Shown here: positions 1-64,000 of the stretch, piece after piece
Position numbering within the stretch: position 1 is the first letter of the stretch
Layout of the letters: every line of letters starts with the position of its first letter
IMG/VR virus record: IMGVR_UViG_3300001796_000003
Location: 33,044-97,043 of that record
DNA: 64,000 nucleotides
DNA from: a virus
Direction: 5' to 3' (one strand)
Notes under the pieces: generated by a model
Seen by the model: the letters and a program-made list of their open reading frames with translations, nothing else
The model's database searches: none
What the model was told of the DNA's origin: nothing
Made by a program: the position numbers and the translations under genes

Positions 1-2
1 TG

Positions 3-2873
3 GATGCAGTTATGACCAAGCTTAAAGAGCTTGGTGGCACCACCTACTGGTACGAGGACACTACCACCTTCTCGCTATTTAAGATTTGGAATGATGCACT
101 CGCTACAGCCTGGAAGAGCAAGGGCACATACACACACGACTCCGCTGTCCCTGGTCGACTCTCATGGAGCGAAGATCTCTATGTGAAGAGTATGAATAGT
201 CCTGTCGATGTCGTTATTAGAGCAAGCGGTGGTTCACCACTCAACTTGAATAATGAACAGGTTGCATTCCTAGGTTTGGTGCGTGATCAGCCAATTAACA
301 CACTAGATGAAGCAGTATTGTTCTATAATGGTGAATCTTACATCAATTCTGCTTCTGGCGCAGCAGGCGTATTTGGACAACTCAAAAAGGGTGATTGGGT
401 TAAGAAGGTCACAGATAAAAACACTCTTTGTCTGCAGGTGCGCGAATTCTACGATACAGCTCAATCTGTTAGTGGTTCACCCGTTGGAACCATTGTTGCG
501 CCTGGATCTGCTCGCGCTATTGTTTTAAGCGGTCTATATCAAGGCACAGATAGCACAATTGCAGGCGATAGAGCAAGATTTGATCGCGGCGAGTATACGA
601 CAAGCGATATTCAGATTGTTGATCGCAACAACAATCTCCTTGATGACACAGCTGGTGACTTAATGTGGTTTGCTCAGCGCAGCGATACTGCAATGTCAAT
701 CGCATCAATCTCAACTGTATCTCTCACTGGAACTATTAATTCTGCAGATGGCTCTGATGCTATTGTGTCTTGTACGGCTCATGGTCTCCAAGATGGAGAT
801 CGAATCGTCGTTACAACCCCTGTCGGATATGGCGCAACCCCTGTTTATGTAGAAGCAATTGATGCCAATACACTTTCTATTAAGACAAACGTTACAACTA
901 CCGGCGCATTTGTAGCTTTTTATGGATTGTGTACGACAGGAGCCAGATCCACATCTGGTTTTCAACTTGAATCAGCTAATCATGGCTTTGATTCCGGTGA
1001 GACTATTTTTATCACTGGAACAACTAACTATAATGATCCTTATACGATTAATGTTAGGTCATCAACACAATTTCAATTTCCAATTGACGCTGCTCATGCA
1101 ACGGAAACCTCTGGTCTAGCAACACTGGCTCGTCTTGACGTTCGTTCTGAAGAAGGTATTCAAAAAATCGTGCAGGGTGAGACGATCAATATCGGCGCAG
1201 GGACGATAGAAAACGTCCAGGCCTTCATCGGTATGGGGTCTCTGTCCCAAACATCTCCCGTGTACACCCTGCCTGGTTCTTACGACACCTTTAATGAGGG
1301 TGCCAATTACAACGGATCTCTATCAGACAACCTGACTGCACGAGTTTCCAAGAATACGGCAATGTTGATGGACAAGGCTCAGGATAAAACCATCAAATGC
1401 GTTACCACTGCAACTGGAGCCAGGTCACAAACAAACGGTTGGTTGAGCTTTACTCCACCTGGTAGCACTTTGACAATTGTGCAGCCCGGAAGTCCCGCAA
1501 ATGCAACAATCACACTACCCGACGCTGGCGGTCCAATAACCCTTAACACCAATCAAAGCGCATATGTGACTATTAATCGCAATGCTGCAACCACACCTGG
1601 CTGGGTTATTGCAAATACGGCCGACGTACCAGTTAGAGAAAACATTTTTGTGTTAGCGACACGACTGAGCGGAACAGAACAGTACCTGTGGGACGGTACG
1701 TGCGTAGACGGCATCGTGCCTTTGCGACCTTCAGATGTTTTGGTTGTTCAATGCAATCTTTTTGATCCTGTCTCAACCACACTACCAACTGGTACTGTTG
1801 TTGTTGACAATGTTACGGTAGAAGCCGGACAATTGGTTGTTTTTGGAAATTTAACCATAAATGCTCATCGAGTTTATCGAGCTGTTGGCGTTGGAACTAC
1901 TATCTCAAGTTGGACTGCTGAATATAAATTCAATGGACAGGTCGATCCTTCAGTGGGCCACGTTTTGCTTGTTGTGAGTGGGCAAGCTTTTGGCTTACAA
2001 GTTGGTAAATTCAACGGTAGCAATTGGGCTTTTAATGATTACGTTCGTTACTTTAATGGTGCAGATTACCTTGAGCAATCAAATCTTGTGAGTGCGACCA
2101 TTACTGACAACGCAACCACACCTATTTTTACAACGGCGTGGGCAGGCAGCGAACACATTCTAATTGACTACTCTCTTGTTAGAAGTACAGCAAGAGAAAC
2201 AGGAACAATGCGAATTGTTACTGATGGAGCTACTGCAGAAGTCTCCACCGATAGTGCTTATGTAAATGGAAACTCTGGAGTGACATTTACTGCTGCCATT
2301 AGCGGTGCTGACCTGATTTTGTCCGGAACCGCGACAAGCACTGGACAAAACGCAACATTTAAGTACTCGACGCGCCGATGGAGCTCTTCATACCCTGGAG
2401 GTCCAGCAGGCCTTCCTTCATACTCGGGTGCAGCTCCTACTCCCACACCTGCTGCAGCTCCTGTTAATGCCGTTCAATTTAACTCAGGTGGTGTCCTTGC
2501 GGGCAACTCTAACTTTGCTATTGATACCGTTGATAACAGCATGTCATTTAATGGACTGCGTCAAGGTGTGTTGTCTAGCAGTCTTACACTCAATAACAAT
2601 CAGGTGGCCTTTGCAAACTTATTGCTGTTAAGTGCCAGCTATTCATTCTATGTTATTGAATATTCGATTACAAAAGAAAATTATAGTCGAATTGGTCATT
2701 TGCAGATTGCTTATGATGGATCAGCTGTTGCTTGCAATGATAGCTATATAGAAACTGGAATTACTGGAGTAACACTTCAAGCAATTGTTTCAGGCGGTAT
2801 TCAAATACAGTACACAAGCACTAATGGTGCTGGTGATGGCACTTTCAAGTATGCTTGGCGCAAGTGGAGTTAA
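3..2873 (+). CDS. Large tail fibre protein, 5' end cut by window
   Basis: The frame is open to the left edge (no stop before the ATG at 12), so the true start probably lies outside the window. The 950-residue product is rich in Thr, Ser, Asn and Gly with alternating hydrophobic residues, as in beta-rich phage fibres. It contains two modules of the form HGL..GDRI and HGF..GETI (about residues 255-375), then two roughly 95-residue domains near the C-terminus that are duplicates of each other, each ending in TFKY plus R.WS (near 2390 and 2870). A Pro/Ala linker (PTPTPAAAP) joins them. It heads a run of fibre and lectin-like genes. Structural role is inferred from composition and context; no enzymatic motif was seen. 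Confidence 0.75.
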   Translation, partial: DAVMTKLKELGGTTYWYEDTTTFSLFKIWNDALATAWKSKGTYTHDSAVPGRLSWSEDLYVKSMNSPVDVVIRASGGSPLNLNNEQVAFLGLVRDQPINTLDEAVLFYNGESYINSASGAAGVFGQLKKGDWVKKVTDKNTLCLQVREFYDTAQSVSGSPVGTIVAPGSARAIVLSGLYQGTDSTIAGDRARFDRGEYTTSDIQIVDRNNNLLDDTAGDLMWFAQRSDTAMSIASISTVSLTGTINSADGSDAIVSCTAHGLQDGDRIVVTTPVGYGATPVYVEAIDANTLSIKTNVTTTGAFVAFYGLCTTGARSTSGFQLESANHGFDSGETIFITGTTNYNDPYTINVRSSTQFQFPIDAAHATETSGLATLARLDVRSEEGIQKIVQGETINIGAGTIENVQAFIGMGSLSQTSPVYTLPGSYDTFNEGANYNGSLSDNLTARVSKNTAMLMDKAQDKTIKCVTTATGARSQTNGWLSFTPPGSTLTIVQPGSPANATITLPDAGGPITLNTNQSAYVTINRNAATTPGWVIANTADVPVRENIFVLATRLSGTEQYLWDGTCVDGIVPLRPSDVLVVQCNLFDPVSTTLPTGTVVVDNVTVEAGQLVVFGNLTINAHRVYRAVGVGTTISSWTAEYKFNGQVDPSVGHVLLVVSGQAFGLQVGKFNGSNWAFNDYVRYFNGADYLEQSNLVSATITDNATTPIFTTAWAGSEHILIDYSLVRSTARETGTMRIVTDGATAEVSTDSAYVNGNSGVTFTAAISGADLILSGTATSTGQNATFKYSTRRWSSSYPGGPAGLPSYSGAAPTPTPAAAPVNAVQFNSGGVLAGNSNFAIDTVDNSMSFNGLRQGVLSSSLTLNNNQVAFANLLLLSASYSFYVIEYSITKENYSRIGHLQIAYDGSAVACNDSYIETGITGVTLQAIVSGGIQIQYTSTNGAGDGTFKYAWRKWS

Positions 2874-2880
2874 ATAAACA

Positions 2881-3300
2881 ATGAATTCACCTCTTAAAAG
2901 TAATTTTAGCGGATCCTACGAGGGATCAGACTTTCTCGTTTCAACCGGAGCACAAAGCATGAGTGGCGCCAAGAGAGGCGCAAATGTAACTTTAACTTCA
3001 AGTGCTGGGAGTATTGCGGTAGATCTAGCTGTTAGCAATAACTACACGCACACACTGACAGAAAACACAACACTTGCTGCCCCCTCTAATCCTGTTGGAG
3101 GGCAAAGCGGAATTATCTTCCTGAGACAGCACGCAAGTGCCCCCAAAACTCTTGCTTTTAACTCATTTTGGAAGTTTCCTGGAGGCACTCCCACAACGCC
3201 AGTTACAGCAACTGTAGATGCCATAGATGCAATGGCATATTATATCGAGCCAGGCGGCACATTTGCTATTTGCCAGATGATTAACGACATAAAAACCTAA
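2881..3300 (+). CDS. Small tail-associated protein, unknown function
   Basis: A 139-residue protein starting 7 nt after the fibre gene. It contains a Ser/Thr-rich beta segment (LTLTENTTLAAPSNPVGG), a pattern often seen at the ends of phage fibre or spike proteins, where a predicted beta-strand platform displays Gly-rich loops. No catalytic residues, signal peptide or membrane segment were recognised. Position between two fibre-like genes and tight spacing suggest co-transcription and a role in the same tail structure. Function is inference from context. Confidence 0.7.
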   Translation: MNSPLKSNFSGSYEGSDFLVSTGAQSMSGAKRGANVTLTSSAGSIAVDLAVSNNYTHTLTENTTLAAPSNPVGGQSGIIFLRQHASAPKTLAFNSFWKFPGGTPTTPVTATVDAIDAMAYYIEPGGTFAICQMINDIKT

Positions 3301-3311
3301 AAGGACTTAAT

Positions 3312-3995
3312 ATGTTTCCATCTTTTGGAATTCCCTTTCTATTGAAATCTTCATCTTCTTCACCACTCTTAGAAGGATTAGTAAGGTTTTATCCGCTTGA
3401 CGGCAATGGCGATGATGTTCATGGTGGCGAGCACGGCGTTATCACTGGTGCATCTCCAGGCTATGAAGCAGGTTTGGGTCAAACGAATGCACTATATCTT
3501 GGTGATAGCACCACAAACAGATTTGAAGCATTAGAGTTTCGTCCGAATGACTTTACTATTTCCTGGCAAGTGTACGCTCGCGGTAATTTCAACGCATTTG
3601 CAGGGTTAATTGGCAACTTTAACACCAGTTCAGTAACAAGCGACTGGTGTTTTCTTTGCGGCGGTGTAACAGACGCACTTGTATACGCAAATGGTAATGC
3701 CAATACTGGAAAGTTAATTACTCTGCCAACATTAAGTTGGCACCATATCGTTCTTACGCGAGAAGTTACTGCATGGAAACTCTACTATGATGGAACGCTT
3801 GTTGAAAGTTTTACAAGCCTAGGCGCTGGATCCTCGGGAACAGATAGTTTTTATATTGCTAGTAGACCTGATGGCTATACAACCACTAATGCGCGATTTC
3901 AAAAAGTAGGTCTGTGGAATCGCGCATTAACTGATGCTGAAGTAACGACACTTTATAATAGTGGAAATGTGCTAGCATATCCATTTACCATTTAA
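3312..3995 (+). CDS. LamG / concanavalin A-like lectin domain protein
   Basis: 227 residues, almost entirely one jelly-roll lectin-like domain. Diagnostic features are the opening GLVRFYPLDGNGDDVHG, the central WHHIVLTRE followed by LYYDGTLVESF, and the closing VGLWNRALTDAEVTTLYN. This is the classic LamG/concanavalin A-like glucanase-lectin signature (whole domain about residues 22-222). In phages such domains sit on fibres and bind host or environmental glycans. RBS AAGGAC lies ahead of the ATG. The same signature recurs near the C-terminus of the large protein at 59938-63066. Confidence 0.85.
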   Translation: MFPSFGIPFLLKSSSSSPLLEGLVRFYPLDGNGDDVHGGEHGVITGASPGYEAGLGQTNALYLGDSTTNRFEALEFRPNDFTISWQVYARGNFNAFAGLIGNFNTSSVTSDWCFLCGGVTDALVYANGNANTGKLITLPTLSWHHIVLTREVTAWKLYYDGTLVESFTSLGAGSSGTDSFYIASRPDGYTTTNARFQKVGLWNRALTDAEVTTLYNSGNVLAYPFTI

Positions 3996-4000
3996 TCTGT

Positions 4001-4006
4001 TACAAT
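4001..4006 (+). promoter_or_regulatory. Candidate -10-only promoter (TACAAT)
   Basis: TACAAT preceded by TGT, 87 nt before the fibre gene at 4093 and just after the lectin gene stop. No TTGACA-like -35 at the right distance. Same box type as other sites in the window; assignment is inference. Confidence 0.4.
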
Positions 4007-4032
4007 CATTAAAGCAACCCTTGGGGAAATGT

Positions 4033-4074
4033 GAACCAAGATGCGACCATGAAGCCATTGTCTCATCTTAGTTC
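4033..4074 (+). other. Imperfect hairpin in the 5' leader of the fibre gene
   Basis: GAAC/GTTC plus AAGATG/CATCTT pair with one C-A mismatch around a 20-nt loop, between the TACAAT box at 4001 and the RBS (GGAG at 4082). No T-run follows, so it is not an intrinsic terminator. It may be a leader structure or chance. Confidence 0.3.
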
Positions 4075-4092
4075 TCAACTTGGAGAATCATC

Positions 4093-5598
4093 ATGGCAGA
4101 CAACGGATTCAAGATAAATAAAAGCGTAAATCTTAACCCCCAGGCGGGCACGCCGTCTAATCCTGTAGACGGAGATATTTATTACGACTCCGTAATTCAA
4201 TCATTTGCTTATTATCACAATGGGGCTTGGGCTAACTTTGATTCCGTGGGAACAGTAGCATCCACACTTTGGTTAACAAGTGCACATCTTACTCCCGCTA
4301 TTGTTCGAAATTCGATTGTTAAAATAACTGGCGGTGGCGTACTGTCGCATCTAGCTGGCATTTCAGCTAGCTTTAGTGGTCGAACCATCAGTATTTATAA
4401 CGCTGGTACCGCCACCATTGTCGTAGAACCAAATGACGCCAATGAAGCCACGGTTAACAACCGAATTCAAACGCCAACAGGCGGCAGCATGAATTTGGTG
4501 GCAGGAGAAATTGCCGTATTCACATATGACGTGGTGGCCAGTCGATGGCTTCTAGTGTCTATTTCATCTAATGCTGGAGCACAAGTTATAGCAACAACTT
4601 CAAATCCTGGCTTAGTAACTCTACATCAAGCATCTTTGCTTCCACTTGACGGAGTAGTGTTGTCTGATGGAGACCTAAATACTGCTAACGGCGTTGTTGG
4701 TTTAAATGCCAACAGGGCCGTTAATATCGCAGCACCATTAAGTTCAGTAACAGCTGTTACTATAACAGCTAATGGTGCGTCTAATGCTGTAGATCTCTTC
4801 GGCAGCATTGAATTGAAGACAGCCGGATCGGCCATGTATGTATTTGGTGGCACCATTCTTGCGGGAGAAGCGCCGTCTGGAATAGATGGCGGAAAATTAG
4901 TCTTGAGTTTGCCCCATCCTACGCTAGATGGTGGCTTGATTCAAGCGTGGACTCGAAATGTTGGGGTAAATGAATCAATCTTTAAAATTGAAGAATCTAC
5001 CGCTGGCGTTCAAGTGTTGATCATGGCCAATGCTACTAACGGCAGTTACATAACCGCAGGAGGTATTTCTCCTCTTACTGTTGGTTATGATGCACCAGAA
5101 GGATGGCGCTTTGAAGTTGATGGGTCTATTTCTAAATTAAGTTCAGCCGCACAAATTCACAACGTGGCAGACCCTTCTTCGGCACAGGATGTCGCCACTA
5201 AAAACTACACAGACACAAATTTCCTAAGAATTACGGGCAGCACGACTCAAACAGTAACAGGGGTTAAAACGTTTACGGGAAGAATGTTCTCAACACTTTC
5301 GCCTGGAGCGTCAAACGCCAACATCTGGATTACTAACTCAGATACAACTAATGATTCTAATGCATTGCGCATTGATTCATCGTCGGTTGGTACGGCAGTC
5401 CGTGTGGCCAACTCAAATACTGGTCGTGCTCTTCAAGTTCAGAGTGCTGTTGGTTCACCTACACTTCGCGTGGTCGCTCATGATGGTTCGGTCGCTCCTT
5501 CATCCTATTCTGGAGTAGCAGGCGATATTATCTTCGTGGGCGGGATTTACAATAAACTCTACGTGTACGATGGGAGTACGTGGAACGCTTGCTGGTAA
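4093..5598 (+). CDS. Tail fibre protein
   Basis: 501 residues. The N-terminus (SNPVDGDIYYDSV followed by FAYYHNGAW) and the C-terminus (AGDIIFVGGIYNKLYVYDG) are the short beta motifs that commonly open and close phage fibre proteins. The middle is Ser/Thr/Asn/Gly-rich, with VADPSSAQDVATKNYTD, a well-known fibre repeat signature. RBS GGAG lies 7-8 nt before the ATG. The stop codon directly abuts the stop of the convergent minus-strand gene, with no terminator hairpin between them. Receptor binding is inferred from family resemblance. Confidence 0.8.
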   Translation: MADNGFKINKSVNLNPQAGTPSNPVDGDIYYDSVIQSFAYYHNGAWANFDSVGTVASTLWLTSAHLTPAIVRNSIVKITGGGVLSHLAGISASFSGRTISIYNAGTATIVVEPNDANEATVNNRIQTPTGGSMNLVAGEIAVFTYDVVASRWLLVSISSNAGAQVIATTSNPGLVTLHQASLLPLDGVVLSDGDLNTANGVVGLNANRAVNIAAPLSSVTAVTITANGASNAVDLFGSIELKTAGSAMYVFGGTILAGEAPSGIDGGKLVLSLPHPTLDGGLIQAWTRNVGVNESIFKIEESTAGVQVLIMANATNGSYITAGGISPLTVGYDAPEGWRFEVDGSISKLSSAAQIHNVADPSSAQDVATKNYTDTNFLRITGSTTQTVTGVKTFTGRMFSTLSPGASNANIWITNSDTTNDSNALRIDSSSVGTAVRVANSNTGRALQVQSAVGSPTLRVVAHDGSVAPSSYSGVAGDIIFVGGIYNKLYVYDGSTWNACW

Positions 5599-5958
5599 TT
5601 ACATTTCTTCCATGGCGCTCTCAAAGAGAGCTGAAGCAACATCAAAAACTAAGACTTTTTCGCAGTTATTGGCCTCAACGAACGGTTCTGACCAATAAAT
5701 CTCAATGGTTGGAGGCTCGTTGAGATCGAGAAAGTTGACTTGACAATTCTTGTCTAGTTTACTTAATTTGTGACGCAGTTGATCTACGGCAAGAGAGCGC
5801 AAGTACCATTCAGTTTTCTTTATCTTTTCGTACTCAGTGAAGAACTCATTAACCCATTTGCTTACAGTTTTAACTTCAGAAACTTGAGCTGCAATTCGCT
5901 TTTTTCGAGCAACTTTAGCCTCGATTTCCTTCATCAAGTCTCGCTTAATATTAGACAC
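5599..5958 (-). CDS. Conserved-looking hypothetical protein of the replication operon
   Basis: 119 residues, last gene of the minus-strand helicase-primase operon, overlapping the primase gene by 8 nt. The N-terminal half is Lys/Arg-rich and helical (IEAKVARKKRIAAQV), the C-terminal half acidic. No recognised domain. Overlap implies translational coupling and a role connected with replication, but nothing in the sequence names it. Confidence 0.65.
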   Translation of the reverse strand: MSNIKRDLMKEIEAKVARKKRIAAQVSEVKTVSKWVNEFFTEYEKIKKTEWYLRSLAVDQLRHKLSKLDKNCQVNFLDLNEPPTIEIYWSEPFVEANNCEKVLVFDVASALFESAMEEM

Positions 5959-6832
5959 TTTGAACCTTCTGTAAATTGGTTATAAAACGCTTTGCGACTG
6001 CCTCGTGGCCTTCTCTTTTTAGAAGATCATTCCAATCGATTTCATCGTCTAGAGTTGTAGAGATGTGAGTAATGCACTGTGCTTTAACGGCCTTTGCTAG
6101 GCCATCCTGGCCAGCCTCGTCTGCATCATAAGCCCCAATTACCTTGATCCCCTGATTACAAAGTTCCTTCAAAACTTCCTGATGGTGCTTAGTGACATTA
6201 CAACCCGACGTGCAAATGAACTTCCATGGATTCCGCGCTATGCCACCATACTTGATATTAAAGGCCTGTTGAAGACTAAGGGCATTGAAATATCCTTCAC
6301 AAACGCCAACAGCTTTGATGTTTGTAACGAACGGTCCTTGATTCCACATACCAAAGAGCATGCCTAAGCGAGTACCAGGAAGCGTGTCGATCTTCTGTTC
6401 ATCTCCGTCTCTGTTGATTCGCGTCTTGAGGAAGCGGATTTGGGCGCCACAAAAATGATCTTGAAAATAATAGGGGAACACTATTCCTTCACGATCTACA
6501 TCGTAGTACATGTCGCCGTCAAGATTAAGACCTCGACTTTGCACGTAATCTACGCCTTTTTGAGCTCGAGGATCAGAAAGCGGAATAAACTTGATTGGCC
6601 ACTGCATCACCTGAAGTTCGTTAGGTGTAGCTTCTTTGAAGTCAAAGTCGCCTTTAAGGAATTCAGGTAATGAAATTTCGCCCAAATAGCAGTACTGTCT
6701 AAGAGAATAACCGCGTTGACACACTCCCTTACAATAGACCCAAATATCCCCACTCTCGGGGTCCTTGTGCCAATATAGAGTGTCGTTGGGTCGCTTACAA
6801 ATTAAGCATTTTTTAGTCGAAAGACCACTCAT
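5951..6832 (-). CDS. DNA primase with zinc ribbon and TOPRIM domain
   Basis: 293 residues. An N-terminal zinc-binding motif is formed by Cys9, Cys12, His22 or Cys34, and Cys38. After a linker, a TOPRIM fold carries the acidic signature GVCEGYFNAL (Glu179) and GAYDADEAGQDG (Asp236, Asp238), the metal ligands of DnaG/T7-type primases. It would make RNA primers for lagging-strand synthesis. It is shorter than bacterial DnaG because the C-terminal helicase-interaction domain is missing. It overlaps the DnaB-like helicase gene by 4 nt, as expected for a primase-helicase pair. No separate RNA-polymerase basic domain was checked in detail. Confidence 0.9.
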   Translation of the reverse strand: MSGLSTKKCLICKRPNDTLYWHKDPESGDIWVYCKGVCQRGYSLRQYCYLGEISLPEFLKGDFDFKEATPNELQVMQWPIKFIPLSDPRAQKGVDYVQSRGLNLDGDMYYDVDREGIVFPYYFQDHFCGAQIRFLKTRINRDGDEQKIDTLPGTRLGMLFGMWNQGPFVTNIKAVGVCEGYFNALSLQQAFNIKYGGIARNPWKFICTSGCNVTKHHQEVLKELCNQGIKVIGAYDADEAGQDGLAKAVKAQCITHISTTLDDEIDWNDLLKREGHEAVAKRFITNLQKVQSV

Positions 6833-7887
6833 GTTCTTTTCCCCGCAAGAAAATCTTCACCAGAAAACTGTTCGTCATCTTTTGCTTTATCCATAAATGC
6901 GTCCAAGTCTTTTTCTGCCCGTTCGCGAGTCATGGCTGCCTTACGAATTGCTAATTCTTGTTCTGAAAGCTCTTCTAAGAATCTTCCTTTATGATACGGA
7001 CATGTAATCTTCCACCCCTGATTGCCGAAGCGATCCTTATGAATCAAAAAATCTGATGTCTTTTCTTCGACATTTGGAACAACCTCCACAATCACTGTGG
7101 CAGGTTCAACCACAGCCGAACATTCCTTAATGCGAGCATCAATATCCTTTACGCCACCCTTTTTCCCTAGCGAATAAAGTTGTACGAACATACACACGGG
7201 GATCTCACACTTCTTAATATATCGACCTAACCAAATACGAAAATCGTTCAAGACATCGTAGCGGGAACGCGTTTTATCTTGAACTGAGTCTTTAATCAGC
7301 TGATAGTAGTCGATAAGTACTGCCGAGAAGCCTTGACCAATAATCTTATCAAGAGCAGCCTGTACCCATTCAATCTTAGTTGTGCCGCCTTCTCGCCACG
7401 AGACGTCGAGAACTTTAACATATTGAGCAATATCACGACAAAGATGAACACACTTGCTGATCGTCTCTGGCGCCATTCGCCCCTTTTTATATTCATTGAA
7501 GTCAGCTTCGAGCTCTAGAGCCGCAATACGAAAAAGAACATCCTGTTCAGGTTCCTCATTAGAAATGACAAGAATTTTCTTCTTCTGTTTCCATAACGGC
7601 CACGAGATATTTGCTGCAACAGTTGATTTGCCATTGCCAGATAGTGCACAAAAGAGATAGAGATTTTCTCTCGTGAAGGGAATGGCAGCCGACAAGCTAT
7701 CATTAATGAGAGTGATCTGTTGACTCACCATCTTTTTATAGCTAGCGACGCTTTGTACAATTTTCATCATCGATTCTGGATTACCAAACTCAGTAATCTC
7801 ATCGAGTGAGATATCAACCTTTTGCTCAACTCTTACGCCTGATCTTGCTAGATTTCGCTCTTGTTCTTCTTTAGTTAGTGTTGCCAC
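6829..7887 (-). CDS. Replicative DNA helicase, DnaB-like RecA fold
   Basis: 352 residues. Walker A is ALSGNGKST (81-89), followed by a strand and NEEPEQDVLFRI, typical of the DnaB/KaiC branch, and Walker B SAVLIDYYQLI (about 188-198). The N-terminal region is too short for a full DnaB N-domain. It would be the 5'-3' hexameric replicative helicase acting with the adjacent primase. It overlaps the 183-residue gene upstream by 17 nt and the primase downstream by 4 nt. Confidence 0.88.
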   Translation of the reverse strand: MATLTKEEQERNLARSGVRVEQKVDISLDEITEFGNPESMMKIVQSVASYKKMVSQQITLINDSLSAAIPFTRENLYLFCALSGNGKSTVAANISWPLWKQKKKILVISNEEPEQDVLFRIAALELEADFNEYKKGRMAPETISKCVHLCRDIAQYVKVLDVSWREGGTTKIEWVQAALDKIIGQGFSAVLIDYYQLIKDSVQDKTRSRYDVLNDFRIWLGRYIKKCEIPVCMFVQLYSLGKKGGVKDIDARIKECSAVVEPATVIVEVVPNVEEKTSDFLIHKDRFGNQGWKITCPYHKGRFLEELSEQELAIRKAAMTRERAEKDLDAFMDKAKDDEQFSGEDFLAGKRT

Positions 7888-8422
7888 TCGTTCCCTTCCC
7901 TAAGATACTTTCGATCTCGTCCATTGGATTATATTCCGCAGCTGCTAACGCGGCAGCCCGACGTCGCTGTATCTCTTCTACAGTGAGACGCGGAAATGCA
8001 TCCGCGTGCTCGCGCTGAAGTTTATATTCCTTGGCTGTCATATTGCCAAAGAGAGCTGGTTCAGTTTCTTCTTGTTCAACCTTTTTCTTCTTAACCGACA
8101 ACGGGTAAATATTAAAAAAGGCCGCTTTGGCCTTTGCTTCAATCTCTCCAACCCAGTGCTCCTCAAAGTCTCGCTCACTTAAATGGTTAAAGGTAGGGCC
8201 GCCTTTGAGTTTTTTAAACATAGTTTTAACTAGTGAAGCACTTGGAGCGTGTGCTTTGACGGCTTTCGGCATGTACTCATATGCTTCTTCAAGAGAAAGA
8301 TCTTCACTCTTCATAATCTCAAAGAGCTCTTCAAAATTCCCTTGAACAGAAGCTGACCGTCTGTCTCGACTCGCTAGAGTCGCCTTCCATTGTTCAAATA
8401 ATAGATCGTATCTAGAAGCCAT
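7871..8422 (-). CDS. Unknown protein, first gene of helicase-primase operon
   Basis: 183 residues, charged and mostly helical, with a Glu-rich and Lys-rich middle (SVKKKKVEQEE). No recognised domain. As the first gene of a four-gene overlapping operon ending in helicase and primase, a helicase loader or replication accessory role is possible, but this is inference from position only. The divergent intergenic region to the SF2 helicase gene is 137 bp. Confidence 0.65.
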   Translation of the reverse strand: MASRYDLLFEQWKATLASRDRRSASVQGNFEELFEIMKSEDLSLEEAYEYMPKAVKAHAPSASLVKTMFKKLKGGPTFNHLSERDFEEHWVGEIEAKAKAAFFNIYPLSVKKKKVEQEETEPALFGNMTAKEYKLQREHADAFPRLTVEEIQRRRAAALAAAEYNPMDEIESILGKGTSGNTN

Positions 8423-8546
8423 TACGGTTCCTTAAGTATTGGTAAATGTGGATGGATTCATCTCATATTTTACAATGAGAATAAAAGGGGCCTTCTTATC
8501 AATGATTTGAGGTAGATAGAGATCATAGTCCCATGAAGTTATGAAG

Positions 8547-8552
8547 TACAAT
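8547..8552 (+). promoter_or_regulatory. -10 box TACAAT placed for a leaderless transcript
   Basis: TACAAT ends 7 nt before the ATG at 8560, so a start 7 nt downstream would put the mRNA 5' end one base before the codon. No Shine-Dalgarno sequence lies before the ATG. A second TACAAT is at 8471-8476. Confidence 0.5.
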
Positions 8553-8559
8553 ACTACCA

Positions 8560-9972
8560 ATGAACCTCATTTTAACAAACGACAAGCTCACTATCACAGA
8601 TCCATCTGACAACGTGATCGATTTTGTCAAGACAAATCTATCATACACCGATAAGGCCAAACAATATCAATTGAAGCGTATGAGCAAGAACCCGTATTTA
8701 CGAACTAGCGCAGCTTATGTAGAGTTGCAAAAGCAAGTAAAGGGGAAGGTCTATAGCTTAGACGCTAATATTCTTACTGTCCCCTCTGGCTTTATCACCC
8801 TTTTTGAGCAAAACTTCCCTAGTTTAACTTACACAGATTTACGGAAAGAAACTGGCCGAAAGATTTCGCTGCCCTGGGATAAAACGCCGCATTCTCCTCG
8901 TGACTACCAATTAGAGGTAATCAACCTCCTAATGAATGCTACCCAATATCGGGGAATTGTTAATTTCGCGACGGGTCTGGGCAAAACTCTTACTGCGCTG
9001 CACTTTATTAAGCAATATAAGCGCAATGCACTGATCGTGTGTCCGTCAGATTCGGTTGCCCAACAATTCTACACGCAATGCGTGGACGCTTTCGGTAAGA
9101 ACATGGTCGGTTTCTATGGTGGTGGCAAGAAAAAGATAAACGATATCACTATTGGAATAGCGGCATCTATTACCCGAAACACCGAAGAATTTAAGAATGC
9201 CGACTTTGGAGTCGTGATTTTCGATGAGATTCATCATATAGCCGCCGACACATTTTACAATATCGCAGAAGCAGTTGCAGGAGTAGGAAAGGTGTTGGGG
9301 CTTACAGCTACTGATTATCGCTCTGACGGCAAAGACATCATGATTACAGCAGGTTGTGGTCCTGTAATCGCTCGTCGAGATGTAAAGTGGGGAATTGAAA
9401 AGGGCTTTCTTGCAGAACCTTACTTTATTGTCCGAGAAGTTAATACTGGCGGCAAAGACTTTGGTGACAACAAGATTAAAAACTATAAAGAACACGTGTT
9501 AAACAATTCCATTATAAAAAATATCATTTATAATGACGCACTTAACATGATAAATGCTGGTCGATCTGTGTTGATATTAGTCGACGAAGTCGAACATGGT
9601 AAAGAGCTTAGTAAACAGCTTGGAGTGCCTTTTGCCACCGGGGAAGATTCTAAATCACAAGATTACGTCGATGATCTGAACAAGGGAAAGGTAAAGGGCC
9701 TTGTAGGAACGGACGGACGTATTGGGGAAGGCACCGATACGCAAAACGTGGATGTCCTAATCATGGCTAACTTTGTTGCATCAAAGGGTCCGGTCATCCA
9801 GGCCGTGGGTCGCAGTTTGCGCAAGACTTCAACGAAGACTAAATGCGTCGTATTGGACTACATCCCACTAGGGTCAGCTCAACTCACACGACATGCTCAC
9901 AATCGAATTAATTATTATCAAGACATAACAGAGAAAGTTAAGATTTTCAGTTCAACGGGAGAACAAAAATGA
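8560..9972 (+). CDS. SF2 DNA helicase, UvsW/DEAD-box type
   Basis: 470 residues with the full superfamily-2 motif set: Q-like HSPRDYQLEV, Walker A TGLGKT (138-143), motif II FDEIHH (221-226), motif III GLTAT (about 248-252), and motif VI QAVGRSLRK (about 426-434). This is the arrangement of phage recombination helicases such as T4 UvsW and T5 D10, which unwind branched intermediates. The product starts near a TACAAT box without an RBS. It overlaps the next gene by 4 nt. Confidence 0.88.
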   Translation: MNLILTNDKLTITDPSDNVIDFVKTNLSYTDKAKQYQLKRMSKNPYLRTSAAYVELQKQVKGKVYSLDANILTVPSGFITLFEQNFPSLTYTDLRKETGRKISLPWDKTPHSPRDYQLEVINLLMNATQYRGIVNFATGLGKTLTALHFIKQYKRNALIVCPSDSVAQQFYTQCVDAFGKNMVGFYGGGKKKINDITIGIAASITRNTEEFKNADFGVVIFDEIHHIAADTFYNIAEAVAGVGKVLGLTATDYRSDGKDIMITAGCGPVIARRDVKWGIEKGFLAEPYFIVREVNTGGKDFGDNKIKNYKEHVLNNSIIKNIIYNDALNMINAGRSVLILVDEVEHGKELSKQLGVPFATGEDSKSQDYVDDLNKGKVKGLVGTDGRIGEGTDTQNVDVLIMANFVASKGPVIQAVGRSLRKTSTKTKCVVLDYIPLGSAQLTRHAHNRINYYQDITEKVKIFSSTGEQK

Positions 9973-10535
9973 AAGTGACATTTTACGACAACAAGCCTGG
10001 CAAAGGTTTTTTGCAGTGGCTACTTAAGACTTCGTGGCTCGTGGGTTGCTGGCTACAGAAGCTATTTGGTGCAGTCGACGAATACTATGGAATTGAATCT
10101 TTAGAGGAGATGAGAGACATTCTCAAGAGCAAGGGAAAAACTTGCTCCAGTATTCAGTATTGGGGACATGGAAGTGCAGGAACAATTTGGATTGCCGAAA
10201 TGCCGCACTTTGATTATCAATTCTTCTGGCTCGCTGCGTATGTCAATCCTGATACTGTTGTTTGGTTCCGTGTTTGTAGTCTGTTCCACGGAAAGCTAGG
10301 AGAGAGATTCTCGAGAACACTTGCAGATCATCTTGGTTGCACTATAGCTGGACATACTAGGATCATAGGTCTATTTCAAGGTGGGCTTCACACACGTAAG
10401 CCCTTCACGGAAGGTAGCTGGTCTCTTGAAGAAGGCTCTGAACAAAACAGACTGTCTTGGCTTAGAGATGATTTTAGATTCTGGAATAAGAATACTGTTC
10501 TATGTCTTAGAACGACTGTCCCCAAGGGATGGTAA
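9969..10535 (+). CDS. Possible caspase-fold (clan CD-like) cysteine protease, unproven
   Basis: 188 residues, unrecognised as a whole. Two spaced motifs stand out: SIQYWGHGSAG with His67-Gly, and VVWFRVCSLFHGKLGERF with Cys103, followed by LADHLGCTIAGHT. The order hydrophobic strand-HG, then hydrophobic strand-C followed by small residues, is that of clan CD peptidases and DUF4347-like proteins. If real, His67 and Cys103 form the dyad. It is coupled to the SF2 helicase gene by a 4-nt overlap. An alternative is a non-peptidase Rossmann-like protein. Confidence 0.6.
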   Translation: MKVTFYDNKPGKGFLQWLLKTSWLVGCWLQKLFGAVDEYYGIESLEEMRDILKSKGKTCSSIQYWGHGSAGTIWIAEMPHFDYQFFWLAAYVNPDTVVWFRVCSLFHGKLGERFSRTLADHLGCTIAGHTRIIGLFQGGLHTRKPFTEGSWSLEEGSEQNRLSWLRDDFRFWNKNTVLCLRTTVPKGW

Positions 10536-10604
10536 TTAAATTCTGTTTCTTCTCTTTTCAAATCAATACTAGAAGAAAGAAAAGAGTATCGATTTAGTCA
10601 AGAG

Positions 10605-10625
10605 AAGAAGTATTTTTTACTTCTT
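10605..10625 (+). terminator. Weak hairpin, possible terminator
   Basis: AAGAAGTA (10605-10612) and TACTTCTT (10618-10625) form a perfect 8-bp stem around a five-T loop, in the 190-bp gap before the dUTPase gene. The stem is A/T-rich and lacks a clear following T-run, so termination is uncertain. No coding frame was recognised in the gap. Confidence 0.35.
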
Positions 10626-10698
10626 ATCTTACCCCGCGATCGTACTTCACTAGTTTTTAATAGTGACCAGTTGTTTGCTAACTATTCCATTCCTGAAG

Positions 10699-10704
10699 TA
10701 TAAG
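10699..10704 (+). promoter_or_regulatory. Candidate -10 box TATAAG before dUTPase
   Basis: TATAAG, 21 nt before the dUTPase ATG, with TTGCTA 18 nt upstream as a poor -35. An RBS (AGGAG) lies 7-8 nt before the ATG. Reasonable but unproven promoter. Confidence 0.35.
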
Positions 10705-10725
10705 ATCTATCACTAGGAGATTTGA

Positions 10726-11250
10726 ATGGATACGACTACCCTTAACAATGCTAAGAACTTAGCTAAAAGAATTTACAACGAGACATACGAAATTAAGGTT
10801 GAGGTTTTAGAAGGCGGAAAAATGCCGACTAAGGCTCATGCAACTGATGCTGGCTGGGATCTCTACGCCACTGAAGACATCACTATCTATCCCGGTCAGG
10901 TTATGAAGCACCCTCTCAATATTCGTATGGAGCTCCCGCCGAATACTTGGGCCGAGATTACTTCAAAGAGCGGCCTTGGCGCTAAGGGACTTATGGTCTA
11001 TGCTGGTGTTATTGACCAGGCTTATAGAGGTATTCCGCACGTTGTCTTTACGAACCTCTGGCTCATTGACAGAGTTGATGAAGAAGGCTTCCCGGTAATG
11101 CGTACGACGCCTATCGTTATTAAGAAGGGTGAGAAATTAGCTCAGCTCATCATGAGCCCCTATAATGAGGGTTTCTTTATGACTCAAGTTGATAAGGTGA
11201 ATACAGACACTGAGCGTAGTACAGGTGGTTTTGGGTCAACTGGAGTATAA
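10726..11250 (+). CDS. dut: dUTP pyrophosphatase (dUTPase)
   Basis: 174 residues. Trimeric dUTPase motifs are present in order: ATDAGWDLYA (motif 1), SKSGLGAKGLMVYAGVID (motifs 2-3, including the GVID aspartate region), a KKGEKLAQLIMSP segment (motif 4), and a Gly-rich C-terminal RSTGGFGSTG (motif 5). It hydrolyses dUTP to dUMP and pyrophosphate, keeping uracil out of phage DNA and feeding dTMP synthesis. An insert between motifs 3 and 4 makes it slightly longer than the 150-residue norm. Preceded by its own likely promoter and RBS. Confidence 0.95.
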   Translation: MDTTTLNNAKNLAKRIYNETYEIKVEVLEGGKMPTKAHATDAGWDLYATEDITIYPGQVMKHPLNIRMELPPNTWAEITSKSGLGAKGLMVYAGVIDQAYRGIPHVVFTNLWLIDRVDEEGFPVMRTTPIVIKKGEKLAQLIMSPYNEGFFMTQVDKVNTDTERSTGGFGSTGV

Positions 11251-11257
11251 CATACAG

Positions 11258-11986
11258 ATGGCACCTTCAAAACCGACTCCCATTTTAGATGTTTATGACC
11301 CTTCTGTACGGGTATCAGCCCTTGATCCAATGGATGCAAATGCTGTTTGGCCCATGAATACAGAAGTATGTATTACACGAGTCCCTATTAGAAAACGGGA
11401 TGGTTTTGATGTTGAAGTCTTTAAGAAGTTTGCTGCTAAACTTAAACAACATATGATCCCAAACGGGATTGTGTTTCTTATATGTTATGCACCAATTGAG
11501 GCCAAAAGTCGGCCCTTTGAGATTGCAAAGGCAATGACGGATGCTGGTTTTTTTCACATAGATAATATTGTAATTGAGAAAACCTGGTTTCCGGGTAAAC
11601 GTTCTGAAGTAAATCTCGTAAACTCACACGAGTATGTCTTGCATTTTTGCAATGGCGATGTCTGGAAACTAGATCGACTTCCTATTCGCCGGTATCTTCA
11701 GACAGATGAAGATGTGAGTTGTCCGGGTAATACATGGCAAGTAGAAACAGGATCGTTAGATGAAGCTTATCCGGTTGATCTAGCTGAACTCCTAATCAGG
11801 ATGACGGATTGTTTGCCAGGCAGTATTATTCTTGACCCATTTGGGGGCGGAACTGCTTCATTGAAGGCGGCTTTGAATCTTGGACATATGTTTTATGGTT
11901 TTAACGTAGACAGCAAGATGATGAAAAAGTGCGATCAAGTGCTCAAAGAGCATCTCGATAAGACCAGAATTAAGAGGGACAAATAA
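11258..11986 (+). CDS. DNA methyltransferase-like protein with degenerate catalytic motif
   Basis: 242 residues from the ATG at 11258; a GTG at 11225 in frame would overlap dut. The C-terminus has SIILDPFGGGTASLKAALNL followed by GFNVD, the AdoMet-binding motif I of beta-class N6-adenine/N4-cytosine methyltransferases. In this class the catalytic (D/N/S)PP(Y/F/W) motif IV precedes motif I; here the expected place reads CITRVPI. The protein may be inactive, use a different residue, or bind AdoMet for another purpose. It overlaps groEL by one base. Confidence 0.75.
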   Translation: MAPSKPTPILDVYDPSVRVSALDPMDANAVWPMNTEVCITRVPIRKRDGFDVEVFKKFAAKLKQHMIPNGIVFLICYAPIEAKSRPFEIAKAMTDAGFFHIDNIVIEKTWFPGKRSEVNLVNSHEYVLHFCNGDVWKLDRLPIRRYLQTDEDVSCPGNTWQVETGSLDEAYPVDLAELLIRMTDCLPGSIILDPFGGGTASLKAALNLGHMFYGFNVDSKMMKKCDQVLKEHLDKTRIKRDK

Positions 11987-13704
11987 TGCTTTATGAAAAG
12001 ATGAAGAGCAAAGAGATTACGACCGACAAGACGGAAATCAAAAAGGTCGTTCAAGAGTCATTGAAGGAAATGGCCACCATTGTGGGTTCTACTCTAGGCC
12101 CGGGTGGTCGCACTGTTCTCCTTGAGCGCGATAATCTTGCTCCACTTGCTACTAAAGACGGCGTAACGGTGGCTAAGGCTATCGGCATGGCTAACGCTCA
12201 GAAGTCTGTTATTGTTGAGGCTGCCAAGGAAATCTGTCTACGTACTGCCAAGGAAGCTGGTGACGGAACGACGACGGCCATTGTGCTAGCTAATGCACTT
12301 GTTCAGAACGCATCTGAATTCCTGCTCACCAACCCCAAATACAACCCCCAACGCATGATTAATGAGCTTAATCACCTCTATCAGAGCGAGATTGTTACGT
12401 TTTTAAAGAAACACGCTAAGTCGGTCAATTCCCGGGAGGAATTGATAAATGTCGCAACCATTAGTGCTAATGGGGATACCATTATTGCTACAGCAGCAGT
12501 GGACGCGGTTATGGCAGCCGGAGAAGACGGACAGGTTCTAGTGGAAGAAGCCGATGATTCCGATATTCGAGTTGAGACGATGGAAGGCTGCATTGTCACC
12601 TCTGGTCTTAAGGATCTTGGTCCCATCGGCATCTCGTTTATGAATGATCGTGCGAATCAGCAGGCAAAGATGGACGAGGGACTTGTGTTCTTGTTTGACG
12701 GGTCCCTGAACGACCTTAAGGTTCCCTCTGCCATTCAGCAGGCGGTTGAGGGTACTAATCTATACGGCAAGCCCATCATCGTATTTGCTCATAGTTTTGC
12801 AGATGTCGTTCTCGATAAGCTAGCAAAGACCACAAAGGGTGGATACACTGTAGTTCCCATCAAGACGCCTATGGGCGGTGTGGCCAACTCGCGCGTTATG
12901 TTCTTGCATGACTTGGCTGCTTATACAAGTGCCAAAGTCTATGATCCCGCGAACCTTGATGCTGCTATTGAGTCTGGGCTGGAGTTTGGTTCGTTTAAGA
13001 CGGCAAAGATTAATCTGTATGAAGCTTTCTTGACCTCCGATTCAGATCCTGATCTTCTCGAGACGCGTATCGCTGAACTCAAGAGCATTGCAGCTATTGC
13101 CCCTAATGATCGTGAGGCTATGTTCGTTAAGGCTGCTATTTCTAAGCTTACCGGCGGCGTTTCTACTATCTGGGTAGGCGGTGGATCGGAGCTTGAAGCA
13201 CGCGAGAAGAAGGCTCGTGTTGAGGATGCCGTTGAAGCCGTTCGTTCTGCTATTGCAGAGGGAATCGTTCCCGGTGGTTGTGGTGTGCATCTTGTTCTTG
13301 CTGACATCATTCGTAGACACGAGAAGCGTCTCCCGTCTTGGGTCATCATGGAGCAGGCTCTATTAGAACCGTTCAAGCTTCTCCTCTCAAACTGTGGCGA
13401 AGATTTTAATGATGTGTGGAATGCGATGGGGGGATTTGTTACCGGCACAGACGCACCTCCTACTCACATCTTTGATGCAAGCACGCATCAGGTAGTTCAG
13501 CCCGAACAGGCAGGAATTATTGAGCCTGCTAAGGTGTGTCGTGTAAGCATCGGTAATGCGCTCTCTGTTGCTTCAATTCTCAGCACACTCGGCGGTTTGG
13601 TTGTGTCCCCTCGAGATGTTGGCCTTGAGCACCAGCTGGCCCTCTCGAAATCAGCATTCCGGGACATGATGAGCGATTCGACGGGCGCTGTCGGTCAGGA
13701 GTAA
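11986..13704 (+). CDS. groEL: GroEL-type chaperonin
   Basis: 572 residues, a full-length group I chaperonin. Family motifs: STLGPGGRTVLLER, KDGVTVAK (catalytic-loop Asp), EAGDGTTTAIVLA (nucleotide loop), and AEGIVPGGCGVHLV near the second equatorial segment, where bacterial GroEL has GGGVAL. It would fold phage or host proteins in the cytoplasm using ATP. The C-terminal Gly-Gly-Met tail of bacterial GroEL is absent. No groES was found in the window. Start overlaps the stop of the previous gene by one base (TAATG). Confidence 0.95.
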   Translation: MLYEKMKSKEITTDKTEIKKVVQESLKEMATIVGSTLGPGGRTVLLERDNLAPLATKDGVTVAKAIGMANAQKSVIVEAAKEICLRTAKEAGDGTTTAIVLANALVQNASEFLLTNPKYNPQRMINELNHLYQSEIVTFLKKHAKSVNSREELINVATISANGDTIIATAAVDAVMAAGEDGQVLVEEADDSDIRVETMEGCIVTSGLKDLGPIGISFMNDRANQQAKMDEGLVFLFDGSLNDLKVPSAIQQAVEGTNLYGKPIIVFAHSFADVVLDKLAKTTKGGYTVVPIKTPMGGVANSRVMFLHDLAAYTSAKVYDPANLDAAIESGLEFGSFKTAKINLYEAFLTSDSDPDLLETRIAELKSIAAIAPNDREAMFVKAAISKLTGGVSTIWVGGGSELEAREKKARVEDAVEAVRSAIAEGIVPGGCGVHLVLADIIRRHEKRLPSWVIMEQALLEPFKLLLSNCGEDFNDVWNAMGGFVTGTDAPPTHIFDASTHQVVQPEQAGIIEPAKVCRVSIGNALSVASILSTLGGLVVSPRDVGLEHQLALSKSAFRDMMSDSTGAVGQE

Positions 13705-13706
13705 CC

Positions 13707-14522
13707 ATGGAAAAGTCGACTAAAGTAGGTCTCATCAGTATGGGTGTTTTAGTGCTTGTTGCACTTTGCTTTGCGGGATATATCACGCTTCGCGAACAGG
13801 CCCATAATGAAGAGATTGTCAAGCTTAAGAACGAGATCGCCTTACGGGATAAGACCATTGAGGTCCAGCAGGGTGTCTATCAGAAGCTGACAATTCAAAG
13901 CCATGATCTAGCTAAGCTCCTCGATACTAAGGACGTAGAGCTTACGTCGCTTCGTAAGCAACTTAAGACGCAGGGCTCGGACCTACTTACTGCAAACACC
14001 ATCATTGCCACTCTCAAGAAGCAACTTGAATCAAGTGGTAATGTTAAGCCGCCTCAGCCCACAGAGACAGCAACCGTTCGCAAGGTTGAATTCGAGAGCG
14101 GTTCAGATTTTGAACCGTTCGCTGTATCTGGATACACGACCGTTAATTGTGAGAAGCCCGAGGAGCGCAGTGCTAAGCTACTCATGAAGCAGGTTGCACC
14201 TCTGAAGTTTAGTGTGGTCGTTTCTCAGGACAAAGATGGTACCTGGCGCACGTCCACGACGTCTTCCTCAGATAAGTTTGACGTCAATATTGGTCTTGCC
14301 GCTGTCAATCCTTTTCTTTTAGAAGAGAAGTGGTATGAGAAGCTCTCGTTCGTACTTGAAGCTGGTGTCGGCACCAACCCTGGTCTTCTAGCTGGCGGTG
14401 GTGTGGATGTTGAGATTGGTAAGTTCGACGTTGGACCTAGAGTGTGGGCGGTTGTTGACAGAGGAGCCTCTGCGTATTTTGGTGCTTCTCTTGCTTGGCA
14501 TCCGTTTAAGAAGGTGCGCTAA
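13707..14522 (+). CDS. Membrane-anchored coiled-coil protein of unknown function
   Basis: 271 residues. An N-terminal transmembrane helix (about 7-28, GLISMGVLVLVALCFAGYI) is followed by a long Lys/Glu coiled coil (about 30-110) and a beta-rich C-terminal half with Gly-rich strands ending in GASAYFGASLAWHPF. The TM-plus-coiled-coil layout recalls an inner-membrane spanin, but no overlapping outer spanin gene is present and the C-terminal domain is extra. The gene starts 2 nt after groEL and its stop overlaps the next start. Function open. Confidence 0.65.
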   Translation: MEKSTKVGLISMGVLVLVALCFAGYITLREQAHNEEIVKLKNEIALRDKTIEVQQGVYQKLTIQSHDLAKLLDTKDVELTSLRKQLKTQGSDLLTANTIIATLKKQLESSGNVKPPQPTETATVRKVEFESGSDFEPFAVSGYTTVNCEKPEERSAKLLMKQVAPLKFSVVVSQDKDGTWRTSTTSSSDKFDVNIGLAAVNPFLLEEKWYEKLSFVLEAGVGTNPGLLAGGGVDVEIGKFDVGPRVWAVVDRGASAYFGASLAWHPFKKVR

Positions 14523-14881
14523 TGGCTAAGTATCGTTTCCAGTGCGAGAAGTGTGGTAACACGGTTGAACGATATGTTGATGTCTCTGTGGAAGCACAAC
14601 CGTGCAAGAAATGTGGGGGTTTAGCTAAGCGATTATTTCCAAATCTTGGATCTAAAAAGGTTACGGAAAAGGTAGATCCCTTTCTTAACATTCGTCAAGA
14701 GGAAGATCACAAGAAGCAATTGCAGGACCGTAGATCTGAGTACTTTTGGAGTACTGAAGTTCCACGTTTTGTTCAAAGTGGTATTTATTCAACGGAAACA
14801 ATGCTGGCTGAAGGATGGGTCGTTTACAACGAGAAAGGAGAGATGGTTATAGCAAAAGGACCGCCTCAAAAGAATAAATGA
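14522..14881 (+). CDS. FmdB-like zinc-ribbon protein
   Basis: 119 residues. The first 40 residues form a zinc ribbon (YRFQCEKCGNTVER, then AQPCKKCGG), the FmdB/CxxC_CXXC_SSSS type regulatory domain. The remainder is charged and unassigned. Such small proteins are common in phages and may act as regulators or scaffolds. It starts one base into the previous stop and overlaps the HNH gene by 4 nt. Zinc binding is inferred from the four cysteines. Confidence 0.75.
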   Translation: MAKYRFQCEKCGNTVERYVDVSVEAQPCKKCGGLAKRLFPNLGSKKVTEKVDPFLNIRQEEDHKKQLQDRRSEYFWSTEVPRFVQSGIYSTETMLAEGWVVYNEKGEMVIAKGPPQKNK

Positions 14882-15486
14882 AAACCTGCTCTAAATGTAA
14901 ACAAGCACAACCTGTCTCGTATTTTTCTAAAAAGAAAGCTTCATCAAGTGGATATAAGTCCCATTGTAAACAGTGCGATAAACAACTTAGGGAACAAAAC
15001 AGAGAAAGAGATAAGGAACTCAAACATAAGCATTACTTAAATAATAAAGAAAAATACTTAAAAGCCCATCAAACATATAATGCTCTTCATGCAGGTCATA
15101 TAAAAGAGTGGAAGCGGAATTATAGATCAACTTATGAAAAACAACGCTACAATAACGATGTTTCTCACCGATTGAAGTGTGTTTTAAGGTCTAGATTGTA
15201 TCAAGCTCTTCAAGAAAATCAAAAGACTGGTTCTGCTGTAAATGATCTTGGTTGCTCTGTTGAAGAACTTAAAAAGCATTTAGAATCATTGTGGAAGCCC
15301 GGCATGTCATGGGATAATTGGTCTAAGGATGGTTGGCATATTGACCACATTAGACCTTTAAACTCTTTTGACCTCTCTAATTCAGAAGAAGTAAAACAAG
15401 CTTGCCATTATTCTAATCTTCAGCCTTTGTGGGCCGAAGAGAACCTTCAAAAGAGCGACAAGCACAATGCGCATAATCTCAGTTGA
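14878..15486 (+). CDS. Free-standing HNH homing-type endonuclease
   Basis: 202 residues. Two CxxC pairs at the N-terminus (CSKCKQ and CKQCDK) precede a helical Lys/Arg-rich region and a C-terminal HNH core, WHIDHIRPLNSF ... YSNLQPLWAEENLQKS. It is closely related to the HNH protein at 27207-27791 (shared SAV..LGCSVEELKK and QACHYSNLQPLW). AT-rich codons (AAA, TTA) contrast with the AAG/CTC-rich neighbours. It overlaps the start of the gp46-like gene by 20 nt. Likely a mobile, self-propagating gene. Confidence 0.88.
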   Translation: MKTCSKCKQAQPVSYFSKKKASSSGYKSHCKQCDKQLREQNRERDKELKHKHYLNNKEKYLKAHQTYNALHAGHIKEWKRNYRSTYEKQRYNNDVSHRLKCVLRSRLYQALQENQKTGSAVNDLGCSVEELKKHLESLWKPGMSWDNWSKDGWHIDHIRPLNSFDLSNSEEVKQACHYSNLQPLWAEENLQKSDKHNAHNLS

Positions 15487-17218
15487 CATCGAAAACTTTT
15501 TAAGTATCGAGAAAGCACACATTGACTTTGATGACTCTGGATTAGTTTTAATGGAAGGATGGAATCATGACGTCGATAGGGCAAATGGCGCCGGAAAGAC
15601 GGCAATTCTTAACGCAATCTCATTTGGACTTTATGATAAGCTTCCTCGCAAGATTAGTGCTTCCGAAATTGTTAGACGAGGAGCGAAGAAAGGCTCTGTT
15701 GTGGTCAAGCTTGTCCATGGAGGCGAAACGTATGAAGTGCGACGATCACGACCTAAGGGAGTTACTTTTTCGCGTGATGTCGATGGAACGCCTGAGGTCC
15801 TTACGCTGACTCAAGAAGAGTGGGAAGCGAAGCTTCGTCTTACTTATAACCAGTTCATCACTGCTGTGTATTGCTCACAGGCCAATTCAGGCCAGTCTTC
15901 TCGTTTCCTTCTGCTCAACGATGCGGATAAAAAGCAGTTCTTGCTTCAGTTGTTGAATCTCGACGAATTCAGTGCGTGTAAGAAGAAGTGTGACGAGATC
16001 ATCTCTTCCAAGCAGGTCACTCTCTCGGATTTGCAGCACAAGGCTTCAGAGTGCCAGGTAAAGATGGATGCGTACCGTGAATCCATGATTGATGCGGAAG
16101 CATCTATGTTGCAGCTTGCCCAGAAAGAGCAGACGCTTCAAGCCTTTAAGAAGGCTCTTGCTGATAGCCAGGACGTTATCAAGCCTGACCTTGCTAAGTA
16201 TCAGCAGCTAGAGAGGGACATTTCTGCTAAAAAGACCAACTTTGTCAAGTTGCGTACTAAGCGCGATATGCTTAACAGTCAATGGCAGCAACTTGGTCGC
16301 AAGATCAAGCCGTTCAACGCGTCTGATTCCTGTCCTACCTGTGGCTCTGCTGTTGATAATTCTCATGCAGAGTCTATGCACAACGCTGAAGTTGAGCGTA
16401 TCACTCGAGAGCGTCTCGTGCTCAAACAATCCATGGATGAGATCGATACTGCTCTACTCGCTGAAGCCCAGGTCAATCAATTAGACTCTAAGCTTTGCGA
16501 ACGCAAACAGAAGGAATCTGCTGAGTATGAGCAAGCCCGTACTAATAGCGTAGAGTTAAATGCTAAAATCTCGACATTAGAATCCCACATCCAGGATTTG
16601 AATAAGAAGTTGAAAGATAATGCTCAACTAGTTAATAAGATCAAGGAGCTCCAAAATCGGCAGGATACACTTAATTACGGGGCTGGGGTCATTGCCGCAG
16701 ATATCGAGCTTCAGAAGACTGTAAGTGCTATCTATTCTCCCACTGGTGCCCAAGCTTATATCCTGGACTCCACTGTTACTCTGTTCAACGAGAAGATGTC
16801 TGGATACGTAGAGATGCTTTGGCCCAATCTTACATATGAACTCCAAAGCTATAAGGAGAACGTCAAGGGTGAAGTCACTGCCAAGTTCTCTGAGTCGATC
16901 ATCATGGACGGGCGGCCTATATCTCTGGGAAGCCTCTCAGGTGGCGAGTTGAAGGCCCTTTCTATCTGTGCCGATATGGCTCTGTTGGGTGTCTTAGAAC
17001 AGCAGTTCGGCATCCACGTGTCTCCTATCGTGTTTGATGAGGCCTTTGATGGTTTGGATGCCTCTGGTAAAGAATTTGCATTAGAATTGATACGGGGCAT
17101 GTCTGGTGACAGACAGGTTGTGGTCATTGACCATGCGTCGGAGATGCGAGCCTCATTCGATCGGATTCTAAAGGTCGAAAAGCGCAATGGTATTTCGACT
17201 ATAACACCTCAAGTCTGA
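15467..17218 (+). CDS. SbcC/Rad50-type recombination ATPase (T4 gp46-like)
   Basis: 583 residues. N-terminal Walker A sits in NGAGKTAILNAISFGLYD, followed by two coiled-coil arms separated by a zinc hook CPTCG (about residue 287), then an ABC signature LSGGELKALSI and Walker B PIVFDEAFDGLD. This is the architecture of SbcC/Rad50, which with its nuclease partner resects DNA ends. The partner (gp47-like) lies 10 kb away at 27788-28807. Length matches T4 gp46 rather than the 1000-residue bacterial SbcC. Its 5' end lies inside the HNH gene. Confidence 0.92.
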   Translation: MRIISVDIENFLSIEKAHIDFDDSGLVLMEGWNHDVDRANGAGKTAILNAISFGLYDKLPRKISASEIVRRGAKKGSVVVKLVHGGETYEVRRSRPKGVTFSRDVDGTPEVLTLTQEEWEAKLRLTYNQFITAVYCSQANSGQSSRFLLLNDADKKQFLLQLLNLDEFSACKKKCDEIISSKQVTLSDLQHKASECQVKMDAYRESMIDAEASMLQLAQKEQTLQAFKKALADSQDVIKPDLAKYQQLERDISAKKTNFVKLRTKRDMLNSQWQQLGRKIKPFNASDSCPTCGSAVDNSHAESMHNAEVERITRERLVLKQSMDEIDTALLAEAQVNQLDSKLCERKQKESAEYEQARTNSVELNAKISTLESHIQDLNKKLKDNAQLVNKIKELQNRQDTLNYGAGVIAADIELQKTVSAIYSPTGAQAYILDSTVTLFNEKMSGYVEMLWPNLTYELQSYKENVKGEVTAKFSESIIMDGRPISLGSLSGGELKALSICADMALLGVLEQQFGIHVSPIVFDEAFDGLDASGKEFALELIRGMSGDRQVVVIDHASEMRASFDRILKVEKRNGISTITPQV

Positions 17219-17233
17219 TAAGATTGAGGTACT

Positions 17234-17929
17234 ATGGATGACCTTTACGGCAAGACAGATCAGTTGCTTAAGTCCCTACTTTCTATCAAGACCAAGCCGG
17301 GAAAGAACAACTCTCAGGTTCCCGCTGCTGTAAAGGGCGCCACAATTCCCACTCCGAAGCTTCCATCTCAGCTGCCGGACCTCTCGCTTAAAGCACCGAA
17401 GATTCCAAAGCCCACAGAGGCTAAGCTTCCGAAGTCGGCAAAACAGGCCGAAAAGGAAAATAAGGTGCCTGGTGGCCTGCCTCCCGCTTCTAAAAAGGAT
17501 CCTCAGAAGGTAGCTGAGCAACTCAAGAATCCTAACCCTACGAAGCTCACCAATCCTAAGGAAGAGATTTTGAAGTTTGAGAAGAATGGCCAGTGGTCAC
17601 TTGAAAAGCGAACTTTAGACCCCTCCCATGGCATAACATTCATGCATGAGCACCACGATTTGGGTGGAGTCGGCGACCTCACACACATTAAGGCCGTTCA
17701 TCCTGTTCACGGGGTCGTGGGGGAAACAGTTCTCGAGCACCAGGCTGATGGTTCTCTTAAGCCCTCGGATGTCCAGGTTACACCCTCTCATCGTCGTATG
17801 GGCATTGCCTCTGCAATGTATGCTCACGGTCAATCTCTAACTGGCAAGATGATTAAGCCGTCTACGGCTCAAACTGATCTAGGCGCCGCTCTTTGGTCCG
17901 GCAATAAGAATAAAACTCAGTTTGGGTAA
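17234..17929 (+). CDS. Pro/Lys-rich protein with GNAT-like C-terminus
   Basis: 231 residues. Residues 1-110 are disordered, rich in Pro, Lys, Ala (repeated KLP, KPTEAKLPK). The C-terminal part carries VTPSHRRMGIASAMY (about 181-195), matching the acetyl-CoA-binding motif of GNAT acetyltransferases. The sequence NGQWSLEK (near residue 118) recurs as NGQWTLEK at the N-terminus of the protein at 38194-39072. The opening LLKSLLSIK resembles the N-termini of several virion-like proteins here. A packaged, processed internal protein is one possibility; acetyltransferase activity is unproven. Confidence 0.6.
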   Translation: MDDLYGKTDQLLKSLLSIKTKPGKNNSQVPAAVKGATIPTPKLPSQLPDLSLKAPKIPKPTEAKLPKSAKQAEKENKVPGGLPPASKKDPQKVAEQLKNPNPTKLTNPKEEILKFEKNGQWSLEKRTLDPSHGITFMHEHHDLGGVGDLTHIKAVHPVHGVVGETVLEHQADGSLKPSDVQVTPSHRRMGIASAMYAHGQSLTGKMIKPSTAQTDLGAALWSGNKNKTQFG

Positions 17930-17932
17930 AAT
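17927..17932 (+). promoter_or_regulatory. -10-like box TAAAAT six bases before an ATG
   Basis: TAAAAT lies inside the tail of the preceding gene, then six bases (AGCCGT), then the ATG at 17939. A transcript starting there would be leaderless. Weak consensus match, but spacing equals that at other sites here. Confidence 0.35.
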
Positions 17933-17938
17933 AGCCGT

Positions 17939-18475
17939 ATGGCTACATCCTATAACCAAAACTCAGCAATTCGCGGTGCGCTCCGTAGGGCGTTCGCCCG
18001 ATCTCCTTCTGTAGTGGAGAAAATGCAGGAATCCCGTCGCACGGTTCCTCGGTACCTTAAAGATGGTTCGAGAGCTAAAAAGGACTGGGTCCAGCGTCAA
18101 TGTGAAGTTTGTGGCAGTTGGGTCGGAAGCACTAAGATTTCTATTGATCACAAGGATCCGGTTGTCTCTGTGACGGATGGATTCGTAGATTGGAACGAGT
18201 TTGTTGCCCGACTCTGGTGCCCCAAATCAAATCTTCAACGCATCTGTGATGATTGCCACGATGTTAAGACACAAGCAGAACGCATCAGCCGATTGACGCT
18301 ACAGTATGATCAGGAGCTTGATGATCTAGATGTTCTAATCAATAAGGGACATATTTCTAACAAGGAAGCACTGGCCGCTCTCAAGAAGTATCTCGCTAAG
18401 AAGAAAACTCCCGGATTGAATTCGATAGTACAAAGGGCCCTGATGATGAAGAATGATTTAACCCAAAAGGAATAA
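17939..18475 (+). CDS. HNH-family nuclease-like protein
   Basis: 178 residues. CEVCG followed by ISIDHKDPVV, then NLQRICDDCHDVKT, gives a Cys4-type HNH core (about residues 58-115). Unlike the four homing-type HNH proteins it lacks the N-terminal double CxxC region and its codon use matches its neighbours, so it may be a resident phage enzyme (for example recombination or packaging nuclease) rather than a mobile gene. Helical C-terminus, no further domain. Activity is inferred from family signature. Confidence 0.75.
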   Translation: MATSYNQNSAIRGALRRAFARSPSVVEKMQESRRTVPRYLKDGSRAKKDWVQRQCEVCGSWVGSTKISIDHKDPVVSVTDGFVDWNEFVARLWCPKSNLQRICDDCHDVKTQAERISRLTLQYDQELDDLDVLINKGHISNKEALAALKKYLAKKKTPGLNSIVQRALMMKNDLTQKE

Positions 18476-18476
18476 T

Positions 18477-18761
18477 ATGAGCGAGTCTAAGCTAAGCCAG
18501 TCGTTTGTTGATAATGCGGAAAATCTCAATGAGGATGAAGCCATGGCGCTTCTAGTTGAAGCTGAGCAGAAGCTCCGCCAGATCAAGGAAGAGCGTAATG
18601 CAGATGAGAAGCTTACGGCTGCCAAGAATATTGTGAAGGACTTGAATGCCGGCTACAGCAGCGCTATGAGCTATGAGAAGTCGAAGATTAACTTCTTGCT
18701 TGATAAGATTGCTGAGATCCAGGGTGGTGTTAATCCCACTTCTGGTCTAAATGATAAGTAA
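18477..18761 (+). CDS. Small helical hypothetical protein
   Basis: 94 residues, strongly helical, Glu/Lys-rich, probably coiled coil (residues 20-60). Starts one base after the previous stop, with the next gene 12 nt beyond. No known family recognised. Compact placement suggests the same operon. Confidence 0.65.
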   Translation: MSESKLSQSFVDNAENLNEDEAMALLVEAEQKLRQIKEERNADEKLTAAKNIVKDLNAGYSSAMSYEKSKINFLLDKIAEIQGGVNPTSGLNDK

Positions 18762-18773
18762 GGAGACGACTAA

Positions 18774-19139
18774 ATGTCACTAAGAGATCAGTATTTTGCA
18801 GGATCGACGGGATTAACCCAGAAGTTGAAGGATGCACATGATGCGGGTGTGGCACTTGTTGGCACTCAGACTGGCGAAGGACAGTGGGATGCGATCACGG
18901 CTGGTCTGCAGACAAACGCAGCAGCGGGGCTCAAGAAGTTCACCGTAGAAATCCCAACGACTTACCTTCCTGCGGCTCTTCGTGGCAACAAGGGCGACAA
19001 TCTCATCTTGAAGGCATATTTAAGTGGTATCACTGAAGGACTCTCGAGTCAACTTATCTATGATTTTGAGTGTACTCCCACCCTCAATACTTCAGATACG
19101 GTTGATACCAGCATTGACCTGAACTTCACGTTCGCTTAA
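18774..19139 (+). CDS. Small unknown protein at the operon end
   Basis: 121 residues, mixed alpha/beta, no recognised domain (GLTQKLKDAHDAGVALVG at the N-terminus, beta-rich end). RBS AAGGAG precedes the ATG. It is the last gene before the strong terminator at 19163, consistent with high expression. A small structural or modulator role is possible; not assigned. Confidence 0.65.
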   Translation: MSLRDQYFAGSTGLTQKLKDAHDAGVALVGTQTGEGQWDAITAGLQTNAAAGLKKFTVEIPTTYLPAALRGNKGDNLILKAYLSGITEGLSSQLIYDFECTPTLNTSDTVDTSIDLNFTFA

Positions 19140-19162
19140 TCCGAATCAATATCATCTCGTAG

Positions 19163-19206
19163 AGTCCTCTGCTCACGGTTAAGTGGGCAGAGGATTTTCT
19201 TTTTCT
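19163..19206 (+). terminator. Strong rho-independent terminator
   Basis: TCCTCTGC pairs with GCAGAGGA (19165-19172 with 19187-19194), extended by CAC/GTG and a G-U pair to 12 bp around a six-base loop. A T-rich tract TTTTCTTTTTCT follows. Canonical intrinsic terminator at the end of the 8.6-19.1 kb block. Confidence 0.9.
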
Positions 19207-19218
19207 ATAAGGATACAT

Positions 19219-19749
19219 ATGACAGTATTTTTTACTAGCGATAGCCATTTTGGCCATGCTCGTATAATCGAGTTGAGCGCTCGACCCTTCGCAAATGTGG
19301 AGGAGATGAACGAGGCGCTCATCCAGAAGTGGAACTCGGTGGTGGGTCCAGAAGATACAGTCTACCATCTCGGTGACTTCTTTATGGGTCCTCCCGAGAC
19401 CGCACTCTTACGTAAGCGCCTCAATGGCAAGATTATCTTGGTGAAGGGTAACCATGATAAGAAGGATGTTGTGCTCAAGAATGCAGGCGTGGATGAAATA
19501 CACCGCAACCTCTACCTAGAGCTTGATGGCTATAAGCTTTATCTGGCACACATTCCGATGCATGAAGACCCTGGCGAGCGCTTCTATCCTGCAGAGTTCA
19601 AAAAGCCTCCGACAGAGGAGCACGATTACTTCCTTTGCGGACACGTTCACGAGAAGTGGAAACGTCGAGGTAAAACAATAAACGTGGGGGTAGATGTTTC
19701 TAACTTTACTCCGCTCACTTTGGCTCAACTATTGGAGCGTGGCGAATGA
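19219..19749 (+). CDS. Calcineurin-like metallophosphoesterase
   Basis: 176 residues from the ATG at 19219; longer starts would lie inside the terminator. Motifs: TSDSHFGHARII (Asp/His ligands), HLGDFFMG, VKGNHDKKD, and GHVHEKWK near the C-terminus, with LAHIPMH between, all typical of the calcineurin metallophosphatase fold. It probably cleaves phosphoesters of nucleotides or proteins; substrate unknown. TATAAG lies 7 nt before the ATG, but AAGGA within it can also serve as an RBS. Confidence 0.88.
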   Translation: MTVFFTSDSHFGHARIIELSARPFANVEEMNEALIQKWNSVVGPEDTVYHLGDFFMGPPETALLRKRLNGKIILVKGNHDKKDVVLKNAGVDEIHRNLYLELDGYKLYLAHIPMHEDPGERFYPAEFKKPPTEEHDYFLCGHVHEKWKRRGKTINVGVDVSNFTPLTLAQLLERGE

Positions 19750-20102
19750 TGCCTTATAAAATTGAAGTCTTCTACCGAACTGGTGATTCGTTTGGGTCTC
19801 GTGACACATCGACTGTTCTAGAGATGGAATGGCAAAACGTAGAAAATGCAAAGAAAGCCTTGCGGCGTATCAAGGAGCATTACAAGTGGTATAAGTACGA
19901 AAACGAATCTCCGTGGAACCGAGACGAAGAAGTAAGAGAGCCTGATTGGCACAAGGGCGAAAAGACCGACGCCACAGTCAAGCTACTCTTGGATAACGGC
20001 AACGAGGTAAAGTTCTACGCCCCATGGTGTGGTTATTTTGAGAGACTGCAGAGCGCGAAGGTCTTTATCGCCGAAGATCTTGATATGGAATTTTCGTTGT
20101 AA
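19746..20102 (+). CDS. Hypothetical protein between phosphoesterase and polymerase
   Basis: 118 residues, mixed alpha/beta, Trp-rich (WKYENESPWN), overlapping the metallophosphoesterase stop by 4 nt and ending 12 nt before the DNA polymerase start. No family recognised. Confidence 0.65.
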   Translation: MMPYKIEVFYRTGDSFGSRDTSTVLEMEWQNVENAKKALRRIKEHYKWYKYENESPWNRDEEVREPDWHKGEKTDATVKLLLDNGNEVKFYAPWCGYFERLQSAKVFIAEDLDMEFSL

Positions 20103-20114
20103 TAGAGGAGTTTA

Positions 20115-23100
20115 ATGTCCAAGTTTAAGCCTGTAGTTCAACTGCACAATCACAGTAAATACAGTTTGCTTGATGCCGTACCTAGTCCCCAAGATTGGGT
20201 TCGTTGGTGTTTAGAAACTGGTACGCCGGGACTGGCCGTAACCGATCATGGTACGGCCATTTCCATGTATGATGCCATTCGAACGCCCGATCTCATTAAG
20301 AACATCAACAAAGAGAACAAAGACTGGAATAAGGAGAACCCAAAGAAGAGTCCTCGTCCCGAGTACCCTTTGGATGCGGCGAAATTAATTCCCGGTGTTG
20401 AGTTATATGTGAAGCTCAATGCTGAAGACGAAGGCCATTATCACATTACTGTGTGGGCTTGCTCGAACGAGGGCTACCACAATTTGATGAAGCTCGCGTC
20501 GTTGGCCTACAACGATACTGTGAGCTATTATGGCTCTCTTAAAGCAAGAGTGACCTACGAACAGATCAAGCAATACAAGGCTGGTCTCATGTTCGGGACC
20601 GGTTGCATTGTCGGTCCGATCGGTCAGGCCATCATGAAGAACAAAGACAAGAAGCTCGCCGAAGAACGGTTCCTAATGTACAAGGAGCTGTTCGGCGACG
20701 ATCTCTTAATTGAGTTTCACGTCGGTGATATAACCCACGACTTTAATAAGAAGACTGGTAGTTTTGACGCGTTCCCTGTCGAAGAGGGACCAGACCAGTG
20801 CACATGCGACCACAATAAGCAACGTGGATACAACCTCTTCTTAAAGGAGATGGTCGAGAAGCACGGCGGCAAGTGCGTTCCGGTAACCGATGCACACTTT
20901 GTCTATCCTGAGGACAAGATCATTCAGGATTGCTTGTTGAAGAACGGTAACTCGAATGGCTGGTATTTCCATGAGAGCTATCATCAGATCATGGCCGACG
21001 AGATGTTCAAAAAACTCCAAGTTCATCTTGGAGAGGAGTGGATGACCGAAGAACGGTTCTCAGAGTGGATCGACAATACCTACATTCCGCTCGAACGGTC
21101 CAAGAGCATCAAGTTCAAGTTCGAGTATCACCTGCCAAAAATTGATATTCCAGAGCACATCAAGGCTAAGGCTCCCGATAACTATGATCAGCAGACTTAT
21201 TGGTACCTAATGGAGCGAATTAAGTTCCATGGTCGCTGGAACAATGACCCCGTTTATGTTCAACGGTTCAAGACTGAAGTAGACGTCATCATGAAGAACG
21301 AGAAGCTCAACTTCCTCCCGTACTTCTTGGTGTATGAGGACATTGGCACATTTGCGCGCTCAAAGGGTATCTTGCAGAACCTGGCTCGCGGTTCAGCTGG
21401 CGGATCGTTGCTTTCGTTTTATTTGAAGATCATTCACATCGATCCTATTAAAGCTCACCTTCCATTTGAACGGTTTTTATCTCATGCTCGTATTCGCGCC
21501 GGATCGTTTCCCGATATCGATGGTGACTTCGGCGATCGTGACCGCAGCCTCATCATGAAGTACTTGCAAGATAAGTACAACTTAGGCTTTGCGCAGATTG
21601 CAACGTTCCAGAAGATGAAGACAAAAAATGCCATTAAAGATGCAATGTATGCTCTATATGGCAAGAAAGGCAATGATCCAGAGGTAATGGCTATCTGTGA
21701 AACAATCCCCGATTCACCTCAGGGTGTTGATGAGCATGACTTCTTGTATGGATACACAGACCAGGAAGGCAACTACAACCACGGGATTGTAGAACTGAAC
21801 AAGACCTTGGCGAAGTTCTTCCAAATTCACCCTGAGATCCAGAAGATGGTTGATAAGCTCATCGGTACAGTCCGTGGCTGGGGTCGACACGCGTCGGCAT
21901 TCGTTATTTCCACGCTAGACTTGTCAGCGGACCGAGTTCCCACAATGATGCTCGACGACGACCATCTAGGTAAGATTCAAGTTACGCAGTATGATGCAGG
22001 CATGGTCGAGAAAAGCGGCCTGGTAAAGGCAGATATTCTCGGTCTTTCGACGCTTACTGCTGTCTCCGATTGTATTAAGCTGATGCAAGACAAAGGCATT
22101 GACTATCTGCAGGAAGAGAACGGCGTGCCTCTCATCTATCGTCTTCCTGAAGATCCGCAGGTCTATGCAGATTTCTATAAGAAAGACACGGACTCGTCTT
22201 TCCAGTTCAACACTGATCTCATTAAGGGGATGGTACAGGAGTTCTGCCCGCTTAATCGGCAGGCCCTAGCCGACTTCACAGCTCTGGCTCGCCCTGGTGC
22301 TCTCGACGCACCACTTGGTGACTCGACTGCGGCTCAGTTTTACATGGACGTGCGAAACGGCGTCAAGAGCCTTACCTATCTGCACGAAGATCTCGAACCG
22401 ATTCTAAAGGAGACCAATGGTGTCTTCGTGTACCAGGAATCCGTCATGCGCTTCCTGGTCGAGATTGCAGGCTATTCTTGGGAGGAATCGGACATCATCC
22501 GGTCCGCTATCGCGAAGAAGAAGCAGGAAGTTATCATGAATTGTTTCGATAAGATCCGTACTTCTTGCAGATCTCGTGGCTGGGATGATGATGCCATCGA
22601 GCAGGTTTGCCAGCAAATTTTGGCATTCTCCCGCTACTCCTTTAACAGGTCTCACTCGTACGCATACGGAGAGTTGGGCTATATTACGATGTATTTGAAG
22701 CACCATCATCCGCTTGAGTGGTGGGCCTCAATGCTCAACCTAGACCTAGCTGAAGATAAGCTTCGTCGCTATGTTTCCAAGCTTGGTGAAATTGTTCGTC
22801 CCCCGTCGCTGAAAAATCCCTCTGACCGCTTTGTGGTGCGTAACGAAGATCCCTTGGGCTTGGGAAAGGAGTACATCTATGCTCCACTCTCAGTGGTGAA
22901 GGGTATCGGACCTAAGGTTGTGCATGAACTCTGCACAAAGGGCCCGTTCGAGAACCTCGAAGACTTCGTGGCCCGAATTGACCACGCCAAGTGCAATACC
23001 GGCGGCATCTCAGCCCTAATTAAAGGTCGGGCCGCTGACGATCTGATGGTTAAGGACGACATGGTGCCTTATGCCGAACGCCGTAAGAAGTTCATCGAGG

Positions 23101-23648
23101 ACTTCAAGAAGTTGCGCAAGAAGCCAATTAAATTGCACGAGGACGTGTTCAAGTTTGATCCCCTGTCCATCTTCCTAATGGAGAAGGAGACCAACAAGGT
23201 CTTCAATAAGACGCTACTCAGCAATCCCGACATCATGGATCTGGTCAAGCGATACCACACAGATGAAGCCTCTCTTGAGCTCAATTCTCTTGTGGAGACC
23301 GGTCGGACGGCTGTCCCATTCAAGATGGGCTCGGTTCCGGTCTTGGCCAATATCAAGGTGGCAGAGGGCTTTTGCGGAAAAACAGATAAGGATGTCGGCT
23401 TGATTCTTCTGTATGAGTCATCATCTTTTACGTCTGGTGTTTCTAAGAAGAGTGGCCGTCCGTGGTCCAAGGTGGCTGTAAACCTGTCCGATGGGTACGC
23501 TACTATTGAGTGCGTTGACTGGAAAGGCAAGAAGGCCTTCGGGTGGAATAAGAACACCATCGTGTATGTCCGCGGCGAGTTGAAGCCGGGCTGGAAGACT
23601 CCAGTTTGCTTAGATATACATGAAATTCAGCGTCTCTCAGACGATTAA
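20115..23648 (+). CDS. DNA polymerase III alpha-type (C-family) replicative polymerase
   Basis: 1177 residues, a full DnaE-type polymerase. The N-terminal PHP domain opens with LHNHSKYSLLDAV and has AVTDHGT and VTDAHFVYPED. The polymerase core has PDIDGDFGDRD (about 465) and LVKADILGLSTL (about 636), carrying the three catalytic aspartates. A C-terminal OB-like domain (about 1070-1170) ends the protein. Phages more often use family A or B polymerases, so a C-family enzyme is a marked trait of this lineage. RBS GAGGAG precedes the start. No separate proofreading exonuclease was seen in the window. Confidence 0.95.
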   Translation: MSKFKPVVQLHNHSKYSLLDAVPSPQDWVRWCLETGTPGLAVTDHGTAISMYDAIRTPDLIKNINKENKDWNKENPKKSPRPEYPLDAAKLIPGVELYVKLNAEDEGHYHITVWACSNEGYHNLMKLASLAYNDTVSYYGSLKARVTYEQIKQYKAGLMFGTGCIVGPIGQAIMKNKDKKLAEERFLMYKELFGDDLLIEFHVGDITHDFNKKTGSFDAFPVEEGPDQCTCDHNKQRGYNLFLKEMVEKHGGKCVPVTDAHFVYPEDKIIQDCLLKNGNSNGWYFHESYHQIMADEMFKKLQVHLGEEWMTEERFSEWIDNTYIPLERSKSIKFKFEYHLPKIDIPEHIKAKAPDNYDQQTYWYLMERIKFHGRWNNDPVYVQRFKTEVDVIMKNEKLNFLPYFLVYEDIGTFARSKGILQNLARGSAGGSLLSFYLKIIHIDPIKAHLPFERFLSHARIRAGSFPDIDGDFGDRDRSLIMKYLQDKYNLGFAQIATFQKMKTKNAIKDAMYALYGKKGNDPEVMAICETIPDSPQGVDEHDFLYGYTDQEGNYNHGIVELNKTLAKFFQIHPEIQKMVDKLIGTVRGWGRHASAFVISTLDLSADRVPTMMLDDDHLGKIQVTQYDAGMVEKSGLVKADILGLSTLTAVSDCIKLMQDKGIDYLQEENGVPLIYRLPEDPQVYADFYKKDTDSSFQFNTDLIKGMVQEFCPLNRQALADFTALARPGALDAPLGDSTAAQFYMDVRNGVKSLTYLHEDLEPILKETNGVFVYQESVMRFLVEIAGYSWEESDIIRSAIAKKKQEVIMNCFDKIRTSCRSRGWDDDAIEQVCQQILAFSRYSFNRSHSYAYGELGYITMYLKHHHPLEWWASMLNLDLAEDKLRRYVSKLGEIVRPPSLKNPSDRFVVRNEDPLGLGKEYIYAPLSVVKGIGPKVVHELCTKGPFENLEDFVARIDHAKCNTGGISALIKGRAADDLMVKDDMVPYAERRKKFIEDFKKLRKKPIKLHEDVFKFDPLSIFLMEKETNKVFNKTLLSNPDIMDLVKRYHTDEASLELNSLVETGRTAVPFKMGSVPVLANIKVAEGFCGKTDKDVGLILLYESSSFTSGVSKKSGRPWSKVAVNLSDGYATIECVDWKGKKAFGWNKNTIVYVRGELKPGWKTPVCLDIHEIQRLSDD

Positions 23649-23657
23649 ACGCGCGTG

Positions 23658-23663
23658 TATAAT
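23658..23663 (+). promoter_or_regulatory. -10 box TATAAT overlapping an RBS hairpin
   Basis: TATAAT at 23658-23663 without a clear -35. Predicted transcription start is at about 23670, inside the loop of the hairpin at 23660-23680, so mRNA started here would lack the left arm. Confidence 0.55.
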
Positions 23664-23680
23664 CTCCCCACAGGAGATTA
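23660..23680 (+). promoter_or_regulatory. Hairpin sequestering the RBS of the 23685 gene
   Basis: TAATCTCC (23660-23667) and GGAGATTA (23673-23680) form a perfect 8-bp stem with a five-base loop. The right arm contains the Shine-Dalgarno GGAG (23673-23676), 8 nt before the ATG. In read-through mRNA from the polymerase gene the RBS would be buried; mRNA from the overlapping TATAAT box would have it free. Confidence 0.65.
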
Positions 23681-23684
23681 ATAC

Positions 23685-24197
23685 ATGGCTAAATTTGTAA
23701 GCGTCAAGACTGCTCCAACTACCCTCCGTAAGGATGAGGTTGTTTTGCAGTCACCCGACTTCTTGGAACAGATCAGAGCGGCTTCTCACCGTAAGTCTCA
23801 GAGAAACCTCACTGCTCTTAATCACATGAGGGATATTCTTACCCTCATCCAGCAGAAGTTTGAGACCGACCTTCAGATCTTGAAGATTCCACTCTCTCAG
23901 TATGAGGGCTTGGAGTTTAAGGATGAGAAGGAGCTCAGCCGCATCATCATTCGGTTGCTGAAAAATGAACGCCCTCTCGCGTTTGAGAAGTTTTTGGAGT
24001 ATAATATTAGAAACCGGCCATATGGAGTTAAGTTGATCTATTATGTCGGTGATTGGGGCGATACTGGAGCTTTCACTAGAAACGGTATTGACTCAATTGA
24101 AGAGAAGGACATAGATGAATATCTTGGTGTGAAACCCAAGAAAATTGTTGGAAAGCCGGCTGTAACCAAGGAGCAATCTGAGGAATCAGCTAGCTGA
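23685..24197 (+). CDS. Hypothetical replication-region protein under hairpin control
   Basis: 170 residues, helical, basic N-terminus, acidic Glu-rich C-terminus. Central FLEQIRAASHRKSQRN is helical. Not recognised. It lies between DNA polymerase and the ssDNA-binding protein. Its RBS is in a hairpin overlapping a promoter, so it is probably expressed at a different time from the upstream operon. Confidence 0.7.
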   Translation: MAKFVSVKTAPTTLRKDEVVLQSPDFLEQIRAASHRKSQRNLTALNHMRDILTLIQQKFETDLQILKIPLSQYEGLEFKDEKELSRIIIRLLKNERPLAFEKFLEYNIRNRPYGVKLIYYVGDWGDTGAFTRNGIDSIEEKDIDEYLGVKPKKIVGKPAVTKEQSEESAS

Positions 24198-24234
24198 TTT
24201 TGAAGATACCCTTTGACTAATTAAGGAATAACCT

Positions 24235-25269
24235 ATGAATACAAATACTAAGATCAAGTTGAATATGGACTCGCTGAAGACTTCGAAGGAGTGGGTTCGT
24301 CACAAGGTGAAGAGCGGCAGCAACATCTTCCGCATTCTCCCTCCGTTTGGTGATAGCTCAAACGGTTACCCGTACCGCAAGTGGCAGATTATCTGGGGCC
24401 TCACTGACCCCTCGAGTGGTCGTGTTCGTCCGTATGCCTCTTCGTTGACCACCGAGAAGCGCGACCCGGTTGTTGAGTTTGTTACGGATCTCCGTACGCG
24501 CCTTGATGAGATGGAAGGTACGCTCAAGGGCCGTGGTATGGACGACAAGAGCGTTCAGAAGCATCCGAAGTTCGCGCGTCTTGCAAAGTTCATCCGCGAT
24601 GTGTCCCCGAAGACTGTTTATCTTTACAATGCAGCTGACAAGGCTGGTGTTGTGGGTCTTCTGGAGCTCAAGAGCTCAGCACACAAGGACATGAAGGCAT
24701 GCATGAACGAGTATATCCGCGACTACAATCAGGATCCGACCTCGCTCAACAGCAACGATGATGATTCTGGCGTGTGGTTCAATGTTAAGCGTACTGGCGA
24801 AGGCTTTGACACGGAATACAAGGTCGAGAAGCTCCAGACCAAGCAGAAGGTTGGCAACAACATCTCATTCGTTGACGATCGCACTCCGCTTCCTGAGGCT
24901 CTCGTGCAGAACTTCGACAACCTCGCTTATGACCTCAGCGCGGTCTATAAGACCAATACATATGACGATCTGAATGACGTCCTTCAGGCAAACCTCGATA
25001 CGTTCTACAAGGTGTGCCCTGAAGCCAACCTCTCAATTCCTGTGGATCTCGATTCGGACGATGAGGCCGAGGGTGCAGCACCTGTTCCGGTCAAGGCAAC
25101 TCCTGTAGCAGCAAAGCCGGCTGGTAAGGTTGCACTCAAGCTTCAGGATTCGGACGATGAAGAGGAAGCTGCTCCCGTTGCCAAGGCTGCCACCAAGAAG
25201 CCAGCAATGCCTGTCGTGTCGGACGATGACGACTTCATGGCTCAAGCAGACGCGATCCTTCGAGGATAA
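24235..25269 (+). CDS. Single-stranded DNA-binding protein, gp32-like
   Basis: 344 residues. The core has NIFRILPPFGDSSNGYPYRKW, a signature of phage gp32-type OB-fold ssDNA-binding proteins, and the C-terminus is an Asp/Glu-rich tail (ending VVSDDDDFMAQADAILRG), the usual protein-interaction tip. The zinc-binding His/Cys cluster of T4 gp32 was not seen. An Ala/Pro/Val-rich linker with two DSDDE repeats joins core and tail. It coats ssDNA during replication and recombination. Identification rests on motif plus tail plus neighbours (polymerase, RecA). Confidence 0.8.
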   Translation: MNTNTKIKLNMDSLKTSKEWVRHKVKSGSNIFRILPPFGDSSNGYPYRKWQIIWGLTDPSSGRVRPYASSLTTEKRDPVVEFVTDLRTRLDEMEGTLKGRGMDDKSVQKHPKFARLAKFIRDVSPKTVYLYNAADKAGVVGLLELKSSAHKDMKACMNEYIRDYNQDPTSLNSNDDDSGVWFNVKRTGEGFDTEYKVEKLQTKQKVGNNISFVDDRTPLPEALVQNFDNLAYDLSAVYKTNTYDDLNDVLQANLDTFYKVCPEANLSIPVDLDSDDEAEGAAPVPVKATPVAAKPAGKVALKLQDSDDEEEAAPVAKAATKKPAMPVVSDDDDFMAQADAILRG

Positions 25270-25274
25270 CATAA

Positions 25275-25724
25275 ATGAGTGACCTTCCCACGAAAGTGGT
25301 GGATGTTACTCGATTAGCAGAATACGTAAACAAGATTGAGGAGCTATCATCGGTATCAAAGATGATGGCTCCCGTCTATTTACGGGACTTTATTCTCGGA
25401 CAGGATGTCGCCGCTACGTTACTAGCGAAGGCTGTTCAGGCCGACAATAAAGCTAAAGCTGCTCTCGAGTATGCTGAATCCATCGCCTATCTAGAGAACG
25501 CAAAAGCGTACCTTGATATGAAAGGTATCAAGGATACATCAGAAGCACGGAAGCAATACGTCAACATTGATCCTGACGTGGTTAAGGCAAAAGACAACAA
25601 GGCAATGACTGAAGCCACTGTGGTTCTGTTCAAGAGTAAGTTGAGTGAACTTCGTCAGAGCCACGATACACTGAAGAAGATTACGTACGGGGATAATAAC
25701 ATGACGCCGTATGAAGGAATGTAA
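25275..25724 (+). CDS. Helical protein of the recombination module
   Basis: 149 residues, almost entirely helical (AVQADNKAKAALEYAESIAYL; KDTSEARKQYVNID). Such short helical proteins next to ssDNA-binding and RecA genes are common in phages, but no function is established. Starts 5 nt after the ssDNA-binding protein gene. Confidence 0.65.
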   Translation: MSDLPTKVVDVTRLAEYVNKIEELSSVSKMMAPVYLRDFILGQDVAATLLAKAVQADNKAKAALEYAESIAYLENAKAYLDMKGIKDTSEARKQYVNIDPDVVKAKDNKAMTEATVVLFKSKLSELRQSHDTLKKITYGDNNMTPYEGM

Positions 25725-25738
25725 CTGGAGAATACCCT

Positions 25739-26005
25739 ATGAAAATCAAACTAACTAAAAGATCAAAGACAGATGGAACACTAGTAACGGTATCATTGGC
25801 CCAATTAAACGACTATCACTTCAAGCATGGCTTCATTGGCGAAGAGCTAATTGCTGATGTGGATGGTGTTGCTACAGTATTCACGCTAGCACGGCCCAAT
25901 AAGGAAGGGTTCCCGACTGTCATGACAACGCGTAGTCTTCCTCGCCACGTTCGTCTTCCCCGTGTTGGCCGTCCGGTCTATGCGGAAATCTCGGAGCTTC
26001 GCTAA
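25739..26005 (+). CDS. Small beta-rich hypothetical protein
   Basis: 88 residues, beta-rich and basic, including ELIADVDGVATVFTLARP and several Arg. Its stop overlaps the RecA start by one base (TAATG). No recognised domain; translational coupling suggests a role with recombination. Confidence 0.65.
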   Translation: MKIKLTKRSKTDGTLVTVSLAQLNDYHFKHGFIGEELIADVDGVATVFTLARPNKEGFPTVMTTRSLPRHVRLPRVGRPVYAEISELR

Positions 26006-27132
26006 TGGCTAATAAGTGGCTCTCCAAGATGACGGGCGATTTCGGTATCGTCGCGTCGCAGCTGAAGACAGCCCTGCCGCCGGTTATTCCGTCACGGTCG
26101 CCTTCGCTTAACTGGGCGCTCGATATCGGTGGTTTCCAGCCTGGTAAGGTCTATGTTCCGTACGGCCCCGAGTCATCAGGTAAATCGCTGCTTGCGATGA
26201 TGGTTATCGCAGACCTACAGAAGCGTGACCCTGAGGCCATCTTCGTGTGGTTTGATGCTGAATTCTCATTCAACCTCAACCTATTCGTGAAGATCGGCGG
26301 TGATGCGGAACGTCTCTATCTCCGCCGCACCAACAATCCTGAGCTCATCTTCGATTATATGAAGACAGAGATGAAGGAGCTTCTGCAGGACGGGGCGCCA
26401 ATCCGTGGCTTCGTTATTGACTCGATCAAGTCAATCCTGTATCCTAAGGAACAGAACATGAAGAAGACCACTGACCAGAAGATGGGCGGTACTGGTGCTT
26501 CTTATCTTCCTACGGCTCTCAAGTGGATTATCCCGATTGTGGCTGAGTTCAATCTTCTTGCCTTCCTTATTCAGCAGGTGACGATGGAGATTGACCCTAA
26601 TAAGGCAAAGCGCAATCCGTATGTCATCACGGAAGGCCGTGCTCTCAAGCATGCCGCAGATACTATGCTCGAGATTACCAAGCTCGATACAAAGGCTGGT
26701 GTTCTTGAGTCAGGTACGGCATTGTCCGGTTCTGCTCATCAGGTCGGTCACGTCATTCGTGTCAAGGTGAAGAAGAATCGCCTTGGTCGTCCTGCCCGTG
26801 TTGCTCAATTCGCTTATCACTACGACAAGGGGGTTATCAACACGGGTGAAGAGTTGTTTGATCTAGGGAAGACTCTAGGTCTTATCTTCCATCCGATTAG
26901 CGAAACAACTGGTAAGCCTAATGCAATGATGTGGGCGTTCGGGAAGCATCCCCCGATTAAGGGAGAGGATAACATGAAACAGTTCATCGTTGCCTCTCCT
27001 GAAGTTCAGGAAGAACTGATGAAGGCTTGTCATGGTCATCAGGATTCGACTGAAATCAAGGTTGATGCAGATGGCGTCGTCATCGGTGACGATGATGATG
27101 TTCTCGGTGCTCTCAGTTTCGACGAAGAATAA
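26005..27132 (+). CDS. RecA/UvsX-type recombinase
   Basis: 375 residues. Walker A is PYGPESSGKSLLAMM (about 51-65), then IFVWFDAEFSF and IRGFVIDSIKSI (Walker B region), TGASYLPTALKWI, and a LIQQVTMEIDP segment in the L2 region. An acidic C-terminal tail (DDDDVLGALSFDEE) resembles UvsX/RecA regulation tails. It forms filaments on ssDNA and catalyses strand exchange with gp32- and gp46/47-like partners encoded alongside. No RecX or mediator gene was recognised. Confidence 0.9.
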   Translation: MANKWLSKMTGDFGIVASQLKTALPPVIPSRSPSLNWALDIGGFQPGKVYVPYGPESSGKSLLAMMVIADLQKRDPEAIFVWFDAEFSFNLNLFVKIGGDAERLYLRRTNNPELIFDYMKTEMKELLQDGAPIRGFVIDSIKSILYPKEQNMKKTTDQKMGGTGASYLPTALKWIIPIVAEFNLLAFLIQQVTMEIDPNKAKRNPYVITEGRALKHAADTMLEITKLDTKAGVLESGTALSGSAHQVGHVIRVKVKKNRLGRPARVAQFAYHYDKGVINTGEELFDLGKTLGLIFHPISETTGKPNAMMWAFGKHPPIKGEDNMKQFIVASPEVQEELMKACHGHQDSTEIKVDADGVVIGDDDDVLGALSFDEE

Positions 27133-27147
27133 CAGAATACACAGGAC

Positions 27148-27190
27148 TATCCGGCGGGTGGGCTATAGCAATATAGCCTATCGCCGGATA
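27148..27190 (+). other. Stable hairpin with GCAA tetraloop between recA and an HNH gene
   Basis: TATCCGGCG (27148-27156) pairs with CGCCGGATA (27182-27190); inside it GGCTATA and TATAGCC (27161-27167, 27172-27178) close a GCAA loop, with G-U and one bulge between. About 19 pairs in all. No T-run follows, so it is not a standard terminator. It could stabilise the recA mRNA 3' end or control the HNH gene. Confidence 0.7.
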
Positions 27191-27194
27191 CTTG

Positions 27195-27200
27195 TATAAG
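27195..27200 (+). promoter_or_regulatory. TATAAG six bases before HNH start
   Basis: TATAAG then GACCCT then ATG at 27207. Spacing matches other leaderless candidates, but AAGGA overlapping the box can also act as an RBS, so this is ambiguous. Confidence 0.3.
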
Positions 27201-27206
27201 GACCCT

Positions 27207-27791
27207 ATGAAAAAGATTTGTTCTAAGTGCGGAATTGAAGGAGAGTTAACCGTTGACTTTTATAAGGATAAGCGCGGTCTTGGGGGTTTTCGCTCTAAAT
27301 GCAAATCGTGTGACAAGCAGAGAGCAATAAAATGGAATAGAGAAAATAAGGAAGCTCATGCTCAGCATCAGCGTCTCTTTGCTAAAAACAATCCCAATTC
27401 GACTCGAGTCAGTAGAGCTAAATATGTTGAAAAATATCCGGACAGAATTGCAGCGTCTCAAACTAAATACTTAAACTCAAATCCGCAGGCCCGCCTTAGA
27501 GGAAACTTAAGACGTCGCCTTTATAACTTTCTTAAGCGAACTAAACAACCTAAAATTGCTTCTGCAGTTGATGAATTAGGGTGCTCTGTTGAAGAACTTA
27601 AAAAATACTTAGAGTCAAAGTTTCAATCAGGAATGACCTGGGACAATTATGGTTTGTGGGAAATTGACCACATTAAACCGTTAGCTGCGTTTGATATGCT
27701 CGATATGCAACAAGTCAAACAGGCTTGTCATTATACTAATTTGCAGCCACTGTGGCAAGAAGACAACAGAAGCAAAGGAGATAGACAATGA
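27207..27791 (+). CDS. Free-standing HNH endonuclease next to the gp47-like gene
   Basis: 194 residues from the ATG at 27207 (an upstream TTG in frame is less likely). N-terminal CSKCG and CKSCDK zinc-finger pairs, helical middle, C-terminal HNH core WEIDHIKPLAAFD plus HYTNLQPLWQEDNR. Paralogue of the HNH at 14878-15486, sharing SAVDELGCSVEELKKYLESK. AT-rich codon usage compared with neighbouring recA. Its 3' end overlaps the next start by 4 nt (ATGA). Likely homing gene inserted between recA and the gp47-like gene. Confidence 0.88.
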   Translation: MKKICSKCGIEGELTVDFYKDKRGLGGFRSKCKSCDKQRAIKWNRENKEAHAQHQRLFAKNNPNSTRVSRAKYVEKYPDRIAASQTKYLNSNPQARLRGNLRRRLYNFLKRTKQPKIASAVDELGCSVEELKKYLESKFQSGMTWDNYGLWEIDHIKPLAAFDMLDMQQVKQACHYTNLQPLWQEDNRSKGDRQ

Positions 27792-28807
27792 GAGTTTTGT
27801 TCATTGGAGATATGCATCTTCGCATTAATAAGTTTTCTCTTGCATTACAGTTTCTTACTTGGTTAAATACGTTTATTGAAGATCAAAAGCCAGATTTAGT
27901 GGTTAATTTAGGTGATGCTACGGATACGCATGCGGTCATTCGCTCCGAGGTGCTCAATGAGCTAATGGCTCACATATATCACGTAGTTGATTCAGGTATT
28001 CCGTATGTTTACGTTTCGGGTAATCATGACTATTTTTCCCCTAAAGACTCCAAATATCACGCTCTCCTCCCCTTCAAGGGACGCATCAACAATCTGTTTG
28101 TCGTAGACGAGCCTCAGGATCTGTTTGGGATGACGTTTGTTCCGTTCATGGCAGATGAGAAGAAGTTCCCGACAAAGACTAAGCCAATCTGCATTGCCCA
28201 TCAGACCTTCCTAGGTGCCGATTACGGTGCAATTAATGCTAATGAGGGGATTGATGCTAATACTGTGAGTGCAGATATCATCATTTCGGGTCATATCCAC
28301 AAGAAACACGACCTGGGGAAGGTCGTGTATGTGGGATCACCTTATAGCCAGGATGCTTCCGATGCCAACCAAATTAAGGGTATTAGTACCTTCGACACAG
28401 ACACGTTTGAATTTTCTTTCACTCCGACACCTATGCCTTCATGGAAAACCATTAAGCTTGAGATATCAAGCGCGCAGGGAGCTGATGGACTTCATATGGC
28501 TCTTGAACAGGCTACGTCTGACCGAACTACAAGTCATCATTACCTCATCGAAATCACTGGACCTAAAGCCGAAGTAGTTGCCTATATCGAGTCTCCTCAG
28601 TATCTAAAGCTAGTCAAAGGTCTGAGTATAAGACTTAAGACGGTCTTTACAGATAAGGAACGTAAGAAGGTCGCAATTAGTGCTATATCTATGGAACAAG
28701 TTCTTTCTGAGTTTGTAAATAGGGTTTATAGTGGAAGTCTAGATAAAGACAAGGTTTTACAGAAGGCCAAGGAAGTACTCGAGCAAGTTAAGTCCCAGGC
28801 GACCTGA
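27788..28807 (+). CDS. SbcD/Mre11-type nuclease (T4 gp47-like)
   Basis: 339 residues. Metallophosphoesterase motifs: RVLFIGDMHLR, NLGDATDTH, VSGNHDYFSP, CIAHQTFLG, and SGHIHKKHD, as in SbcD/Mre11/gp47. It is the nuclease partner of the SbcC-like ATPase at 15467-17218, for end resection, recombination-dependent replication or host DNA breakdown. The C-terminal cap region is helical. RBS AAGGAG is inside the HNH gene. Confidence 0.92.
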   Translation: MRVLFIGDMHLRINKFSLALQFLTWLNTFIEDQKPDLVVNLGDATDTHAVIRSEVLNELMAHIYHVVDSGIPYVYVSGNHDYFSPKDSKYHALLPFKGRINNLFVVDEPQDLFGMTFVPFMADEKKFPTKTKPICIAHQTFLGADYGAINANEGIDANTVSADIIISGHIHKKHDLGKVVYVGSPYSQDASDANQIKGISTFDTDTFEFSFTPTPMPSWKTIKLEISSAQGADGLHMALEQATSDRTTSHHYLIEITGPKAEVVAYIESPQYLKLVKGLSIRLKTVFTDKERKKVAISAISMEQVLSEFVNRVYSGSLDKDKVLQKAKEVLEQVKSQAT

Positions 28808-28813
28808 TATAAT
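28808..28813 (+). promoter_or_regulatory. Candidate -10 box TATAAT
   Basis: TATAAT just after the gp47-like stop, 17 nt before the ATG at 28831, giving a leader of about 11 nt. No -35 at the right spacing. Confidence 0.45.
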
Positions 28814-28830
28814 AGGCGAGTAGGTAAATT

Positions 28831-29283
28831 ATGGAAAAGACTGATGTTACAGAGATTATGGATTCCGATCGTTGGTTGCTCAACAACGGGCTGGTGTCCG
28901 ATACTATCAAAAATCAGCTCTTTTTCTGTGGGTCGATTGTTCATAAGGACGTTCAGGCAGTAGAGGTAAGAGTAGTTCCAGAGAAGAAACTGGTCGACTA
29001 CATCATTTATGTCACTCCTGGTCTTCTCGAGAAGATCGCCCAATATCAAAAGCTATCTTCATCAACGTCGATATTTGGGCTATGGAGATTTAAGCGGCTT
29101 CTGAAGCGTGAGGGTTGCCTCGACTTCCAGAAGGTGCTTAATTCTTTTGTAGTTGACTATTGTGGCCCCAAGTGGGTTGCAAAAGCTAGCGTTATCAGCT
29201 TTGACTCGTATGTAGATGGTCTTGAGGCTGACAATGACGACAACGGAGACAGTGAGTTTCATCAACCGTCTGACAACGGATAA
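28831..29283 (+). CDS. Hypothetical protein upstream of the packaging genes
   Basis: 150 residues, mixed alpha/beta, ending in an acidic Asp/Asn tail (LEADNDDNGDSEF). Starts behind a TATAAT box and overlaps the next frame. No known family recognised. Confidence 0.65.
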   Translation: MEKTDVTEIMDSDRWLLNNGLVSDTIKNQLFFCGSIVHKDVQAVEVRVVPEKKLVDYIIYVTPGLLEKIAQYQKLSSSTSIFGLWRFKRLLKREGCLDFQKVLNSFVVDYCGPKWVAKASVISFDSYVDGLEADNDDNGDSEFHQPSDNG

Positions 29284-29641
29284 AGACGAACAGCAAGAAT
29301 TGTGGGTTCATTATTTAGAGAATAATGACCTTTCTGCTTTGTCAACTCACTTGTCTCAAATACGCAAACAGTATAGTGAAGAGGAATTGCTCCAAGTTAC
29401 TATTTGGAAGCAAATCAGACACCCTTCTGACCTTAATCTGCAGTGGGTCTTTGATAACTTTACTGACCTAGAACAGTCAGTTATTCACTTGTTGATATTG
29501 AATGTTTCGTTGGTGGATATCGCTAGTATTAAGTCAATTGGAATAAATCGTCTGCGTCACGTTATATCGATAATCCAACAAAACCCTGCGTGGGACACTT
29601 TTTCCACTTCGTGGTATAAAGATAGTTTAAAAGGAACTTAA
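29234..29641 (+). CDS. Helix-turn-helix protein, sigma region 4-like
   Basis: 135 residues from the ATG at 29234 (ATG at 29216 is in frame too). The C-terminal half FDNFTDLEQSVIHLLILN, followed by SLVDIASIKSIGINRLRHV, has the E..V..LL..N.S...IA....I...R...I pattern of sigma region 4/LuxR-like HTH domains. It may bind DNA or polymerase, or be a packaging regulator since it precedes the terminase genes. Overlaps the upstream gene by 50 nt. Confidence 0.6.
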   Translation: MTTTETVSFINRLTTDKDEQQELWVHYLENNDLSALSTHLSQIRKQYSEEELLQVTIWKQIRHPSDLNLQWVFDNFTDLEQSVIHLLILNVSLVDIASIKSIGINRLRHVISIIQQNPAWDTFSTSWYKDSLKGT

Positions 29642-29643
29642 GA

Positions 29644-30255
29644 ATGGCTCTAAAGACATCTCTCACAGAGGAAGAAAAATATGGTCTCTCGGCAGAAGAG
29701 ATTAAGCTAGCCACTCGTTGGCTTCGTGTTCACAAGACAGCCGGAGCTATTCCTGATCTTGAGGCAGCTAAACTTTTCGAACTGTATCTTCTTGGTGAGC
29801 CTCTTGTTAAATTGGCACAGAACTTTCCTCAGTATCCCTTTGGACAGATTGCCTTTACGGCCGCTTACAAGCGTTGGCCTGCAGACCGCGATCGTATGAT
29901 GTCTACTCTCAAGGATAGAGTACAGGCAAAAGTAGTCAAGAGTGTGCTCGATCAGGTTGACTTTCTAACTAGCATGATGGCAGTAGCTAATGCTGAACAC
30001 CTGGACAGTATGTCCAAGTATGTTCGCGATCCGAGCAACAATCCTAAGCCAGCGCTCCGCATTACTTCTATTAAGGATTATAAAGACATCACGGACACTC
30101 TCTTGAAGATTGTGACTGGTGCAACTGCCGGCGGGGAGAAGGGAAAGAGCTCGCCGATGATTTCGGCCCTTACTTCACACGAGGATAGACGTCAGCTTCC
30201 GGGCCCCAAGGAAGAAGTTGAAGAAGTGACGATCTTGAACATTGACAATGGCTAA
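29644..30255 (+). CDS. Probable terminase small subunit
   Basis: 203 residues, helical, immediately upstream of and overlapping the large terminase gene by 8 nt. The N-terminal part LTEEEKYGLSAEEIKLATRW is helical; the middle is a helical oligomerisation-like region (RVQAKVVKSVLDQVDFL). No clear family signature, so the assignment is by position. It would recognise packaging sites and regulate the ATPase. Confidence 0.6.
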   Translation: MALKTSLTEEEKYGLSAEEIKLATRWLRVHKTAGAIPDLEAAKLFELYLLGEPLVKLAQNFPQYPFGQIAFTAAYKRWPADRDRMMSTLKDRVQAKVVKSVLDQVDFLTSMMAVANAEHLDSMSKYVRDPSNNPKPALRITSIKDYKDITDTLLKIVTGATAGGEKGKSSPMISALTSHEDRRQLPGPKEEVEEVTILNIDNG

Positions 30256-32212
30256 AAAGAAGACAACGCAGCCAGGGCTCACAATAGAGCAGAAGCGCAA
30301 GATCATGCTTCAGCCTTGCAAGACTAAGGCTGAGTTAAAGGCATGGATTAAGTATTTTCTTGGTCTTGATCTTCCTGATTTTACAGTCTCAAGACATGCG
30401 GATACCAATCCCCTTCTGGTTGTTTGGGAGATCTACGATATCTGCGTGAATAAGAATAACCCCGACAAGATTCAGGAGTTGCTCTATGTCGCGTCCCGAG
30501 GTTCTGGAAAGACTCTCGGTGCAGCTATCGCAGAGTTCATGATCATGCTTCACGATCAGCGCGATATCGCTCACGTTGGCGCTATTATGTCACAGGCCGA
30601 ACGTGCATACGAGTATATTCAGCAGTTCTGTGTCGCCCCTAACGTCAAGGCTATCATTGATCCTCCCGGAGTCCCCGAGAGTGAGAAGATCCTCCAGAAG
30701 AACACGATGTCTAAGAGCGTTTTCGAGGTCAATGGCACCAAGTGTGCTATGGAAATTCTGCCTACCACAATGAAGGCGCTTAACGGCGTCCACTGTTCGC
30801 TTGTCTCCTGCGATGAGCTCGATACGTTGCAAGGTGAAGGCCTCAAGGCCATTAAGGAAGTAGCGGGCATGTTGGATACGAAGAAGGGCAAGAAGCCGCT
30901 TCGTATCGGTATCTCTACTCGTAAGTCGCGTGCCGGTCTCATGAATGAGATGATGGAAAACGCGATCAACAAGAGAGGGGAACGCGTACGTCATATTCGT
31001 TGCTGGACGGCCCTGGAATTCACGGAGAGATGCACGGACGAACGATCCGGCACAACACCCACCGATTATTACCTCAATGTAGAGAAGGGCGAGGTTATCA
31101 CGACTCAGGCTTATGACAAGCTGGAGCCCTCAAAGCAGAAGGACTACTTTCTAGAGAAAGGAATGTACGACAAGTGCCGTACGTGTCCGGTTGCTGTATT
31201 CTGTCGTGGCGATGCTAAGAAGCAAGTCTCGACGTCGAACATGCTTAAGACCATCGATGAGCTCAATCAGAAGATCCTTGGTGAAGGCTACGACTGGGCA
31301 GCATCTCAGCTATTTAACCTCAAACCTTCCTCAGAAGGTATCGTCTTCAAGGAGTTCGAGGAAAAGACTCACGTCAAGAGCTGGAACCAGATGTGGTACA
31401 CTCTCACTGGTAAAGAGTTCCCAGGCAACTGTACTCATGATCTGTTCGTTAAGAAGTGCTTGGAGATGGGCTTGCCTTGCTACGGCGGCATCGACTGGGG
31501 TTGGAGCAACCCGCACACAATCGTTTATGCCTTCGTAGATAAGAATGAGAATGTCTACATTGTCAAGTGCGACGGCATGACCTATATCTCACAGCCTATG
31601 TGGATTCACCAGATCAAGACCAAGTACCATAACAAGTATCGCTGTCAACTATATGCACCTGACCTTGCAGATAAGGGCTCCGTGTTAGAAATGCAGAAGG
31701 CGGGTCTACCCTGTGCTAACGACGCTATTAAGCCAGAGATCAATGCTAGTATCCAGACAGTGAAGAAGTTTTTACGTGTTCCTGGTCTTTCCCAGCCCAA
31801 GCTGCTCCTGGCTGAGGAGACGTGCAAGCCGCTCATTGATGAGTTTACTAAGTACCACTACAAGCTTAATGCAGCTGGCGAGCTCACCGACGATCCCGAT
31901 GACCGTGACAACCACTGGATCGATGCCCTTCGATATATGATGCACACCCTGTTTGGCAAGAGCACTATCGTTCTGGGTGGTGGCCTGGCCTTTAGTGACC
32001 TCGAGGGGTTACAGACTCCCGTTGGTGACTACAACAGAATGCCCACCCCAATGGAGTATGCCCTCACCCAGGGAATTAAGATTAGTACTGAAGCCCCAGA
32101 TACTTCTCGATTGGGCAAGATCGGAACATCCCGAGAACTGGATAAAGAAGCCGAGCTAGAGGAAGAGGGCGAGAATGCCAACTCAGCAGGTAACTTCCTC
32201 TGGAACTTTTAA
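30248..32212 (+). CDS. terL: Terminase large subunit (TerL)
   Basis: 654 residues from the ATG at 30248. ATPase: Walker A ASRGSGKT (82-89), Walker B SLVSCDELD (184-192). Nuclease: GGIDWGWS with Asp416 and a late NHWIDALRYMM segment, typical of the RNase H-like nuclease. Between the two domains lie cysteines at 252, 262, 310, 313 and 319 (DKCRTCPVAVFCRGD), a possible metal or Fe-S site. It translocates DNA into the prohead and cuts concatemers. Next gene is the portal. Confidence 0.93.
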   Translation: MAKKKTTQPGLTIEQKRKIMLQPCKTKAELKAWIKYFLGLDLPDFTVSRHADTNPLLVVWEIYDICVNKNNPDKIQELLYVASRGSGKTLGAAIAEFMIMLHDQRDIAHVGAIMSQAERAYEYIQQFCVAPNVKAIIDPPGVPESEKILQKNTMSKSVFEVNGTKCAMEILPTTMKALNGVHCSLVSCDELDTLQGEGLKAIKEVAGMLDTKKGKKPLRIGISTRKSRAGLMNEMMENAINKRGERVRHIRCWTALEFTERCTDERSGTTPTDYYLNVEKGEVITTQAYDKLEPSKQKDYFLEKGMYDKCRTCPVAVFCRGDAKKQVSTSNMLKTIDELNQKILGEGYDWAASQLFNLKPSSEGIVFKEFEEKTHVKSWNQMWYTLTGKEFPGNCTHDLFVKKCLEMGLPCYGGIDWGWSNPHTIVYAFVDKNENVYIVKCDGMTYISQPMWIHQIKTKYHNKYRCQLYAPDLADKGSVLEMQKAGLPCANDAIKPEINASIQTVKKFLRVPGLSQPKLLLAEETCKPLIDEFTKYHYKLNAAGELTDDPDDRDNHWIDALRYMMHTLFGKSTIVLGGGLAFSDLEGLQTPVGDYNRMPTPMEYALTQGIKISTEAPDTSRLGKIGTSRELDKEAELEEEGENANSAGNFLWNF

Positions 32213-32242
32213 CGGTTTAAAGCCCTTAAACTCAGTACAGGG

Positions 32243-32248
32243 TACAAT
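32243..32248 (+). promoter_or_regulatory. Candidate -10 box TACAAT before portal
   Basis: GGTACAAT, 19 nt before the portal ATG, in a 55-bp gap. No -35. The gap also holds GTTTAA/TTAAAC with a five-base loop. Confidence 0.45.
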
Positions 32249-32267
32249 GGTCCAATAGGGTGACTAA

Positions 32268-34229
32268 ATGGCTTTCTGGGACAATTGGCTTAAAAAGAGT
32301 ATTCAGGGTGAAATTTCAGAGTTGCTGAAGGCGGACGGTATTCCTGCGCCGACGCCTGTTATTTCTGAGACTAATACGGCGGACATGTTGCCGGATGCTC
32401 CCGAGAAGTCGGAAGATGATAAGAAGATTGCGCGACAGTTTGTTGAAGATCCGTACTTTGACATGGTTAGCAATAATTACAACTATAAGACGAAGCTTAG
32501 CCGTATCACCAATCGCACACTTAAGGAAGTCTCCCTTCGCGACTGGCTAATCTCGTCCATCATGCAGATCAGAGTTGATACCGCTGCCCGGTTCGGTCGT
32601 CCGGAGCACCGCCGTCATGAGATGGGCTTCCGTTTTGTCAAGAGAGATGCTGATTCCGACTACACTCCTCAGGAACGTGATGAGATCGCCCAACTAGAAG
32701 ACTTCGTCTATAATTGCGGTCGTAGAGAAAATGTCCCCGCTGAAGACAAGCTGCTCTTTGGCGAATTTCTAAAGCTCACGGTTCGTGATGCTCTTACCTT
32801 TGGCCATGTAGCTGTTGAAAAGGTAAAGACGCGCACTGGTGGCTTGCACCGCTTCCGCCCGCGTCCCGCAGAGTCTATCTATCTCATTAATAAGCAGATG
32901 CCGAAGGCGACTGTTCAAGCTGATGCAAAAGCTGCTCGTAAACTTGCTGCACCTAAGAGCGATAACGATCCCGTACAAGACCAGGAACTAAACACGCCGG
33001 AACACCAGTATGAAAAATATGTCCAGGTGTCCTACGATAATCGGACACTGGCCACCTTTGGCGACGAAGACCTCATCTTCAAACTCTTTAATCCTCAGAA
33101 CTTCATTGACTCCCGTGGGTATTGCTACAGTCCCTTAGAGCTAGCAATCATCACTGTTCGTTCGCACTTGGATGTAGAGAACTACAACGTTAACTTCTTC
33201 ACCCACGGCTATGCTTCTAAAGGCATTCTCCACCTCAAGGGTACGGTTACTCAGCAGCAGCTGGCTAACTTCCGTCGCTCCTTCTATAACAGCATCACTG
33301 GGCAGCAGAATGCCTGGAGAACCCCGATCGTTGCTGGTCTCGAGGAAGTGCAGTGGGTTCCGATTTCAGCTTCGGCGAAGGAAATGGAGTACATTAACTT
33401 CAACAACCACCTGATGCGCATTCTCTGCACTCAGTTCCAGATTGACCCGATGGAACTCGGTCTTGATTACCTCGTCTCTGGTAACGGCAAGGGCAACATG
33501 CAGGCCGCAAGCAGCGAGTACAAGGTGAACTTCTCCCGTGAACGTGGTTTGCTTCCTATCCTCACATTCATTGAAGATCTAATCAACTGCGATATCGTTC
33601 CGGCTATCGATAAGGAGATGTCCGCGAAGTATCGCTTCATCTTTACCGGTTACACGGATGAAACTCCGCAAACGGAGATTGCTCAATTGCAAGCCGAGAT
33701 CTCGGTTTACAAGAGCATGAATGATGTGTTACGCCAGGCACAGAAGGATCCACTCAAACACAAGATCGCCGATTTGCCTCTCAGCGCAGGTTTCTGGGCT
33801 CTAGTCGAAAAGAACTACACTCGTGGAGAGATACGTGAGATGTTCTTGGGAGATACGGGCGCCTCACAGCGCAAGGAACTCCAGTACATTCCTGGGGATC
33901 CCAGCTTCGCTGCTTGGCAGCAGTTCTTGGCTTCAATTGTAAACATGAAGGAACAGAAGCAGCAGATGGCCGCTCAGCAAGATGCACAGGCTCAGCAGGC
34001 TCAGCAGGAGCAGGCTAAGGCCGAACAGGAAGCTCGTCATGCTGAAGAAGCTCACGGCCGTGACAAGGAGAAGCATGAGATGGAGATGGAGCAGTTGAAG
34101 GCAAATCATGCTCACAACGCCGTCAAGGCCGCTTCTCTGCGCGATTCTGCGAAAGAATTCGGTGCAACGAAGGCCAATCATATTGGTGGCCAAACGTTAG
34201 CAAACCCGATTAACAAGCTTGGTGAGTAA
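32268..34229 (+). CDS. Portal protein
   Basis: 653 residues immediately after terL. The central region has FGEFLKLTVRDALTFGHVAV, then NSITGQQNAWRTPIVAGLEE and YRFIFTGY, as in HK97/SPP1-type portals. The C-terminus is a long Gln/Ala/His-rich coiled coil (KEQKQQMAAQQDAQAQQAQQ and beyond) that extends beyond usual portal length and has low complexity. It forms the dodecameric vertex for DNA entry. Similar EHKK-type helical repeats appear in the protein at 55262-56440. Confidence 0.9.
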   Translation: MAFWDNWLKKSIQGEISELLKADGIPAPTPVISETNTADMLPDAPEKSEDDKKIARQFVEDPYFDMVSNNYNYKTKLSRITNRTLKEVSLRDWLISSIMQIRVDTAARFGRPEHRRHEMGFRFVKRDADSDYTPQERDEIAQLEDFVYNCGRRENVPAEDKLLFGEFLKLTVRDALTFGHVAVEKVKTRTGGLHRFRPRPAESIYLINKQMPKATVQADAKAARKLAAPKSDNDPVQDQELNTPEHQYEKYVQVSYDNRTLATFGDEDLIFKLFNPQNFIDSRGYCYSPLELAIITVRSHLDVENYNVNFFTHGYASKGILHLKGTVTQQQLANFRRSFYNSITGQQNAWRTPIVAGLEEVQWVPISASAKEMEYINFNNHLMRILCTQFQIDPMELGLDYLVSGNGKGNMQAASSEYKVNFSRERGLLPILTFIEDLINCDIVPAIDKEMSAKYRFIFTGYTDETPQTEIAQLQAEISVYKSMNDVLRQAQKDPLKHKIADLPLSAGFWALVEKNYTRGEIREMFLGDTGASQRKELQYIPGDPSFAAWQQFLASIVNMKEQKQQMAAQQDAQAQQAQQEQAKAEQEARHAEEAHGRDKEKHEMEMEQLKANHAHNAVKAASLRDSAKEFGATKANHIGGQTLANPINKLGE

Positions 34230-34268
34230 TGTTCTCTTGCGAGCTTTGGTCAATCAATCGACTTCTGC

Positions 34269-34337
34269 GCTTCTCAGGTTTCCGTCTATATGTTGCTGTA
34301 GACGGAACACTTGGATAAGCGTTTAAACCTGAGAAGC
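34269..34337. ncRNA. Compact three-way-junction structure, possible RNA element
   Basis: In the 146-bp gap between portal (+) and the minus-strand IMPDH. P1: GCTTCTCAGGTTT (34269-34281) with AAACCTGAGAAGC (34325-34337), 13 perfect pairs. P2: CCGTCTA/TAGACGG, 7 bp, loop 10 nt (34282-34305). P3: AACACTT/AAGCGTT with one A-C mismatch, loop GGAT (34306-34323). Junctions carry 0, 0 and 1 unpaired base. A further CCAAT/ATTGG hairpin follows at 34337-34350. Strand of expression unknown; no T-run. Confidence 0.55.
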
Positions 34338-34375
34338 CAATCAGGATTGGCCTTAAATGGTACGGCTGGAACTTT

Positions 34376-35419
34376 TTAACGGGTAAGTAGGTGTGGCTTG
34401 CTTTCGGCCATACCATTGCCCGTTATGGTGACGTATTGCGCGTATCGGTGAAGATCCTTCAGGTTGTCTACACCGGAATAGCTGAAACCAGAGCGCATCC
34501 CGCCAACCAGTTGTTCCACGATATCTGCTACTGAATTTTTAAAGTCTACAATTGTTGATTCACCCTCAGGAGTGTACGAAGAGTTTGTTTGAGCCACTGA
34601 ATTACGTGCTGCTCTGCTGGCCATGCCGCGATACTCCTTTACCCAACGATACTGACCATCTTTATCCACAAGCTGACGAAATTCGCCAGGCGTCTCCGGA
34701 CTTCCCGCAAACAGGGACCCTACCATTATCATGTCTGCACCAAAAGCGAGTGCCTTGACGCAATCGCCTGCGTTGCGGATACCGCCGTCAGCAATAATTG
34801 CTACATTGGGATGTGTGAGCTTAATCCTCGCGCACTCTTCAATGGCTGACAGCTGAGGAACGCCATGGCCGGTAACGATACGTGTAGTACACAGAGAGCC
34901 AGGACCAATACCGACCTTGATTACCTGTGCACCAGCATCTGCCAAACGCTGTGCAGCACTTAGAGTCGCAACATTACCTGCGATCACGTTGACCTTTGCA
35001 TCAGTTAGACAACGTACCATTTCGATCATATGTTTGCTGTCACCGTGGGCGATATCTACGTTAATAGCGAACACACCCTCATTCCAGTACTTCATGGCTA
35101 TATCGAAGTCTTCGGGTTTAACTCCGATAGAGGGAGCCGCTAGACACTTGGCCATGTGAATTTCCTTTATCCACGAGAGAACTTTTTCAGGCGTTGCGTA
35201 TCTATGTAGAAGCCCTAAACCACCAAGCTGAAACATCTTCTGCGCCATAAGAGACTCAGTGATTGTGTCCATATTGGCAGAACAAATGGGCGTAGAAAAC
35301 GGAACGCCAAAAAGACTTGTGCTTAAGTCGACATCTTTTCGCGATGCTATTTCAGAATACTGGGGTACAAGAAGTACATCATCAAACGTTAATGCATTGG
35401 ATTTAATTAGGATTGGCAT
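34376..35419 (-). CDS. IMP dehydrogenase/GMP reductase family enzyme without CBS domains
   Basis: 347 residues from the ATG at 35419 (a TTG-started extension is less likely). Motifs: [14 protein letters not shown] at the N-terminus, [13 protein letters not shown] with catalytic Cys177, [16 protein letters not shown] (phosphate binding), and YRGMAS with EG later. The tail ends [10 protein letters not shown], as in IMPDH. The length equals GMP reductase and the CBS pair of typical IMPDH is absent. It would convert IMP to XMP or GMP to IMP, changing guanine nucleotide supply. Only gene on minus strand here; leaderless-type promoter ahead. Confidence 0.88.
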
Positions 35420-35425
35420 GAGGGG

Positions 35426-35431
35426 ATTGTA
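35426..35431 (-). promoter_or_regulatory. -10 box TACAAT (minus) six bases before IMPDH ATG
   Basis: On the minus strand GGTACAAT then CCCCTC then ATG. Start would coincide with the A of ATG. No RBS is present, which supports a leaderless transcript. Divergent from a plus box at 35454. Confidence 0.55.
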
Positions 35432-35453
35432 CCAGATTAGATCGCCTTTATGG

Positions 35454-35459
35454 TAAAAT
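35454..35459 (+). promoter_or_regulatory. Candidate -10 box TAAAAT before HNH gene
   Basis: GGTAAAAT on the plus strand, 20 nt before the ATG at 35480 with RBS AAGGAG. Divergent to the minus promoter at 35426. Confidence 0.35.
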
Positions 35460-35479
35460 GACAACTAAGGAGACCTAGT

Positions 35480-36169
35480 ATGGTTAATGAGGAAGATTTT
35501 ATTGTTAAGGTGTATGAGCGAAAAAATGGAAAGTTGAACAGGCAGAAGTGGTACATGCACTCTTGCGATAATTGTGGTCTCGAGCGAGGCTATGCACCTA
35601 AAAACAAGACCGGACTGTGTATTTCATGCGCATGCAAAGGACGGGTTATAAGTGCTCAACAGAAACGTCAAATAGCTCAAACTCTTAAGGGTAATAAGAA
35701 TGCCGCTAATATTAAGCCCGAGGCTGTTATCAAGCGTACGGCAAAACGAATGGGGATGACTGTTGAGCACTATTTGGCTCAAAGAGAAATGTCTAAGACA
35801 TTACGTCGAATCAAGAAAAACATGTGTGATCGACTGATCAGATTCATTAAGGATGAACGCCGCTCTGTTAAGTATTTCTCTTTTTCCCGAAAAGAATTAC
35901 TGGATCACATTGAAAAACAATTCGCTAATCATCCTGACACACAAGAGCCCATGACGTGGTTTAATTACGGCCGAATTAGTCGAATCAATTGTTGGGAGAT
36001 TGACCACAAAATTCCGTTAAGGTATAAAGAAAACGGTTCTTTTTATTGGAATCAAGAAGAGCTTAAAGATTACAAGTCGGAAACTTTCAAGAAAGCATGG
36101 GCATTAGACAATTTACAACCCAAATGGGCTAAGTTAAATTGGTCGAAAGGCTCTCGCTTCAAGGACTAA
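35480..36169 (+). CDS. HNH endonuclease, homing type
   Basis: 229 residues. N-terminal CDNCG and CISCACKG zinc pairs, a basic helical middle (KAAN, KRTAKRMGMT), and a C-terminal HNH core WEIDHKIPLRYKE plus LDNLQPKWAKLNWSKG. It ends one base before the dNMP kinase start. AT-rich codon use, unlike the kinase's downstream neighbours. Related in layout but not closely in sequence to the pair at 14878 and 27207. Confidence 0.85.
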   Translation: MVNEEDFIVKVYERKNGKLNRQKWYMHSCDNCGLERGYAPKNKTGLCISCACKGRVISAQQKRQIAQTLKGNKNAANIKPEAVIKRTAKRMGMTVEHYLAQREMSKTLRRIKKNMCDRLIRFIKDERRSVKYFSFSRKELLDHIEKQFANHPDTQEPMTWFNYGRISRINCWEIDHKIPLRYKENGSFYWNQEELKDYKSETFKKAWALDNLQPKWAKLNWSKGSRFKD

Positions 36170-36170
36170 C

Positions 36171-36953
36171 ATGCTTATTTGCATTTGTGGCTTAGATAGA
36201 ACCGGAAAAACTACGGTGGCTGAGTCTTATAAGAGTAAGGGATTTGAAGTAGTTCATTTGTCGGCGCCAGATAAGAAGTATACTGCCGAAGGATATTCGG
36301 GTCCCTCTTATTTAGATGATTATGTGGACATGCTGCTTTCGTTTCAAGGTAAGAATGTGGTTCTAGATAGATTTTGGGACGGCGAATTTATTTGGAGTAA
36401 GGTATTTGGTAGAAAGCCTCTATTAACTGAGGAAGATGTTGAGACTCTTCGAGAAATAGAGCGCAACATGGGTGTTTCATATGTAATGATGCATGACCCC
36501 AACGTGGAAACTCACTGGAAGCGCTGCGTAGATAACAATGAACCCCTGACCAAAGCTCAGTTTGTGCTTGCTCGTAAGCTCTATAATGAATTAGCTAATA
36601 AGTATGGCTTTGAACGCAAGACTCTGCAGGATTACAGCGATATCGAGATCACTGTAGAAGAGCCCAAGGCCAAGGAAGAGCCGGAGAAGAAGGTGGCTCC
36701 TGCGCCCAAGTTGACCAACGAGCAGATTAAACTCGAAACTGCTAATGCTATCAACGAGGTCCTCGGCAAGCGCATTATCAAGCAGAAGGGGCCAATCTAT
36801 GACAAGATTGAAGGCAACCTTCGAAACTTCCTTAATACCGAGCTTGGGAAAATTCTCGGTACAAAGAATGAGATTCAAACAGGACAATTTACATCAGAAG
36901 AAGTTGAGGTATTACGCTTCTTCGCTAAGAAGCTTAAGGAGAATTCAAAATGA
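36171..36953 (+). CDS. Deoxynucleoside monophosphate kinase-like protein with C-terminal extension
   Basis: 260 residues. P-loop ICGLDRTGKTT (5-15) and LDRFWDGEF (about 65) are as in thymidylate kinases and phage dNMP kinases. Residues about 165-260 form an added helical domain (Lys/Glu/Pro linker EEPKAKEEPEKK, then LTNEQIKLETANAINEVLGK), not part of normal kinases. It would phosphorylate dNMPs to dNDPs. The next gene overlaps by 4 nt. A second kinase with an altered P-loop lies at 48220. Confidence 0.8.
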   Translation: MLICICGLDRTGKTTVAESYKSKGFEVVHLSAPDKKYTAEGYSGPSYLDDYVDMLLSFQGKNVVLDRFWDGEFIWSKVFGRKPLLTEEDVETLREIERNMGVSYVMMHDPNVETHWKRCVDNNEPLTKAQFVLARKLYNELANKYGFERKTLQDYSDIEITVEEPKAKEEPEKKVAPAPKLTNEQIKLETANAINEVLGKRIIKQKGPIYDKIEGNLRNFLNTELGKILGTKNEIQTGQFTSEEVEVLRFFAKKLKENSK

Positions 36954-37588
36954 AGGCTATTCGTGGAGTAAAGCAGGCACCGAAGCTTAACAAGGCTGAA
37001 ACCATCATCTCGATGGACAAGGAGATCAAGAATCTCCAGATGGCTGGTCGTGTCTCTCAGATGATGACCCAACAGCTTATGCAGAATCTACAGAATATGA
37101 GTCAGGATCTTGGCAAGGCGTTCAAGATCATCAACGAGATGCAGTATAAGATTCTCGCGATGCAGGCGGTTGGCAGCTTCGACTCTGCAGCGATGACTGC
37201 TAAGGCCGACGAACTCCGTCTCAAGGATTTCTCCGAGGCTTCAGAGGCTGAGGATAAGGCCGGTAATTTCACGGTCGGTGATGTGGTACAGGAAGACAGT
37301 ACGGTAATCATCACCTCTACTGCTCCTTCAGGGGAAGGTATCTTCCGGTCGCGTATCAAGCTCGCGGATAGCGGCGTTCCTGCACTCATCCGTGACCTCT
37401 CGGGTAAGCCGGTCGGTACCAAGGTGACCTGCCAGCTCAACGGTGAGGAGCACATGGTCGAGTTGCTCGGTATTCGTAATCCTCCTCCGGCTGTTGAGGT
37501 TGTCCCTGTAGGTGAACCTGTCGTTAACGGTGACGGTTCTGTCGATCAGAAGTTCGAGCGCATCCCTACTGATACCACGGTGCACTAA
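36950..37588 (+). CDS. Coiled-coil protein with beta C-terminal domain
   Basis: 212 residues. A helical, Met/Gln-rich N-terminal half (QMAGRVSQMMTQQLMQNLQ) is followed by a beta domain (VVQEDSTVIITSTAPSGEG; GTKVTCQLNGEEHMVELLG). No recognised family. Overlaps the kinase gene by 4 nt and the next gene by one base, so the three are coupled. Confidence 0.65.
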   Translation: MKAIRGVKQAPKLNKAETIISMDKEIKNLQMAGRVSQMMTQQLMQNLQNMSQDLGKAFKIINEMQYKILAMQAVGSFDSAAMTAKADELRLKDFSEASEAEDKAGNFTVGDVVQEDSTVIITSTAPSGEGIFRSRIKLADSGVPALIRDLSGKPVGTKVTCQLNGEEHMVELLGIRNPPPAVEVVPVGEPVVNGDGSVDQKFERIPTDTTVH

Positions 37589-37803
37589 TGTCCGAGGTCA
37601 AGATCATCTTGAAGCGTTCTCCTCGGGACCCGGAGAATGGCGTATGGATTGATGGTGTTAAGGTTCCAGATGTCAAGGATGTTACGGTTTACGGTGCGGC
37701 CACCGATGCACCGCAAGTAGTCGTAACCCTTCTTCCCAAGAAGATCACCATCGGGCTTGATAACCCCGATGTTGATATGGTGCCCGATGACCACAAAAAC
37801 TAA
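37588..37803 (+). CDS. Small hypothetical protein
   Basis: 71 residues, beta-rich (VTVYGAATDAPQVVVTLLPK), starting within the TAATG of the previous stop. No domain recognised. Confidence 0.65.
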   Translation: MSEVKIILKRSPRDPENGVWIDGVKVPDVKDVTVYGAATDAPQVVVTLLPKKITIGLDNPDVDMVPDDHKN

Positions 37804-37804
37804 G

Positions 37805-38197
37805 ATGGATGATCGTTGCCCTCGGGCATTGAAGGAAATGCCAAATACTTTTTGCCCGCTCGCGGTTACTCGCCTGCGGGCAATTCGTACCGCGGGGAGA
37901 GAGCTTTCTGAAGAAGAGGAAAATGCCCTACCGGGTTGTCCTTGGGCAGTAAATAGTCAGACCGCTAATTATTGCTTCTTTAAATACATCGATGAGCTAG
38001 CTGCTGAACACACCCTCTCTGATGTTGAGGTTGCTGCACTCAATTGTCTTTCAGTTGATACTGTAAAGAAGGTTGAAAAAGAAGCAATGGCTAAGATTAA
38101 AGCTCGCGATGAGTTTGCTAACCTTCGGAAGAATCTAGAAGGTGAGGCTATTTTTGATGAGCCTCACGCCGATGGTGAGTATGGGTTTGGTAATTAA
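37805..38197 (+). CDS. Cys-rich protein with sigma region 4-like HTH
   Basis: 130 residues from the ATG at 37805; an ATG at 37787 is also in frame. The N-terminal half has spaced cysteines (DDRCPRALKEMPNTFC, GCPWAV, NYCFFKYI), a candidate metal or Fe-S site. The C-terminal half TLSDVEVAALNCLSVDTVKK has the HTH pattern of sigma region 4. A small DNA- or polymerase-binding regulator is likely. It ends inside the TTAA shared with the convergent gene's stop. No RBS was obvious for either start. Confidence 0.65.
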   Translation: MDDRCPRALKEMPNTFCPLAVTRLRAIRTAGRELSEEEENALPGCPWAVNSQTANYCFFKYIDELAAEHTLSDVEVAALNCLSVDTVKKVEKEAMAKIKARDEFANLRKNLEGEAIFDEPHADGEYGFGN

Positions 38198-39072
38198 CTC
38201 TTGCCAAGTTCAGGATTCGCTAGCGTAGTGCGCAAGTGATTCCACTTCTTTTCGTTGTGATCCCACGCCCAATGGTGCTTCTGCACCTGCGGGCGAACGA
38301 CACGATGCATTTTTTCTTCGCCGGTAGTCGGATCCTTCTCCTTGAAGAAGTGATTAGTATCGACGATCTTCCCAGTGGTGGTTGCCCCCTGATTGTGGAA
38401 GGTTCCCTGTTTGATGCGCGTTCCAGGTGCTCCAGTCTTCTCATCAGTAAAGGGTTCGTGGGGTGGCTGAAGTTCTTGTTTCACCTTGGGTGCTACAGCA
38501 GGCTTGATGCCTTTGTCGATATTCGTCTGCTGCTCCTGAAGTGCGTTGCGAGTCTGACCAGCTTCGGCGACCGCCCTCATTCCTCTACTGCCATGGTTGG
38601 CTAGGAATTCAGTTGTTGCTTGCCATGCTGCCTTGCGCCCCTGTGCTCGCTGATTCGCCTCAATATCCTGAGCAAGTCCGGCGTCGTTGTCAGGGTTAAC
38701 TGCTGCAGCGGGAGCACTTGCTTGCGGCTTCACGCTAGGAGTGATACCAGTAACAGGGCGATTGTTCGCGGCGAGAGCGTCTCGTCTGCGCTTCGCGTCC
38801 GCTTCAGCGGCCTGCTCTGCCGAGGTTAAACGGGAGCGCTTCTCTGCTACTTGCTCTCTTGTCAAGTCAGGGTTGTCACCGGTTAGATGATTTACAGGAC
38901 GAAGTCGCTCAAGAGGATGGGCTTTAGGTGCAGCGGGCTTTGATTGGGCTTGAGCTGCCTTTGCTTTCTTGTCGGCAATAAACTGCTCGATGAGCTTTAG
39001 CTTCTCTTCATCAGTCTTGGCCTTCTCTAGAGTCCACTGCCCATTGCCGGCAATCTTGATCAACTCGTTCAT
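38194..39072 (-). CDS. Ala/Lys-rich protein, possible virion or internal protein
   Basis: 292 residues, rich in Ala, Lys, Gln and Pro with long low-complexity stretches, plus a His/Trp-rich C-terminus (QVQKHHWAWDHNEKKWNHL). The N-terminus carries NGQWTLEK, shared with the protein at 17234. It follows the prohead protease on the minus strand, one nucleotide after the protease stop. It may be an internal protein processed by that protease. No catalytic motif. Confidence 0.6.
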   Translation of the reverse strand: MNELIKIAGNGQWTLEKAKTDEEKLKLIEQFIADKKAKAAQAQSKPAAPKAHPLERLRPVNHLTGDNPDLTREQVAEKRSRLTSAEQAAEADAKRRRDALAANNRPVTGITPSVKPQASAPAAAVNPDNDAGLAQDIEANQRAQGRKAAWQATTEFLANHGSRGMRAVAEAGQTRNALQEQQTNIDKGIKPAVAPKVKQELQPPHEPFTDEKTGAPGTRIKQGTFHNQGATTTGKIVDTNHFFKEKDPTTGEEKMHRVVRPQVQKHHWAWDHNEKKWNHLRTTLANPELGKS

Positions 39073-39073
39073 A

Positions 39074-40039
39074 TTATTTCTGCCCTTTGAAGAACTTCTC
39101 CAACTTGTTCATAGAGAAAGCCTTGTTGCACTTGCGGCACTTCACTTGGAATTTACCGTAAACTTGTTCGTCTCCGCAATCGTCGCACGTAATGAACTTG
39201 AGACTCTTAGGTCCCAATGATTCACTCTGAAGTACGCTACCGCCAGTCATAGAGCCAGGTGCTCCTGCGCCGCCGTAACCAGCCATGAGAGCCTTTTGCA
39301 CGGTTTCATGAATATGTACGACATTATCAGCAATCCTGCGTTCTAGTGAAGCTTTAATTAGTTCCTGCTTGAGGTTCACGGGAGCTTCACTACCAAGTGC
39401 TGACATAATCTTATTGATGTTATGCTCGATCTTTTCTGCTGATGCAGTCCGCGTGATGTGTCGGAAGGACGGTACGTCTGTCTGAGCTAAATGAAGTACT
39501 GATTTAATCAAAATCATGTCCGCATTTGTATCGGTTTCGTTCTTGGAGAGATTTAGCGGCTCTACGAGAGTAGCCTGATTAGCAGGAACGAATGTCAGTG
39601 CAACTGAGTGAATCTTAGTTCGAGCCAGCAGACTAGGATCCTTGATTCCGCGGGCAACTACACCGCCCTCTACTGAAGCCTTTACTTTGAGCGGACAATC
39701 CGTCTTGTGAATGTTCCGAAGGATGGCCGCGGCAGCCTTAGCATTGGGGTGGTCCTCGTCGTTAAACAGGCGGGCCTTCACGTAAACATAGGGACTTTTT
39801 ACCTTTTCCCAGTAATACCGCTGACGATCATCCTCGCAGTCTTCTGCTTTGTAGATCTTTTTGGCCGAGATCACCTTACCGAGACAGTTGAAGAAGCCTT
39901 TGCCGTGGTTGTCGTTAATTCGACCCCGACCAGCCTCTAATTCGGAAATATCTGCCCCATTTACATCCAGCATTTCGCCCTGTGTATCTCTAAGTTGAGA
40001 ACCAGCGCACATATCGATCTCTAAAGAATGTTTGGCCAT
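39074..40039 (-). CDS. Prohead core protease (gp21-like) with capsid-like C-terminus
   Basis: 321 residues. His45 in INDNHGKGFF and Ser122 in KASVEGGVV, with HSVALTFVPANQATLVEPL (144-162), match prohead proteases of the T4 gp21 group. It would cleave scaffold and capsid propeptides. The C-terminus (253-275) reads AGYGGAG ... GGSVLQSESL, nearly the same as residues 31-53 of the major capsid protein. A zinc ribbon CDDCG ... CRKC ends it. Transcribed from a TATAAT box 6 nt before the ATG. Confidence 0.85.
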   Translation of the reverse strand: MAKHSLEIDMCAGSQLRDTQGEMLDVNGADISELEAGRGRINDNHGKGFFNCLGKVISAKKIYKAEDCEDDRQRYYWEKVKSPYVYVKARLFNDEDHPNAKAAAAILRNIHKTDCPLKVKASVEGGVVARGIKDPSLLARTKIHSVALTFVPANQATLVEPLNLSKNETDTNADMILIKSVLHLAQTDVPSFRHITRTASAEKIEHNINKIMSALGSEAPVNLKQELIKASLERRIADNVVHIHETVQKALMAGYGGAGAPGSMTGGSVLQSESLGPKSLKFITCDDCGDEQVYGKFQVKCRKCNKAFSMNKLEKFFKGQK

Positions 40040-40045
40040 GTCGTC

Positions 40046-40051
40046 ATTATA
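40046..40051 (-). promoter_or_regulatory. -10 box TATAAT (minus) six bases before protease ATG
   Basis: On the minus strand GCTATAAT then GACGAC then ATG. Start would be at the A of ATG. No RBS and no -35, so a leaderless mRNA is suggested. Confidence 0.55.
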
Positions 40052-40173
40052 GCATAAATAAAGTCTTAGTTAGTTTTTACTAATCAATAGAGTCATATGC
40101 TTAACCTGTGGCCCATGATAGAGTGACTTCTAGTTTAGTTTCTAAACAAAGTTTTCTTAAGGAGAAATTTCAC

Positions 40174-40581
40174 ATGGCATCTACTTCTGCTGTTGCACAG
40201 ATCATGGCAAAGATTGAGCGTAAGGCTCGCATGCTTGGTCTCACCGTTGTTTCCAATTCAGGTTCAAGCGTTGTAATCGATAATGGTTCAAACGATCTTA
40301 CCATTTCGTATGTAGCTCCCACGATCACCGCGCCTATGGGCGGTGTTGATCCTGCTAACTCGCCGTATCTTGGTGTTGGCGTTGTGCAGCCGGGTTCGCT
40401 CAAGATGAAGAGCGCAAGCACGGCCGCTGATGCTATCTCGGACGTAATGGATAGCCTTGTAGCTGCTAAGGTTCTTCACTTGCTTGCTGGCATGGCGAAT
40501 GACATCATCCTCGAGAACAGCGACGCGACTTACACTGCGACCATTCGTGGTCATGCAGACTTGCTAGGCGTTGGTCAGTAA
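40174..40581 (+). CDS. Small virion-like protein upstream of scaffold
   Basis: 135 residues from the ATG at 40174, which has RBS AAGGAG; an in-frame start at 40108 adds a poor extension. Ser/Thr/Ala-rich with TITAPMGGVDPANSPYLG in the middle. Beta-rich composition and head-gene position suggest a capsid decoration or small structural protein. No family recognised. Confidence 0.65.
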   Translation: MASTSAVAQIMAKIERKARMLGLTVVSNSGSSVVIDNGSNDLTISYVAPTITAPMGGVDPANSPYLGVGVVQPGSLKMKSASTAADAISDVMDSLVAAKVLHLLAGMANDIILENSDATYTATIRGHADLLGVGQ

Positions 40582-40606
40582 TTAGAGGTTGTACTAAGGA
40601 GACACT

Positions 40607-41335
40607 ATGAAAGAGGAACTCAAGAAGAGCCTCACTGACCTAATTGACGAGACACTCTTGGAGCTTGAAGAGCTCAAGAAGTCCCGTTTCTCGGCGGAAA
40701 CGATCGAGATCAAGGGTCCGGGCGAGGATATGGCTGGTAAGCCGACCAATGGCAAGCTTGACGCCGGCAAGGTCGCTGAGAAGGCTGAAGATAAGAAGGA
40801 CGATAAGGATGAGAAGGACGACGAGGCGGAGAAGGCCGAGGGCGTTAATGAGGCTGCTGAGAAGGCTGAAGGTGTGAACGAAGCGGCCGAAAAGTCGGAA
40901 GATAAGAAGAAGGACGACGACAAGGACGAGCCCCACGACGACGATCCGAAGCATGAAGAGAAGGAGAAGGATATGGCGAAGAAGCTCCTCGACATGCACA
41001 AGGGTGAGATGAAGAAGTCCCTTGAGGAAGCGGATGCTCTTATGAAGAGCTACGTTGATCAGAAGGTGAGCGGCATTGAAGGCAAGCTCGCTACTCTCCT
41101 TGAGACTGTAACTAAGCTGGCTGAGGCTCCGGTCCCGGCTAAGGGCGTTAGCTACAAAGGTGCTGCACCTCTCATGAAGTCTGCAGATGAGGTTGAGCCT
41201 CTCTCGAAGTCTGAAGTTGCTTCACGGTTGTTTGATTTGAAGAAGTCCGGCGGGCGCGTTGACAGCAATGACATCGCAATGGCCGAGATGGGACACGATC
41301 TGGAAAAGATTGTTTCGAAATATAGCATTAAGTAA
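40607..41335 (+). CDS. Acidic scaffold-type protein
   Basis: 242 residues, very Glu/Asp/Lys-rich, highly helical. Residues 75-94 are two tandem copies of EKAEGVNEAA (DNA 40829-40888). N-terminus MKEELKKSLTDLIDETLLE is amphipathic helix. Position directly before the major capsid gene and low-complexity charge fit a T4 gp22-type prohead scaffold cleaved by the protease. Sequence does not allow closer assignment. Confidence 0.75.
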   Translation: MKEELKKSLTDLIDETLLELEELKKSRFSAETIEIKGPGEDMAGKPTNGKLDAGKVAEKAEDKKDDKDEKDDEAEKAEGVNEAAEKAEGVNEAAEKSEDKKKDDDKDEPHDDDPKHEEKEKDMAKKLLDMHKGEMKKSLEEADALMKSYVDQKVSGIEGKLATLLETVTKLAEAPVPAKGVSYKGAAPLMKSADEVEPLSKSEVASRLFDLKKSGGRVDSNDIAMAEMGHDLEKIVSKYSIK

Positions 41336-41351
41336 TTTTTAAGGAGATAAT

Positions 41352-42797
41352 ATGAACGACACAGTTAATCAAGTATTACAGGGTCTCGAGTCCGGTCTCG
41401 TGTCAGCGGCTGAAATCGAGGCACTCAACAAGGCAATCAGCGCAGGCTACGGCGGCGCTGGCCGGCCCACGGACCTCACCTATGGTGGCGTCCTCCAGGC
41501 CGAGTCACTCGAGACGACTCTCAAGAGCGTCACGTTTGACATGAAGAACCTCAAGATGTGGCCTGCTGTTTCAGTTGATAAGGCATACAACTTGTTCGAG
41601 CAGTACAATCGTCTAATCGCGTATGGTAGCGATTCGGCGCCGTATATTGGCGAAGGCGGAGCTCCTCAAGAGGAAGATTCGACCTACGTACGTGACGGTC
41701 AGAAGATCGTGTTCTTCGGTACGCGTCGTCGCGTTAGCCACCAGATGACGCTTGTGCGGGTCACTGTCGGCGATATCGTGGCGCAGCAGGCCAAGGAAGG
41801 CACGATGCACCTTCTGAAGAACGTTGAGCGCGAACTCTATTGGGGTCACGCGCACTACCAGAATCAGAGCACTGGCGCAATGACGGGTTCAGACGCAGAT
41901 CTTCCCTCGAGCTCGATCGCGATGAGCGGCCTCTTGAAGCAGCTACTCAAGGGTGACACCGATGCGCAGATGATCTCCGGTGATTTCAACGGTTATGGCA
42001 ACACGAGCTCGATCCTCCAGGATCTCGCGGGTGCGGTTATGACCCAGGACGACGTCGAAGCCCTCGCGGTTATTGCTCTTGAGAACTTCGGTTCGCCGAG
42101 CGAGCTCCACGCTGAGCCTGCGGTAATCTCGGCCTTCGTCAAGCAGTTCTATCCTCAGTTCCGTTCGGCGCCAGGTCTTGCTAACCAGACTGTCGGCTAC
42201 GACGTGTCGAAGATCCAGACTACGGCTGGTGCGATCGACCTCAAGCCCAACCTCTTCCTCCGTCCTCGCAGCGGCGTTCGCGCTGTCGCGAGCGGCGTCT
42301 CAGCTCCCGCTGCGACGTTTACGGCGTCTGGTGCGGCTGCTGGTTCAGGTTCAACCTTTGCGGCTGGTACGTACCAGGTTAAGGTTACAGCGGTTAACGA
42401 CAGCGGCGAATCGGCCCCTGTTGCTTCAGCGGCTGTTGTCCTCACCCTTGGTCAGAACATCGACGTGACTATCGGCAGCGTCCCTGCTGGCGTGAAGTCA
42501 TGGAAGGTGTATGTCTCGGCTCCGGGTGGTGCGGCAGGCACCGAGAAGTTCGCGGGTAACTGGGCAAATGCTGGTGCGGGTGTTTATCGCTGCGCTGGTG
42601 CGAAGCTCCCCGGTCTCGGCGAAGCGTTCCTCCTCGACATGAGCGCAGAGAACATGCGCTTCAAGCAGCTTGCTCCTCTCTCGAAGATCAACTTCGCGAT
42701 TGTGACCACTGCTCTCGAGTTCGCGATTGTGCTCTACGGTGCACTCTTCGTCTACACGCCGCGCTTCAACTGCGTGTTCAAGAACGCAGGCAAGTAA
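41352..42797 (+). CDS. Major capsid protein with Ig-like insertion
   Basis: 481 residues. N-terminal propeptide region (1-60) contains AGYGGAG and GGVLQAESL, shared with the protease. A capsid core with DMKNLKMWPAVSVDKAYNLF and GKVERELYW-type segments follows. Residues about 315-415 form a beta-rich Ig/FN3-like domain (TYQVKVTAVNDSGESAPVAS), then the core resumes to IVLYGALFVYTPRFN. Strongly biased codons (CTC, AAG, GAG) fit very high expression. Strong terminator follows. HK97 fold is inferred. Confidence 0.88.
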   Translation: MNDTVNQVLQGLESGLVSAAEIEALNKAISAGYGGAGRPTDLTYGGVLQAESLETTLKSVTFDMKNLKMWPAVSVDKAYNLFEQYNRLIAYGSDSAPYIGEGGAPQEEDSTYVRDGQKIVFFGTRRRVSHQMTLVRVTVGDIVAQQAKEGTMHLLKNVERELYWGHAHYQNQSTGAMTGSDADLPSSSIAMSGLLKQLLKGDTDAQMISGDFNGYGNTSSILQDLAGAVMTQDDVEALAVIALENFGSPSELHAEPAVISAFVKQFYPQFRSAPGLANQTVGYDVSKIQTTAGAIDLKPNLFLRPRSGVRAVASGVSAPAATFTASGAAAGSGSTFAAGTYQVKVTAVNDSGESAPVASAAVVLTLGQNIDVTIGSVPAGVKSWKVYVSAPGGAAGTEKFAGNWANAGAGVYRCAGAKLPGLGEAFLLDMSAENMRFKQLAPLSKINFAIVTTALEFAIVLYGALFVYTPRFNCVFKNAGK

Positions 42798-42823
42798 GTA
42801 CTAAATAAGTAGATTGGTAGTTT

Positions 42824-42859
42824 GAAGGGCCAGGATTATGTCCTGGCCCTTCTTTCTTT
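42824..42859 (+). terminator. Strong rho-independent terminator after the capsid gene
   Basis: GAAGGGCCAGGA (42824-42835) and TCCTGGCCCTTC (42841-42852) form a 12-bp perfect stem with loop TTATG, followed by TTTCTTT. Typical intrinsic terminator. Confidence 0.93.
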
Positions 42860-42868
42860 GGAGATCTT

Positions 42869-43357
42869 GTGAGTCTTAATATCCGAATTGGTTTTACTAC
42901 TGTTACAAACAGCTGGATAAGTAGATTGGTTCGTTGGGCAACTAAAAGCCAATGTAGTCACGTAATTTTCGTCTACTACGATCAGGATTGGCAGGTAGAT
43001 ATGGTTTTAGAGGCTTCTGATGTCGGTTTCCGAGAAATACCTTTGTCAGTGTTTGAGAAGAAAAATACGATAGTGGCTCTTCTTGAACCCAAGGTTTGTA
43101 TAGATGAAGGGCTTAAATTTGTAGCACTCAACTATCTCGGTACCATGTTTGACTATACAGGTTTACTTGGTCACGGGCCTATACTCTTAGGACGTTGGTT
43201 TAAGAGAAAGTGGCACAACCCTTGGAATACGCCTTCTTCAATGTTTTGTTCTGAAGCTGTAGTGGTAGCAATGCAAAAAGCTGGATATCCGGGCGCTGAT
43301 AAGCTAACTCCTGAAGATACTAGTCCTCAGGACCTACTAGCTTTTATGTCCATGTAA
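42869..43357 (+). CDS. Permuted papain-like cysteine hydrolase (YiiX-type)
   Basis: 162 residues from a GTG with RBS GGAG. Order is His first (CSHVIFVYYD, His31), then Cys late (SSMFCSEAVVVAMQKAG, Cys127), the circularly permuted papain arrangement of YiiX/NlpC-P60 relatives (C92). These cleave lipid-amide, peptidoglycan or ubiquitin-like bonds. Role in lysis, host entry or acyl-protein modification is open. No signal peptide or membrane segment. Confidence 0.78.
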   Translation: MSLNIRIGFTTVTNSWISRLVRWATKSQCSHVIFVYYDQDWQVDMVLEASDVGFREIPLSVFEKKNTIVALLEPKVCIDEGLKFVALNYLGTMFDYTGLLGHGPILLGRWFKRKWHNPWNTPSSMFCSEAVVVAMQKAGYPGADKLTPEDTSPQDLLAFMSM

Positions 43358-43360
43358 TGT

Positions 43361-43366
43361 TATAAT
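43361..43366 (+). promoter_or_regulatory. Candidate -10 box TATAAT before first beta-helix spike
   Basis: TATAAT 21 nt before ATG 43388, RBS AGGAG in the leader. No -35. Confidence 0.5.
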
Positions 43367-43387
43367 ATTGCTGGTACAGGAGTCTTC

Positions 43388-44842
43388 ATGACGTTATCTA
43401 GCGATGCTCGCAAACGGTTAATTGTAGCCACAGCCTCTGTTAACATCGGCAATGAGATTGCTGATGCGGTGGATGAAGTAAATGCTCCACTTACATTATA
43501 TGTAGAGATAACGGGTAGTGATGTTTCTGGTGATGGCTCGAAAACTAATCCTTATTTTTCTGTTCAAAAAGCAGTAGATGCTGTTCCTAACCTAATCACC
43601 AATCCAGTGGTGATAAACGTTGGTCCCGGTACCTTTGATGGCTTTCGCATAGATAATAAGGAACCGGGAAGACCTGGAACCACGGATGGTAGTTATTTAG
43701 CCATCGTGGGTACACTAGATCTCGTAACATCGTCTACGACGGGCGGCACAGTATCTGGTTTAGTGGCCAACAATTCAACTGCGCTTAGTTCATTTACCGT
43801 TGCTGGAGCGAACTGGACTGTTGACGAACTAAAGGGAAAGTTTATCAAAAACCTTACATCCGGAGCTACCGGATGCATTCCCATTATTTCAAACACCTCT
43901 AATACTGTAACTTTCTATGCTGTCACGTCTACCTTTGCTAATGGTAATATTGTCAGTTTTGTTGAACCTAAAACTGTATTTAACAGCTCGTCGTTAACCA
44001 CGACAACCAATCCTAGTTCATCGACTACATCACAATACCTGTCAAATACTGACTCTGCAGCAATTATTAGAATATCGAACTGCGATAAGGGGTATGCTTC
44101 TTCGGTTTCCACATTTCCTTCGCTGCTTTTAGCTAATTTTAGAGTTACAGCCACAGGTACTACAACAAGAATTCGCACTGTGCTATCTAAGGTTATTATA
44201 AAAAACTTTATAACAGACGGAGCAGGAACTGGTAATCAAATTGCAGGTGGGAATAGTTCTTTATATATAAACGGCTGGTGCAGTCTTGGTGGTGGTTACT
44301 CCATAAACGCCGGAACAACTGGCCTTACTTCCAGTTTAGATCACTTCACTATAAATATGGCCTTTGTCGAACGCAGTAATGCTCTTGGTGGATTCTTTGG
44401 ATGCAATTCTTTTTCAGCCACTGATCTATACATAAAAGGTTGCACTACTGGTATTACTATGCAAAACAGCAATTATGCCTTATCCCGTACAGCCTTCGAG
44501 TCCTGTACTAAGGCCATCTTAAGCGATCAAGGTGACAATTATCAGAATTTGTTCGTGTCTAAACTTGGTTTGAATGGTGGTTTTTTCAATAATTGCGGTA
44601 CTTGCTTTGATTTTAAAGGTCCGCATTGGATTCAGACAAAGTTTATAGGCGGCACAGGAAACACTTTGATAGCAAACGTCAAGCAGGGGACGCGGTTTGG
44701 TTTTAGATCCGACTTTAATCCTGCTGGTACAACTGAAATAACCATGGATACAGCTAACGCAACATTAGCTGATGTCCGTGCAGCGACTCCAAAACTCGTA
44801 AATAATACCTATGGGTCAATAGCTTACGAGTCAGATTACTAA
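43388..44842 (+). CDS. Right-handed beta-helix tail spike-like protein
   Basis: 484 residues. N-terminal MTLSSDARKRLIVATASVNI motif plus ADAVDEVNAPLTLYVE, then Thr/Ser/Asn/Gly-rich repeats with single Cys rungs (VSGLVANNSTALSS; FESCTKAILSDQGD) typical of pectate-lyase beta-helices. C-terminus AGTTEITMDTANATLADVRA recurs in the next gene. Host-binding or polysaccharide-degrading spike is likely; no catalytic residues certain. Forms a paralogue pair with the next gene, sharing both ends. Confidence 0.8.
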   Translation: MTLSSDARKRLIVATASVNIGNEIADAVDEVNAPLTLYVEITGSDVSGDGSKTNPYFSVQKAVDAVPNLITNPVVINVGPGTFDGFRIDNKEPGRPGTTDGSYLAIVGTLDLVTSSTTGGTVSGLVANNSTALSSFTVAGANWTVDELKGKFIKNLTSGATGCIPIISNTSNTVTFYAVTSTFANGNIVSFVEPKTVFNSSSLTTTTNPSSSTTSQYLSNTDSAAIIRISNCDKGYASSVSTFPSLLLANFRVTATGTTTRIRTVLSKVIIKNFITDGAGTGNQIAGGNSSLYINGWCSLGGGYSINAGTTGLTSSLDHFTINMAFVERSNALGGFFGCNSFSATDLYIKGCTTGITMQNSNYALSRTAFESCTKAILSDQGDNYQNLFVSKLGLNGGFFNNCGTCFDFKGPHWIQTKFIGGTGNTLIANVKQGTRFGFRSDFNPAGTTEITMDTANATLADVRAATPKLVNNTYGSIAYESDY

Positions 44843-44854
44843 TAAGGAATTTAT

Positions 44855-46120
44855 ATGCCATTATCAGATGATGCCAGAAGACGATTGGTTGTAGCTACAA
44901 CATCAGTAGAAGCTGGAGAAGAAATTGCTAGCCATCTCGATGGATTGACTATCGATGAGCCACTTACATTGTATGTAGAGACAACAGGAAATGACAGTAA
45001 TCCTGGCACGCAGAATTTGCCTTTTGCTACGCCAAATGCTGCTTTAAATTATGTTCGTAAGTTCGAGATTAACTCGGAAGTGATAATTCAACTTGGCGTT
45101 GGTACTTTCGATGGCTTCACTTTGTGGGGTTTGTCGATTGGCCAGAATGCAACAACTGCAAGTCGCCTTCTTATAAAGGGCACATTGGTATCTGAGCTTG
45201 CTGGTACGTGCACTGCCACTGTATCCAGCGGAGTTACCATATTGACGGACGCTAGCAAAAGCTGGACTACCAATGAACACGCTGGGAAGATTGTAACAGG
45301 GACCACCAGTGGCGGTGTTTCTTCTGATTTTGTATGTCTTGGAAATACGGCTACTGAACTTTATGTCAGTACGAATGCGGCAACCTCGACTTCTTACACG
45401 ATTCAAACATTAGGAACTGTAATTGCGGCAACAACTAGAATGGGCGTATCTGGCTCTATTTTTGTGGGAACAAATCCAGTAATGGGCAGTTCAGGAAATA
45501 TTCTGGTTCAGTATGTGCGCTGCACTGGTGTTGCTCAAATGCGCGGCAATGTTACTTTTACTTCCTGTCAGTTTACGGGGGGTTTCAGTTTCTTTAACGG
45601 CATTGTTACTGCGAATCATTGTAGTTTTACAGCTTCTACAGGTCTTGGACATGGCACATCCGGAAGTCCTGGGCTTATCACAGTAAGCGGTGGACACTTT
45701 AGTAGCACTACGGCTGGTATTGCTTGGAATGGTCCTAGTCAACTTGCTTTGTTTGGAACTATTGGGTTTTTGAATTGTGCTACAGGTTTGTCAGTTTCTG
45801 GTGGTAAGGTTACTGCTAATAACTCAGCAGCGGGATATCGTTTTGTTGGTTGCACGACCGCTGTTCATTGCACTTTTGGCCATAGTCTATTGTCGGCTAC
45901 TACTACGGGCACAGGCGCACTTTTGACTGGTACTGGCAACACCACGGCAATTAGAGTTGAAAAGGGTAGTCGAGTGCAAGTTGCTGCAGCATCTAATATT
46001 GCGGGGACAACAGAAATTAACGTAGATGGGACTACTACGACTTTAGCGGCTATGCGAGCTTTAACTCCAAAGGCCTTCCCTTCTACTCCCAATGCCTTCG
46101 GAAGTTGTGTGTTCGAATAA
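44855..46120 (+). CDS. Second beta-helix spike-like protein, paralogue
   Basis: 421 residues. N-terminus LSDDARRRLVVATTSVEAGE and C-terminus AGTTEINVDGTTTTLAAMRA match its upstream neighbour, while the middle differs, suggesting duplication followed by exchange of the central host-binding part. Rungs of FTSCQFTG, FLNCATGLSV type indicate a beta-helix. RBS AAGGA precedes the ATG. Expected on the tail or virion surface. Confidence 0.78.
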   Translation: MPLSDDARRRLVVATTSVEAGEEIASHLDGLTIDEPLTLYVETTGNDSNPGTQNLPFATPNAALNYVRKFEINSEVIIQLGVGTFDGFTLWGLSIGQNATTASRLLIKGTLVSELAGTCTATVSSGVTILTDASKSWTTNEHAGKIVTGTTSGGVSSDFVCLGNTATELYVSTNAATSTSYTIQTLGTVIAATTRMGVSGSIFVGTNPVMGSSGNILVQYVRCTGVAQMRGNVTFTSCQFTGGFSFFNGIVTANHCSFTASTGLGHGTSGSPGLITVSGGHFSSTTAGIAWNGPSQLALFGTIGFLNCATGLSVSGGKVTANNSAAGYRFVGCTTAVHCTFGHSLLSATTTGTGALLTGTGNTTAIRVEKGSRVQVAAASNIAGTTEINVDGTTTTLAAMRALTPKAFPSTPNAFGSCVFE

Positions 46121-46125
46121 AATTG

Positions 46126-46131
46126 TATAAT
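46126..46131 (+). promoter_or_regulatory. -10 box TATAAT eight bases before deformylase ATG
   Basis: TATAAT then TCATTAGA then ATG (46140), no RBS; near-leaderless. TTGTGT lies 15 nt upstream as a poor -35. Confidence 0.5.
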
Positions 46132-46139
46132 TCATTAGA

Positions 46140-46568
46140 ATGAAATCAGAACTAGTTCTGTTTCCCGATCCAATTCTGCGCATCACCTCCGTAGAGTACG
46201 ACTTCTCTAGCAACATCGACTCTCTCATTGAGGGAATGTTCGACGTAATGTATAAAAACAATGGAGTCGGGTTGTCTGCTATCCAAATCGGAGTGCCTCT
46301 GCGACTTATTGTTGCAGACGTAGGAGAAGGCAGAGAGGTTTACATCAACCCCAAGATTCTTCGAATCGGTGGTACCAAGAAATCTATGCCGGAAGGTTGC
46401 CTTTCGTTTCCTGGTATTAGCGACGACATAATGCGTTATGCGAAAATAACAATTTCATATCAATCCCCTAATGGATCGCACTTAACATTAAACACTGGTG
46501 GGTTGAGAGCTCAAATGTTGCAGCACGAAATTGAGCATCTAGATGGTAAGTTGTTAGGTGGGAGATAA
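46140..46568 (+). CDS. def: Peptide deformylase
   Basis: 142 residues with all three deformylase motifs: NGVGLSAIQIG (41-51), PEGCLSFPG with metal-ligand Cys87, and QHEIEHLDG with His129, Glu130, His133. It removes the formyl group from new N-terminal Met using Fe2+ or Zn2+. Shorter than bacterial PDF (about 165) because the C-terminal helix is missing, as in other phage PDFs. First of a translation-linked cluster (deformylase, tRNA, micro-ORFs, hydrolase). Confidence 0.95.
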   Translation: MKSELVLFPDPILRITSVEYDFSSNIDSLIEGMFDVMYKNNGVGLSAIQIGVPLRLIVADVGEGREVYINPKILRIGGTKKSMPEGCLSFPGISDDIMRYAKITISYQSPNGSHLTLNTGGLRAQMLQHEIEHLDGKLLGGR

Positions 46569-46571
46569 TAC

Positions 46572-46646
46572 GGCTCCTTAGCTCAGTTGGCAGAGCATCC
46601 GCTTTGCTCAAGCGGAAGGCCAGGGGTTCGAAACCCCTAGGAGCCG
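46572..46646 (+). tRNA. Unusual tRNA gene with enlarged anticodon loop
   Basis: Acceptor GGCTCCT/AGGAGCC (7 bp), D arm GCTC-loop-GAGC, T arm AGGGG-TTCGAAA-CCCCT, discriminator G (46646), no encoded CCA. The anticodon arm is TCCGC plus TTTGCTCAA plus GCGGA, two nucleotides longer than normal. Either a 9-nt loop or a 6-bp stem with loop TTGCTCA (apparent anticodon GCT, Ser) can be drawn; a TGC (Ala) reading of TTTGC is also possible. There is no long variable arm as expected for serine. Identity undecided. Confidence 0.8.
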
Positions 46647-46649
46647 TTT

Positions 46650-46784
46650 GTGAGAATTTGGTGGAAGTGGAATGATCGTGGTTATATTCAGAACTTTTTC
46701 TGGCTTCTCTGGAAGCTGGGTCTGAATAAAGAAGCTGTTAATGTCAACGACAATTCGCTTAAGAATTTATATTGGAAGCCATGA
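46650..46784 (+). CDS. Micro-ORF 1 of a paralogous array (44 aa)
   Basis: GTG start with AGGAG six nt upstream, that RBS lying in the tRNA acceptor 3' strand (46639-46643). The 44-residue Trp-rich product contains NFFWLLWKLGLNKEA, which matches RFFRLLWRLGLNKKA in the next ORF. Function unknown; probably a small membrane or regulatory peptide. Confidence 0.6.
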   Translation: MRIWWKWNDRGYIQNFFWLLWKLGLNKEAVNVNDNSLKNLYWKP

Positions 46785-46909
46785 ATGATAGATACGATAG
46801 TTATCGCTTTTTTCGTTTATTGTGGAGACTAGGGCTCAATAAGAAAGCATCGGACGTCGGTGATGCTTGGATGCAGGCTACATTCCTGGTAATGCACCAT
46901 GACCGATAG
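46781..46909 (+). CDS. Micro-ORF 2 of a paralogous array (42 aa)
   Basis: ATG overlaps the stop of micro-ORF 1 (ATGA). The product has FFRLLWRLGLNKKA followed by a polar tail. Shared core with its neighbour over about 15 residues supports real coding and tandem duplication. No known domain. Confidence 0.6.
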   Translation: MNDRYDSYRFFRLLWRLGLNKKASDVGDAWMQATFLVMHHDR

Positions 46910-46997
46910 ACATAGGATGAACATCTTCATCGGTAAGTTATATAAGATTGGTTTACTTCGTGGTATGTCGTACGTGTATTTTTCTTTTGAGGTATAA
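46899..46997 (+). CDS. Micro-ORF 3 of a paralogous array (32 aa)
   Basis: Starts inside micro-ORF 2 and ends at 46995-46997. NIFIGKLYKIGLLRG is a diverged copy of the F..LLWKLGL core. Stop overlaps a short ATG and lies within TATAAT. Weaker evidence than its two upstream copies. Confidence 0.45.
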   Translation: MTDRHRMNIFIGKLYKIGLLRGMSYVYFSFEV

Positions 46998-46998
46998 T
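46993..46998 (+). promoter_or_regulatory. TATAAT six bases before ATG 47005
   Basis: GGTATAAT then GATTCT then ATG at 47005. Would make a leaderless mRNA for the short frame leading into the hydrolase region. Overlaps the micro-ORF 3 stop. Confidence 0.45.
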
Positions 46999-47004
46999 GA
47001 TTCT

Positions 47005-47413
47005 ATGATTACTGAAATGGATAGTCGAGAGCACCAGCAGCGGTAAAAAGCCCGCGCTGGAAACAGTACAAAGTAAAGTTGTAGAAGTACAGACGGTTGA
47101 GACTTTATATCATTACGTAATCGTAAGAGAAGACCTCCCGTTTGGAGTAGCACTCGCACAAACCGTGCACGCTGCCGGTGAAAGTGCGCAAAACACCACA
47201 GTACCGCCCAATACGCATGCAGTTGTGCTTGCTGTTCCCGATGAGGTTTCACTTCTCGTAGTGGAAGAAAAGCTACTGCAGAACGGTATTGAGATTACGC
47301 CTATACGTGAGCCCGATGTTCCGTATCTGGGGCAGTTGATGACAATCGGCATTAAGCCGCAACCCCGCAAGAAGCTGCGCAAGCTCCTTGCGAACCTACC
47401 GCTGTATCGATAA
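47005..47413 (+). CDS. PTH2-like peptidyl-tRNA hydrolase, start or frame unresolved
   Basis: The frame ending at 47413 encodes YHYVIVREDLPFGVALAQ, THAVVLAVPDE and GQLMTIGI, matching the PTH2 fold. It is open from 47009 but contains no ATG, GTG or TTG until 47165, inside the conserved core. The only good upstream start, ATG 47005, is in another frame and stops at 47046. A +1 shift, a CTG start (47012), a sequence error or a mutation could explain it. If functional it recycles peptidyl-tRNA. Confidence 0.6.
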
Positions 47414-47427
47414 CAGGAGAAATACAA

Positions 47428-47814
47428 ATGAAGCTCAACAAGCAGAAGTGGATTCAGGAAGTTCGCCGTGTGGAAGCAGAAATAAGAGTATTGAAGGACG
47501 CTATGCACAAGCCAGATTATCAGTTGACATTTTCACATTCGATGCTGCATAAACTAAAGGCAGAAGCCACTCGACTCTATGCTCTTCGCAGAGTAATGAA
47601 GAAGAAGAGCATGCAATTGAAGTCGTTCTTTTATACTGCAGTAAACGGGAAATACTCCTGGACGTACTGGAAGCGCACTGAGGACATGGATGAGGCCCAG
47701 GTGCTTACTTTCATCATAGAGTCGATTCCTGGCTGGAAGGATGGCTTTCTAATTGAAGATCCTGTCGATGCCATCGCGCCTGAATACGTGCCTCAGGAGG
47801 CCGTCGTTTCGTAA
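47428..47814 (+). CDS. Basic helical hypothetical protein
   Basis: 128 residues, Lys-rich with a coiled-coil N-terminal half (LNKQKWIQEVRRVEAEI) and a C-terminal acidic end. RBS AGGAG ahead of ATG. No domain recognised. Confidence 0.65.
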   Translation: MKLNKQKWIQEVRRVEAEIRVLKDAMHKPDYQLTFSHSMLHKLKAEATRLYALRRVMKKKSMQLKSFFYTAVNGKYSWTYWKRTEDMDEAQVLTFIIESIPGWKDGFLIEDPVDAIAPEYVPQEAVVS

Positions 47815-47831
47815 TTGGTATAAATGAGGAT

Positions 47832-48218
47832 ATGGCAAAATCCTCCTCCGTTAAAAAGACTATAACTGCATCAAAGTTTGATGCAATTATGAAGCGTCTC
47901 GAAGACCTGGAAAATCAGGTCTTCGGTCAGCAATTAGTTATCGATGAACTTAATAGTAAGCTCGAAACAACACAAAAAGACCTAGAAGGTGTACGCGCTG
48001 ACCCTTTTGGATTATCTAAGGTGACCTATACCAGCGGAACTTATATTCCTCCCGCGGCGCATACTTGTACTTACGGCTATCCAGATTACTTTGGCAATTC
48101 CACGTGTACTGTTTGCGGGCAGATGTTCTACGGTGTTATGACATACACTAGCAATACATCTACGCCAGAAGACAGCATTACCGAAAACATCGAGATCACT
48201 TGGGATGACAAGGACTAA
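47832..48218 (+). CDS. Coiled-coil protein with HxC/CxxC zinc-finger-like motif
   Basis: 128 residues. N-terminal coiled coil (KRLEDLENQVFGQQLVIDEL), then HTCTYGYPDYFGNSTCTVCG, a possible zinc site with H, C, C, C. C-terminus acidic. No known family; ends one base before the kinase start. Confidence 0.65.
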   Translation: MAKSSSVKKTITASKFDAIMKRLEDLENQVFGQQLVIDELNSKLETTQKDLEGVRADPFGLSKVTYTSGTYIPPAAHTCTYGYPDYFGNSTCTVCGQMFYGVMTYTSNTSTPEDSITENIEITWDDKD

Positions 48219-48219
48219 T

Positions 48220-48873
48220 ATGCGCAAAGCTAAGTACATTTGCTTTGAAGGAACAGAGGGTTCTTTCAAGTCAACCAACGCGAAGATGCTAGCGAAGTAT
48301 CTAGAAGATAAGGGTTTCAAAGTACTTCTCACCAAAGAACCAGGAACCCCGCATGCTCCATTGACGATGGAGTTACGCGGCATCATGCTAGACGTTCAAT
48401 ATGAACCGGAAATGACTCCGGTTGCTCGTGAATTCATTAGCCAAGCAATTAGATCCATTCACATTGAAAAAGTCATTATTCCTGCGTTACAGGAGTATGA
48501 TTACATCATTCAAGATCGTGGCATCTTATCTGGTCTGTGCTACGGCCACGTGTGCGGTAACGGTCATCTATTTCTAGCTCAACTCGCTTCTGAGTGCTGC
48601 AAGAACATTAAGGGTGATTGGCACGATCTGTACGACAAGGTTGTTTACTTGCGCAACAATGCGGCTCGTGGTTTGGTGCAAGCAACGTCGTCTAAGAAAG
48701 AGTTTGCGGCGGGTGATGCCATGGAAGCCAAGGGTGCGGAGTTTATGATGAAGGTCGCCAAGGACATGGATCAGATGGTTAATGCGTTCCCACATTGTAC
48801 AATTGATGTAGAAGGCAAAACGATCGAAGAGAATTTCGCAGAGATCCTTCGGCAGCTTGATCTAGGAGAGTAA
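48220..48873 (+). CDS. Thymidylate kinase-like protein with altered P-loop
   Basis: 217 residues from ATG 48220. ICFEGTEGSFKST (7-19) is the dTMP kinase P-loop, except that the glycine normally before Lys is Phe16 (usual GxxxxGK[ST]). YIIQDRGILSG corresponds to the DR Y/F region. It would make dTDP from dTMP with ATP, but the substitution raises doubt. A second kinase with intact P-loop lies at 36171. Two TMPK-like genes in one phage is unusual. Confidence 0.8.
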   Translation: MRKAKYICFEGTEGSFKSTNAKMLAKYLEDKGFKVLLTKEPGTPHAPLTMELRGIMLDVQYEPEMTPVAREFISQAIRSIHIEKVIIPALQEYDYIIQDRGILSGLCYGHVCGNGHLFLAQLASECCKNIKGDWHDLYDKVVYLRNNAARGLVQATSSKKEFAAGDAMEAKGAEFMMKVAKDMDQMVNAFPHCTIDVEGKTIEENFAEILRQLDLGE

Positions 48874-48875
48874 AT

Positions 48876-50519
48876 TTGAGTAAGACTAAGTCGCAGTCAT
48901 CTACAGCAAAGAATGAAAAGGATAGTGAACAAAAAAAGTCTGGCATAGTATCAGATTACGCAAACTTGTTCGACAAGTTAAATCGGGCTCCAAAAATGGA
49001 CGAACTTGTAGAGCTAGGGCATACAAAGGACTCAATTAAGCACCATTTTTCCTCGCTTACGCGGCTAGAGGAAATTGCTCGAGAGGAATATCCCGATAAG
49101 TTCTTTGACGTAGAGATTGCCGATCTTATTGAAGAGCGCGACCTAGTAAGCAAGCTGCGAAAGGTGGTAAAGCAGCATAACAAATTCGTTATTACGACCG
49201 CTATTACAGGCTGCAAAGTTCACGAAGGCTTTCACGCGAGCCTAAAGAGTTTCTGCAAGCAGAATAAGGCGGCGCTGCTTATTCTCGTTGCTTCGGATCC
49301 TGCTCACTACAAGCCTTCTAGTGGCTACGGAACTATAGATTCAGAATTAGCTAAAGAATGTGTTGTAGTAGAAGATACTTACCTTAATTCGAACTTCTTT
49401 ATTAGCACTATCAAGCTTTCAGCAAAGCAACCCAACCCCACAACTGGTTTAAGTGACATTGGTCAGCGCGAGGGTAGTTTTGTCTTCGCATCACCGAAGC
49501 AAAGCATGACGCTGGAATCTACCTCTAACGAGAAGCTTCCTCACGTGATGATGACGACGGGCGCAATTACATCTCCTGACTATGACACGGGAATTTACAT
49601 GTCGGAACGTACTGCCTACATTGCTGATAAACACCATGTTATGGGCGCTATCTATGTGAATATCTTCGATGACATTAAGTACGGTTATACGCAGATTCAG
49701 ATGCTTAATGAAGAAGGTAGTTTTGTACACTTTGGTAAGCGTTACTATCCCAACGGTAAGATCACAAGTGAATCGCCTGAAGTTCTTGTGTGCGGTGACT
49801 GGCATTCGGGCGAGACAGACCCCGCTGTGCGTGAGTGCACAGAGGAAATGCTTGGCTTCTTTAAGCCGCAAAAAGTTGCTCTTCATGACTCGTTTAACGG
49901 TAAGTCTATCAATCACCATGAGGAACACAACACCATCACTAAAGCTCAGCACTTTATGAACAATACGCCTTCGCTCGAACAGGAATTTGTTGGTCTCAGA
50001 GACGATCTTGATTGGTTTGCCAAGCAGGTTGAAGAAGTTGTTATTGTAAAGTCGAACCATGACGAGTTTTTATCTAAGGATTATCTCCGGTATGCTAAGT
50101 ATGCTAAGGACCCTCAGAATCACTACTTCTCTCTAGATCTCGCTAAGGCAATGATGGAAGGGAAGGATCCTGTTAAGTTCGCTACGGAAAAGGTTGGTCT
50201 CCAGGCTAAGAATGTCCGCTGGCTCCAGCGTGATGAGGACTTTAAGGTAGCTGGTATCCAGCTTGGTGCTCACGGTGATATTGGGCCAGCCGGCACCCGC
50301 GGCAATATAAAGAATATGCGTAAATCATATGGTCTGTCGGTGACTGGACACAGCCACTGTCCGGGTATCTGGCACGGAGCTTTTGCTGTCGGCACATCTT
50401 CATTCCTGAAGCTTGGCTACAACCAGGGACCCAGTAACTGGATGCAGACGCACGCCTTGGTCTACAGTGACGGAAGTAGGCAATTAGTAAATATTATTAA
50501 GGGACAATGGAAAATATAA
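48876..50519 (+). CDS. Metallophosphoesterase resembling phage T5 A1 protein
   Basis: 547 residues from a TTG with RBS AGGAG. N-terminal 1-110 contains a helical part (KLNRAPKMDELVELGHTKDS) of HTH type. Metallophosphatase motifs: CGDWHSGETD (about 305), LHDSFNG (about 336), KSNHDEFL (about 392, GNHD variant), GAHGDIGP (about 466), TGHSHCPGI (about 489). Length and motif order fit the T5 A1 family, which is linked to early host DNA degradation; here function is inferred. Overlaps the HNH gene by 13 nt. Confidence 0.82.
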   Translation: MSKTKSQSSTAKNEKDSEQKKSGIVSDYANLFDKLNRAPKMDELVELGHTKDSIKHHFSSLTRLEEIAREEYPDKFFDVEIADLIEERDLVSKLRKVVKQHNKFVITTAITGCKVHEGFHASLKSFCKQNKAALLILVASDPAHYKPSSGYGTIDSELAKECVVVEDTYLNSNFFISTIKLSAKQPNPTTGLSDIGQREGSFVFASPKQSMTLESTSNEKLPHVMMTTGAITSPDYDTGIYMSERTAYIADKHHVMGAIYVNIFDDIKYGYTQIQMLNEEGSFVHFGKRYYPNGKITSESPEVLVCGDWHSGETDPAVRECTEEMLGFFKPQKVALHDSFNGKSINHHEEHNTITKAQHFMNNTPSLEQEFVGLRDDLDWFAKQVEEVVIVKSNHDEFLSKDYLRYAKYAKDPQNHYFSLDLAKAMMEGKDPVKFATEKVGLQAKNVRWLQRDEDFKVAGIQLGAHGDIGPAGTRGNIKNMRKSYGLSVTGHSHCPGIWHGAFAVGTSSFLKLGYNQGPSNWMQTHALVYSDGSRQLVNIIKGQWKI

Positions 50520-51052
50520 AGAAACCTGGTCCCGATGCTGCTGACTTAACCGGTCAGAAGTTCAATCTTCTGACTGTTTTGTCTAGAGTTGAGAATCAAG
50601 GTGAGAAAGTAAGATGGTTGTGCCGCTGTGAATGTAGTAAAGAAGTTGCTATGCAGGCTTGTGCCTTAACTACCAATCATACTAAGTCTTGTGGTTGCAG
50701 AGGAAGAGAGAAAGCTTTTGGTTTTATTGGTCAAATGTATGCTAATTATAAGATTGCGGCTAAGAGACGCGGCCTCAGTTTTGAACTTTCTCGATTAGAA
50801 TTCTCTGATTTGATCAAGCAAAATTGTCACTACTGTTTCTCTCCTCCTGTCTCAAAAGAAAATAGGGCAGATGTAAAGAAGGGTGCCTTTAAGGAGACTA
50901 TTCCGGTCAATGGCATCGATCGAAAGGACAACACCATCGGCTATATCCTAGCAAATAGCCTTCCTTGTTGCTCTATTTGTAATAGGGCTAAGTTAAATAT
51001 GTCTTATGAAGACTTCACCGCTTGGATAAACAGGCTCAAGGAGCGGATCTAA
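50507..51052 (+). CDS. HNH endonuclease, homing type
   Basis: 181 residues. N-terminal CRCECSKEV plus CGCRG, central FIGQMYANYKIAAKRRGLSF, C-terminal GIDRKDNTIGYILANSLPCC with CNRAKLNM, the HNH core of many phage homing nucleases. AT-rich codons. Inserted between the A1-like gene (overlap) and the terminator at 51057. Probably mobile. Confidence 0.88.
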   Translation: MENIKKPGPDAADLTGQKFNLLTVLSRVENQGEKVRWLCRCECSKEVAMQACALTTNHTKSCGCRGREKAFGFIGQMYANYKIAAKRRGLSFELSRLEFSDLIKQNCHYCFSPPVSKENRADVKKGAFKETIPVNGIDRKDNTIGYILANSLPCCSICNRAKLNMSYEDFTAWINRLKERI

Positions 51053-51056
51053 TTTT

Positions 51057-51076
51057 CCGAACACTAGTTCGGTTTT
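51057..51076 (+). terminator. Rho-independent terminator after HNH gene
   Basis: CCGAAC and GTTCGG form a 6-bp stem with loop ACTA, followed by TTTT. Short but canonical order, in a 73-bp gap. Confidence 0.6.
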
Positions 51077-51090
51077 AGGTAGATAGGTGA

Positions 51091-51124
51091 TAGTATGGCT
51101 CTTGTGAGTTTTTCAGGAGCCATA
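51091..51124 (+). promoter_or_regulatory. Promoter-like box overlapping an RBS-sequestering hairpin
   Basis: TGATAGTAT (TAGTAT at 51091-51096) is an extended -10-like box. TATGGCTCTTG (51094-51104) pairs with CAGGAGCCATA (51114-51124, one G-U), an 11-bp stem with a 9-nt loop. The right arm carries the RBS AGGAG (51115-51119) for ATG 51126. A start near 51103 would remove the left arm and free the RBS. Confidence 0.55.
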
Positions 51125-51125
51125 C

Positions 51126-51437
51126 ATGAAGACAGCAAATAACGTTTCAGGTTCTCTTCGCCAGTCAGAGTCGGGCCTCTGCTGGGAAGAAAAGATTACT
51201 AATAGCACTGGAAGTCTTGAAGTTCTTAAGGCTGGAACCGTTCGAGTTCGAGCCACTGGTGCTACGACGGTAACGATTGACGGTGTTCTTGCCGCGACTA
51301 TGTCAGCAGGCGAGATCATCATCTTTAACGTCGGAGATGGCAATCCCGACGACAGCAAGCCTACAGTTACTGTGGTGATAGGTGCTGTTGCAGCTTTTGT
51401 TCAAGTTGCGCGTGAAACACCGCGCCAAAAGTCTTAA
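51126..51437 (+). CDS. Small beta-rich protein under hairpin control
   Basis: 103 residues, beta-rich, Thr/Val/Gly-rich (VRVRATGATTVTIDGVLAAT), with a short C-terminal basic tail. A decoration or small virion protein is likely from composition and neighbours, not proven. RBS buried in an 11-bp stem that overlaps a promoter-like box. Confidence 0.65.
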   Translation: MKTANNVSGSLRQSESGLCWEEKITNSTGSLEVLKAGTVRVRATGATTVTIDGVLAATMSAGEIIIFNVGDGNPDDSKPTVTVVIGAVAAFVQVARETPRQKS

Positions 51438-51447
51438 TAGGTGGCCC

Positions 51448-52734
51448 ATGGAACTAAATTCCTTTAAGGCTGTCCTATTGCGTAAGGCAGAAGGAAACAA
51501 CGGCCTACAGACTTTTATTAAGAGTATTGCTGATGAGCGCTTCGCAGATGTTGTTATTGAAGTCTTAGAGAAGATGCCTCGTGCTACTGCTAGCACTGGC
51601 AGTAAAGCCAACGGTCCCATTACTGCTTTTGGGGCCAACGCTTCTACTATTGACACAAACATGATGCGCGATGCGCTCGGGCATCACTTGTCACACTACA
51701 AGGCCGCACTGAAGGCGCATCATGCTGCTCCTGAAGGTAGCCCTGAGAAGGCGAAGTTTCGTCAGGTTGCAGATGCTCACATGGATCATTTGTTTCCTAT
51801 TATGCACTTGGCCGCTCGGGCGGCCAACCACAGCAAAAACAGCAAAAATGCTTTCGATCTGGATTATCCAAAAATTGCTCCTTGGGAAACCAACTATACT
51901 AAGTTGACACGCAACGCGAAGGGAGATGGTCCACTTCGTGATCCTAAACTTCTACGCGTTCGTACTAAGAATAGCGGCAGTATCACCAAAAACACTAAGG
52001 ATTGGGGTTTCTTAGAAATGCCTCCACATCCTGGCCATGAAGATAACGCTACAATGCCTCACACAAGTGGCTATCCTTGGGAAGAAATTCAGTTGGGTAA
52101 GCCAGCTGACATTGATGCTAAGAAGGCGTATATTCACATAGAGGACGTGGAAGCAAAGCCGGAATTCACTCCACACGAATTCGATAATCATCCAATTCGC
52201 GGCGTGCAAGATGCACAGAACGAACACCTATCAGAGGCGCGTTTGCAGCAATATGCTGCTGATTTGGCCAAGTGGCATGGCGGAGAGCACCAGAAAAACT
52301 GGATCGCTCGCATGCGCTCGCTTCCACCTGGAGAATTTGCAAGCAGAGGATCTAAGAAAGCTGGTCACTTATATGACGGCATTCCTCTGCGCCCACATGA
52401 GCCACATGTTCATGACCATCCTGTAGTTCCGAAGATGGGTTCAAAGAAAGAAGAAGACGTCGCTCCCGCTCCAGCTGCCAGTAAGGCCGTTGCTCCAGTG
52501 GTGAGAGCTGCAGCGCCCGCACAATCTGCCCCAGCGTCGACGCAACCTGTGCCTGTTCAAACTACACCGCAAGTTCAGCCCACTGTTGCTCCTGCTCCCA
52601 AGGCTGCTCCATCAAACACAATGGATTCAGCTGCTCTCATTGAGAGAATCAGCGCTCTTCCGCCCGAGCTACAAGCCAAATTTATGGATCTTCCGGGTGT
52701 GAAAGATATGTTGCTCGCACGTAATAAGAAATAA
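51448..52734 (+). CDS. His/Ala-rich virion-like protein
   Basis: 428 residues from ATG 51448 (an earlier in-frame start overlaps the previous gene). N-terminus FKAVLLRKAEG is helical; middle has Gly/His/Asn-rich HHLSHYKAALKAHHAAPEG and GHEDNATMP segments; C-terminus has Pro/Ala/Gln-rich low complexity and a final LIERISALPPELQAKFMD. No recognised domain. Position in the structural block and disorder suggest a virion or internal protein. Confidence 0.65.
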   Translation: MELNSFKAVLLRKAEGNNGLQTFIKSIADERFADVVIEVLEKMPRATASTGSKANGPITAFGANASTIDTNMMRDALGHHLSHYKAALKAHHAAPEGSPEKAKFRQVADAHMDHLFPIMHLAARAANHSKNSKNAFDLDYPKIAPWETNYTKLTRNAKGDGPLRDPKLLRVRTKNSGSITKNTKDWGFLEMPPHPGHEDNATMPHTSGYPWEEIQLGKPADIDAKKAYIHIEDVEAKPEFTPHEFDNHPIRGVQDAQNEHLSEARLQQYAADLAKWHGGEHQKNWIARMRSLPPGEFASRGSKKAGHLYDGIPLRPHEPHVHDHPVVPKMGSKKEEDVAPAPAASKAVAPVVRAAAPAQSAPASTQPVPVQTTPQVQPTVAPAPKAAPSNTMDSAALIERISALPPELQAKFMDLPGVKDMLLARNKK

Positions 52735-52743
52735 GAGGAACAC

Positions 52744-54423
52744 ATGAATTCAACACTAGATGTTTTGGAAGATTTTCTTATGAAGGCTCGTCGACGACTC
52801 TCCGACGAGAATCCTGACTATTCAGATACAGATGAAGAGCAGGATAGTGATGGATTAGAAACCTGGGATGAAGATGAGCTGCAGGGTGATGACGCCGACG
52901 CATGGTTAAGTCAGAATGATCCAGCCAAAAAGCCCGAAGATGAAGATATGTCGATGGACGAGGATGCTGAGTACGAAGAGAAGCCTAAGGCAAAAGCTAA
53001 GGCTACATCTCCAGCGCCAGTAATTCGTAGAGCGGCTAAGCAGAACACTGCTCCTACTCCCACACCCCCTGCTGCTCAAGCACAGGCGCCACGTGAGCCT
53101 AAGCGAGTTGTAATGCCGTCGCCTGCTTCTGCGGCTTCTGCCACAAAAGAGTCTGATGACATGCAGCCTACTCGCGAAGAGCTTGCGCAGCTGCGTGAAT
53201 ATACTCGTGCTTGGTCTTCGCGCGCTCGCGACAAGGCGCGTCTAGAAGCGGAAGCGCACAAGAACCCAGGTCGTCATCACGAGGGTCGTATTGTAGAAGC
53301 ACGCAATCTTTCTCACGCTGATCGTCAACAAGCATATAACGACTTTACTCAGTCTCAGGACTTTCAGAATGCAGATCCGTTTACGCAAATGGAAATGGAA
53401 GCGCAATTTCACTCAGATTGGGAAAAGAACAACCCGGAGCATTCGGTGAATGCGTTAAAGGCCCATGCCGAAGCGCACAAGAAAGGTACTCACGCTAAGG
53501 GGCTTTATGCGCAGGCCAAGGATGAGAAGATTCGTCACATCGCTGGCGGCGGAGTTAACCCCGAAGCAGTGTCACTTGAAGAAGGAATGCAACACGCTGG
53601 TGGTAGTCGTGAAGAGGACGATGCGGCGCCTAGCGGCATTTCTCAGGATAAGAGCGCAGCATTTGCGTCTGGTAACAGAGATTTCGTTGACCAGTACATG
53701 AAGCGTTACGATGAAAAGAAGAAGCAGCCTACAGGCGATGTTGATCCCTATGCTGCTGCAGATGAAAAGCGCGCAGACGTTGCTTCAGTAATTGGAGATG
53801 GTCCGCAGTTTAAGGATGCATCTCACAAGCGCGCTCACGACATGCTCATTAGTAAGTACTATCCGCTGATCGAGCGGGCAGCTCGTCGCACACTTGGGAA
53901 GATGGGGCTCACTCAAGCCGCAGAGAGCGGTCAGCTTGATGATAGAGCGCTACATGAAGCCGGGATTCATGCTTTATATCAGGCGATCAATGATTATGAT
54001 CACGATCATCCGAGTAAGGCTAGCTTCACGACTCACCTCAATCGAAAGATGAATGGTCTCATGCAGACTGCGCTTAAAGCTCAGGACGAAATCCCCGCAG
54101 AACTTCGTGCTGGTGCATCTAAGTTTAAGCAAGCACAGCGCCTCGAGAACGTTGCTCCCGTTAAGCATACTAACAAGGAGGGTGTTACAACAATCATTAA
54201 TCCTGGAGCACCCAAGCCTACTCCTATTTCAGGCCCCACGGCAAGTCCTCCGGCTGCTCCGCCTCGGGCACCGAAGCCCGCGATGCCAGTAGCGCCGAAA
54301 CGCCGTCCAGCTGCTGAAGTTGCAGCCGCACATCCACCAGAAATACAGGAACGCTTGAAGCGAGTCTCCGCTCTTAAGCCTAAACGCAACATCAATTTTG
54401 TTGGCCCCGATGAAGAGGAATAA
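52744..54423 (+). CDS. Acidic Pro/Ala-rich protein with a sigma-70 region 2-like domain
   Basis: 559 residues. The first 100 are acidic and repetitive (DEEQDSDGLETWDEDEL), then Pro/Ala-rich linkers. Residues about 360-460 have HDMLISKYYPLIERAARRTL, LDDRALHEAGIHALYQAIND, YDHDHPSKASFTTHLNRKMN and AQDEIPAELRAGA, closely matching sigma region 2 (LIxxYxPLI; DLxxxGxxGLxxAIxxFD; FxTYAxxRIxG). No region 4 was seen in this protein. Role as promoter factor, perhaps virion-carried, is inferred. Downstream of the 51448 gene by 9 nt. Confidence 0.75.
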   Translation: MNSTLDVLEDFLMKARRRLSDENPDYSDTDEEQDSDGLETWDEDELQGDDADAWLSQNDPAKKPEDEDMSMDEDAEYEEKPKAKAKATSPAPVIRRAAKQNTAPTPTPPAAQAQAPREPKRVVMPSPASAASATKESDDMQPTREELAQLREYTRAWSSRARDKARLEAEAHKNPGRHHEGRIVEARNLSHADRQQAYNDFTQSQDFQNADPFTQMEMEAQFHSDWEKNNPEHSVNALKAHAEAHKKGTHAKGLYAQAKDEKIRHIAGGGVNPEAVSLEEGMQHAGGSREEDDAAPSGISQDKSAAFASGNRDFVDQYMKRYDEKKKQPTGDVDPYAAADEKRADVASVIGDGPQFKDASHKRAHDMLISKYYPLIERAARRTLGKMGLTQAAESGQLDDRALHEAGIHALYQAINDYDHDHPSKASFTTHLNRKMNGLMQTALKAQDEIPAELRAGASKFKQAQRLENVAPVKHTNKEGVTTIINPGAPKPTPISGPTASPPAAPPRAPKPAMPVAPKRRPAAEVAAAHPPEIQERLKRVSALKPKRNINFVGPDEEE

Positions 54424-55251
54424 ATGACAATCTCTAAAACACCACAAGTCCAGCCTTTCCCGTCGTGGGCTATTGAGCAAAATGGCGCTGAGCGTTACTC
54501 CCCAATTCCCAATGCTGCGGATATGAAGCGTCGTAGTTTATTCGGCATCCCACTCGTGTCAAGACTCACCAACGAGACGGTATCTGATGAAACATTGGAT
54601 GACTACATTCGTCAGGCTATTTCGGAGATAGAGCACGAACTAGATCTGTATATCACTCCTACGCAGTTTCAGGAGCGTCACGACTATGATAGAGAAATGC
54701 AGTTCTGGAGCTTTGGCAATCTTAAACTCCACCACTCGCCAATCTTAAACGTAAATAAGTTCCAGCTTACATTTAATAACGGTGTGCCGGGAGTCAATCC
54801 CCTCGTAGATATGCCACTAGAGTTTATTCATGTTCAGCCGCAAGATGGGACGATCCAGCTTGTTCCTACCCAGGGGGTAAGCATTTCTGGTTTTGTTGCT
54901 AGTGTTTATAGTGGATTGGGTTATCACGCCTTTAACTCACAAGCAATTACTCATTGGCCTGGTGCAGTTCTAGTTGAATACACTGCTGGATTCCCCGAAG
55001 GACAAGTACCTGCCCTGTTGGCAGGTTTAATTGAGAACATTGCAGCCTATCGCTTCCTATCCACTCTAGGTCCCGTTCTGTTTCCTTACTCTTCAGTTGG
55101 TATAAGCATAGATGGGACATCGCAGAGTGTTGGTACTCCAGGACCAGCTTTCTTAGCACAGCGATTAGGTGAACTGGAAAAGATTATTCAGCAGCAGAAA
55201 GAAGCAGCGCGCGGACACTATCAAAAGCGCTTCCTCATTGATTATTTGTAA
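54424..55251 (+). CDS. Head-tail connector / neck protein
   Basis: 275 residues. DETLDDYIRQAISEIEHELD followed by LYITP is the helical signature of phage gp6-type head-tail connectors. Starts immediately after the previous stop. The rest is beta-rich with a C-terminal amphipathic helix (LGELEKIIQQQKEAARGHYQ). It would join head and tail. Confidence 0.7.
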   Translation: MTISKTPQVQPFPSWAIEQNGAERYSPIPNAADMKRRSLFGIPLVSRLTNETVSDETLDDYIRQAISEIEHELDLYITPTQFQERHDYDREMQFWSFGNLKLHHSPILNVNKFQLTFNNGVPGVNPLVDMPLEFIHVQPQDGTIQLVPTQGVSISGFVASVYSGLGYHAFNSQAITHWPGAVLVEYTAGFPEGQVPALLAGLIENIAAYRFLSTLGPVLFPYSSVGISIDGTSQSVGTPGPAFLAQRLGELEKIIQQQKEAARGHYQKRFLIDYL

Positions 55252-55261
55252 GGAATCTAAC

Positions 55262-56440
55262 ATGTCAGACAAACTTAAGAAGCCAAAGCGTCGCAAGGGC
55301 GACATGAACAAGGAAGAAATGCTGGAAGTTACTCCAGACGGTAAGCAAGAGATCGTCGAGGGTAAAGAGCCTTTGAAGCTCAGCGTGCGCTGGTCTAAGC
55401 TCAAGAAGGCGCTCAATCACGAGAAGGCGTTTATGGATCTCGAGGCACAAATGGAAGCGCAACCACAGCCTCAGCCTGATGATGCAGCCGCAATGCAAGG
55501 CGGAACCCCACCAGAGCAAGAAGAGCAAACACAGGAACCTCCTTTCGAAGGACAGGAGAACGAGGGTGACGCGCCCGAAATGCCTCCGGAGGAAGGGGAT
55601 GATCAGCAAATGCTGCCTGATGGTGATGAAGCCGACTCCGAAGCAGTGTCAGCTGCTCCCGAAGATGAAGGACAAGATGTACAGCCGCAAGAAGAAATGC
55701 CGGAAGATGGTAATGGAGATCCCAACGTTGATCCTCAAGAGCTTGTTGATTCATTGAAAGAGGAAGGCTACTCAGATCAGGAAATCGCGTACATTGTTCA
55801 TGGACACTTAGCACCTGAGATCGACGAGACGCAGGCGGCTAAGGCCGAAGCCACGCGAGCCATGTCGCATATAGATGTTCAGAGTGCAACTAAGGATGCT
55901 GATTTGCAGCACTCCCACAATGCAGAAAGCTTGGCATTAGAGCGCGAGCACAAGAAGCGCATGCAGGATCTAGAGTTTGAGGCCGCTCAGAAAAAGCATG
56001 CTCTAATTGACCAGGATGCTGCGCATAAACAGAGAATGTCAGACGTGGAGTATCAGCGTGCCCAGCAGCAGCCAGATCCGGCTTCATTGGAAGTGGAGCA
56101 TAAGAAGCGTATGCTAGATGTAGAGTACGAAAGAGCCCGCAAAGAAGCTCTTGCTCCGGATGGCTCTGAGGATGATGCTGAAGTTAATAAGCAAATGAAG
56201 CAACTTGAAATAGAGAAAAAGCGTTTGGATCTTAAGTTGCGTCAAGAAGAGATGAAACTAGAACTTGAATTTAAGAAGCGTGAGCAAGAACTTAAACTTA
56301 AGTTGATGGAGCAGCAGATTAAGGAGCAGGCGAAGCAGAAGGGTGAGATTTCAAGTATTCGCCACGAGCAGCGTTTAGCTGAAGCTAAGAAACCACCCGA
56401 GAAGAAGCCGCTAAAGAAGAGTGAGGAAGAAAATGACTAA
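55262..56440 (+). CDS. Long coiled-coil acidic virion-like protein
   Basis: 392 residues from ATG 55262 with RBS AAGGAA. Acidic Pro/Gln-rich first half, then Lys/Glu coiled coil with three imperfect repeats of EHKKRM.D.E (EREHKKRMQDLEFEAAQKKH; AAHKQRMSDVEYQRAQ; EVEHKKRMLDVEYERARKE). N-terminal RWSKLKKAL motif resembles the openings of neighbouring virion-like proteins. No domain recognised. Confidence 0.7.
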   Translation: MSDKLKKPKRRKGDMNKEEMLEVTPDGKQEIVEGKEPLKLSVRWSKLKKALNHEKAFMDLEAQMEAQPQPQPDDAAAMQGGTPPEQEEQTQEPPFEGQENEGDAPEMPPEEGDDQQMLPDGDEADSEAVSAAPEDEGQDVQPQEEMPEDGNGDPNVDPQELVDSLKEEGYSDQEIAYIVHGHLAPEIDETQAAKAEATRAMSHIDVQSATKDADLQHSHNAESLALEREHKKRMQDLEFEAAQKKHALIDQDAAHKQRMSDVEYQRAQQQPDPASLEVEHKKRMLDVEYERARKEALAPDGSEDDAEVNKQMKQLEIEKKRLDLKLRQEEMKLELEFKKREQELKLKLMEQQIKEQAKQKGEISSIRHEQRLAEAKKPPEKKPLKKSEEEND

Positions 56441-56939
56441 GGATGAAATCAACAGGGAGCTAGGCGACTTAATTTATCGCTTCAAGGTGCTCAAGAAGGC
56501 CTTGGCAGAGGAAGAGAAAGGCCTTTCACCGATTGAAAAGGCTATGCAGGAAACTGCCAGGGCCTTCAGCAAGCCTACTCCTAGGCTTACACGTGAGCAA
56601 GTTCTAGTTAAAGCTAAAGAATTAGCTGAACAGCAGCATGCACAGAGACTTGCCAACCAGTTACAGAAGACTGGTATTCTTGGCGGCCGCCCACCTCCGC
56701 GCCAGCCGACTAGCGAAGAGATGGCCATGGCTGCTCAGAATATGTGGGCTCAGCAGAATGGTTTTTCAACTCAAGAAGAGATGAACAAGGCTGAGGCTCA
56801 ATGGGGCAATGGCATTAATAATTGGCTAGTTGAAGCGTCTAAGCCAATTAGTCAGAGATTTAAGAGTGAAGAAGAAGAACGGCAGTATTGGGATAATATA
56901 AAGATAAATGATAGTGGTCGCGGTAACGAAGGTTTTTAA
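56433..56939 (+). CDS. Helical virion-like protein
   Basis: 168 residues from ATG 56433 overlapping the previous stop by 8 nt. Opens with IYRFKVLKKALAEEEKGLSP, then Gln/Ala/Met-rich helices. No known domain. Likely coupled to the upstream coiled-coil protein. Confidence 0.65.
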   Translation: MTKDEINRELGDLIYRFKVLKKALAEEEKGLSPIEKAMQETARAFSKPTPRLTREQVLVKAKELAEQQHAQRLANQLQKTGILGGRPPPRQPTSEEMAMAAQNMWAQQNGFSTQEEMNKAEAQWGNGINNWLVEASKPISQRFKSEEEERQYWDNIKINDSGRGNEGF

Positions 56940-56948
56940 GTCATAAGA

Positions 56949-56968
56949 GCCTGTGAATGGTCACAGGC
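56949..56968 (+). other. Perfect 8-bp hairpin in the gap before the 56994 gene
   Basis: GCCTGTGA and TCACAGGC pair around loop ATGG. No T-run, so probably an RNA stability element or chance. RBS (AAGGAG, about 56980) is outside it. Confidence 0.4.
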
Positions 56969-56993
56969 GTTGGGGCCGTAAGGAGCTGATTTT

Positions 56994-57719
56994 ATGTTAG
57001 AGAAGCGTTTTTCAGCAGTACCTCCACAACTTTTTGCGGCCAATGGTGCCACTAATGGCGTAGCTGTTATCTCCGACTCATCCTTATTTAAGGTTAAGCA
57101 AGTTGTTATAGTTGCTTCTAATACACAGCCTAACTTAGAACTTGAAGTAAAGAACGTCCTTTCTTCTACGCAGATTGTAGTCGGGCCTCGTACAGGCAAT
57201 ATTTTTGCCACGACAGATATATCTTCTTACTTAACGGTTGATGGTGCCAATGTTTTTGCTAATGAGCAGAAGCGCCCCACCATCGCTGGAGATGAGATTA
57301 CACGCTCCACGTATGAAGAAGAGCCCACAGTAGCCAATCGGACTATTTTAGTTGACCAGTTTGGCAATAAAATTACTGAAGATAACCCGCTTCCTACGAG
57401 TGCAGTAGTTAATCTCGGTGATATTACAATCGGCGCTGTTAGCCAAGGTGAGCCCAATACTGCAGATAATGCTTGGCCAGTTAAGATATCTGGTGGAGTT
57501 GATGCTGTCGGTATTTCTACCGTAGATACTGCAAAGGCGCTGAAGGTGGATGTAGTTCGTTCAGAGTTTGTTGCTAAGACCACATCGTTTACTTATACGC
57601 CTAGTGGTGATGTTGAGACAATTGAAACCACTATCGGAAATAAGAAACGTGTTGAACAGTTTACGTATAATGGCCAAGGCGACTTAATTACTCTAGCGGT
57701 AACAATAGAGGACGTGTAA
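56994..57719 (+). CDS. Beta-rich tail-associated protein
   Basis: 241 residues, beta-rich and Thr/Val-rich, with a C-terminal FTYTPSGDVETIETTI and FTYNGQGDLITLAVTI pair of short repeats. No catalytic motif. Structural role from composition and neighbours. Confidence 0.65.
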   Translation: MLEKRFSAVPPQLFAANGATNGVAVISDSSLFKVKQVVIVASNTQPNLELEVKNVLSSTQIVVGPRTGNIFATTDISSYLTVDGANVFANEQKRPTIAGDEITRSTYEEEPTVANRTILVDQFGNKITEDNPLPTSAVVNLGDITIGAVSQGEPNTADNAWPVKISGGVDAVGISTVDTAKALKVDVVRSEFVAKTTSFTYTPSGDVETIETTIGNKKRVEQFTYNGQGDLITLAVTIEDV

Positions 57720-57737
57720 TTTAACTTGTAGGGTTGT

Positions 57738-57743
57738 TATAAT
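57738..57743 (+). promoter_or_regulatory. Candidate -10 box TATAAT
   Basis: GTTATAAT, 51 nt before ATG 57794. Followed by a direct repeat of TTCTAGTTTTT at about 57755-57776. No -35. Confidence 0.4.
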
Positions 57744-57793
57744 CTTATTATTATTCTAGTTTTTTGTTCTAGTTTTTCGTCTCGGAGAGTAAT

Positions 57794-59917
57794 ATGGCCA
57801 TTGCAGATGATTTTAGCGTTGCAGCAAACGGTAACATTAGATACGTAGGTTCAGGTGCCACATATACAGTTATCGCCTTCCATCGTTGGCTGGGAGACTT
57901 GATGGACGACGCGCAGGCTGCTGGCAACGATATCCTCGATATCACTGATGCTACAGCTTCTGAACGCGCTACAGACAACCTTATTACTCTAAATAGCCCA
58001 TATAACATTGATGACTACGCAGCTCGGTTCCTCTTTGATGGTTCTATTGTTCAGGATGGCGGAAATACTATCTATGACGGTATCGTTTGCTTTGCTCCTG
58101 CAAACACATACCTGCAGATCCTGCAGAACGCCAAGATACTCTCTCCTAATTTTTGGACTACAAGTTATAATGCTGACGTTGCTCAAGGTATTAGCCATCG
58201 CTTCATGATTAAGGTTCGTACGGGTGGCTCGGACATAGATGGCCGCCGAATTATCGGCCAAACTCGTGAAGTTGGTAAGACGTTCTCAGAATTCCGCATT
58301 AACGGCACGTCACGTGGTAACAACGTGCTTGCCTTGCAGTTCTCGGATGACCTTAACAATGCTACCACTGAGTCGGTTATTAAGAGCTGGACGACTATCT
58401 CTAATACAGAAGGATATCGCTTGATCGACGTTAACAACGATACTGTTAACGAAGCATATTACTCAGAGTGGAATCGCGCTATTTATAGTATTAACCAGCT
58501 TTATGAGCGTGCCAAGTACCTCTCTCGCCGTGGCACTGTCGAGACGAGCTGTGCTGACGTAGGTTCTAACTTCCAGCTCGGCAACGGCACCATTACGCGC
58601 CAGGGCCAGTCATTCGCTAACGGGAGCAATCCTCAGTATCTTGTCCGTGCATACTTTCAGCTTCAAAAGGTTCTTGCTCCCACAGGTACAGTGACTGCTA
58701 CGCTGTATGCACACTCGGGTACTTTTGGAACTAGCTCAGTCGGCACGGGTTCTGCTCTTGCCACTTCAGATGCAGTAGATCTTTCTAGCATCACAACTTC
58801 CTATGCGCCCGTAGAGTTTTACTTTTCGACTCCATTTGAAATGGTAGCCAGCACAAACTACGTACTCGCTGTTGAATATTCGGGCGGCAACGGTACAAAC
58901 TATCTTAACGTACGCGGACTTGCTTCCTCAGGAACGCATGCCGGCAACCGATCACAATATACTGGTTCTTGGGCAGCCACTGCAACTGATGATCTTAACT
59001 TCAGCATCCAGACTTCAAACAAGCTCTACACGGTTCCTGGTGAACTCTTCCGTGGAGTAACTCACGAGCTCAATATGACAACTCCGCGTTCCGGTACGTT
59101 CTCAGCCGTTGAGCGTATTACTTGGCCTGGTGGTGGATCAGGCATCTTGATTGCTGTTGATTCTGCCGCTGCATCGACAAAGATGTGGATTCAGGTTCTA
59201 GCGGGAGTTGCGCCTACTGCAGGTCAGTTGATTACTGGCGTCACTTCAGCTGCCACAGGAACCACTACTGGTGCTCCGGTTGAGCGTTCGCTATCATATC
59301 CGTTTATTGGTGCTTCCACGGGCTCAGCAATCATCGGCGGCTACGGTGTCGGAGTAGAGTACACAGATCTCACTGCAGCTGACAAGCTCTTTGATCTTAC
59401 AAACACACAGCGCGTTCCGCCTAACAATGTTACGTTTACAGTACAAGGACTTGTTGTTGGCGAAGATCGCGTACTTGTTGGTCCCGGTTCGGGCGGCAAC
59501 TTACTCACAAACCAGCTCCTACTTAACGCTACACTTACAGGCGCAGCAGTAACTTCATTGGTAGTTCAGTCGGCCATCCCGTCAGATACTCCGTCTTCAG
59601 GCACGATACGCGTAAAATGTGACAGCGGCATTTATAAGCGTATCGCGTACTCGTCGTTTACAGGCTCGACCTTTACTATCGCATCAACTGATTTTAGCAC
59701 CGATAACGCGACAGTGGGCACTGATGTATTTATTAGTTACATTGACAAGCTTGCGACAGCGACTTCTGAGTCATTCACTGTTGTTTACTCTTCAGATCGT
59801 TCGCTGTTCGTGCGTGTTCGCGACGGCGCAGCGTCGCCTATCAAGACGTTTGAAACAACAGGTACACTAGGTTCGGCCGGCGGCTCCGCTACAGCGATTC
59901 GTACATCAGACGCGTAA
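57794..59917 (+). CDS. Large tail structural protein
   Basis: 707 residues with a beta-rich sequence of Thr/Ser/Gly. N-terminus SVAANGNIRYVGSGATYTVI is well ordered, then repeated strands such as GTVTATLYAHSGTFGTSSVG. No enzymatic motif was identified. The following genes are also large tail proteins; start has RBS GGAGAG. Function is structural by inference. Confidence 0.72.
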   Translation: MAIADDFSVAANGNIRYVGSGATYTVIAFHRWLGDLMDDAQAAGNDILDITDATASERATDNLITLNSPYNIDDYAARFLFDGSIVQDGGNTIYDGIVCFAPANTYLQILQNAKILSPNFWTTSYNADVAQGISHRFMIKVRTGGSDIDGRRIIGQTREVGKTFSEFRINGTSRGNNVLALQFSDDLNNATTESVIKSWTTISNTEGYRLIDVNNDTVNEAYYSEWNRAIYSINQLYERAKYLSRRGTVETSCADVGSNFQLGNGTITRQGQSFANGSNPQYLVRAYFQLQKVLAPTGTVTATLYAHSGTFGTSSVGTGSALATSDAVDLSSITTSYAPVEFYFSTPFEMVASTNYVLAVEYSGGNGTNYLNVRGLASSGTHAGNRSQYTGSWAATATDDLNFSIQTSNKLYTVPGELFRGVTHELNMTTPRSGTFSAVERITWPGGGSGILIAVDSAAASTKMWIQVLAGVAPTAGQLITGVTSAATGTTTGAPVERSLSYPFIGASTGSAIIGGYGVGVEYTDLTAADKLFDLTNTQRVPPNNVTFTVQGLVVGEDRVLVGPGSGGNLLTNQLLLNATLTGAAVTSLVVQSAIPSDTPSSGTIRVKCDSGIYKRIAYSSFTGSTFTIASTDFSTDNATVGTDVFISYIDKLATATSESFTVVYSSDRSLFVRVRDGAASPIKTFETTGTLGSAGGSATAIRTSDA

Positions 59918-59937
59918 GCAGTAGGGGAGGGAACTCA

Positions 59938-62900
59938 ATGGCTCGTATTCGAGATTCAGCTGTTACTATCAATTCTGTGGCCACAGCGAGCATGGTGTGT
60001 GAGATGCCAACACATCAGTCGGGAGACCTACTTGTTGCATTTGTGGCCAAGGATCTTGCTGCTGCTTTTACAACACCGGCATCATGGAGTGCAGTTCAGA
60101 CTGTTATTAGTGCTGGTGCAGGTGGTGGTGTATACACAAAGAGAGCAGCGAGTTCCTCGGAAACTGTGACTTTTGCACTCACCTCAGCTCCTTGTTGCGC
60201 ACTTGTTGTTGCGGTGCAAGGTGTGTTCGGTACAACGGCAACAGACGGCATTAGTGCATCTGGTAACACAGTCGCAGACGACACTACGCTTCCATTTGCT
60301 TCTGCGAGCTGCACTCCTACGCACAATGGTTGTTTGGTAATGAGTGGACTGATTACAGACTCTGGTATCGGTCCATTTGCGCAAGCTGGATGGGTTAATG
60401 CTTTCGCTGGTGACACGGGGGCGAATAGTCTCTGTGTCTCATATACTCTTCAAGGTACAGCAGGTGCTATCGCGGGTCCGAGTCACTGGGCCGCTGCAGC
60501 AGACGATACACGCGCTGTAATTATTGCTTTGCGAGACGATGGTACTTCAAACTTACGCGAGACATATGTGTCTCGTTCTACTGTGCCTGCAACTCTCTTA
60601 ATGCCAATGGTTGGAGCTACAGCCGGTGATGCCGGTACATGGGTGGCTGCCGCGAGCATTACACATACAAGTCTTGGCGGTAAGACAGTTACGGGAGTTG
60701 CGGTTGCTGCAGCTGCAGACTCTGGATATAACCCATTTCACGCTGCGGCTCGATCTGCGGGATCGTCATCTACTACTAACCTTGCTCATACTGAATTTAC
60801 ACCAACTGCCGCATACAACCTAACAACGGGTTCAGGCGTATTGTTTGGTACTTGGCGTCCTCAAGTACCTCGAGACTACATTGACATGGGATCTGCTGTA
60901 CGTGGCGGCGTTTACGTTGACCTAGCAGGTGCGACTCCTAATACTACATATTCAGCTTGGGTTGTAGGAGCACAATTCAGTGCAACAACAGATCCATCGA
61001 ACCGCCAAAACTTTGCCATTCAGGTTGCACAGACTTCTGATACGCGTTTCGCGAATGCTGGTACTGTTACACTAACTTCAGTTCCTCGTGTGGCTTTTGG
61101 GTCTTCGGGATATTACGGTGCGTGTTCCATCGAATGGAGCCAACTTGTAATGCTCAATGAGACCGTAACTCTTGGTGGGACTTCTGCTAACCCGATTGAC
61201 TTTGATCGCTTTGTAAATGCCGTGAACCGCGGATCAGGTGACATTCCTGTGCTTGTTCGCGCTGGTGCAGCTGTAACATGCTGGACACGTCTGCGTTTCG
61301 GCGGCGAAGATTCAACCCATGTTTCCTTTGATCTACAGACTTTTCAGTACCCCAGGAAGGCAGATGAAATCGACTACTTAGATTTTCATGTGGATAATAA
61401 TCACCTGGGATTTGAGTTTTACGGTCTTGCTGGCGATTCGCTTCGCTTTACCAACTGCGTATTTACATCAGACTCACCGTATTATTGGCGCTTTAACGCT
61501 AGCCATTCTGGTTCTGCTACGCTTAATTTTGCAGGTTCAACAGTTGTGCGCGCGACAGTAACGTTGCGTTCAACTGTAACACTCAACCGTACGACGTTTG
61601 TAAGCTGTCCTTCGTTTACGCAGAATGCAGCTACACTCACATCATGTTCATTCTCTTCTTCGCCGGTAACCTCTGACAACCCAACACTCATTTCGGCTGC
61701 AACCTTCACATCGGCGGGCACGGGGCACGGACTCATCATTACAACGCCAGGTACCTATACGCTTACAAATGATACGTTCACTGGATTTGCTGGAACTGAC
61801 GGTTCGACGGGCAACGAGGCAATCTATAATAACTCAGGTGGTGCAGTAACGCTTAATATTGTCGGTGGTACTACACCGTCAGTGCGCAACGGCGCTGGCG
61901 CCTCAACGTCGCTAATAGTAAACCCTGTTACGACATCACTAACTGTTAGAGATCAAATTAGCAATGCCGCAATACAGAGTGCACGTGCACTCTTATTGGC
62001 CGCAGATAATACGGGTCCGCTTCCCTATAACGTAACTGTGACAGTTGCAGGTTCAACTGAAAATGCAGTGGTATTTGATGCGTATGCTGATCGTCTTATT
62101 GGCAGCAACGTTCCTTCTTCTGACACCAATTACACAATGAGCTGTTGGGTACGACTTGATTCAGCACCACTAGCGTCATTCACTTCTGTTCCTCTTGCTC
62201 TCACACGTGGATCTGGTGGCGATTATGCTCACACCATTTCGATTAATGAGAACCTACAAATGTCAATTATTGACAACTTGGGCGGAACGGTCGTTAGAAC
62301 TTTGGCGCTAGGAACATGGTATTACCTTGCGCATACAGTGTCTGGTGGCACCACTACACTATTCTCCCGCGCTGCCAATGAAGCCTCTTTCTCGTCCGGA
62401 ACTAAGACAACAGTTACAGGCCCTTGGACACCCACGCAATTGAATATCTCAGGTTGGGATGTGTTTGGTACTGCTGTCCGAGGTCGCATGGCACATGTGC
62501 GAATCTGGAATCGTGTGTTAACCACGACAGAGTTGTTGGCTGAATCACTATCACGCACTCCAGTATCTTCAACGAACTTACTAGGTGCTTGGGCATTAGC
62601 TGGTAGTGCGGCTCGTGCAACTGCTATTAACGGTTCTGCACTCACTGATGCCTCGACCGGCCCATGGGGCACAGATTTAGGCCCCATTACACTAGCAACT
62701 GTGACTCATAACTCTCATAATGTTAGCACTGGCCAAAAGATGCTTATTAAGGGTGCAAACGAAATCGAGTACAATGGAGTTAAGGCTGTAACCGTGGTTA
62801 ATGCCAACTCATATACATATCCCGCAATTGGAGCAACTGTAACTCCTGCCACTGGTACGATCAAATCAACTGGAGTTGTGTTAGAAGGTGTAACAGACGC

Positions 62901-63066
62901 CAGCGGCGTCCTATCTGAAGTTCGAAGCTGGAGTGCATCACAGCCAGTTACTGGGCGAATTCGTCGGGCTACCACTGGTACGCTTTATAGAACAGGCACT
63001 GTGACGGGTACGGTGAGCAATACGAGTGGTTTTAGTGCTACAGTGCTTCTAATCAGAGACGAATAA
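59938..63066 (+). CDS. Very large tail protein with LamG-like domain
   Basis: 1042 residues. Residues about 450-650 have beta-helix rungs (FTNCVFTSDSPYY; TLTSCSFSSSPVT). Residues about 711-885 are a LamG domain (YTMSCWVRLDSAPL, WYYLAHTVSGGTTTLF, MAHVRIWNRVLTTTEL). The C-terminal HNSHNVSTGQKMLIKGA module resembles modules in the first gene. It is a candidate receptor-binding or glycan-binding fibre. No enzymatic site seen. Confidence 0.75.
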   Translation: MARIRDSAVTINSVATASMVCEMPTHQSGDLLVAFVAKDLAAAFTTPASWSAVQTVISAGAGGGVYTKRAASSSETVTFALTSAPCCALVVAVQGVFGTTATDGISASGNTVADDTTLPFASASCTPTHNGCLVMSGLITDSGIGPFAQAGWVNAFAGDTGANSLCVSYTLQGTAGAIAGPSHWAAAADDTRAVIIALRDDGTSNLRETYVSRSTVPATLLMPMVGATAGDAGTWVAAASITHTSLGGKTVTGVAVAAAADSGYNPFHAAARSAGSSSTTNLAHTEFTPTAAYNLTTGSGVLFGTWRPQVPRDYIDMGSAVRGGVYVDLAGATPNTTYSAWVVGAQFSATTDPSNRQNFAIQVAQTSDTRFANAGTVTLTSVPRVAFGSSGYYGACSIEWSQLVMLNETVTLGGTSANPIDFDRFVNAVNRGSGDIPVLVRAGAAVTCWTRLRFGGEDSTHVSFDLQTFQYPRKADEIDYLDFHVDNNHLGFEFYGLAGDSLRFTNCVFTSDSPYYWRFNASHSGSATLNFAGSTVVRATVTLRSTVTLNRTTFVSCPSFTQNAATLTSCSFSSSPVTSDNPTLISAATFTSAGTGHGLIITTPGTYTLTNDTFTGFAGTDGSTGNEAIYNNSGGAVTLNIVGGTTPSVRNGAGASTSLIVNPVTTSLTVRDQISNAAIQSARALLLAADNTGPLPYNVTVTVAGSTENAVVFDAYADRLIGSNVPSSDTNYTMSCWVRLDSAPLASFTSVPLALTRGSGGDYAHTISINENLQMSIIDNLGGTVVRTLALGTWYYLAHTVSGGTTTLFSRAANEASFSSGTKTTVTGPWTPTQLNISGWDVFGTAVRGRMAHVRIWNRVLTTTELLAESLSRTPVSSTNLLGAWALAGSAARATAINGSALTDASTGPWGTDLGPITLATVTHNSHNVSTGQKMLIKGANEIEYNGVKAVTVVNANSYTYPAIGATVTPATGTIKSTGVVLEGVTDASGVLSEVRSWSASQPVTGRIRRATTGTLYRTGTVTGTVSNTSGFSATVLLIRDE

Positions 63067-63068
63067 TC

Positions 63069-63272
63069 ATGAGCGACATTAATAAGAGAAATGCTGAAAC
63101 CGTACGTCTTACTTTAGAAAGTATGAATAAGAAAATTGCTGACCAGCAAATCCAAATTAATGGGTTGCAGTCAACTATTAGTACACTTAACAATCAGTTA
63201 AATGAAGTTCAGCAAATACTCAATATCATGCGCGCTAAACAGGGCGGTAGAGGTCCGACTGTAAAGGAATAA
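63069..63272 (+). CDS. Small coiled-coil protein
   Basis: 67 residues, helical with heptad-like hydrophobics (LESMNKKIADQQIQINGLQ), typical of short trimerisation or chaperone proteins next to fibre genes. Starts 2 nt after the previous stop. Confidence 0.6.
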   Translation: MSDINKRNAETVRLTLESMNKKIADQQIQINGLQSTISTLNNQLNEVQQILNIMRAKQGGRGPTVKE

Positions 63273-63275
63273 GCT

Positions 63276-64000
63276 ATGGCTATTACTATTAACTGGGATG
63301 CCCGAGAGATTTTTATTCCAAAATCAGACCTTACGTTGATTCAATCTGTTCCCACTGAAATTCGTGAGATAGATTTGGATTTTTTACGGTTAACTCTCAA
63401 AAGTCTTGAAGACGATGAAACTGGAATGCTATTCCCAGCGACTCATAACCACGTTGCTCCTATTGCAGTAGGAGGAGTCTCTCTTGCTCGCGTAGTAGAG
63501 TTAATAAACGATTACACGATAACTTTTGAAGATGGTAATTACGCAGTGAACATTGTTGGAGGCAACTCCAATGTAGGCGATCGAGTAAACGTCAACCAAG
63601 TGTCTGTGCGCTCTGCTAACTCTGCTGGTCTTGTGCAGAGCTCTGAAATTGAGTTTTCTAGCTTCCAGAATGCAGTGTGGCTAAATCAAGCCAATGGATC
63701 AATTGGAACCCTGTATCCTAAGGGTACAGCCATGCAGCCAGTTAACAGTTTATTAGACGCCCAATTAATAGCTTCCTTACGTGGCTTTAATACCTTTCGT
63801 ATTCTGGGGATGTATACTAGTTTAGGAACAGAAATTCAGAATGGGGGTCATTTTCTCGGATCAAACCTCAATTATGACCGCATCATGATTACTCCGGGAA
63901 CTCAGATAGTTGGTGGTCAGTATGAAAAACTGTGGATAAAGGGAGATGCTATGGGTGGCACTTTCCAAGAGTGCTTTATTGAAGACTGTATGACACTGCT
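63276..64000 (+). CDS. Structural protein, 3' end cut by window
   Basis: The open frame from the ATG at 63276 runs to the window end (about 241 residues). It opens with INWDAREIFIPKSDLTLIQ, then VNIVGGNSNVGDRVNVNQVS, common in phage tail or baseplate structural proteins. Rest of the gene is missing. RBS AAGGAATAAGCT-like sequence is weak. Confidence 0.65.
   Translation, partial: MAITINWDAREIFIPKSDLTLIQSVPTEIREIDLDFLRLTLKSLEDDETGMLFPATHNHVAPIAVGGVSLARVVELINDYTITFEDGNYAVNIVGGNSNVGDRVNVNQVSVRSANSAGLVQSSEIEFSSFQNAVWLNQANGSIGTLYPKGTAMQPVNSLLDAQLIASLRGFNTFRILGMYTSLGTEIQNGGHFLGSNLNYDRIMITPGTQIVGGQYEKLWIKGDAMGGTFQECFIEDCMTL

Follow-up and report, generated by a model that had tools for sequence, protein, structure and literature searches.

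A promoter-like box inside an RBS-covering hairpin

Of central interest at this locus is whether the short stretch between a phage DNA polymerase gene and the gene that follows it makes translation of the second gene depend on where its mRNA starts. The locus lies in a 64,000-nucleotide stretch of viral DNA, here called the window, which is part of a 97-kb phage contig contained whole in a 172,623-base record (G001). The features of the locus are the following.

20115 to 23648, plus strand: DNA polymerase III alpha gene (pol), DnaE type (phrog_405, E 1e-203; open reading frame list)
23655 to 23667, plus strand: left arm of the hairpin (core 23660 to 23667), made of the −10 box and discriminator, 5' of the predicted start
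23657 to 23663, plus strand: GTATAAT, conserved −10 element without a −35 (invariance in relatives, enrichment as an upstream 7-mer)
23668 to 23672, plus strand: loop CCACA (sequence, fold)
23670, plus strand: predicted transcription start, 7th base after TATAAT (GTATAAT-N6-ATG leaderless peak)
23673 to 23686, plus strand: right arm (core 23673 to 23680) with the Shine-Dalgarno (SD) sequence GGAG at 23673 to 23676, extending into the AUG (sequence, fold)
23685 to 24197, plus strand: putatively controlled gene, 170-aa protein, between pol and the single-stranded DNA-binding protein (SSB) gene across the phage family
24235 to 25269, plus strand: T4 gp32-like ssDNA-binding protein gene, next in the same direction (phrog_1192, E 2e-8)

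The pol stop codon, TAA, occupies 23646 to 23648, and TATAAT begins 9 nt further on. The hexamer (23658 to 23663) shares bases with one side of a perfect 8-bp stem, TAATCTCC at 23660 to 23667 paired with GGAGATTA at 23673 to 23680. This left arm ends in CTCC (23664 to 23667), and the right arm carries GGAG 8 nt before the ATG at 23685 to 23687. A first-pass annotation had reported this arrangement, a TATAAT at 23658 in the left arm of a perfect hairpin whose right arm holds the RBS of the next gene, and every coordinate was confirmed; a promoter-like box does overlap an RBS-covering hairpin. The stem is longer than the 8 bp reported, reaching about 13 bp when GUGUAUAAUCUCC (23655 to 23667) is paired with 23673 to 23686 around one bulged A at 23680 (−13.3 kcal/mol). 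Because the full stem extends to 23686, it also takes in the first two bases of the start codon, A and U.

The regional fold had a z score of −3.0, with an equally good fold in 1 of 200 dinucleotide shuffles. Among the 59 plus-strand gene starts in the window this was the longest start-proximal perfect hairpin, followed by one of 7 and then 5 bp, and an 8-bp hairpin of this kind appeared in 1 of 885 shuffled versions of those starts. The same hairpin was found nowhere else in the window, and the RBS of the gp32-like gene lies outside it. A scan from the pol stop to the hairpin detected no terminator-like site. The hairpin itself was considered as an intrinsic terminator and rejected: its stem is followed by AUUAAUACAUG, without a U-run, and the terminator scan does not list it.

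The 170-aa protein, for which 51 homologs were aligned, is conserved in the family at this position, with pol on one side and SSB on the other, and its AF2 model has a confident predicted fold (pLDDT 84). It matched no Pfam or PHROG family and had no significant PDB fold match, and DNA and protein searches of named phages for the locus and the 170-aa gene returned no match.

Evidence that GTATAAT is a promoter element

The word TATAAT is not rare in the window (31 occurrences versus 26.5 expected), a −35 hexamer is absent at the site, and a generic sigma-70 consensus scan omits it. A canonical sigma-70 promoter was rejected, since no −35 hexamer stands at a spacing of 16 to 18 nt, and 66 aligned intergenic sites likewise contained no −35 signal. 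For these reasons the promoter assignment rests on conservation and on genome-wide enrichment. Of all 7-mers, GTATAAT shows the strongest enrichment ahead of genes both in G001 (12 versus 1.2 expected) and in a distant relative, G003 (24 versus 0.84 expected). Across the contigs compared from this large phage family, which is uncultivated, 2.4 Mb in all, it prefers the small noncoding fraction in every contig longer than 25 kb. Upstream regions in G003 (L053 to L061) are also enriched in a second motif, TGGTAAAAT, which is perhaps a variant −10; TGGTAAAA occurs there 7 times versus 0.28 expected.

Scanning viral contigs with the C terminus of pol yielded 34 loci. GTATAAT stands immediately after the pol stop codon, or no more than 9 nt beyond it, in the window's virus and in eight distinct close relatives, with differing bases on either side. 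Two of these relatives (L009 and L010) keep GTATAAT though the CTCC arm is gone, and in L010 a different small gene comes next, which argues that the −10 box is retained in its own right.

Searches of G001 with Sigma70_r2 and Sigma70_r4 returned nothing, no gp55-like factor was found there, and a 188-aa open reading frame after the helicase, the position of the sigma gene in Myxococcus phage Mx1, has no sigma similarity. Proteins with Sigma70 region 2, with E values down to 1e-25, are encoded by distant relatives (G029, 74554 to 74763; G030, 98675 to 98884, reverse; G025, 114339 to 114515, reverse) and were not found in the window's virus. A tail-protein gene and a peptide deformylase gene of this virus also have a TATAAT box directly in front of them, which makes a later expression class for TATAAT-led genes plausible, if unproven. 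The phage peptide deformylase gene lies at 46140 to 46568 of the window (phrog_2890, E 3e-32), with GTATAAT 8 nt before its ATG.

Predicted transcription start and RBS accessibility

The distance from GTATAAT to ATG peaks sharply at 6 nt in the family, with 154 sites versus about 16 at a typical other spacing, and a scrambled hexamer gave no 6-nt peak before ATG. In bacteria, a −10 box directly upstream of a start codon is taken as a sign of a leaderless mRNA (PMC3160421), and the GTATAAT-N6-ATG class of the phage family shares this layout. By this spacing, transcription is predicted to begin at the seventh base past TATAAT, A23670 in the window, beyond the left arm. Unlike the bacterial leaderless genes (PMC3160421), the window gene is SD led, and the leaderless class was used just to place the start.

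Apparently leaderless phage genes with GTATAAT exactly 6 nt before ATG form a large class in the family (for example, in G001, G003, and G025; L041 to L061 and L163 to L171), and in several distant relatives pol itself belongs to it. In one such gene, thymidylate-kinase-like, the discriminator and early codons form differing yet matching arms in four orthologs (G009, 42158, plus; G015, 72373, plus; G018, 25599, plus; G003, 162729, minus, in reverse-strand coordinates), the arms being TTGCTC/GAGCAA, GCTCT/AGAGC, TCTCT/AGAGA, and CCTTC/GAAGG.

The predicted cost of opening AGGAG depended on where the RNA began. For RNAs starting at 23600 to 23656 it was 9.8 to 11.6 kcal/mol, falling to about 9 kcal/mol for a start at 23660 and to 4.2 to 4.4 kcal/mol at 23664. 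With a start at 23668 to 23671, it was 0.1 to 0.3 kcal/mol for RNA ending at 23700 and 3.8 kcal/mol for RNA ending at 23720 or 23745. Overall, opening the RBS is predicted to cost 9 to 12 kcal/mol in read-through RNA versus 0.1 to 3.8 kcal/mol in RNA from 23670, where SD positions and stacking energies are approximations. The first-pass proposal that read-through mRNA folds and hides the RBS agrees with the predicted 13-bp stem and the 9 to 12 kcal/mol needed to free the SD. Its further proposal, that mRNA started at about 23670 lacks the left arm and stays open, is supported by the leaderless rule for the first part and largely by the predicted energies for the second, at a cost of up to 3.8 kcal/mol. 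This residual cost goes with pairing of the SD to a CUCC in the downstream coding sequence, and in the model the short RNA is much more open, yet incompletely so.

Comparative sequence evidence supports start-site-dependent translation as originally proposed, and we consider it probable that the −10 box and discriminator of this promoter double as an RNA arm that occludes the RBS. In such a mechanism, 23655 to 23686 would be a promoter whose −10/discriminator DNA reappears, in RNA, as one strand of the stem. Polymerase reading through from pol would make an RNA with 23655 to 23667 paired to 23673 to 23686, and this stem would hide the GGAG and AUG of the 170-aa gene. RNA initiated at the GTATAAT promoter would begin near A23670 without the left arm and would offer its RBS 3 nt from its own 5' end. 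Output of the 170-aa protein would then track use of the GTATAAT promoter, not read-through. What was computed comprises the hairpin, the conservation of the promoter element, the rule that places the start, and the energy difference, together with the family recurrence and compensatory change described below. From these we infer that transcription begins at 23670 and that read-through RNA is translated weakly; any link to early or late timing would likewise be inferred.

Recurrence of the overlap across the phage family

The first-pass annotation had suggested looking for the same overlap in related phages, where it recurs far above chance. The comparison used 141 SD-led TATAAT boxes in noncoding DNA, with the left arm limited to TATAAT plus six bases; gene calls outside annotated records came from a simple custom caller. 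An SD duplex of −8 kcal/mol or lower was found at 23 of the 141, compared to a mean of 9.9 and a maximum of 17 when discriminators were swapped between promoters (500 permutations). To allow for relatedness, downstream proteins were grouped by homology. With one member taken per homologous gene group (67 groups), 8.6 groups reached −11 kcal/mol versus 1.16 ± 1.0 expected, with a maximum of 5 in 600 permutations. The signal was tied to position: 15 sites reached −11 kcal/mol with the arm at the −10/discriminator, versus 0 to 3 at each of eight upstream offsets, and SD-led promoters had no enrichment when the right arm was placed away from the SD or within the first codons. The window's virus itself has a second overlap outside the window, GTATAATTAGCTC...GAGCTAGTT, with 9 bp, before a DUF5675 gene (G001, 32826 to 32849, reverse strand).

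A second orthologous locus precedes an N6/N4 DNA methylase gene (PF01555) with a TTG start, and here the arms match within each virus and differ between viruses. They are GCTCC/GGAGC in G003, G012, and G016, GTTCC/GGAGC in G009, GCTCTC/GGGAGT in G015, TTCTCT/GGAGAA in G011, and ACTCC/GGAGT in G024, so that the pair adjoining the SD core is G-C, G.U, U-A, or A-U. This pattern is that of compensatory change. When left arms were swapped among the methylase orthologs, the mean folding energy was worse in 997 of 1,000 swaps (3 of 1,000 were as good), and for the methylase and window loci together none of 1,000 was as good. Other methylase orthologs, including those in G014, G023, G025, and more, are without the hairpin.

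The main rival to start-site-dependent occlusion is translational coupling, because the upstream stop often lies within 10 nt of TATAAT. The hairpin would then block independent initiation, and ribosomes finishing pol would open the stem and tie the 170-aa protein to pol translation, and the promoter would be a second, uncoupled source of the protein. The stop is 1 to 9 nt before TATAAT at both conserved loci, which puts a terminating ribosome next to or on the left arm, and the 9-nt distance after pol means that the stem might be opened in this way in the window. Coupling cannot explain instances where no called upstream gene ends within 60 nt (G001, 139775, minus; G003, 163406, plus; G030, 128156, minus; G028, 44612, plus). 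Nor would coupling require the arm to coincide with the −10/discriminator, the one position where enrichment is seen, and we regard coupling as unlikely.

Another possibility is that the inverted repeat over the start site acts as DNA, as the operator of a dimeric regulator, with SD pairing a side effect. Dyads spanning the start site do occur at some leaderless promoters, notably that of the thymidylate-kinase-like gene, and departures from perfect pairing in the stems do not favor RNA (9 G.U versus 7 A.C). However, the arm sequences vary by locus and have only SD complementarity in common, and SD-led promoters have no excess of dyads that miss the SD or fall within the first codons, making an operator improbable.

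Ahead of an SD-led gene, at least six relatives have a conserved CCACC(T)GG-TATAAT-...-GGTGG dyad on either side of the −10 box, possibly an operator or an RNA switch. The sites are G003, 149644, minus; G012, 36100, plus; G016, 23945, plus; G018, 12177, plus; G020, 17707, plus; G022, 13048, minus; and G013, 10605, minus.

Conservation of the hairpin in close relatives

Evidence against a role for the hairpin at the window locus includes its confinement to part of the clade. It has 8 to 9 bp in the window, L006, and L008, which form one supported clade, and 6 bp in L027; it is weak in L011, and in L009, L010, L012, and L013 it is missing or only outer pairs remain. Swapping left arms among orthologs of the window locus alone gave folds as good in 324 of 1,000 cases, which is not significant because the arms there read alike, and covariation is therefore not claimed for the window locus by itself. 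Both the restricted distribution and this swap result would suit a coincidence in which the promoter is real and chance plus descent placed CTCC beside GGAG with no regulatory role at this locus, an explanation given little chance by the retention of CTCC in four diverged sequences despite changed spacer and loop, the single such stem in 885 shuffled starts, and the family-wide enrichment and positional restriction of the overlap.

For the family as a whole, the chances seem evenly balanced that start-site-dependent RBS occlusion is a general strategy of these DnaE-carrying phages, arisen independently of T4 and used by roughly one-eighth of the gene groups with SD-led promoters. If so, promoter sequence would be selected for both transcription and read-through silencing, and one short sequence would serve as promoter and RNA switch. 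Such a strategy would supply a testable reason for CTCC-type discriminators in some promoters, and a discriminator complementary to the SD would be a searchable signature for any phage genome.

Comparison with known systems

For decades, a few T4 genes have been known to use the trick of gene e. Inhibitory structures cover the RBS of T4 e, soc, 49, and I-TevI; in e, the lysozyme gene, a hairpin seals early read-through RNA, and late promoters immediately upstream of the RBS yield an open late RNA without the 5' strand (PMC3014915). Similar RBS hairpins have been described for I-TevI to I-TevIII, segB, and Aeh1 mobE (PMC2988022).

The likeness to gene e drawn in the first-pass annotation was recovered by recomputation. 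In both T4 e and the window locus the left arm is the end of the −10 element (ATAAATA in T4) plus the discriminator, the right arm carries the SD, and RNA started at the promoter is, or at the window locus would be, without the left arm; I-TevI and segB gave this geometry too. Recomputed opening costs for long versus short RNA were 14.2 versus 3.0 or 0.5 kcal/mol for e, 11.1 versus 3.9 for I-TevI, and 9.4 versus 4.3 for segB, similar to 11.4 versus 3.8 for the window; with the simple setting used, soc had no comparable difference. T4-type late promoters, TATAAATA, are recognized with gp55 and gp33. Such a promoter was rejected for the window locus, where the element is GTATAAT and not TATAAATA, and no sigma match was found in G001. 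Because the promoter differs and no sigma factor was found, the window locus would work like T4 gene e without being a T4-type late-promoter case. The e mechanism is experimentally proven, whereas the window case is known from sequence and computation, and its controlled gene is unrelated to e.

The nearest cultured relative found was Myxococcus phage Mx1 (OR576727), with a TerL identity of 28.7% over 88%. Mx1 shares the gene order pol III alpha, hypothetical, ssDNA-binding, hypothetical, RecA-like. However, its pol ends almost at the start of the next gene, so that a GTATAAT promoter would not fit between them, and the intervening protein is 245 aa and not detectably related to the 170-aa family.

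As in the window, I-TevI, segB, and Aeh1 mobE have an internal promoter that overlaps an RBS-sequestering hairpin within a longer transcription unit. Those are mobile endonuclease genes with T4 late promoters, whereas the window has a conserved 170-aa gene, and the genes concerned elsewhere in the family include a DNA methylase gene, a DUF5675 gene, and others. In the literature searched, the same mechanism was not found outside T4-like phages. The T4 lysozyme-gene trick is itself known, and what appears to be new here is its occurrence in phages with a different promoter type. Its repeated use with another kind of promoter would suggest convergent evolution of a compact device that leaves a gene deaf to upstream transcription.

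Follow-up and report, generated by a model that had tools for sequence, protein, structure and literature searches.

A FliA/WhiG-class sigma region 2 domain within a head-operon protein of large uncultured myoviruses and its candidate region-4-like partner

The gp55/gp33 pair of bacteriophage T4 is the textbook example of a sigma factor split into two proteins, one of which reads the promoter and the other of which acts on the flap side. In the single-chain sigma-28 factor FliA, the DNA-reading residues are Y70 together with R74, D81 and R91, which read the sigma-28 -10 element, and D43 belongs to the core-binding helix. T4 gp33 and sigma region 4 are structurally unrelated (PMC7892883). In phage AR9, the phage subunit gp226 gives a multisubunit RNA polymerase its promoter specificity, much as a sigma factor does (PMC9209446). 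SPO1 uses a gp34/gp33 late sigma (PMC9429907) and has head and tail modules related to those of the phages considered here, including phrog_772 and the tail sheath phrog_279. This article describes a protein with an embedded sigma region 2, encoded at 52744 within a head operon, and a second protein, encoded at 37757, with a region-4-like helix-turn-helix (HTH). At slightly better than even odds (probability of about 0.52), the two form a two-subunit phage sigma that steers the host RNA polymerase to promoters consisting of a -10 element only, the likeliest being those of the GTTATAAT class.

The window, i.e., the whole 64,000-nt stretch that was analysed, matches positions 95353-159352 of a record of 172,623 nt at 100% identity; the two ends of that record have 127 nt in common, and it is therefore probably a complete genome. 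The focal ORF (52744..54423, + strand) encodes 559 amino acids and has 15 distinct IMG/VR homologs at the same locus, 36-49% identical across the full length, which were collected using a neighbouring gene as anchor and subsequently by profile search. The family is found in approximately 16 uncultured large myoviruses, and its position in the head operon is constant. The members are mostly disordered proteins of 500-650 amino acids in which the sigma-2 domain is embedded. Briefly, the window protein consists of an acidic N-terminus, Pro/Ala linkers, a conserved helical middle, the sigma-2 domain, and a conserved C-terminal tail. Alignments reveal a conserved N-terminal motif, LxxFLxKARRRxSDE (52756..52809, + strand), and the conserved helical middle, also seen in the structure model, spans aa ~140-312 (53161..53679, + strand). 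A C-terminal motif, HPPE(I/V)xxRxKR (54331..54363, + strand), follows a Pro/Ala linker and was obtained from alignments and a motif scan. None of these three non-sigma parts has recognised relatives. A role of the C-terminal PPE motif as a common packaging tag was considered in the motif scan and rejected, the pattern being too loose for the claim. The whole protein had zero tblastn matches among 50,697 named phage records, and the only matches of the consensus sigma-2 domain there were two short fecal phage contigs without annotation. Furthermore, no report of a sigma domain within a phage structural-operon protein was found in the open-access literature.

On the evidence of profile searches, aa ~363-466 of the 52744 protein (53830..54141, + strand) is a sigma-70 region 2 (2.1-2.4) of the FliA/WhiG class, followed by the start of region 3. 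The NCBIfam model TIGR02479 (FliA_WhiG) matches the window protein alone over aa 368-466 (E 5.9e-6) and is matched in 16/16 family members (best 1e-12). A profile of five homologs retrieved six sequences from the PDB, all of them sigma factors (WhiG best at 5.5e-6; FliA at 2.8e-4), and with a domain-only profile of the 16 members, sigma factors alone rose above noise (FliA, 2.8e-8; WhiG, 1e-7). The nearest PDB relatives are FliA of P. aeruginosa and E. coli and WhiG of Streptomyces. Single-sequence searches with the 52744 protein gave 0 matches in Pfam and a single one in PHROGs, to phrog_32691 ('RNA polymerase sigma factor'; E 0.035); homolog profiles are thus required for a domain that such searches miss or barely see. 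The TIGR02479 match stops at profile position 90 of 224 and reaches 26 bits where the cut-off is 190, and the protein falls outside the full FliA/WhiG definition, in which regions 2, 3, and 4 stand on one chain and the family cut-off is reached. The AlphaFold2 model, covering aa 136-475 with a mean pLDDT of 68, has the predicted region 2 fold of the sigma-70 family: in a Foldseek search against the PDB, ranks 1-43 are all sigma chains, among them P. aeruginosa sigma28 (9wsm_F; probability 1.00, rmsd 2.8 Å over 106 columns). The best E value is 0.14, a weak figure that reflects the only moderate confidence of the model and its largely non-sigma sequence.

These results bear out the sequence-only reading of this DNA, which had located a sigma region 2 at 53821-54110 (aa 360-456) and had named an HMM search and a structure prediction as checks; the first succeeded through homolog profiles and NCBIfam, and the second through the Foldseek ranking. 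Its extent of aa 360-460 stops short of the end of the match, which continues to ~aa 466 at the start of region 3. The motif that it had read as F.TYA..RI.G is in reality F.TH(L/A)..K(I/M).G, with an invariant histidine in place of the tyrosine, and the identification as sigma-2 stands. Compared with the first four relatives, identity is 50-61% in the sigma-2 part versus 41-47% over the whole protein, and in these alignments the domain is the most conserved portion of the family.

The proposed partner is encoded by an ORF that opens at 37757 and likely starts at 37787 (37787..38197, + strand), and was recognised by Pfam, TIGR02937, and co-occurrence. Among 14 relatives of the protein, Pfam Sigma70_r4 was matched in 10 (best 1.1e-5) and TIGR02937 in 9; the match of the window copy alone to Sigma70_r4 lacks significance. 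The family alignment suggests a C-terminal HTH resembling sigma region 4.2 (~38018-38107, + strand), preceded by four invariant Cys (37817-37975, + strand), so that the protein appears to carry a region-4-like HTH. An HTH of this kind had previously been placed at 37805; its character is supported through the relatives, its location is shifted, and the window copy by itself is insufficient for the assignment. The partner gene is present in one copy in 12 of the 13 records bearing the sigma-2 protein, and in the exception (G012) the contig ends before the expected place of the partner. Similarly, the one larger record bearing the partner only (G014) ends before the expected place of the sigma-2 gene, and the other partner-only contigs are 14-23 kb long. 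Both genes are therefore present in every sufficiently long contig.

A third HTH protein (29216 gene family; 29234..29641, + strand) was found in all five large relatives by tblastn and alignment. The HTH, which the sequence-only reading had also likened to sigma region 4, is conserved in these five relatives and is only marginally sigma-like, since TIGR02937 matched a single member at 0.046, with weak matches in G008 and G011. Members begin with (D/E)xxxQxLWVHYL and end with the region-4-like HTH, and the family is perhaps a degenerate small sigma. Apart from it, neither a further sigma-like gene nor a complete sigma was detected in the five near-complete relatives at the sensitivity of the search, nor was an Rpb2-type (multisubunit) RNA polymerase found in them. 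A search for T7-type RNA polymerase matched nowhere and left its controls likewise unmatched, and is uninformative.

Promoter-like elements were counted in the genomes of five related phages (G001, G005, G007, G008, and G010; 147-177 kb), in which two classes of -10-type promoters are predicted with the canonical -35 absent, as the sequence-only reading had anticipated in proposing promoters of the -10 element only: GTATAAT, which is genome-wide and often leaderless, and GTTATAAT, which is structural. GTATAAT occurs at 129 intergenic sites versus 54 within genes in these five genomes, of which approximately 13% is noncoding, and the -35 position upstream of these sites holds no sequence information. 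The arrangement GTATAAT-N6-ATG occurs 48 times, each other spacing a few times only, and this enrichment implies that many mRNAs are leaderless and begin with the A of the ATG; examples are seen in L038, L050, and L075 and in the window at 46126 and 46993. Sites of this type are kept at the orthologous portal, head protease, and thymidylate kinase genes. In the window, elements of this general class lie upstream of the peptide deformylase gene 46140 (46125..46131, + strand) and of the 23685 gene (23657..23663, + strand).

The GTTATAAT class has A or T at -15 and precedes the tail sheath gene, the upstream neighbours of the sheath, and other structural genes; window elements lie upstream of the tail-protein gene 43388 (43359..43366, + strand) and of the 57794 gene (57736..57743, + strand). 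Eighteen of the 19 placed GTTATAAT sites are in head/tail blocks and 0 in the replication block, where 32 GTATAAT sites are found. The two distributions differ with P 7e-5 per site and, by gene group (10/0 vs 13/13), with P 0.006, values that serve as a guide only because sites of related phages are non-independent, the gene calls come from a simple script, and the block borders were set by the analyst. GTTAAC was considered as a conserved -35-like box before GTTATAAT and rejected, being present in only two gene groups; all 18 sites together give a weak TT near -30. One gene bearing a GTTATAAT promoter-like element, L038:8722-10215, lies upstream of the tail sheath gene and encodes a 497-aa protein with a Nudix-like part that overlaps a portal-like PHROG match.

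A sigma-2 domain without region 4 on its chain, a co-occurring region-4-like protein, no other detected sigma, and two promoter classes lacking a -35 element are most simply accounted for by a two-subunit sigma. The 52744 protein would supply region 2, binding the core polymerase and reading the -10 element, and the 37757 protein would provide a region-4-like module on the flap side; together they would redirect the host RNA polymerase core to phage promoters that have a -10 element and no canonical -35. That GTTATAAT is confined to structural genes, e.g., that of the tail sheath, makes this class the natural and most plausible target, and the split sigma would then probably be late-acting. 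We infer the binding to RNA polymerase, the cooperation between the two proteins, and the assignment to the GTTATAAT class. A cascade may be envisaged from general GTATAAT promoters to the split sigma and from there to the structural promoters. Such a cascade fits because the operons of both subunits carry a general GTATAAT promoter in related phages: GGTATAAT lies 31-37 nt upstream of the orthologs of 51126, with which the focal operon begins (51126..51437, + strand), in 4/5 phages, the window copy being without an exact TATAAT there, and GTATAAT-type sites lie upstream of the orthologs of 36171, the operon containing the 37757 partner. Several points weigh against the two-subunit sigma. The FliA DNA-reading residues Y70, R74, D81, and R91 and the core-helix residue D43 are replaced; the window copy of the 37757 protein supports a region 4 only weakly, and its structure model is of low confidence with no sigma near the top of the Foldseek results; and the domain resides in a mostly disordered protein of 500-650 amino acids, far bigger than T4 gp55.

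The host RNA polymerase could also read both promoter classes by itself. A host sigma would then serve GTATAAT and GTTATAAT alike, and the 52744 protein would serve a few degenerate promoters or only co-activate, an account to which we give about one chance in four. TATAAT with the adjacent G is readable as an extended -10 by a housekeeping sigma, and the genome-wide use of GTATAAT agrees with this; the restriction of GTTATAAT to structural genes, however, is left unexplained by a single specificity. In addition, TATAAT is absent from two sampled stretches (~90 kb) of the distant relative Mx1, although host and G+C differ.

The residue changes, obtained by aligning the 16 family members with E. 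coli FliA, bear on whether the domain still reads promoters. The fold residues of FliA region 2 are retained, and a two-residue insertion occurs in the loop preceding F428. The equivalent of FliA Y70 is an invariant His (16/16 members), that of R74 an invariant Lys, and that of D81 a Thr, Ala, or Ser; R91 is not retained. The core-binding helix has lost D43, and an invariant Glu stands in place of Q46. As the DNA-reading residues are replaced, any promoter reading by the 52744 protein would have its own specificity, and a non-sigma role is possible. The domain might accordingly be a former sigma-2 fold that no longer reads promoters and has been exapted as a module for structure, scaffolding, or the blocking of RNA polymerase. 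This is unlikely: the loss of the FliA residues, including the invariant Tyr-to-His change, and the placement in a long disordered protein amid head genes speak for it, but sigma-2 is the best-conserved portion of the protein among the first four relatives, the gene co-occurs with a region-4-like gene, and no other sigma was detected in the near-complete relatives.

The genomic setting raises a further possibility. The 52744 gene, which the sequence-only reading had placed among head/tail genes, lies among head genes: terminase, portal, head protease, and major head protein (phrog_752 by PHROG match; 41352..42797, + strand) surround it, together with an A1-like DNA-transfer protein. The gene order 51126-51382-52744-54424-55169-56421 is retained in five large relatives. 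The upstream neighbour (51448..52734, + strand), the ORF of which opens at 51382 and the homologs of which begin at ATG 51448, has a His-rich helical core and a Pro/Ala tail, with homologs 39-46% identical at related loci. Downstream is a head-completion/adaptor-type protein of phrog_772, SPO1 gp6.3-like (54424..55251, + strand; PHROG 7.7e-33), whose tblastn matches are in Herelleviridae and Mx1. Such a position fits a virion protein. Directly before the 51126 gene, 51051-51126 contains a terminator-like hairpin with a T-run (CCGAACACTAGTTCGGTTTT) and then an inverted repeat, TATGGCTC...GAGCCATA. On the minus strand of the head block are a dehydrogenase-like gene (phrog_9582; 34376-35464) and an uncharacterised gene (38194-39072), neither with orthologs at the equivalent place in the other four large relatives. 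In Mx1 (L007:20836-27142), the adaptor-type gene is directly followed by genes for very large proteins annotated as kinase and as NUDIX hydrolase, the latter gene being 4.4 kb long, and enzyme-like annotations within the head block recur across this group of phages. Two 52744 homologs are on contigs binned with Bacteroidota MAGs; as an indication of the host, this binning was rejected as too weak to use.

The 52744 protein might thus be assembled into the head via its conserved N-terminal, middle, or C-terminal parts and leave it together with the DNA on ejection, sigma-2 directing the host RNA polymerase from the first minute, e.g., to the genome-wide GTATAAT class. We regard this, too, as improbable. 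The gene is always within the head operon, flanked by the 51382 gene and the gene of the phrog_772 adaptor-type protein, the long conserved stretches outside sigma-2 must have some function, and GTATAAT promoters also stand upstream of replication genes; position is nevertheless weak evidence alone, as Mx1 has a different sigma gene beside phosphoesterase and terminase genes, and no matches to virion-protein families were found for the remainder of the protein. Least probable of all is the fuller version in which a sigma-28-class region 2 in a head-operon protein is packaged, ejected, and paired with a zinc-binding region-4 protein, so as to read -10-only, often leaderless promoters.

The sigma-2 and region-4-like pair suggests a two-part switch that would bring the host RNA polymerase to phage promoters, and 52744/37757 is a candidate regulator of structural-gene transcription in large uncultured myoviruses without an annotated one. 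If the two-subunit sigma is real, it would be a second, independent dissection of a sigma factor, from the FliA class, with a genuine-looking region-4 partner and promoter classes visible in the sequence, and a natural test of the minimal sigma needed for promoter opening.

Among described systems, AR9 gp226 serves a phage-encoded non-virion polymerase, and no Rpb2-type polymerase was found in the near-complete relatives. Judged by one head protein, the adaptor-type 54424, the Myxococcus phage Mx1 is the nearest among named phages; its putative sigma factor WNM70309, encoded next to the phosphoesterase and terminase genes, is a single 335-aa protein unmatched by the focal sigma-2 domain profile. 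In PHROGs, the SPO1 gp34 family was unmatched by the 52744 protein. What the 52744 family shares with FliA and WhiG is region 2 together with the start of region 3; unlike them, the 52744 chain lacks region 4, has only the beginning of region 3, and embeds them in a 559-aa disordered protein. Unlike T4 gp55, the 52744 protein is FliA-class, far larger, and not of the gp55 family by PHROG profile, and unlike T4 gp33, the 37757 partner carries four Cys and what appears to be a region-4-like HTH. A split sigma like gp55/gp33, as had been suggested from the sequence, is thus upheld as regards the sigma-2 domain, the separate co-occurring partner, and the lack of another detected sigma, and falls as regards structural likeness. 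The parallel is one of function and layout only, without family membership: as in T4, region 2 is on a separate chain, a second phage protein is proposed for the flap side, and -10 promoters without -35, here predicted from sequence, would be served by the host core polymerase.
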